The notes beneath the pieces are model-generated. The model was given only the letters and a program-made list of their open reading frames with translations, had not been told where the DNA came from and did not search any database. Of a stretch of DNA of 22,185 nucleotides, positions 1 to 22,185 are shown in pieces. Numbering within the stretch: position 1 is the first letter of the stretch; each line of letters opens with the position of its first letter. Source of the stretch: a virus; the IMG/VR virus record IMGVR_UViG_3300042343_000178, positions 1 through 22,185 of that record. One strand, written 5' to 3'. A program made the position numbers and the translations under genes.

Positions 1-2
1 AT

Positions 3-104
3 GGTGGAGGTCAATTTGTATTAAAAGGTCAAGATTTACTATTAGCTACAAACAGAGCGCAAAAAGCATCTAATTTAAAAGGACAATCAATATCTTTAGC
101 ATAA
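3..104 (+). CDS. C-terminal end of an upstream gene, probably a tail protein (partial)
   Basis: An open frame runs in from the left edge and ends with TAA at 102-104, leaving 33 visible residues. The stop overlaps the ATG of the next gene (TAATG), which is the usual coupling in this genome. The visible end is hydrophilic and contains a Leu-rich stretch followed by Thr-Asn-Arg-Ala-Gln-Lys. It lies directly upstream of a tail-tip-like gene, where siphophages often keep the tape measure or a distal-tail gene, so it is probably a tail component. Too little is visible to name a family. Confidence 0.6.
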   Translation, partial: GGGQFVLKGQDLLLATNRAQKASNLKGQSISLA

Positions 105-2065
105 TGCCATACGGATTAAGATATACAATAAGTCAAATTCTAAGAAACGAGAATACTCAAACAGTAGAAATTTACGAACAAGATTACACTGCTGGTGTAG
201 TAAAAACTTATACTCCAACTTCAATTATAATACAACCCAATTCAAGTCAAGAATTGCCTTATCCTTCTATTATTAGTACTCAATTAAATATTAATATAAT
301 ATTAGAAACTGAAGATGACTATACTCAATTTCCAGATGTACTTAGCAAGAATGATAGAAAATATTGGGTAATTTATAAAGAGGGTGCTGATGTTATTTGG
401 AGAGGATTTTTATTTAACGATTATGCTCAAATAGGTTTTAGTACAGGAATAAACGAAGCATCTTTAGTTTGTATTGATGCAATATCATTTTTAGAGGCAC
501 AAGTTTATATTGTAGCTGCAAGTATTAATTCAACTCAACAATGGTCAGAAGTGATTTTTGATGCTTTGCGTTTAATAGGTTATCCAGAAGATTTGTTTTT
601 AGTTATTGCTGCTTCTTTTTATGCAGATGGTATGTTAAATAGAGCGGATGGAACTGCAAACGAACCTTTTTCACAGATATATCAATATAGAAGGGATTTT
701 GTAGGATTAAGCTATTATGACATACTTACAAATATGTTAAGTACTTACAATTGCAGAATGTATCAAGCAAATGGCGATTGGTGGATTTCTTCTACAATGG
801 AGATAGCTGCTACAACAAGGTATTACACAAAGTACAATGTAGGTTCAGCAATTACAATAGATAGTTCAGGATTGTTAGATAATGTTGTAAATATTGCACC
901 ATACGAAAATGGTAACGTTCATTTTATAGACAATACACAAACAAAAATATTAAGGAAAGGATTTTATAATATTGAGTTAAGAAATAAATATAGTTCTCCA
1001 ATTAACTTAATTCATAATGCTGACTTAAAAACAACATTTGGAACTTCTCCTAATTTAGGTGCTAATGGTTGGTTTACTACTTTAACTGGTACGGCTCAGG
1101 CTTATGTAATAGATTATCCAAATGAACAATTTAACAGTTACTTTTTATCAGCTGGAACAGGAGATGCATATTTAGAAATATTAGGACCATCTTCATCTTA
1201 TTTATATACTCCTTATCTTGGTGGATTTCCTACAACTTTAAAGATAGAGCATAAAAATAGTGTTGACATTAAAATACAAATAGCTTTATTAAATACAGGA
1301 TCAGGAAATAAATATTTAGATAATGCTGGTAATTGGCAGACAAACGCATCTACTTATATAACTTTCCCAGCTTGGGATGGTAAGAATGATTGGGCAACTT
1401 TTACTAAAAGTATTCCTCCATTTTTAGTTGGTGTTTTTGGTACTACTTTTTTAATGGGTTATTTAAATATTAAAATACTTTGCGATAATAATAGTACAGA
1501 GGTTAGGAATTTTGTACTTACACAAGGTCAAACAGAAGTGCAATATGCCGTAGTAAATAACTCTGCTACAAATGACCAATCAACTGCAAAAGTGTTTGAA
1601 ATACCTTATGGTCAAGTTTACCCTTCAACTACTGGTCAACAAGTTTTAACCTTAGGTTCATTATACGATTCGGATGGGGTATTTTTAACAGATTGGTATT
1701 TTGAATATTTAGATATAGATAGATCACAAGTACTTACTTTTTTAGCTTATCAGTATGTTAAGAATTATCAAAGGAATATAGCTACTTTAGAAGGGGATTT
1801 GGGTGCAATACAAGCTGATAACGGATACATAAATTTAGATAAAGTATATACAATAACGGATACTTCTACTGGTCATTTATCATATAGTGGCAAAAAGTTT
1901 GCAATTAATAGATTAAGCACTAACTCTTATTTTGAACAAGTAAATGGAATTCAGTTAATAGAGATATTTAACGATGATGCAGCCGTATTTACGTTTATTG
2001 AATATATTACAGACACTGGTCAACTTGGACCATTTTGGAACTTAAACTTTAATATAAATCTTTAA
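104..2065 (+). CDS. Large tail-tip / baseplate-like protein with a carbohydrate-binding-like insertion
   Basis: This 653-residue protein starts at the ATG overlapping the upstream stop. The first 300 residues or so are mixed beta structure with a conserved-looking tryptophan-rich part (YWVIYK near 87-92, WRGFLFNDYAQIG near 99-111). That pattern is familiar from the structural proteins that follow the tape measure in phages of Bacteroidetes. Residues about 300-475 look like an inserted jelly-roll: they open with NLIHNADL and a Gly-Trp-Phe at 322-324, as in the CBM4/9-like modules that begin 'NLIxNGxFE...GW', and continue with alternating strands. The last 170 residues return to tail-like sequence. 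Its place before the tail tube-like protein and the fibre suggests that it forms part of the adsorption apparatus. The tail assignment rests mainly on context, and the carbohydrate-binding idea is inference. Confidence 0.65.
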   Translation: MPYGLRYTISQILRNENTQTVEIYEQDYTAGVVKTYTPTSIIIQPNSSQELPYPSIISTQLNINIILETEDDYTQFPDVLSKNDRKYWVIYKEGADVIWRGFLFNDYAQIGFSTGINEASLVCIDAISFLEAQVYIVAASINSTQQWSEVIFDALRLIGYPEDLFLVIAASFYADGMLNRADGTANEPFSQIYQYRRDFVGLSYYDILTNMLSTYNCRMYQANGDWWISSTMEIAATTRYYTKYNVGSAITIDSSGLLDNVVNIAPYENGNVHFIDNTQTKILRKGFYNIELRNKYSSPINLIHNADLKTTFGTSPNLGANGWFTTLTGTAQAYVIDYPNEQFNSYFLSAGTGDAYLEILGPSSSYLYTPYLGGFPTTLKIEHKNSVDIKIQIALLNTGSGNKYLDNAGNWQTNASTYITFPAWDGKNDWATFTKSIPPFLVGVFGTTFLMGYLNIKILCDNNSTEVRNFVLTQGQTEVQYAVVNNSATNDQSTAKVFEIPYGQVYPSTTGQQVLTLGSLYDSDGVFLTDWYFEYLDIDRSQVLTFLAYQYVKNYQRNIATLEGDLGAIQADNGYINLDKVYTITDTSTGHLSYSGKKFAINRLSTNSYFEQVNGIQLIEIFNDDAAVFTFIEYITDTGQLGPFWNLNFNINL

Positions 2066-2070
2066 CTTTG
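2063..2070 (+). promoter_or_regulatory. TAACTTTG, Bacteroidetes -7 box just before the tail tube gene
   Basis: TAACTTTG matches TAnnTTTG exactly and ends four bases before the ATG at 2075, so a transcript started from it would have almost no leader. The nearest TTTG (2034-2037) is 25 bases upstream, a little far for a classical -33 element. Confidence 0.45.
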
Positions 2071-2074
2071 TAAT

Positions 2075-2767
2075 ATGGCAGCAGTAATTGGAAATAACGT
2101 AATGCTTTATTGGCATAGGACAGATGTAGACCCAGAGGTGGATGTGGCTTTTGCTTGTAGTACAACTTGTACTTTTAATGTAAGCGTAGAACAAAAAGAA
2201 GTTACAAGTCAATCAAGTGCTTGGTTTAGACAATTTAAGAACGATATAGCTTCTTGGAGTGTAACCTGTGATGGTTTAATTACTTTGAGTGGTTTTTCAT
2301 ATTTGTTTATGTTAGATAAGCAATTAACAAGAGAAGCAATAGAGATTAAGTTTGTGGTGGATAATGGAGTTGATGGTTTAACAATTATTAACGGAATTTG
2401 TAATATAACAAGTTTAGCAATAAACGCACCTCAAAATGATGTGGCTACTTACAATATTAGCCTACAAGGTAGCGGAGCATACAATACAACAGGAACGGAG
2501 GTTGACCCAAGCGGTGTTATTATTGTAGGTGCTAACCCTGTTAAGACAAAAGGTTACACGGCAAGTGGTGGAGAAACATCAATTACATTTGCGGACACGA
2601 TTGGATATGCTTGTCTTTACGTTTCAAGAGGTGGTGTGGATGCGCAAAACATATTAACAACAGGAGTTCCAACAGGAGATGATGTGAAGTTTGTGAGTGC
2701 GACAGGAGTTCTTACTTTTGGTAGAGCATTAGCAGCTGGGGAATATATTAGAGGATTATTTCAATAA
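2075..2767 (+). CDS. TP901-1-like major tail tube protein with an extra C-terminal domain
   Basis: The first 140 residues (of 230) fit the TP901-1 major tail protein family: an N-terminal MAAVIGNNVMLY strand, a Cys-rich CSTTCTF segment, 'EVTSQSSAWFRQF' followed by 'WSVTCDGLI', then 'GICNITSLAINAP', and a closing 'YNISLQGSGA'. In such phages this protein polymerises into the tail tube. Residues about 150-230 form a separate beta-rich tail ending in AAGEYIRGLFQ, like the small surface domains attached to many tail and fibre proteins. Ser/Thr/Gly-rich sequence joins the two parts. The gene lies between the tail-tip gene and the fibre, rather than upstream of the tape measure as is usual. It may be the only tube protein or a second, distal copy. 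It has its own -7 box, which would suit strong late expression. Confidence 0.7.
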   Translation: MAAVIGNNVMLYWHRTDVDPEVDVAFACSTTCTFNVSVEQKEVTSQSSAWFRQFKNDIASWSVTCDGLITLSGFSYLFMLDKQLTREAIEIKFVVDNGVDGLTIINGICNITSLAINAPQNDVATYNISLQGSGAYNTTGTEVDPSGVIIVGANPVKTKGYTASGGETSITFADTIGYACLYVSRGGVDAQNILTTGVPTGDDVKFVSATGVLTFGRALAAGEYIRGLFQ

Positions 2768-2773
2768 AATATT

Positions 2774-5700
2774 ATGAGTCAATTACAAGTAACAGGAGAA
2801 GCAAAGATTAGGGATATACAAGGTCCAGTAGTGGCTAATAGTGGTGTAGTAACCGCTTTAGATGGTGATGCTTCTCAATATGTACGAGGAGATGGTACTT
2901 TAGCTGACTTTCCAACATCAACAGGTGGAGGTAGTTCAGTTTCTTATTATCTTAACTCAAGTGTAAGTCAAGGTACAATCGGAGGGGTTGCTTATAGACA
3001 ATTAGGTAAAACACCTATTGCTGGTGCTGGAACTGATATTGTTATATCTTCAAATGGATATGTAGCGAGTTACTTAACCGATGCTAATGACCCAGCTTTA
3101 TTAGAAGTACCAGCTGGTAATTTTAATTGTGAGTTTTATTTTAGTGTAAATAACAACACAGGAAACCCTTTTGTTTATGCAGAGGTTTACAAATATGATG
3201 GAACAACTTTTACCTTAATAGGTACAAGCGTTGGAGTTCCAGAGTACATAAATCAAGGAACTGTCATAAACCCTTACTACTTTGCAGTACCAGTTGCTCA
3301 AAGTGTATTGACTGTTACAGATAGAATAGCGATTAGAATCTATGTAAACGTAGATGGTAGAACAGTTACTTTACATACTGAAAACAATCACTTGTGTCAA
3401 GTAGTTACTACTTTCTCAAAAGGATTAATTTCTTTAAATAACCTTACAAGACAAAACCAATTCTTTGCGACAGGAACAAGCGGAACAGACTTTGGGATAT
3501 CTTCAAGTGTAGCTACTCATACTTTTAACCTACCTGTGGCTTCTGCTACTAATACTGGTAAGTTAAGTTCAACTGATTGGAGTACGTTTAATAACAAGCA
3601 AAACACAATAACTGACCCAATTACAGGAACAGGAAATAGTACACAAATTGCTTATTTTAATAGTCCTACAAGCATAACAAGTGAGGCAGCGTTTAACTAC
3701 GATGCTTCTACAAATAGACTTGGAGTTAATACAACTGTACCAAATGCGACTATCGGAGCAAACGCTGGGACTGATAGCGGTTACTCTTTGTTGCTTAAAA
3801 ATGATAACGCAAACTATAATGGTATCGGATTCGGTACTGATTCAACATACGGCAACTTAATAGCTACTGAAAAGTTGGGAACTGCACCAGCAAGGAATTT
3901 AACCTTGTTAAACCAAAGCGGTTACATCTCTATAACAGAGGTTGGTAACTTAGGAGTAAACATTTTAAGTCCTAATACAGGGTTAGATATATATAATGGC
4001 ACAAGTGCCTTCTTATGGCTTCATACGGCTAACTCTGGCATCACAGGAACAGATGGGGTTAGATTGGCTTTATTTAGCACTAATGCTGCTAATTTAAGGA
4101 ACTACGAAGGTGCGTTTAGCATTACGGCTGAAGGTGATTTCTCAATCATTACTTTAGGTGCTGAAAACCTAAGAGTAAATAGTGCCGATGGTAGTATTTA
4201 TCAATCTAAGGTTGCTAATGCAATGCTTAAATCGGTTAGTGGTGTAATTACTGCTGCCGTTGCAAATACGGATTATCAATCTCCAATTAGCTTAACAACA
4301 AGTGGTTCAAGTGGTGCTGCAACTTTCTCAAGCAATATTTTAAACGTTCCTAATTACACTTTAGCTGGTTTAGGTGGTGTACCTACATCAAGGACTTTAA
4401 GTATTAATGGAGTTTCTTATGATTTAAGTGCAGATAGAAGCTGGACAATTACTTCTGATATTACTGGTAGTGGTGCAGATGGCAGAGTTGCTTATTGGAA
4501 TGGTACAAATAGTTTGACTTCGGAAGCTGGGTTTATTTACGATTCATCAACAAATAGATTAGGTGTAAACACAAGTAATCCTAATGCAACAATAGGTGCT
4601 GATTCTGCTTTAGATAGTGGATATGGTTTATTAATTAAAACAGGTGCATCTAATTATAACGGAATAGGAATAGCGATAGATTCTACTTATGGTAACTTAA
4701 TCTCAACAGAGAAATTAGGTTCAGCAACTGCAAGAAACTTGACTTTACTTAACCAAAGTGGATTTGTTTCATTAAAAGAGAATGGGAACTTTGGTGTAAA
4801 TACTTTAAACCCTTCTGTTAGCGGAACAGGAATAGATGTTTATAGTTCAACAAGTACAGGTATTAGATTCCATACTGCTACAAGTGGTACAACTGTAACC
4901 GATGGTGCAGGTATAAACTTTAGTGCTGCAAATAACTTAGGAATTACAAACTACGAGAACGGAACAATAGACATCGTTACGAATGGTAACTCTGGTGTCT
5001 TTGTAGCTACTAATGGCTTTGTAGGAATCAATGGAGCAACTCCAAGTGTGGCTTTAACTGTAAATGGCGGTGCTTCAATAAGCAACTTAACAACTGGTCA
5101 AGTATTATTCCCTACAAGTGGTGGTACTTTAAGTGGTTCAAGTAACTTATTTTGGAATAATTCAAACACAGAATTATCAATTGGAACAAGTACAAGTGCT
5201 AATCGTAGATTAACAATATTTAGTTCAAGCGATGCAAATCATATGGCTTTAGTATCTAATGCTCCAGCTTTGACTTTTACAAGTAACTTCTCTTATACAA
5301 ATTACGCTAGTGTAGGTATGGCTACTGCTAATAACAACTTTATTACAGGAGCAGTTTTAGGTGATTTGGTTTTAGGTGCTTTTAATACAAATAATATTTG
5401 GTTTACTAATGCTAATACTAACACAGTTAGGATGCGTCTTGATAGTGATGGTGGTGGTACTTTCTCTGGTTTTGTTTCTGCAAGTGGTCCTAAATCACAA
5501 ATTAGAGTTAATGGTAATTCAGTTGGTTGTGGTATATCTTTAACTAATACAATAGTAGGTGCTAATAGAAGAAACTGGGGAATATTTACTGAAGAAAACG
5601 TAGAAGGTGATTTTGTAATTAATAGGTCTACAACTTCTGGAGGCTCTGCTAACACAACAGTATTATCATTATCAAGAGATGGTGCTGCTACATTTACAGG

Positions 5701-6691
5701 AACAACTGGTAATAGATTGACATTATATAATTCAGGTAATAATGGTGGTCAAAATGGATTACTAATTGATTCTGATATTTATCCAGCAATATCTTTTAAT
5801 AACAGAGTAGGAACAATAGGAACTGCTAAAATAGTTTACAATACCTATGCTACTGGTTATGGTTCTGCTTCATTAGCTGGGTCATTTCTATTGCAAGGAG
5901 ATAATGCAATGCAATTTAGTACTGGAGGAGATAATGTTAGAATGACAATCACAAGCGGTGGTAACGTTGGAATTGGAACGAGTAGTCCTTTTGCAATATC
6001 TGATGTAAACTTAACTGTTAATGGACCAACAGGTGCTGCAATACAATTAGGTTTTAATGGAACAAGATATGGTCAATTTTATGCTGCAAACGATGAAGTA
6101 AGATTATCGGCAGTAGCTAATTTACCTTTAACATTCTATTCTAACAATTTAGAACGAATGAGAATCACATCGGGGGGTGATGTATTAGTAGGTGCTACAT
6201 CAGTACCAAGTGGAGCAGTTAGTATGGGTACTGGAAGTGTGTTTATAAATAATAATTTATACATTGGTAATACTGCTGGAACAGGTGGTTATGCAGTAAG
6301 ATTTGATGGTTATGCAAATGCCCTATATGCAATATGGCAAAATGCTTCTGGCACAGATCAAGGTGGAGTTTATTTATCTTATGGTGCTACATCTTGGACT
6401 GCAAATTCAGATTTAAGATTAAAGGATATAAACGGAACTATTGATAATGCATTACATAAAATAATGACATTAAGACCAGTTAATTTTAGTTGGAAATCAG
6501 ATGAAACTAAAAAGGAAATGTTAGGCTTAATTGCTCAAGATGTTGAAAAGGTATTCCCACAATTAATTGACGAAAATAGGGATGGATATATGGGTGTAAG
6601 ATACCAAGAGTTAGTTCCAGTATTAATAGCTGCAATACAAGAACAACAATCACAAATAGAAGAATTAAAAGAATTAATTAAAAATAAATAA
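2774..6691 (+). CDS. Tail fibre with tandem modules and C-terminal S74 intramolecular chaperone
   Basis: This 1305-residue fibre is low in Cys and rich in Gly, Ser, Thr and Asn, with many short beta repeats of the type 'GNVGIGTSSP' and 'SGGDVLVGATS' found in trimeric fibres. Residues about 285-460 and 565-743 are two copies of one module, for example STNRLGVNTTVPNATIGA against STNRLGVNTSNPNATIGA. A linker with PTSRTLSINGVSYDLSADRS precedes the second copy. The C-terminal 94 residues are the endosialidase-type chaperone (Peptidase S74). Ser1212 in N-SDLRLK and Lys1217 have the five-residue spacing of the Ser-Lys dyad known to cut this domain off after trimer folding. The end is a coiled coil (QEQQSQIEELKELIK). 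It probably acts in host receptor binding. The start follows the previous stop by 6 bases. Confidence 0.88.
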   Translation: MSQLQVTGEAKIRDIQGPVVANSGVVTALDGDASQYVRGDGTLADFPTSTGGGSSVSYYLNSSVSQGTIGGVAYRQLGKTPIAGAGTDIVISSNGYVASYLTDANDPALLEVPAGNFNCEFYFSVNNNTGNPFVYAEVYKYDGTTFTLIGTSVGVPEYINQGTVINPYYFAVPVAQSVLTVTDRIAIRIYVNVDGRTVTLHTENNHLCQVVTTFSKGLISLNNLTRQNQFFATGTSGTDFGISSSVATHTFNLPVASATNTGKLSSTDWSTFNNKQNTITDPITGTGNSTQIAYFNSPTSITSEAAFNYDASTNRLGVNTTVPNATIGANAGTDSGYSLLLKNDNANYNGIGFGTDSTYGNLIATEKLGTAPARNLTLLNQSGYISITEVGNLGVNILSPNTGLDIYNGTSAFLWLHTANSGITGTDGVRLALFSTNAANLRNYEGAFSITAEGDFSIITLGAENLRVNSADGSIYQSKVANAMLKSVSGVITAAVANTDYQSPISLTTSGSSGAATFSSNILNVPNYTLAGLGGVPTSRTLSINGVSYDLSADRSWTITSDITGSGADGRVAYWNGTNSLTSEAGFIYDSSTNRLGVNTSNPNATIGADSALDSGYGLLIKTGASNYNGIGIAIDSTYGNLISTEKLGSATARNLTLLNQSGFVSLKENGNFGVNTLNPSVSGTGIDVYSSTSTGIRFHTATSGTTVTDGAGINFSAANNLGITNYENGTIDIVTNGNSGVFVATNGFVGINGATPSVALTVNGGASISNLTTGQVLFPTSGGTLSGSSNLFWNNSNTELSIGTSTSANRRLTIFSSSDANHMALVSNAPALTFTSNFSYTNYASVGMATANNNFITGAVLGDLVLGAFNTNNIWFTNANTNTVRMRLDSDGGGTFSGFVSASGPKSQIRVNGNSVGCGISLTNTIVGANRRNWGIFTEENVEGDFVINRSTTSGGSANTTVLSLSRDGAATFTGTTGNRLTLYNSGNNGGQNGLLIDSDIYPAISFNNRVGTIGTAKIVYNTYATGYGSASLAGSFLLQGDNAMQFSTGGDNVRMTITSGGNVGIGTSSPFAISDVNLTVNGPTGAAIQLGFNGTRYGQFYAANDEVRLSAVANLPLTFYSNNLERMRITSGGDVLVGATSVPSGAVSMGTGSVFINNNLYIGNTAGTGGYAVRFDGYANALYAIWQNASGTDQGGVYLSYGATSWTANSDLRLKDINGTIDNALHKIMTLRPVNFSWKSDETKKEMLGLIAQDVEKVFPQLIDENRDGYMGVRYQELVPVLIAAIQEQQSQIEELKELIKNK
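3626..5010 (+). repeat. Two diverged copies of a fibre module, offset by 840 bases
   Basis: Copy A (about 3626-4155) and copy B (about 4466-5010) encode similar protein segments. The CAAATAGA strings at 3711 and 4551 show an offset of exactly 840 bases, or 280 codons, in the first part; small indels appear later. Amino acids are well conserved while many synonymous positions differ, so the duplication is not recent or was brought in by recombination with another phage. Confidence 0.8.
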
Positions 6692-6692
6692 T

Positions 6693-7019
6693 ATGAAATA
6701 TTGGTACATTAATCAATTAGACTGCGTTCCACAAGATGGAGATTTAACTGACTTCGTTGTGGTCGCACATTGGACTCGCTTTGCCAAAGAAATAATCAAC
6801 GAAAAAGAATACACAACTTCAGTATATGGCGGTCAATCATTCTCAAAGGATGATGTTGCTAACTTTATACCTTACGAGGAATTAACTTATGACATCGTTT
6901 GTGGTTGGTTGGATGCTTCAATAAATGTAGAGGCTTTAGACCTTAATTTAGACCAACAAATAGAGAATCAAGTTAACCCACCGATTGTAATACTTCCGTT
7001 ACCTTTTACAAATCCGTAA
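6693..7019 (+). CDS. Small protein following the fibre, unknown function
   Basis: This 108-residue protein starts in TAATATG, one base after the fibre stop. It opens with MKYWYINQLDCVP, continues with a segment 'VVVAHWTRFAKE' and 'YGGQSFSKDDVANFIPYEEL', then 'YDIVCGWLD', and ends in a proline-rich tail. Similar small proteins are common directly behind fibre genes of Bacteroidetes phages, so a fibre-assembly or fibre-tip role is likely. It has no signal peptide, no membrane segment and no catalytic motif that I recognise. It is probably co-transcribed with the fibre. Confidence 0.7.
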   Translation: MKYWYINQLDCVPQDGDLTDFVVVAHWTRFAKEIINEKEYTTSVYGGQSFSKDDVANFIPYEELTYDIVCGWLDASINVEALDLNLDQQIENQVNPPIVILPLPFTNP

Positions 7020-7037
7020 TTTATTTGAATATTTAAC

Positions 7038-7045
7038 TATATTTG
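7038..7045 (+). promoter_or_regulatory. TATATTTG, candidate -7 box for the lysis cassette
   Basis: TATATTTG matches TAnnTTTG in the 43-base gap between the fibre-associated gene and the first lysis-region gene at 7063. I find no TTG at the right distance upstream, so the promoter would lack a normal -33 element. Confidence 0.4.
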
Positions 7046-7062
7046 TATATAAAATAAAAACT

Positions 7063-7206
7063 ATGATAACAATTAATCAAGAACAAATCAAGGAATTAGA
7101 AGCGTTTATCAACACTATCCCAACTGCTTATGGTTTACCATTATTGCAGTTCTTAGGTAAGTTAAATGCAGAACAAAATCCACCACAAGAATCAACTGAA
7201 GCGTAA
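7063..7206 (+). CDS. 47-residue hypothetical protein
   Basis: ATG at 7063 follows an A-rich leader (AAAATAAAAACT). The 47-residue product is hydrophilic at the start (MITINQEQIKELEAFI) and ends PPQESTEA, with a short hydrophobic stretch YGLPLLQFLGKL in the middle. Its TAA overlaps the next ATG (TAATG), which argues that it is translated. I do not recognise a family. It is the first gene of the lysis cassette and could be a regulator of it, but that is inference from position. Confidence 0.6.
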   Translation: MITINQEQIKELEAFINTIPTAYGLPLLQFLGKLNAEQNPPQESTEA

Positions 7207-7379
7207 TGGTACATAATAGCAATCAATCGGACTTATTAACTATTGTTAGCGGAACATCCGCATTTATTAGTGTTGCAAATGTGCAACCCATAGTTTCTTT
7301 ATTAGCGAGTTTGATTGCTATTATTTCTGGACTTTTAGCTGCAAGATATTACATCAAAGCGACTAAAAGATTCAAGTAA
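7206..7379 (+). CDS. 57-residue single-span membrane protein, holin candidate
   Basis: This ORF starts in the TAATG overlap with the previous gene and its own TAA overlaps the next ATG. A hydrophobic segment at about residues 29-46 (IVSLLASLIAIISGLLAA) is followed by a basic tail, YYIKATKRFK. A short hydrophilic N-terminus, one strong helix and a positively charged C-terminus fit a small phage holin or pinholin. A second, weaker hydrophobic part lies at residues 10-25. The tight stop/start coupling to the next lysis genes supports a lysis role. There is no sequence signature that proves it. Confidence 0.65.
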   Translation: MVHNSNQSDLLTIVSGTSAFISVANVQPIVSLLASLIAIISGLLAARYYIKATKRFK

Positions 7380-7918
7380 TGAAAGAGGTAGTAATCGTTC
7401 TATTAGTGGCGGTTCTAATCTTTTTCATCGGTAGTGATGCTCGATATACTAAAGTAGAGCCGATATTTAAGTCGGACACAGTTTACCAACAGAAAACTTT
7501 TACTCAATTTATAAAGGGAAATTCAATCCCTTTTGTCGTTTTAGACACTATTTACCTAATAGACACAATAAAGGACACAATTACAATCGTAAAGGATTAC
7601 AACCAAGTAAAGGTTTATTCCGATACTATGCGCATAGATTCTATTGGATACGCATACATTCAAGATACAATCAGTCAAAATAAGATACAAGGGAGAGGTT
7701 TTAGTGCCAATTTTAACCTACCTACTATAACAATTACCAAGTTAATAGAGCAAAAGTCAAAGAACCAGCTTTATTTGGGATTTATAGGCGATTTAAAGCA
7801 CTCAAACGGACAAATTGGTATTGGCGGTTCAATTGCCCTTAAAACGGCTAAAAACACCTTATATACAGCAACGGCAACAATGAACGGATATTCTTTCGGT
7901 TACTATAAAAAATTCTAA
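7379..7918 (+). CDS. Membrane-anchored, beta-rich periplasmic protein (spanin-like candidate)
   Basis: The 179-residue product begins with a hydrophobic helix at residues 3-18 after a short MKE start. No Cys or lipobox follows, so it is probably an N-terminal inner-membrane anchor rather than a lipoprotein signal. The middle is rich in Asp-Thr pairs (LDTIYLIDTIKDTITIVKDY). From residue 130 on the protein is made of amphipathic beta strands and ends in Tyr-Lys-Lys-Phe, resembling the last strand of outer-membrane proteins. An inner-membrane anchor plus an outer-membrane-like end in a lysis cassette fits a one-protein spanin analogue that joins the membranes. This is inference. Start and stop overlap both neighbours. 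Confidence 0.6.
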   Translation: MKEVVIVLLVAVLIFFIGSDARYTKVEPIFKSDTVYQQKTFTQFIKGNSIPFVVLDTIYLIDTIKDTITIVKDYNQVKVYSDTMRIDSIGYAYIQDTISQNKIQGRGFSANFNLPTITITKLIEQKSKNQLYLGFIGDLKHSNGQIGIGGSIALKTAKNTLYTATATMNGYSFGYYKKF

Positions 7919-8121
7919 TGAAGGACTTTATAAATAATATGTTAGCTGGTGAGAACGGAGCAATAAGCCATAAGAGGGTAATTGCTTCTTTAGGTGCTTT
8001 GTGTTTATTTGGTGCGTTCATATTTAAGGCGAATATTAACGAGCATTTAGCTGACCTTGTTTTTTGGTTGGTTTGTGCTTGTATGGGATTTGCTTCAATT
8101 GATAAATACACTAACAAATGA
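7918..8121 (+). CDS. 67-residue two-span membrane protein, holin candidate
   Basis: Two hydrophobic helices, at about residues 22-40 (VIASLGALCLFGAFIF) and 45-61 (LADLVFWLVCACMGFAS), are joined by a short turn with Lys, Asn and Glu. Both ends are hydrophilic, and the C-terminus is DKYTNK. This hairpin is typical of class II phage holins and of small phage membrane proteins found beside endolysins in Bacteroidetes phages. ATG at 7918 overlaps the upstream TAA, and the TGA overlaps the ATG of the next mini-gene. It is the best holin candidate in the cassette, because the endolysin has no signal sequence and must be released by a holin. Confidence 0.7.
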   Translation: MKDFINNMLAGENGAISHKRVIASLGALCLFGAFIFKANINEHLADLVFWLVCACMGFASIDKYTNK

Positions 8122-8204
8122 GAAACAACGAAAAAAGGGCATTTGCAATTGGCATCGTATTTTGGGTAATTGGATTGGTTTACTTTATAAATCAAGTGTT
8201 ATGA
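8118..8204 (+). CDS. 28-residue single-span membrane peptide
   Basis: ATG at 8118 sits in an ATGA overlap with the upstream stop, and its TGA (8202-8204) overlaps the endolysin ATG at 8201. The 28-residue product has a basic head, MRNNEKR, and a continuous hydrophobic helix from residue 8 to 26 (AFAIGIVFWVIGLVYFINQ). The double coupling and the clean membrane-peptide design make it more than a chance frame. It could be a pinholin-like peptide, an antiholin, or a device for translational coupling. I know of no family for it. Confidence 0.6.
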   Translation: MRNNEKRAFAIGIVFWVIGLVYFINQVL

Positions 8205-8803
8205 TTAGTCGCAAAGCAATTGAGATGATTATCAAGCACGAGGTAGGAGGTAGAGCCGTTTATGAGAAACGCTACCAAAAGCCTATTTGGGCGGGTGGCG
8301 ATAGCGGATGCACAATTGGGTTAGGCTATGATTTGGGTTATGTAACTGAAAAACAGTTCTTCAGCGATTGGGATGGCTTAAATTTAAACTTTCTCAATGC
8401 GTTAAGGAAAGTAGTAGGGATAAAAGGTGAGGCGGTTAAAACGATGATGAGAGGGGAAATTCTACAAGTTAGGATTCCGTACAATTTTGCCTACGATGTA
8501 TTCGTTAATAAGTCGATACCTAAGTACTATGCTTTAACTAAGACAATTTATCCAGAGATAGATACATTAAACGAGGACACAAGAGGTGCTTTGGTTTCAA
8601 TGATTTATAACAGGGGTAACAAATTAGATGGCGATAGGAGAAAGGAAATGAGAGCAATTGTTGACCTTGTGGCTAAAGCGGACTACGAAGGCATTGCGGA
8701 CCAGATAGAAAGAAGCAAAAGACTCTGGGAAAATGTTGGATTGGATGGACTTGTAAAAAGGCGAGAAGAAGAAGCAGATTTGATTCTAAACTCACTAACC
8801 TAA
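8201..8803 (+). CDS. Endolysin, T4-lysozyme superfamily (muramidase)
   Basis: The 200-residue protein is a lysozyme-type endolysin that would cut the glycan strand of peptidoglycan. The catalytic region is near the N-terminus: Glu14 in IIKHEVGG, and GGDSGCTIGLGY at residues 32-43, which gives Asp34 and Thr38 in the places of the Glu-Asp-Thr triad of T4 lysozyme. The distance from Glu14 to Asp34 is longer than in T4, so there is a small insertion. A downstream segment, DTRGALVSMIYNRG, matches the conserved second-lobe helix of the family. I take ATG 8201 as the start. The frame is open further upstream, to 8057, but that part lies over the membrane mini-gene and does not look like protein. There is no signal peptide, so export depends on a holin. 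Confidence 0.85.
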   Translation: MISRKAIEMIIKHEVGGRAVYEKRYQKPIWAGGDSGCTIGLGYDLGYVTEKQFFSDWDGLNLNFLNALRKVVGIKGEAVKTMMRGEILQVRIPYNFAYDVFVNKSIPKYYALTKTIYPEIDTLNEDTRGALVSMIYNRGNKLDGDRRKEMRAIVDLVAKADYEGIADQIERSKRLWENVGLDGLVKRREEEADLILNSLT

Positions 8804-8812
8804 AATAAACCT

Positions 8813-9853
8813 ATGACAACAACAAAAAAAAAGGGCGGAAGCAAAACCACAATGAGTGGTCAGATAGTCTTGGACTATTTAGCCAAGTACCCACAATGGA
8901 TGCCCTCAAACACTTTAGCTTCTTTGATTATGAAGGAGCAATCTGCACACTTTGACAATCAAGAAAACGTTAGATACTTGATAAGATATTACAGAGGTAA
9001 AGTCGGAGATGATAAAGCATCAAGAGGAAAGAACACACAATTTATAGAAGATTTTAAGCGTACAGGTTCACACTTTGTGCAACCGCCTACTTGGGTAGAG
9101 GAGAAGGTTATTTATTGTTTGCCGATGGGAATTAAGAAGATGGGATTTATAAGCGACTTACAAGTGCCATTCCACGACCCAAAGGCAATTGATGTTTGCT
9201 TTAAATACTTAAATGACCAAAAGATTGATTCATTATTTATCAATGGAGATTTGGTTGACTTTTATCAATTGAGTGATTTCCAGAAAGACCCAAGAGTTAG
9301 AAAGTTTGATGAGGAATACGAGGCAATTATTGAAATGCTTGGATTTATTAGGGCATCATTTCCGCTAATACCTATTTATTATAACTTGGATGCTAACCAC
9401 GAGTTTAGGTATGAAAGGTATATGAGAACCAAAGCACCAGAGTTATTAGGGTTAAACGGCAAGTTTGACATTGAGGAAATCTTAATGCTAAATACTTTTA
9501 ACATTATTCCAATTAAAAACATAGATCACGTTAAGTTTGGCAAATTACCTATTATTCACGGAGATACAACATTTAGAAGGGGTAGTGGTGTAAATCCAGC
9601 TAAAACTTTATATGATAGGGTTAAGCAGTCGGCAATTGCTTCGCACGTTCATCAAGTACAATCATACACAACCAAAAATCAATTTGATGAAGAAGTGTTT
9701 ACTTGCTGGACAACGGGACATTTGATGCATAGTAATGTGGAATATTGTAAGCACGTTGATAATTACTCACAAGGGTTTGCGATATTAGAAAAAGATGTTG
9801 AAGGCTACTATTCGGTACAAAATAAAAGAATCTATAAAAACAAAATTTTCTAA
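8813..9853 (+). CDS. Calcineurin-type metallophosphoesterase
   Basis: The 346-residue protein has a basic N-terminus and a helical, HTH-like region at about residues 16-62, then a metallophosphoesterase domain from about 108. Metal-ligand motifs occur in the family order: SDLQVPFHD (Asp115; Gln117 stands where His is usual), NGDLVDF (Asp146), ANHEFRY (Asn195, His196), IIHGD (His249) and SHVHQV (His278, His280). The enzyme should hydrolyse phosphate esters using two metal ions; nucleic acid ends or nucleotides are possible substrates. The 'DxQ' form is also seen in other phage members as I recall them, so it need not inactivate the enzyme. The gene follows the endolysin by 9 bases and may be in the same transcript. 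Confidence 0.8.
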   Translation: MTTTKKKGGSKTTMSGQIVLDYLAKYPQWMPSNTLASLIMKEQSAHFDNQENVRYLIRYYRGKVGDDKASRGKNTQFIEDFKRTGSHFVQPPTWVEEKVIYCLPMGIKKMGFISDLQVPFHDPKAIDVCFKYLNDQKIDSLFINGDLVDFYQLSDFQKDPRVRKFDEEYEAIIEMLGFIRASFPLIPIYYNLDANHEFRYERYMRTKAPELLGLNGKFDIEEILMLNTFNIIPIKNIDHVKFGKLPIIHGDTTFRRGSGVNPAKTLYDRVKQSAIASHVHQVQSYTTKNQFDEEVFTCWTTGHLMHSNVEYCKHVDNYSQGFAILEKDVEGYYSVQNKRIYKNKIF

Positions 9854-9854
9854 T

Positions 9855-10046
9855 ATGAGATACCCTAAAAACTTTGCAAAATTGACACCAATACAACAAG
9901 AGCAATGGTTAGTTACTAAACTAATTGAACTCCACAACTTAGAGCAAGAGATCAAATTAACCTTAGGCAAAATAAGAGGTGGTGAGAAACTTATATTTAA
10001 AGAAATAGACAGACCAGATTTAGCTTTAATGAAAGATGAAGATTAA
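9855..10046 (+). CDS. 63-residue hypothetical protein
   Basis: I choose ATG 9855, one base after the upstream stop in TAATATG. The open frame extends back to 9795, but that part lies inside the phosphoesterase gene. The product MRYPKNFAKLTPIQQEQWL... is mostly alpha-helical and hydrophilic (TKLIELHNLEQEIKL), with a short acidic end MKDED. It might be a small coiled-coil or adaptor protein. I recognise no family. The next gene starts inside its last codons, so the two are probably translated together. Confidence 0.6.
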   Translation: MRYPKNFAKLTPIQQEQWLVTKLIELHNLEQEIKLTLGKIRGGEKLIFKEIDRPDLALMKDED

Positions 10047-10305
10047 AATCATATATCGCAAATTAGGTAGGGAACAGGCTCACGGCATTGCTGAAAGTGA
10101 TGGTGTAGTTTATATTGACTCACGGCTAAAGGGCAAGAAGCAGCTTGAAATCCTGTTACACGAGTGCTTACATATACTCAATCCAATGGATGATGAAGAA
10201 GCCATTATAGAGAAAAGCGTAACTTTATGTAAGGTTCTTTGGCAGCAAGGATACCGAATGGTAGACAATTCTAATGATACACCATTACAAGATGGTTCTA
10301 AATAG
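10036..10305 (+). CDS. Small HExxH zinc-metallopeptidase-like protein
   Basis: This 89-residue protein starts 11 bases inside the previous gene. It contains HECLH at residues 42-46, embedded in a helix LEILLHECLHILNP, and acidic residues follow (DDEEAIIEK, with Glu54, Glu55 and Glu59 as possible third ligands). Before it is a short beta strand, GVVYIDSRL, as in minimal metallopeptidases of the SprT, ImmA/IrrE and WLM kinds. Such mini-peptidases in phages may cut host repressors or DNA-bound proteins, but no target can be read from the sequence. The gene ends just before the first terminator, so it closes the transcript that contains lysis and phosphoesterase genes. Confidence 0.65.
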   Translation: MKIKIIYRKLGREQAHGIAESDGVVYIDSRLKGKKQLEILLHECLHILNPMDDEEAIIEKSVTLCKVLWQQGYRMVDNSNDTPLQDGSK

Positions 10306-10321
10306 TTGTTGGTTCATAGTT

Positions 10322-10349
10322 CCTCACCCCTAAAAAGGTGGGGTTTTTT
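10322..10349 (+). terminator. Intrinsic terminator after the late/lysis transcript
   Basis: CCTCACC (10322-10328) pairs with GGTGGGG (10337-10343) across an 8-base loop, with one T-G pair, and is followed directly by six T residues. It lies 16 bases after the stop of the HExxH gene. Confidence 0.8.
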
Positions 10350-10352
10350 ATA

Positions 10353-10360
10353 TATCTTTG
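10353..10360 (+). promoter_or_regulatory. TATCTTTG, candidate -7 box between two terminators
   Basis: TATCTTTG matches TAnnTTTG and lies between the two terminator hairpins. A transcript begun about 5-7 bases later would meet the second terminator after about 55 bases without crossing a gene. No clear -33 TTG is present. Confidence 0.35.
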
Positions 10361-10386
10361 TCGTTCATATTGGAGAACTTAGGTTT

Positions 10387-10422
10387 AACCCCCTTGTCAA
10401 TTTCTATTGATGGGGGTTTTTT
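10387..10422 (+). terminator. Second intrinsic terminator, directly before the HNH gene
   Basis: AACCCCC (10387-10393) pairs with GGGGGTT (10412-10418). Above a small internal loop, TCAAT (10397-10401) pairs with ATTGA (10406-10410) around a TTCT loop. A T6 run at 10417-10422 completes the signal. Confidence 0.75.
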
Positions 10423-10424
10423 AG

Positions 10425-10432
10425 TATATTTG
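10425..10432 (+). promoter_or_regulatory. TATATTTG, -7 box placed four bases before the HNH start codon
   Basis: TATATTTG ends at 10432 and the HNH ATG is at 10437, so transcription would begin at or next to the start codon. A TTG at 10407-10409 is 15 bases upstream, slightly short of the usual spacing. Confidence 0.5.
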
Positions 10433-10436
10433 CAAT

Positions 10437-10874
10437 ATGAAAAATACAACTTGGAAAACAATTAATGGCTTTACAGTTTATAAAATAAGTAACAATGGTA
10501 TTGTTATGAATGTAAAAACAAATAGAATATTAAAAACTAATATAGACCCATATGGTTATGTAAGAATAGATTTACAACAAAAAATTGATGGAATAATAAA
10601 ATATAGAAAAACATCAATACATAGGTTATTAGCAGAAAATTTTATTGATAATCCTAATAACTATAAATGTGTTAATCATATTGATGCAAATAGAATTAAT
10701 AATAATTTGAATAATTTAGAATGGTGTACTGCAAAACAAAATATGCATCACGCAAGATATGTAACAAAAAATGGAACAGTCATATCTAAACAAAAAATTA
10801 TTAAATTAGTGGCTGAAAATCCCACTTTAAACAAAAATGATATAATAGATATGCTCATATCTAATTGCAGATAG
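10437..10874 (+). CDS. HNH homing endonuclease (NUMOD4 + HNH)
   Basis: The 145-residue protein has the order of free-standing HNH homing enzymes. Residues 5-30 (W..I.GF..YKIS.NG.V) are a NUMOD4-like region, and residues 60-105 are the HNH nuclease: IHRLLAENFI, VNHIDANRINNNLNNLEWC and KQNMHHA. The zinc-free beta-beta-alpha His-Asn-His core is therefore complete. The C-terminal 40 residues are a short helical tail and lack the usual NUMOD1 domain, so the protein may be shortened. It is very rich in AAT and ATA codons compared with its neighbours, as expected of a selfish gene. It lies between terminators and an inverted repeat, carries its own promoter and seems to be an independent cassette. 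Confidence 0.85.
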   Translation: MKNTTWKTINGFTVYKISNNGIVMNVKTNRILKTNIDPYGYVRIDLQQKIDGIIKYRKTSIHRLLAENFIDNPNNYKCVNHIDANRINNNLNNLEWCTAKQNMHHARYVTKNGTVISKQKIIKLVAENPTLNKNDIIDMLISNCR

Positions 10875-10893
10875 TCTTATTAGGGTGGTTTTT

Positions 10894-10925
10894 TATGTGT
10901 CATAAAACGCACTATTTGACACATA
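10894..10925. repeat. Perfect 9-bp inverted repeat TATGTGTCA / TGACACATA
   Basis: TATGTGTCA at 10894-10902 and TGACACATA at 10917-10925 are exact reverse complements separated by 14 bases. The site is in the non-coding gap upstream of the early operon promoter. The spacing and length fit an operator for a dimeric regulator, or an origin element, better than an RNA hairpin. Confidence 0.65.
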
Positions 10926-10996
10926 TTTGTTGCATATAAGTCAAATTATACCATTCATACCCTATTTTTTACCGCTTATCATAAATATTTGCTTTG

Positions 10997-11030
10997 TTTG
11001 ATAAAGTTATAAGGTTTTACCCTATCTTTG
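10997..11030 (+). promoter_or_regulatory. Probable early-operon promoter, TTTG-N22-TATCTTTG
   Basis: TTTG at 10997-11000 and TATCTTTG at 11023-11030 match the Bacteroidetes -33 and -7 elements with a 22-base spacer, within the usual range. The first early gene begins at 11056, giving a leader of about 20 bases. Confidence 0.65.
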
Positions 11031-11055
11031 ATTTCGTAAACCAAAACAACCAATT

Positions 11056-11232
11056 ATGAAAACATTTGAAATTGAATTTATCCTTAAAATACAAGAAGGA
11101 AATTCATACAAATTACAACAACAAATAATTACAATTGATGCAAATAATAAAAAAGAAGCATTAATTAACGCTAAGAAAAAAATATACATTCCAAGAAATT
11201 ATATTAAAATAGATCATTACCAATTTAATTAA
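11056..11232 (+). CDS. 58-residue hypothetical early protein
   Basis: ATG 11056 follows the CAA-rich leader CCAAAACAACCAATT. The product starts MKTFEIEFILKIQEG and forms two beta strands, a turn and a helix (NNKKEALINAKKKI), then a final YIKIDHYQFN. The alternation strand-strand-helix-strand and the spacing 'DANNKKEALINAKK' resemble small phage proteins of the pattern 'v.A.s..eAi..a'. There is no catalytic motif. As the first gene behind the early promoter it may be an early host-takeover protein, but that is inference from position only. Confidence 0.65.
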   Translation: MKTFEIEFILKIQEGNSYKLQQQIITIDANNKKEALINAKKKIYIPRNYIKIDHYQFN

Positions 11233-11248
11233 ACCAAAAACAACCAAT

Positions 11249-11377
11249 ATGAACAAACTCAAAACTCCACAAGAGAAAGCTAATGAACGCTACAAAGCTG
11301 AAAGCATCAAACCTATGTACGCATTTATTATCGTATTAGTGGCATTTTTAATTACCGCAATCCTTCAAAACATTTAG
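11249..11377 (+). CDS. 42-residue single-span membrane protein
   Basis: The start follows the leader CCAAAAACAACCAAT, nearly the same as that of the preceding gene. The N-terminal 22 residues are basic and hydrophilic (KLKTPQEKANERYKAESIK). Residues 23-40 form one membrane helix (MYAFIIVLVAFLITAILQ). It is probably anchored by its C-terminus with the basic part in the cytoplasm. The function is unknown; early phage membrane peptides often alter host envelope processes or block superinfection. The repeated leader is the best evidence that it is translated. Confidence 0.6.
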   Translation: MNKLKTPQEKANERYKAESIKPMYAFIIVLVAFLITAILQNI

Positions 11378-11378
11378 T

Positions 11379-11546
11379 ATGACACCAATTCAACTTTACA
11401 TTAACACGTTACAAACCCAATTAATTAATATGCCAGATGGCTATGTAAGAGAAACAGTTCAAGCCTGTTTGAACTTAGCACAAGGTATTAAAACAATGTA
11501 TGAAGACACTAATAACAACGTTGGTGAGTCAACAAATCAAGACTAA
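11379..11546 (+). CDS. 55-residue hypothetical protein
   Basis: ATG 11379 is one base after the previous stop (TAGTATG). The product, MTPIQLYINTLQTQLI..., is hydrophilic and helical, with one Cys (VQACLNLAQ) and an Asn/Gln-rich end. The 'MTP' start and length match other small early proteins of this phage. The next frame begins inside its last 47 bases. No family is recognised. Confidence 0.5.
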   Translation: MTPIQLYINTLQTQLINMPDGYVRETVQACLNLAQGIKTMYEDTNNNVGESTNQD

Positions 11547-11718
11547 TCTACAAACCGAAGCCGACACTAAAGGCATAACCCTTAGTAAGTTGGTTTATAA
11601 AATCCTAAAACAATATGAGCAAACTAATCTATCAAGAGAAACAACTGAAGTTGCACAAAAGAGCAACAATGCTTCTGGAACTGCTAAAACAAGCACAAGG
11701 AAGGCAAAATCTATTTGA
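11500..11718 (+). CDS. Ribbon-helix-helix (Arc/CopG-like) DNA-binding protein candidate
   Basis: The first 45 residues of 72 fit the ribbon-helix-helix pattern: a short strand TLITTLVS, a helix QQIKTNLQTEADTKG, a turn GITLS and a second helix KLVYKILKQYEQ. This is how Arc and CopG repressors bind DNA as dimers. The remaining part is a low-complexity, Ser/Thr/Lys-rich tail (TKTSTRKAKSI type). ATG 11500 lies inside the previous gene; GTG at 11524 is a possible later start, but it would remove the strand. The gene also overlaps the next one by 104 bases. If real, it is the only transcription regulator visible in the early operon and could bind the inverted repeat upstream. Confidence 0.55.
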   Translation: MKTLITTLVSQQIKTNLQTEADTKGITLSKLVYKILKQYEQTNLSRETTEVAQKSNNASGTAKTSTRKAKSI

Positions 11719-11911
11719 GGCTGACCTTGCTGAATGGAGGCGAGGACTGGATGATACAAGAACAATGATTAGCGAAGAAGATTTACTAATTAAGGTTGCA
11801 AGGATGAATGACATCCAGCGTAGAATCCTTAAAAGCTATCATTTTTTAATCTTAGACCTTTATACATTAACTGAGGAGTTTATGCTCCCAATAAACCTTT
11901 TACATTTTTAA
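11615..11911 (+). CDS. 98-residue helical hypothetical protein
   Basis: This frame starts at ATG 11615 (CAATATG context, as for other genes here) and overlaps the ribbon-helix-helix candidate by 104 bases. The product is helical, with a possible coiled coil (LLELLKQAQGRQNLFEADLA) and a basic N-terminus. It ends with hydrophobic PINLLHF. A later ATG at about 11669 would reduce the overlap and give an 80-residue product. It is followed by TAATATG for the next gene, so its 3' part is well supported. The function is unknown. Confidence 0.55.
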   Translation: MSKLIYQEKQLKLHKRATMLLELLKQAQGRQNLFEADLAEWRRGLDDTRTMISEEDLLIKVARMNDIQRRILKSYHFLILDLYTLTEEFMLPINLLHF

Positions 11912-11912
11912 T

Positions 11913-12137
11913 ATGACACCAAAAGAAAAAGCACAAGAATTATTTGATAAGTTTAGAGTAAAAGTTCACGACAGAGATGGTACATCTGCAATGAATGGAT
12001 TTGAAGCTAAACAATGTGCATTAATAGCAGTTGATGAAATATTAGATTTAAAGCATATAGTAACATTAAGAAGGAATATGCACGAAATGGAATTAGATTT
12101 TTGGGATGAAGTTAAAGAAGAAATAAAAGCATTATGA
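11913..12137 (+). CDS. Conserved small Bacteroidetes phage protein
   Basis: The 74-residue product begins MTPKEKAQELFDKF and contains 'EAKQCALIAVDEIL' and 'FWDEVKEEIKAL'. I recall many flavobacterial and Bacteroides phage genomes with short proteins of exactly this pattern: MTPKEKA..L..KF, then AKQCAL.AVDEI, then an end with W..VK.EI. No function is known for them. It is likely a helical protein. Its last codon overlaps the next ATG (ATTATGAG), so it is coupled to the DnaA-like gene. Confidence 0.75.
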   Translation: MTPKEKAQELFDKFRVKVHDRDGTSAMNGFEAKQCALIAVDEILDLKHIVTLRRNMHEMELDFWDEVKEEIKAL

Positions 12138-12571
12138 GAGAAGTACATAAGACATATATGGCAGAACTTGAAATAGAGGTTTTGCGTGATAAGAACAAAG
12201 AACTAAAAAAAGAAATAAATCAATTAAAGGATTTATTAGACAAACATTTAAACATAAAAACAATAAGAATGGACAAGGAACAACAGAAAGAGTATGCAGT
12301 TCAAATAGCCGAAAAAGTATGCAATTACTACCAAATTAAGTACGGACAAATGATGTCTAAATACAGAGGCGAGGAGGTTACTTTGGCAAGGCAAATGACT
12401 ATGTATTTTACTAAAGAAAAAACGGAGTTAAATGGCGAGGAAATAGCAAAATTGTTTAATAGGGATAGAACAACAGTTTTACATTCAATATCCAAGATTA
12501 AGGGTCAGCTATCAAATAAGTTCGATGATACCATAAAAAACGACATTTTCAACTTAAATGTGCTTGTTTAA
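12134..12571 (+). CDS. DnaA domain-IV-like DNA-binding protein with an N-terminal coiled coil
   Basis: The 145-residue protein has a coiled coil at residues 8-40 (LEIEVLRDKNKELKKEIN) and a C-terminal domain at about 57-126 that follows DnaA domain IV. MSKYRGEEVTLARQM matches the bacterial 'LxxxxRxxxVxxARQxAM' helix, ELNGEEIAKLF fits 'SLPEIGxxF', and NRDRTTVLHSISKI matches 'GRDHTTVLHAxxKI'. The Asp111, Thr113, Thr114 and His117 positions of the base-reading loop are kept; Arg112 replaces the first His. The AAA+ ATPase part of DnaA is missing. It could bind DnaA boxes in phage or host DNA to start or modulate replication, or to compete with host DnaA. It starts in an overlap with the upstream gene. 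Confidence 0.8.
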   Translation: MREVHKTYMAELEIEVLRDKNKELKKEINQLKDLLDKHLNIKTIRMDKEQQKEYAVQIAEKVCNYYQIKYGQMMSKYRGEEVTLARQMTMYFTKEKTELNGEEIAKLFNRDRTTVLHSISKIKGQLSNKFDDTIKNDIFNLNVLV

Positions 12572-12622
12572 TTTGGTTATTAACACTAAAGTACCTAATT
12601 TTAAACTCTAAAACCAACCAAT

Positions 12623-13342
12623 ATGAATGACCAACAACTGGCTAAAAAGCCACAACTTTCGTACACGAAAGACCAAGTAGAGTTAGTAAAATCACAGATT
12701 GCTCCAGAGGCAACAGTTGATGAACTAAAACTATTTTTGTACCAAGCACAACGCACAGGATTAGATGCGTTATCAAGACAAATTTATTGCATCCACAGGA
12801 ACGTAAAAACACAAAATGGGTGGGGTAAAAAAATGACTATCCAAACAAGTATTGATGGCTTCCGAGTAATCGCTGAAAGAAGCGGTAATTACGGAGGGCA
12901 AAGCGAACCAATCTTTGTAGAAGAAGATGGTAAGTTGATTTCTTGTAAGGTTTCAGTATTTAGATTTCACGGAGAAACAAGGTATGAAGCATCGGTAGGT
13001 GTAGCTTATTGGGATGAATACTGCCAAAGAACAAACGATGGCAAACCAATGGGTTTATGGGCAAAGATGCCACATACAATGTTAAGTAAAGTTGCAGAAG
13101 CATTAGCTTTGAGAAAGGCTTACCCACAAGATTTAAGCGGTCTTTACACAGGTGATGAAATGGCACAATCAACAGAGGAAACCCCAGCTTACATTAAGAC
13201 TCACGAAAATTTAGAGGACTTAGAGTTAGCGATTGATTTGTGCATAAATACTACTGAATTAAGTCAACTTTACGCACTAAATAGCGAACTTGCAACTAAA
13301 GATGTAACTAAATTATTTACCAAGAAAAAACAAACTTTATGA
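12623..13342 (+). CDS. bet: RecT/Bet-family single-strand annealing protein
   Basis: The 239-residue protein resembles phage recombination protein Bet: 'LVKSQIAPEATVDELKLFLYQAQRTGLDALSRQIYCI' near residues 22-60, then 'TIQTSIDGFRVIAERSGNYGG', 'VGVAYWDEYC' and 'MPHTMLSKVAEALALRKAYPQDLSGLYTGDEM'. These are the diagnostic stretches of the Redbeta/RecT group. It should coat single-stranded DNA and pair complementary strands during recombination-dependent replication. No exonuclease partner is visible next to it, although NinG lies 4 kb downstream. The start follows the leader AAACCAACCAAT. The stop TGA overlaps the next gene. Confidence 0.9.
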   Translation: MNDQQLAKKPQLSYTKDQVELVKSQIAPEATVDELKLFLYQAQRTGLDALSRQIYCIHRNVKTQNGWGKKMTIQTSIDGFRVIAERSGNYGGQSEPIFVEEDGKLISCKVSVFRFHGETRYEASVGVAYWDEYCQRTNDGKPMGLWAKMPHTMLSKVAEALALRKAYPQDLSGLYTGDEMAQSTEETPAYIKTHENLEDLELAIDLCINTTELSQLYALNSELATKDVTKLFTKKKQTL

Positions 13343-13584
13343 CACCATTAAATAAATTATGGGATTTAAGAGAAGCAGTTAAGTTCTGGAATTACAAAGT
13401 TGAAACAAGCTATCCTCAAAATGCATCGGAGATGATTCATCAATTAAATTTAGCTAAGTATAAACTTAAACTACATAAACAAAAACACTTCCCAGAGTTA
13501 TTAGACCAACCTAAAAGGGATTACATTCCTTATAAAATGTTAGCTGATAAATTTGAAGTATTTGAAAACTATTTAAACGATTAA
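13339..13584 (+). CDS. 81-residue hypothetical protein
   Basis: ATG 13339 overlaps the RecT stop (TTATGA). The product is helical and basic: MTPLNKLWDLREAVKFWNYKVE, then MIHQLNLAKYKLKLHKQKHFPEL, and an acidic end EVFENYLND. The first half could be a helical hairpin. It has no recognised family; its position makes a RecT partner conceivable, but that is only inference. Confidence 0.65.
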   Translation: MTPLNKLWDLREAVKFWNYKVETSYPQNASEMIHQLNLAKYKLKLHKQKHFPELLDQPKRDYIPYKMLADKFEVFENYLND

Positions 13585-13586
13585 TT

Positions 13587-13754
13587 ATGCCATACTCAAC
13601 TTGCTGCGGAGCTTATACCGATATGGATGAAATTGGAATTTGTCCAGATTGTTTAGAACATTGCGACTGGGAAGAAGAAGAAGATGAGGAAGAATTAGAA
13701 CAAGATAGACAAAACGAAATAGCATTAGAACAAGAACAATTAAATAAACATTAA
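13587..13754 (+). CDS. Small zinc-binding protein with an acidic tail
   Basis: The 55-residue product has CCGA at residues 6-9 and CPDCLEHC at 19-26, a pair of Cys clusters suitable for one zinc ion. A strongly acidic stretch follows (WEEEEDEEELEQD at 28-40). Small proteins of the form 'CCGA....GICPDC.EHCEW' recur in Bacteroidetes phages. The acidic half could mimic DNA or bind a basic host protein. It starts three bases after the upstream stop. The start ATG is well placed, and the Cys pattern makes chance unlikely. Confidence 0.7.
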   Translation: MPYSTCCGAYTDMDEIGICPDCLEHCDWEEEEDEEELEQDRQNEIALEQEQLNKH

Positions 13755-13764
13755 ACTAAAAACA

Positions 13765-14247
13765 ATGATACAAATTAATAATGGTGCATTATATATGGAG
13801 TATTTCGGTTATAGAGTTTATAGTAATGGTAAAATATTTAGTTTAAAAAGAAATAGATTTATTAAGGCTTTTGATGATAATAATGGATATCTTACAGTCA
13901 AATTAAGAATTGACAATAAATCAAAAAATTTTAAAGTACATAGATTATTAGCTATGTTATTTATACCAAATTTTGACAATAAAGAACAAGTAAACCATAT
14001 TGATGGAGATAAGTATAATAATAACATCAATAATTTAGAATGGTGCAGTAGATCATATAATATGCAACACGCATACAAATTAGGATTAAAGAAAAAAGAT
14101 AATTCTAAGTTTGTTGTAGATTTAGATACAGGAATCTTTTATGATTCTGCGAAGGATGCTGCATCAGCTAAGAATATTAATTATAGAACTTTAAGAGTAA
14201 AATTAGCTGGATTTTATAAAAACAATACATCAATTATATACATTTAA
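13765..14247 (+). CDS. HNH homing endonuclease with a C-terminal NUMOD1 domain
   Basis: The 160-residue protein has the beta-rich N-terminal part seen in these enzymes (YFGYRVYSNGKIFSLKRNR), then KVHRLLAMLFIPN, then VNHIDGDKYNNNINNLEWC and SYNMQHAYKLG, which form a complete HNH core (about residues 59-104). Residues 118-148 (VVDLDTGIFYDSAKDAA...) are a NUMOD1 DNA-recognition domain. It would nick or cut DNA at a target site lacking the gene. It sits between two conserved early genes and is separate from the other HNH gene, with which it shares the NHID...NNLEWC core but little else. ATG 13765 is preferred because it follows an A-rich leader; ATG 13795 is possible. Confidence 0.87.
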   Translation: MIQINNGALYMEYFGYRVYSNGKIFSLKRNRFIKAFDDNNGYLTVKLRIDNKSKNFKVHRLLAMLFIPNFDNKEQVNHIDGDKYNNNINNLEWCSRSYNMQHAYKLGLKKKDNSKFVVDLDTGIFYDSAKDAASAKNINYRTLRVKLAGFYKNNTSIIYI

Positions 14248-14257
14248 AACAAAAATT

Positions 14258-14530
14258 ATGTTAGTACTAAACATTTGTAAACAAGAAATTAATTGGAAGG
14301 AAGCTAAAAATGGCAAACACTATGCAAACATAGCTACCGACTTCTTAAAAGAGCCAGACGAAAAAGGAAACACTCACACAGTATGGAACAACCAAAGTCC
14401 AGAGGAAAGAGCCGAAAAGGCAAAGAAAAACTATTGTGGCAGAGGTAAGCAAGTTTCTTATAATGCGCCAACAGGTAAAAAAGAATTTGCCGTAAACCAA
14501 CAAGAAAGCGAAGACGATTTACCATTCTAA
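14258..14530 (+). CDS. Small protein with an SSB-type acidic C-terminal tip
   Basis: The 90-residue product ends in Glu-Asp-Asp-Leu-Pro-Phe. This tip is almost the same as the DDIPF tail of bacterial single-strand DNA-binding proteins, which docks partner repair and replication enzymes. The N-terminal half has the pattern INWKEAKNGKHYANIATDF, two strands that could belong to a short OB-like fold, and the middle is basic (AEKAKKNYCGRGKQ). At 90 residues it is shorter than a typical SSB (about 110-180). It is either a compact phage SSB or an adaptor using the tip to recruit host proteins. The start follows AAAACAAAAATT. Confidence 0.65.
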   Translation: MLVLNICKQEINWKEAKNGKHYANIATDFLKEPDEKGNTHTVWNNQSPEERAEKAKKNYCGRGKQVSYNAPTGKKEFAVNQQESEDDLPF

Positions 14531-14578
14531 CCCCCACGTTGGGCGATAACGTAAAGCGCAAATTTAAAAACTACAACT

Positions 14579-14773
14579 ATGAGCCAAAACCAACAAATCG
14601 CAAACTACCTAAATAAAGGTAGAAAGTTAACCCCAATTGATGCACTTAACAAGTTCGGATGCTTTAGATTAGCAGCACGAATAGCTGACCTTAGAAACGA
14701 TGGAATGAACATAAAAACAACCATTGTTAAGCTAAAAAATAAGAAACAAGTAGCACAGTATTCAATTAATTAG
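14579..14773 (+). CDS. Helix-turn-helix protein (HTH_39-like)
   Basis: The 64-residue protein fits the small winged-helix family with the pattern 'IaxYLxxGrxLTPxeALxxFGxxRLaARIxDLRxxG': here IANYLNKGRKLTPIDALNKFG at residues 7-27, then RLAARIADLRNDGMNIKTTI. It would bind DNA and could be a late regulator or a replication accessory factor; such proteins are common in early phage operons. The preceding 48-base gap can form an ACGTT/AACGT hairpin (14536-14552). Its stop lies just before the structured leader of the replisome-organizer gene. Confidence 0.75.
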   Translation: MSQNQQIANYLNKGRKLTPIDALNKFGCFRLAARIADLRNDGMNIKTTIVKLKNKKQVAQYSIN

Positions 14774-14877
14774 GTTATCTTCGTACAAAGGATGTAGGAT
14801 ATCCTAACTCAAACTTATTGGCTCAAAGCTGAAACCCTAATCCTACTGGGGTGGATGCCGAGAGCCTTTTTTATTTT
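14774..14877 (+). promoter_or_regulatory. Structured leader with attenuator-like hairpins before the replisome-organizer gene
   Basis: This 104-base non-coding gap contains TAGGATATCCTA (14795-14806), GTAGGAT (14794-14800) complementary to ATCCTAC (14840-14846), ACCC/GGGT (14834-14837 and 14849-14852), and GGCTC (14820-14824) complementary to GAGCC (14862-14866), followed by six T residues. The GTAGGAT/ATCCTAC stem spans the start of the GGCTC/GAGCC element, so the two folds exclude each other. TATCTTCG at 14776-14783 is a 7/8 match to the -7 box. The layout resembles a terminator/antiterminator leader, but no known riboswitch class is recognised. Confidence 0.5.
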
Positions 14878-15528
14878 ATGGCTAAAGACCCAGCAGTGTT
14901 ATTTTACACAAGCGATTTTCTTAGTGGCACTTTCACAATGGATAATGAACAGGTTGGCAAATACATTAGACTTTTGTGCTTACAACATCAAAAAGGAAAA
15001 TTAACTCAAAAGGATATGCTAAGCATATGTAAAGCATATGATAATGAAATTTGGGATAAATTTAAAATTGAAGATGGTTTATACTACAACGATAGAATGT
15101 ATAATGAAACGATTAGAAGGCAAAAATTTAGTGAAAGTAGGCGAAATAACGCTAAATCACTTAAAAAAGAAAGCACTAGCGAAGCATATGCTCAGCATAT
15201 GGAAACTGAAACTGAAAATAAAACTATAACTATAAATGAAAATATAAATATAGATTTTGAATGGTTTTGGAATGATTATGATAAAAAGGTAGGGGATAAG
15301 CAAAAGTTAAAAAAGAAGTGGATTAAATTAACCGATGAGGAAAGGCAAAATGCGATGAATTATCTTGATCTTTACAAGCAATCAGTACCAGACAAACAAT
15401 TCCGTAAAAACCCAGAAACCTTTTTAAACAACAAATCTTGGAACGATGAAATCATTAACCGAAGTATTACCCCAATACATAAACTCTCTTACACAGAGCG
15501 AGAAACTCTTGCACTTAGAAATCTATAA
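14878..15528 (+). CDS. Replisome organizer-like protein (DUF1376-like N-terminus)
   Basis: I start the gene at ATG 14878 because homologues of this type begin 'M.KDPAVLFY.SDFL'; a GTG at 14851 would add residues encoded by the structured leader. The 216-residue product has the N-terminal winged-helix pattern: KDPAVLFYTSDFLSGTF, EQVGKYIRLLCLQHQKGKLT, and YNDRM. A charged linker follows (about 75-130), then a C-terminal region with FEWFWNDYDKKVG and ETFLNNKSWNDEI, as in phage replication initiators that load host helicase. It is likely the phage initiator or organizer, working with the DnaA-like protein. The CATATG/AGCATATG strings at 15020-15200 are codon repeats in the linker, not iterons. 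Confidence 0.75.
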   Translation: MAKDPAVLFYTSDFLSGTFTMDNEQVGKYIRLLCLQHQKGKLTQKDMLSICKAYDNEIWDKFKIEDGLYYNDRMYNETIRRQKFSESRRNNAKSLKKESTSEAYAQHMETETENKTITINENINIDFEWFWNDYDKKVGDKQKLKKKWIKLTDEERQNAMNYLDLYKQSVPDKQFRKNPETFLNNKSWNDEIINRSITPIHKLSYTERETLALRNL

Positions 15529-16180
15529 TAAACTTGAACCTGATGAACTAAAGGTTGTGGTTGCTTTATATACAATGAGTGTTGGCAGATGCTCACCTAT
15601 TGAGGTTAGAGAGCATTTAAAAACTTGTGTTGCATTAAGTGGATGTCAAGTGCCTACTATGGAAATATTTGAATTTTTGCTTCAATTTGTTATAAAGAAT
15701 TACGGAAACTATAAACTAAAGGAACTTGGAGTAGCTTTTGAACTTTATGCAATGGGGAAATTATCAGTTGACAAAGCGATTATGTTTACCCCTAAATTCT
15801 TTGGGGATGTGATGGCAGCTTATAAGCCAATAGCTTTGCATGTAAGACAAAAGACTTATGTAGAACCACAACCAATAGAAGTACCAAAAATCAATGATGA
15901 TGAAATTATTGAGGCATTGTACGAAAATTGGAATAAGTCGGCTAAAAGAGGATGGGAGTTACTAAATACGATGGCTTTTGATGTACTATGGAAACGAAAG
16001 GAACTAAACAAGGAGAATCTAAGTCAAGAGAAGGCAGACCAAATAAAGAAAAAGATAATAGCACATTACAAGGTAATGGCTAAAACACCAAAAGACTTAG
16101 AGAAATTAAATAACGAAATATTTATCAAAAACGAGTGCAAACGTTACACTTTGTACCTATTTTTACAAAACCAATTATGA
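15446..16180 (+). CDS. Hypothetical protein of the replication module, possible helicase-loader partner
   Basis: The 244-residue product overlaps the previous gene by 83 bases. It is alpha-helical: MKSLTEVLPQYINSLTQSEK, IYNKLEPDELKVVVALY, then FLLQFVIKNYGNYKLKEL and a 'WELLNTMAFDVLW' region with basic residues behind it (KADQIKKKII). There is no P-loop, so it is not an ATP-dependent helicase loader of the DnaC type. The overlap and the position behind the replisome organizer suggest a partner of replication. I recognise no family with certainty. The frame ends in an ATGA-type overlap with the next mini-gene. Confidence 0.65.
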   Translation: MKSLTEVLPQYINSLTQSEKLLHLEIYNKLEPDELKVVVALYTMSVGRCSPIEVREHLKTCVALSGCQVPTMEIFEFLLQFVIKNYGNYKLKELGVAFELYAMGKLSVDKAIMFTPKFFGDVMAAYKPIALHVRQKTYVEPQPIEVPKINDDEIIEALYENWNKSAKRGWELLNTMAFDVLWKRKELNKENLSQEKADQIKKKIIAHYKVMAKTPKDLEKLNNEIFIKNECKRYTLYLFLQNQL

Positions 16181-16296
16181 AACAATTAACATTTATTTAT
16201 GAACTGCTAAAGTTTATGCTGATTAGCGTTCCTTTAGCTTGTTGTATTTATTTAACTGCACATTTATATTTTGAAATAAAACGATTATTGAGATGA
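16177..16296 (+). CDS. 39-residue single-span membrane protein
   Basis: ATG 16177 overlaps the previous stop (TTATGA) and its own TGA overlaps the next ATG. The leader, ACAAAACCAATT, again resembles the CAA-rich leaders of the early genes. Residues about 12-32 form a membrane helix with two Cys (SVPLACCIYLTAHLYF), and a basic end follows, EIKRLLR. The function is unknown. It is one of the unusually many membrane mini-proteins of this phage. Confidence 0.6.
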   Translation: MKQLTFIYELLKFMLISVPLACCIYLTAHLYFEIKRLLR

Positions 16297-16490
16297 CAGG
16301 AATAGACAACAATATTGAGGTAAGATTAATTTATTTAGATACAAAAGAAGAAATATGGTTTAGGTCAATAGCAAAGGCAATTAGGTTTTTAGGTACTGAC
16401 TATAAAACCATTATGACCTATATGAACCCAATAAACAAAAAACGCTACAAGCATAACGATAGATTATGTGTTGTGCGACTAAAAAAATGA
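16293..16490 (+). CDS. Stand-alone NUMOD1-like DNA-binding protein candidate
   Basis: The 65-residue product reads 'VRLIYLDTKEEIWFRSIAKAIRFLGTDYKTI...', close to the NUMOD1 pattern 'vyxxDxxTxexixFxSixeAaxxLGxxxxxI' found at the C-terminus of homing endonucleases. No nuclease is attached. It may be a remnant of a homing endonuclease or a small regulator made from the same fold. Start and stop overlap both neighbours (ATGA, then ATGAAA), which suggests it is translated. Confidence 0.6.
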   Translation: MTGIDNNIEVRLIYLDTKEEIWFRSIAKAIRFLGTDYKTIMTYMNPINKKRYKHNDRLCVVRLKK

Positions 16491-17215
16491 AAAGAGTAAT
16501 AAACTTTAGTGGAGGTAAAACAAGTGCCTTAATGACTATCCTTAACTATCGTGAAGGCGATTTAGTCATATTTGCTGACACAGGAAGGGAGCATCCTAAG
16601 ACTTACAAATTCATTAATGACTTTGAGGCACACGAAGGAATCCCAATTATTAGGGTAATGTTTGAAGGTGGTTTTAGGGGTATGCTTGAAAAAGGAAAGT
16701 TTAAAACAATGCCTAATAGAATAAAAAGAATTTGTACAGTTGAACTTAAAATTAAAACTGCTAAAAGATGGTTAAGGGCAAATCACGGCAAACAAGATTA
16801 TGAATGGCTTGTAGGCTTTAGAGCAGATGAAGAACGAAGGGTAAAAAAATATAATCCAATTGTAAATTACATCCATCCAAAGTTTCCTTTATACGAAGCT
16901 GGAATAGACAAGGCACAAGTAAATGAGTATTGGAGTAAAAAACCTTACACTTTAGAAATACCAGCTATTTTAGGAAATTGTACTTTATGCTTCCTTAAAG
17001 GTAAAAATGCAATTGTAAACATAATGAGAAGTTACCCAGAGTTGGCAAAGGAATGGATTGAGGATGAGGAATTTAGTAAAAGTATTGGCAAAGGACATAC
17101 ATACTTTGAAGATACAACTTATAAGCATCTTTTAATGTTGGCACAAAATGATTTATTCAAAGGACAAGACTTAACCGAACTAAATTCTGCATATTCTTGT
17201 TCTTGTACGAGTTAA
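16487..17215 (+). CDS. PAPS-reductase-like ATP pyrophosphatase
   Basis: I start at ATG 16487, coupled to the previous stop, seven codons after a possible earlier start. The 242-residue product has the ATP-PPi loop SGGKTSA at residues 8-14, then ADTGREHP (30-37) and RICTVELKIKTAKRWL (81-96), all typical of the PAPS reductase/alpha-hydrolase family. It also has Cys83, Cys165, Cys168, Cys238 and Cys240. The spacing of the Cys residues (GNCTLC) suggests a metal or iron-sulfur site. Relatives activate or transfer sulfur, as in DndC of DNA phosphorothioation, or belong to IbrA-type proteins. The ParB-like gene lies 630 bases downstream. The exact reaction is not evident. Confidence 0.78.
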   Translation: MKRVINFSGGKTSALMTILNYREGDLVIFADTGREHPKTYKFINDFEAHEGIPIIRVMFEGGFRGMLEKGKFKTMPNRIKRICTVELKIKTAKRWLRANHGKQDYEWLVGFRADEERRVKKYNPIVNYIHPKFPLYEAGIDKAQVNEYWSKKPYTLEIPAILGNCTLCFLKGKNAIVNIMRSYPELAKEWIEDEEFSKSIGKGHTYFEDTTYKHLLMLAQNDLFKGQDLTELNSAYSCSCTS

Positions 17216-17231
17216 ACCCTAATTTTGCTTT

Positions 17232-17591
17232 ATGCCATTGATACCTTTACCCAAGTTGTTAGAAAAAACCCAAAAGGTAGTTAATGCGTACATAAGGAAA
17301 AGGGATGAAGGTTTACCTTGTATTAGTTGTGGAAGCTACAATGGTAATCAAGCTGGACACTACTTTACAGTTAAGGGATATTCGGCATTAAGGTTTAACG
17401 AATGGAATATACATTTACAATGTGCTGGATGCAATATGTTTAAGCACGGCAATCAAGCAATGTACAGGATTGGACTTGTAGAACGAATAGGAGAGAAAGC
17501 AGTTAAAGAATTAGAGTTTGAAGCGGTTAACAATAGACTTAAAAAATGGCAAAGAGCAGAATTAATAGAACTAATTGAAAGATACAAGTAA
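17232..17591 (+). CDS. ninG: NinG/Rap-like recombination nuclease
   Basis: The 119-residue protein contains the core of lambda NinG (Rap): KRDEGLPCISCG (Cys30, Cys33), QAGHYFTVKGYSALRFNEWN (His43), HLQCAGCN (Cys64, Cys67), then GNQAMYRIGLVERIG. Rap is a structure-selective nuclease that cuts branched recombination intermediates, using a zinc-bound, HNH-like fold. The present protein is shorter than lambda Rap (about 200 residues) and lacks an N-terminal extension, but all the ligands are kept. In this genome it probably works with the RecT annealase. It follows the ATP pyrophosphatase after 16 bases. Confidence 0.88.
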   Translation: MPLIPLPKLLEKTQKVVNAYIRKRDEGLPCISCGSYNGNQAGHYFTVKGYSALRFNEWNIHLQCAGCNMFKHGNQAMYRIGLVERIGEKAVKELEFEAVNNRLKKWQRAELIELIERYK

Positions 17592-17742
17592 CATATTTGA
17601 AACGTGCAAAGAGGAAGTTATAGCTGGATATTCTTGCTATTCTTTTGTGATTGATGGTACTACGCACTACATTTTTGGAGAAACTAAGGAGGAGGCATTT
17701 GATTATATGGCAGACTTAATAAATAAATATGGCGAAAGTTAG
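17575..17742 (+). CDS. 55-residue protein, apparently TTG-initiated, after ninG
   Basis: An uninterrupted frame starts only with TTG (17575) after an in-frame stop and overlaps the end of ninG by 17 bases. It reads through ETCKEEVIAGYSCYSFVID and then THYIFGETKEEAFDYMADLI. This reads as real protein: two beta strands with aromatic residues, followed by a helix. No ATG is present until near the end. It may use TTG, or be expressed by reinitiation after ninG. The TAG lies inside the next gene. Its function is unknown. Confidence 0.45.
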   Translation: MKDTSNIFETCKEEVIAGYSCYSFVIDGTTHYIFGETKEEAFDYMADLINKYGES

Positions 17743-17848
17743 CAACGGAAACAAAGTTACATTTGGTAAAAGAAAGACAGGCAAGTACAAAAAGACATCT
17801 GGTCCTAAAGACAAACCAGTTAAACCATACAACAAACAAGGTAAATAA
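17729..17848 (+). CDS. 39-residue basic peptide conserved in Bacteroidetes phages
   Basis: The product starts MAKVSNGNKVTFGKRKTGKYK and is about a third Lys/Arg, with no acidic residue except one Asp. Peptides of the type 'MAKxSNxNKVTFGKRKxGKxKK' recur in Bacteroidetes phages as I remember them. Its composition suggests binding to nucleic acid or to an acidic partner. Its TAA overlaps the ATG of the ParB-like gene (TAATG), so the two are translationally coupled. Confidence 0.7.
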   Translation: MAKVSNGNKVTFGKRKTGKYKKTSGPKDKPVKPYNKQGK

Positions 17849-18372
17849 TGAACATCAACGAAATTAAACCAAACCCAAGTAATCCAAGAATTATTAAGGA
17901 TGACAAGTTTAAAAAGCTGGTTAAGTCAATTCAAGACTTCCCACAGATGCTTGAACTTAGACCAATTGTGATAGATGAGAATAATATAGTTTTAGGTGGC
18001 AATATGAGGCTTAAGGCTTGTATTGAAGCTGGGCTTACGGATGTACCTGTAAAACAAGCAAAAGAACTAACCGAAGAACAAAAGAAGGAGTTTATAGTTA
18101 AGGATAACGTAGGATATGGCGAGTGGGATTGGGATGATCTTGCAAACAATTGGGATGAACAATTACTTGGCGAATGGGGTCTTGATATACCAAACTTTGA
18201 TGCTGGTGGATTTGCAGATCAAAATAAAGAATTAACCCTTGATGATGTAAGTGATTCAATGACTATAACTTTAAAGTATACAGAAGATGAATATCATTTA
18301 GTAAAAGAACAATTACATAAAATAGCAGCTACACCAGAACAAGCTATTTGGAAACTTTTAGGCAATGATTAA
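17848..18372 (+). CDS. ParB/Srx-like protein
   Basis: The 174-residue protein begins with a ParB/sulfiredoxin-type domain: MNINEIKPNPSNPR (NPR at 12-14), then KKLVKSIQDFP, RPIVIDENNIVLGGNMRLKA with the GGNMR box at 50-54, and 'AGLTDVPV'. In this superfamily the G-G-x-x-R motif binds nucleotide. The last third is acidic (WDWDDLANNWDEQLL). It has no HTH domain, so it is not a chromosome-partition ParB. Proteins of this kind often lie next to PAPS-reductase or methyltransferase genes in phages and mobile elements, as both do here. It overlaps the methyltransferase start by 8 bases. Confidence 0.82.
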   Translation: MNINEIKPNPSNPRIIKDDKFKKLVKSIQDFPQMLELRPIVIDENNIVLGGNMRLKACIEAGLTDVPVKQAKELTEEQKKEFIVKDNVGYGEWDWDDLANNWDEQLLGEWGLDIPNFDAGGFADQNKELTLDDVSDSMTITLKYTEDEYHLVKEQLHKIAATPEQAIWKLLGND

Positions 18373-19426
18373 ATATGAATACAATGACCATAAATTCCCA
18401 TACAATTGGAATTTATCAGATGGTTACCCTGCAAAAGGAATAGAAAAACATAATTTAAAGGTATTTGGCACATTTATTTGTGGTGGTGGCTCAACAATGG
18501 GGTATAAATTGGCTGGATATGACCATATTGGTGGAGTTGAAATTGACCCACAAGTTGGGGATATTTATAAAACAAACCACAATCCAAAGCATTTTTATAA
18601 TGAAGATATTAGGTTATTTAATAAAAGAACTGATTTACCGGATGAACTGTATAATCTTGATTTATTAGATGGCAGTCCACCTTGTTCAAGTTTTTCAATG
18701 TCAGGGAGTAGGGAAAAGGCTTGGGGTAAAGAAAAGCAATTTAAGGAAGGTCAAGCATTGCAAACATTGGATGATCTTGTATTTGAGTATTGTAATACCA
18801 TCATAAAATTACAACCAAAAGTATTTTTATTGGAAAATGTAAAAGGTATTATTTTGGGTAATGCTAAAGCATATTCCAAAAAGATTATTCAAACAATGGA
18901 ACAAGCGGGGTATAATGTTCAAATATTCCTTTTAAATGGTGCTTCAATGGGTGTTCCACAAAGAAGGGAAAGGGTATTTTTTATTGGTCATAAAAAGGAA
19001 TTAAATCTTAAACCATTGGTGTTGGCTTTTAATGAAAAACCAATTACATATAAAAATTTTAAATCCAATATATATGGTACTGAATTGACACTTGAAACAA
19101 GAAAAGTATGGGAACATAGGCATATTGATGATACAAGTTTGTCAGATATTCACATAAGGTTAAGTGGTAAAGCTAAAAGGTTTAATGCTGTATTTATTAA
19201 GGATGACAAAGTACCAAATACAATTGCAGCTGGTTCAGATTCAATTCCAATTAGATTTGATGTTCCACATAGAGTTACAATGGATGAATGTAAATTAATT
19301 GGTTCATACCCAATGGATTATAATTTTAAGAAAATAGCACCTAATTACTTAATAGGTATGTCAGTCCCACCATTGATGACAGCTCAAATTGCACATCAAA
19401 TTTGGTTGCAATGGTTTAAAGTATAA
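18365..19426 (+). CDS. dcm: DNA (cytosine-5) methyltransferase
   Basis: The 353-residue enzyme has the ordered C5-methyltransferase motifs: an AdoMet loop variant FGTFICGGGSTMG (motif I, 35-47), VEIDP (58-62), DGSPPCSSFSMSG with catalytic Cys107 (motif IV), FLLENVKG (motif VI, Glu157), and VPQRRERVFFIGHK (motif VIII, 198-210). The target-recognition region occupies about 215-280, and IGMSVPPLMTAQIA is motif X. The enzyme should methylate cytosine at C5, most likely to protect phage DNA from host restriction. No restriction enzyme is adjacent, so it looks like an orphan. It starts 8 bases before the ParB-like gene ends. Its last bases contain the promoter of the packaging genes. Confidence 0.93.
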   Translation: MIKYEYNDHKFPYNWNLSDGYPAKGIEKHNLKVFGTFICGGGSTMGYKLAGYDHIGGVEIDPQVGDIYKTNHNPKHFYNEDIRLFNKRTDLPDELYNLDLLDGSPPCSSFSMSGSREKAWGKEKQFKEGQALQTLDDLVFEYCNTIIKLQPKVFLLENVKGIILGNAKAYSKKIIQTMEQAGYNVQIFLLNGASMGVPQRRERVFFIGHKKELNLKPLVLAFNEKPITYKNFKSNIYGTELTLETRKVWEHRHIDDTSLSDIHIRLSGKAKRFNAVFIKDDKVPNTIAAGSDSIPIRFDVPHRVTMDECKLIGSYPMDYNFKKIAPNYLIGMSVPPLMTAQIAHQIWLQWFKV

Positions 19427-19431
19427 CTTTG
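19401..19431 (+). promoter_or_regulatory. Strong promoter TTTG-N19-TAACTTTG before the packaging genes
   Basis: TTTG at 19401-19404 and TAACTTTG at 19424-19431 are separated by 19 bases, the best match in the window to the Bacteroidetes promoter. It overlaps the 3' end of the methyltransferase gene and precedes the small terminase ATG (19456) by 24 bases. Confidence 0.75.
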
Positions 19432-19455
19432 TAAATCAGTGAAAATTCAGTGAAT

Positions 19456-19803
19456 ATGGCAAATGAACAAAATTTAACTCCATTTCCAAAAGGTGTAAGC
19501 GGTAATCCTGCTGGTAAACCTAAAGGAGTGCAACATAGCAAGACAAGACTTTTGCGTTTATTGGAGTTGGTTACTAAGGTACGCAACCCAGTAACAGGAG
19601 AAGATGAGGAGTTTAGCATAGCTGAACAATTAGATATGCAGATCATAGCAAAGGCAAGGAAAGGCGATTTAAAGGCATACGAAATACTATTAGATAGATT
19701 AGAAGGCAGACCTAAACAAACAACAGACATTACTGCTGATATTAAGGGTAGTGTTCAAATAACTATTGAGCCAGATGCAGATTGTCAACCAATTAAAGAT
19801 TAA
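19456..19803 (+). CDS. Small terminase subunit-like protein (DUF5681 type)
   Basis: I choose ATG 19456; a GTG at 19450 would add two residues. The 115-residue product begins with the pattern FPKGVSGNPAGKPKG (residues 10-24), the signature of the DUF5681 proteins that stand before large terminases, followed by a basic helix (SKTRLLRLLELVTKVR). The middle is helical (EQLDMQIIAKARKGDLKAYEILLDRLEGRP). Its place directly before the large terminase and behind its own promoter suggests that it recognises the packaging site. It overlaps the next gene by 29 bases. Confidence 0.8.
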   Translation: MANEQNLTPFPKGVSGNPAGKPKGVQHSKTRLLRLLELVTKVRNPVTGEDEEFSIAEQLDMQIIAKARKGDLKAYEILLDRLEGRPKQTTDITADIKGSVQITIEPDADCQPIKD

Positions 19804-20941
19804 GGCTACACCAGTCTTTTATGCCAATAAAAAGGCTTACGAGGAAGGTTATCCAATAATATGCAATGAGGGTGGGTCAAGGTCAAGTAAAAGCTATTCG
19901 GTTGTTCAGTTGTTAATTCACATTGCTTTAACCAAGCCTAATACAAGGATTTCGTGCGTTTCACATTCCCTACCACATATTAAGCGTGGAGTTTATAGAG
20001 ATTTCAAAGGTATTATGGAGCAATGGGGTATATGGGATGAAAAGGACTTTAGGTACACGGATTTCATTTATACGTTTAAGAACGGCTCTTATATTGAGTT
20101 ATTCGGATTAGAAGACCCTGACAAAGCAAAAGGACCAGCAAGGGATATACTATTTGTAAACGAGGCAAACCTTATTAGTAAGGCATTGTTTGACCAGCTT
20201 TTAATAAGAACAACTGGACAATCATTCTTAGACTGGAATCCAGCCGACTTTATCTCTTGGGTTTATGAAGTAGCTGACAACCCAAAGAACAAGCGCATAC
20301 ATTCTACCTACCTAAACAACATCTCAAACCTAAGCGAAAGTCAAATAAGAAACATTGAGCAATACAAAGATTTGCCAGATGACTTTATGTGGAAGGTTTA
20401 CGGATTAGGTGAACGAGGCTCGGCAAAAGAAATTATTTACACTCAATGGAAACAATACGATGAAGCACCAAATGGGGATGTGTTCTATGGATTAGACTTT
20501 GGTTACGTTCACCCAGCTGCACTTATAAAGGTTACGCACTATGAAGGACAAAACTACTTTGAGGAAATAGTTTATCAAAGCGGACTTACTCTTAGCGACC
20601 TATCAAGATTGATTAAGGAGAAGCTACCAGAACGTGCAACAATCTATGCGGATGCAGCCGAGCCTAAATCTATTGAGGAACTTTACCGACAAGGATTTAA
20701 CATTAAACCAGCGCAAAAGGATGTATGGGCAGGAATAGTAAAGATGAAGTCTTATCCAATAAACTTGCACTACAATAGCAAAAACCTAAGAAGGGAGTTT
20801 ATGTCTTACAAATGGAAAAAAGACAAAAACGATAACGTAATTGAAGAACCTGTAAAGGCAAATGATGACTTGATGGATGCGTGTCGATATGCCGTGTTTA
20901 CACATTTAACCAAGCTAAAATTTGAGGTGTCGGTATTTTAG
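19775..20941 (+). CDS. Large terminase subunit
   Basis: The product has 388 residues when ATG 19775 is used; TTG 19766 is a possible earlier start. The ATPase domain shows Walker A NEGGSRSSKS (31-40), Walker B DILFVNEA with catalytic Glu130, and the coupling segment near SFLDWNPAD (150-158). The C-terminal RNase-H-like nuclease has LDFGYVHP (Asp241), IYADAAEP (Asp293) and NDDLMDACRYA (Asp365/Asp368), giving the acidic metal site that cuts the DNA. This is the PBSX/phage terminase group. It packages DNA into the prohead. Gene length and all motifs look complete. Confidence 0.93.
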   Translation: MQIVNQLKIKATPVFYANKKAYEEGYPIICNEGGSRSSKSYSVVQLLIHIALTKPNTRISCVSHSLPHIKRGVYRDFKGIMEQWGIWDEKDFRYTDFIYTFKNGSYIELFGLEDPDKAKGPARDILFVNEANLISKALFDQLLIRTTGQSFLDWNPADFISWVYEVADNPKNKRIHSTYLNNISNLSESQIRNIEQYKDLPDDFMWKVYGLGERGSAKEIIYTQWKQYDEAPNGDVFYGLDFGYVHPAALIKVTHYEGQNYFEEIVYQSGLTLSDLSRLIKEKLPERATIYADAAEPKSIEELYRQGFNIKPAQKDVWAGIVKMKSYPINLHYNSKNLRREFMSYKWKKDKNDNVIEEPVKANDDLMDACRYAVFTHLTKLKFEVSVF

Positions 20942-20952
20942 GATAAATTGTC

Positions 20953-20960
20953 TAACTTTG
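20953..20960 (+). promoter_or_regulatory. TAACTTTG box before the portal gene
   Basis: TAACTTTG matches TAnnTTTG in the 35-base gap before the portal ATG at 20977. The nearest TTTG upstream (20921-20924) is 28 bases away, so the -33 element is poor. Confidence 0.45.
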
Positions 20961-20976
20961 TTAAAATTCATATATA

Positions 20977-22185
20977 ATGGGATTACTTGACTTTTTTGGT
21001 AAAAGACAAAAACTATCTACTGTACTACCACAAATTCCTTTTAACGGACAAGTTGCAATACAACAAGGGATAATAACTTGGCAAGGTGGCGATAACATTA
21101 GCTTTGTTAATGATGGTTATTCAGCAAATGATATAGTTTATTCAATTGTGAAATTAATTGCGGATAAAGCAAAACTTGCTCCATTCCACGTTTATAGAGT
21201 GGTTGATGAAACTTCTGCAAAGAAATATAAAGCGTTAATGAGCCAACCAGATAAGATTGAGAACTGGAAGGATGTTGAGAAGCTACATAAGAAAGCATTT
21301 GAAATATATACAAAAGATGCACGATTAAACGAGTTATTAAAATACCCAAATGAAGAAGATACCTTTGGCGATTTTGTTGAGGCTTGGTGTACTTTTAAAT
21401 TAGTTACAGGTAACTCTTTCGTTTACGCAAAGATGATTGAAGGTGGAAACAATGATGGTAAGCCATACGAGATGTACGTGCTTCCTTCTCAATATATGTA
21501 CGTGTTAGCCGACATTCAAAACTTTCCTCCAACGATTAGTGGTTATCAATTAAATTATGGTCCACTTTGGAACTTTACTAAGCAAGAGGTACTACAAGAT
21601 AAATACATAAACTTACAATGGAATACAACTGGGAATCAACTATATGGTCAATCTCCTTTGATGGCTGCTGCGAGAAACTTGACTCGTTCAAACGAAGCCA
21701 AGACTGCGGCGGTTGCTTCTTTCCAGAATGGTGGTCCAGCTGGAGTTCTTTTTATGAATGATGAACGCTTTGACCCTATAAGTGGAACACAACAAGCACA
21801 AGCACTTAAAAAGGCGGTAAGTGAAAAAGGTGGCTCTGCTAACTTTAATTCAATTGCAGTTAGTGGTTACAAAGTAGACTGGAAACAAATCGGTTTAAGT
21901 CCTGTTGAATTAGACATCATTGAGAGTGAGAAGTGGGATATGAAAGCACTTTGTAATATTTATGGAGTACCTTCTCAATTATTAAACGATGCTGATAACA
22001 AGACTTACAACAACCAAAGAGAAGGCGAAAAAGCATTGACAGTTCGTTGTGCTATTCCTTTGTTAGTTGGTATTCGTGATAACTTGAATAGAAAATTACA
22101 TTCTGATTGGGGTTATCGTGGAACTGATATTTACGTTGACTTTGACCCAACTGTTTATGGTGAATTAGAAGCAAACAAATCGGAG
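20977..22185 (+). CDS. Portal protein, HK97 type (partial, right edge)
   Basis: The open frame runs 403 codons to the window end without a stop. It begins MGLLDFFGKRQK, the usual N-terminus of HK97-type portals, and continues with 'NDIVYSIVKLIADKAKLAPF', 'LKYPNEEDTFGDFVEAWCTF', 'GNSFVYAKM', 'YGQSPLMAAARNL' and 'GVPSQLLNDADNKTYNN', all typical of this family. The portal forms the dodecameric ring for DNA entry and holds the terminase during packaging. It follows the large terminase by 35 bases, in the canonical order; capsid genes should lie to the right. The C-terminus is outside the window. Confidence 0.9.
   Translation, partial: MGLLDFFGKRQKLSTVLPQIPFNGQVAIQQGIITWQGGDNISFVNDGYSANDIVYSIVKLIADKAKLAPFHVYRVVDETSAKKYKALMSQPDKIENWKDVEKLHKKAFEIYTKDARLNELLKYPNEEDTFGDFVEAWCTFKLVTGNSFVYAKMIEGGNNDGKPYEMYVLPSQYMYVLADIQNFPPTISGYQLNYGPLWNFTKQEVLQDKYINLQWNTTGNQLYGQSPLMAAARNLTRSNEAKTAAVASFQNGGPAGVLFMNDERFDPISGTQQAQALKKAVSEKGGSANFNSIAVSGYKVDWKQIGLSPVELDIIESEKWDMKALCNIYGVPSQLLNDADNKTYNNQREGEKALTVRCAIPLLVGIRDNLNRKLHSDWGYRGTDIYVDFDPTVYGELEANKSE

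Follow-up and report, generated by a model that had tools for sequence, protein, structure and literature searches.

The exact inverted repeat at positions 10894-10925 proved to be the left half of a larger element, here called module A. We consider it probable that A is an exchangeable dyad cassette spread by recombination from phage to phage; a protein that binds it is only predicted. The dyad appears to be one replaceable piece of a module set swapped among unlike phages, not a private switch of the early genes. The window, that is the whole stretch of DNA analysed, is an entire IMG/VR record of 22,185 bases; it is AT-rich and probably a fragment. The element is composed as follows.

10895-10949, plus strand: module A, about 50-60 bp, the putative exchangeable unit, with the reported dyad as its left half.
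10894-10902, plus strand: left arm of the dyad, TATGTGTCA, exact.
10917-10925, plus strand: right arm of the dyad, TGACACATA, exact, which doubles as the left arm of an overlapping second dyad.
10914-10946, plus strand: overlapping imperfect dyad, ATTTGACACATAT-7-ATATAAGTCAAAT, with arms at 10914-10926 and 10934-10946.

The original prediction described an exact dyad, TATGTGTCA-14-TGACACATA, and both arm positions and the 14-nt spacer were as claimed. By itself the symmetry of the dyad is weak evidence, being only mildly unusual. Exact 9-bp inverted repeats with spacers of 3-20 occurred twice in the window, compared with 3.5 on average (sd 2.9) across 30 first-order Markov sequences. In 2000 draws, at least one such repeat arose by chance in the 181-nt gap that holds the dyad with p 0.045, or p 0.0035 if the arms needed at least three G/C. 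A search for the half-site elsewhere, which had been suggested together with the dyad, found no further exact copy of the 9-mer within the window; with up to one mismatch there were four matches, both arms counted, versus 7.0 expected. Three TGACNNATA half-sites in alternating orientation were present at 10894, 10917 and 10935, the right arm being reused, and their spacings of 23 and 18 bp correspond to about two helical turns. The looser TGACNNATA motif showed no enrichment across the window (6 matches versus 3.6 expected; 14 of 100 shuffles gave as many).

When copies of A were compared, the left arm and spacer were almost invariant while the right arm varied, an invariance of the core that is partly due to ascertainment because the 18-mer search picks exact cores. 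Perfect pairing of the inner 7 bp was kept in 5 of 33 distinct matched copies, a count that left out copies with a core start other than GTCA or ATCA and that includes one probable chance match, from L216. In some phages the right arm drifts toward the right-hand half-site, giving TGACTTAT-11-ATAAGTCA, and this counterpart of the second dyad is perfect in L157, L217 and L232. The 9-bp symmetry as such is not the conserved feature of A.

That the dyad is a chance inverted repeat of no significance is hardly credible. The expected number of exact repeats per window and the lack of perfect symmetry in most copies of A would agree with it. However, the surrounding element recurs with 87-95% identity over 53-61 bp in otherwise dissimilar phage stretches (L177, L184, L190 and L164, one blastn match each against the window), and A was found in 30 of 69 members of the window's own clade. 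Since symmetry alone is not enough, it is this recurrence in relatives that marks the dyad element as real. Chance is refuted for the element and could still apply to the ninth base pair of the symmetry.

The gap containing the dyad lies 3' of terminator-like hairpins and 5' of a conserved promoter-like sequence, TTTG-22-TATCTTTG, which fits the Bacteroidota -33/-7 promoter consensus. Module A is located approximately 50-100 bp upstream of the putative -33 box. The neighbouring features were:

10391-10416, plus strand: intrinsic terminator-like hairpin 5' of the HNH gene; a second lies at 10322-10343.
10437-10874, plus strand: NUMOD4/HNH endonuclease gene, with NUMOD4 and HNH motifs (Pfam).
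10875-10894, plus strand: right half of a terminator, remaining 3' of the HNH gene; the terminator is unbroken in many relatives.
10997-11000, plus strand: TTTG, putative -33 box of a Bacteroidota-type early promoter, kept in the clade.
11023-11030, plus strand: TATCTTTG (TAnnTTTG), putative -7 box 22 nt further 3', kept in nearly all relatives shown.
11500-11718, plus strand: ribbon-helix-helix (RHH)-like protein, 72 aa, assigned by eye; a candidate binder in the original prediction.
12134-12571, plus strand: DnaA domain IV protein, 145 aa (Bac_DnaA_C, E 1.6e-20).

A RecT gene is located at 12623. The NUMOD4/HNH gene sits inserted in the terminator region, with the same insertion in L034, and at least 70% of its length was present in 2 of 68 relatives' loci. 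Several early genes are preceded by a leader-like repeat resembling AAACCAAAAACAACCAATATGAA (11037-11072, 11230-11265 and 12600-12625), with no obvious Shine-Dalgarno sequence. Among the matches listed, the best for the terminase were Bacteroides phages (approximately 40% identity) and the best for the RecT protein were cyanophages (38-44%). The terminase and the promoter type suggest that the host was probably a member of the Bacteroidota; the RecT matches give no support to this, so the assignment is kept as a probable one.

Relatives of the window were collected by protein searches with DnaA-C (best 80 of 93 loci) and RecT (best 80 of 119 loci), and clade loci were retained only if they contained the DnaA-C to RecT region. 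The gap was readable in 134 loci, representing 70 distinct sequences, and 69 contigs including the window were scored after removal of double copies of one contig. In this clade the gap is a mosaic. The terminator is followed directly by the core promoter, by A, or by B, C, E, T or combinations of these. Module A was present in 30 of the 69 contigs and absent from 39, and 23 contained none of the 11 modules searched, some of these module-free gaps holding unclassified sequence (e.g. L156). A swap in like flanks was found in L034, which carries C in the place of A and has the HNH insert and both flanks in common with the window (92.6% over 761 nt).

The distribution of A was compared with trees of neighbouring genes. 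On the RecT plus DnaA-C DNA tree (69 rows) A needed 21 changes versus 22.8 after shuffling, 55 of 200 shuffles being as low, and on the upstream-gene tree (59 rows) 18 versus 19.4, with 66 of 200 as low. The downstream-gene tree (69 rows) gave 18 versus 22.5, with 4 of 200 as low, so some residual phylogenetic signal of A was present for the downstream gene only. As presence is near random on these trees, turnover of A must be very fast. No convincing cargo gene travelling with A was found among 31 ORF families located in the gap or within 5 kb downstream of it, where 27 phages with A were compared with 30 without; the lowest p, 0.004 (uncorrected, 31 tests), belonged to an ORF in the gap.

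These results bear on the proposal that a dimer, either the RHH-like protein at 11500 or the DnaA-C protein at 12134, binds to the dyad and controls the promoter at 10997-11030. The dyad is exact, sits in the control gap 5' of a conserved promoter-like sequence and recurs in related phages, and to this extent the original prediction held. An obligatory operator of the two proteins found no support. The RHH-like gene was present in all 29 relatives with A and equally in all 39 without it, with the same two variants of the N-terminal strand in both groups, whereas A is missing from more than half of the clade, all 11 modules are missing from one third of it, and no other exact half-site occurs in the window. 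The DnaA-C gene was present in 68 of 68 relatives by construction, since loci were chosen by the DnaA-C to RecT region. Both proteins were rejected as obligatory partners; A is not kept wherever the RHH-like gene is kept. The absence of A from many clade phages suggests that it is not needed for the promoter, and we regard regulation by such a dimer as improbable. The RHH assignment itself was a reading by eye; Pfam gave no RHH match, and PHROGs gave a weak match to a regulator (E 0.05).

Outside the clade, A occurs in phages with which no other DNA similarity of the window was detected. The exact 18-mer of A, TGTGTCATAAAACGCACT, was found in 42 IMG/VR stretches: 23 from the window clade, 18 from other phages by context, and one (L160) in which the match falls inside an ORF. 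At an E threshold of 1e-5, A was the sole blastn similarity of the window to the fetched stretches of L177, L184, L190 and L164. Genes adjoining A outside the clade were of various kinds as judged by eye, including terminase small and large subunit, structural, lysis and helicase genes, and this variety also stands against an operator of one particular promoter. When flanking contexts were grouped by single linkage, there were at least six for A, at least seven for T and at least five for E. The 18-mer was also present in three stretches of a collection of 84,980 prokaryote genomes, in contexts that were all unlike, and these matches were read as chance. The 71-nt A' had no match in named phages or plasmids.

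Readings of A as a serine-resolvase, Xer/dif-like or attP-like site were considered by eye only and are not favoured; an integrase gene adjoined A in L189, the only one of 23 records with such a Pfam match. In the same stretch ARAGORN placed a tRNA with undetermined anticodon at 11236-11325, close to both the integrase gene and the A-like element.

Scans for three neighbouring modules and their contexts revealed an ordered array of about 12 different modules, C, M2, T, M4, M5, M6, M7, E, M9, M10, G and A, of which A is usually the right-most. Nearly all are dyads, with arms mostly of 7-9 bp and spacers of 2-18 bp; an exception is C, a direct repeat. The 16 array stretches chosen for a count contained 68 exact dyads (arms of 7 bp or longer), compared with 15.0 expected. 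The order was obeyed by 261 of 277 module pairs in 29 distinct arrays, whereas the best of 60 shuffled sets reached 198; without A the values were 177 of 190 and 144. These counts are to be read with the facts that the order was fitted to the same data and that arrays from one phage group are related by descent. Before the pairs were counted, reversed modules were removed from 4 arrays, and L160 and L199-L201, which have no array context, were likewise left out of the counts. The order was broken in 7 of the 29 arrays (L237, L223, L177, L198, L164, L171 and L227).

Long parts of the array also recur between phage stretches with no other match to each other. L161 and L207 were joined by a single blastn match of 191 bp (94.8%), and L161 and L217 by one of 182 bp (94.0%). 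Among 44 records searched, mostly fragments, the A core was single-copy in 31 of 34 matching records, E in 21 of 21 and T in 24 of 24, and a reversed-pattern control for the three modules matched none of the 44. The three records with a second A-core match were G017 and G018, where the two lie approximately 116 bp apart, and G015, where the second is 8 kb off and has 3 mismatches. In one phage group (L198) the array is flanked by converging genes and, as judged by eye, by a terminator on either side, a placement that speaks against a promoter operator in that group. Two array queries against named phages and plasmids gave matches at chance level only (E at least 0.3 among the matches listed, the best 20 of 25, 20 of 70 and 9 of 9). 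No description of such arrays appeared in the result listings of a literature search.

One module was found inserted in a gene. T, which like E is a 28-bp dyad, interrupts the variable loop of a phage tRNA-Asp in L215 and L235, and ARAGORN recognised tRNA-Asp(GTC) only when the 28 bp of T were removed, indicating a clean insertion. Because the two records are identical around the T site, they count as one case. No empty tRNA site was found, the gapped pattern matching only the two occupied records, and flanks of solo T copies inspected by eye had no common target-site duplication. A phage-borne Y1 transposase was rejected as the mobiliser, as PF01797 was found in none of 23 phage records (mostly fragments). 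The T sequence or a near copy was also observed at the gene start in L234 and L244-L247, where it is read in frame as part of the putative signal peptide of a 691-aa protein. An insertion of T into this gene was rejected as not clean, the signal peptides of relatives being similar in length.

Since most modules can be folded, they might be RNA hairpins, either non-coding RNAs or parts of transcripts. For the reported dyad on the plus strand, 44 G.T cells were counted versus 9 A.C cells, and the minus-strand fold of A was better than 197 of 200 shuffles. However, the left arm is nearly fixed and 5 of 7 possible right-arm transitions yield G.T anyway, so the excess follows from the composition of the varying arm and does not support an RNA stem. 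On the plus strand the fold of A was unremarkable (z -1.29, with 20 of 200 shuffles folding equally well), one module (C) consists of a direct repeat, and Rfam had no gathering-level match over the gap or the arrays. In the window (10200-11300) Rfam returned two sub-threshold matches, neither over the dyad, and in L232, L217, L161 and L215 a single tRNA, located in L232 outside the array. An RNA function is accordingly given little probability.

An origin role had been offered as an alternative in the original prediction. In that reading the array would be part of a replication origin or control site used by the phage DnaA-domain-IV protein with host factors, the modules being redundant so that subsets are enough. 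It agrees with about one copy per record, with the non-coding and dyad-rich character of the array, and with a position and orientation that are not fixed relative to genes. Outside the clade, Bac_DnaA_C was detected in 14 of 18 array- or module-bearing records (12 of 18 with the curated cut-off) versus 5 of 20 others (Fisher p 0.003; 0.02 with the cut-off; 0.002 without the L234 group), a weak support given that the controls were few and heterogeneous (9 named phages plus 11 IMG/VR records, 5 of the latter with solo T) and that G007, scored as module-bearing, is related to controls G049-G051. Small DnaA domain IV proteins were frequent in these phages, in the window (12134-12571) as in 19 of 23 records profiled.

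Several points weigh against an origin. Most of the records are fragments, with kinship inside groups; in 23 of 69 clade members DnaA-C occurs with none of the modules; the distance from A to the DnaA-C gene varies from approximately 1 to 13 kb; and one module lies inside a tRNA. DnaA boxes, TTATNCACA, were not enriched: with up to one mismatch there were 36 in the window versus 39.8 expected, and none in the gap. The phage DnaA-C protein could have a specificity other than canonical DnaA boxes. In view of the fragments, the kinship within groups and the 5 controls with solo T, we hold the origin reading to be unlikely, though less so than the operator or the RNA reading.

The preferred reading, an exchangeable cassette, would work as follows. 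The reported dyad forms the left part of A, and A as a rule closes the right-hand end of an ordered array of about 12 modules. Several phage groups with little or no other DNA in common carry this array, mostly once per record. Co-infecting phages may exchange modules by recombination through common flanks and shared modules, and the likely agents would be phage annealing recombinases, for example the RecT encoded at 12623. The modules presumably act as DNA, as putative sites for a dimeric or multimeric protein. As a putative binder would have to recognise A in unlike phages, it would be a host protein or a member of a widespread class of phage proteins.

More tentatively, and with less confidence than we place in the cassette itself, the arrays may represent a previously unrecognised class of phage cis-element. 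Such an element would comprise about a dozen dissimilar dyads in a set order, each mostly present once, of which dissimilar phages within a single host community would own parts and trade them one module at a time. Phage DnaA-domain-IV proteins or a host protein might read it as a shared site for replication or control. Comparisons of phage genomes usually rely on genes; in this case non-coding dyads seem to move by themselves, with their order kept, between phages for which no further common DNA was detected. The modules may serve as a marker for recent recombination between unlike phages with common hosts, and they are a candidate for a shared cis-acting site, whether for origin, partition, regulation or anti-defence, in phages that are uncultivated and probably infect Bacteroidota. 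They also call for caution, since a conserved dyad 5' of a phage early promoter need not be that promoter's own operator.

Several known systems resemble the dyad series in part. Like the REP sequences of bacteria, it consists of intergenic palindromes of 20-40 bp, several in a row (28 bp in T and E). However, REP sequences are present in many copies per genome and are linked to a RAYT/Y1 transposase, whereas here about one copy per phage record was found, with many different dyads in a fixed order, and the transposase was not detected in any of 23 phage records, mostly fragments. Rickettsia palindromic elements (RPE) and other small mobile palindromes are small inserts tolerated in RNA genes, and T in tRNA-Asp is likewise a palindromic insert in an RNA gene; RPE are larger elements, whereas the insert here is 28 bp, is carried by phages and showed no multiplication within a genome. 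MITEs are short non-coding DNAs with inverted repeats at scattered sites; here the dyads have unlike arms and no parental transposase was found, and by eye no target-site duplication was noticed. Mycobacteriophage stoperators are phage operator arrays of short intergenic sequences resembling binding sites that differ among relatives, but here the exact half-site is unrepeated in the window and the same modules occur in unlike phages. Module-boundary (linker) sequences are thought to promote phage mosaicism at gene borders; they too are short common sequences at the borders of exchange, whereas here a structured and ordered series of dyads is present rather than one linker. Among these systems, the closest parallel to how the dyad series would work is a family of small mobile palindromes joined to a modular cis site.
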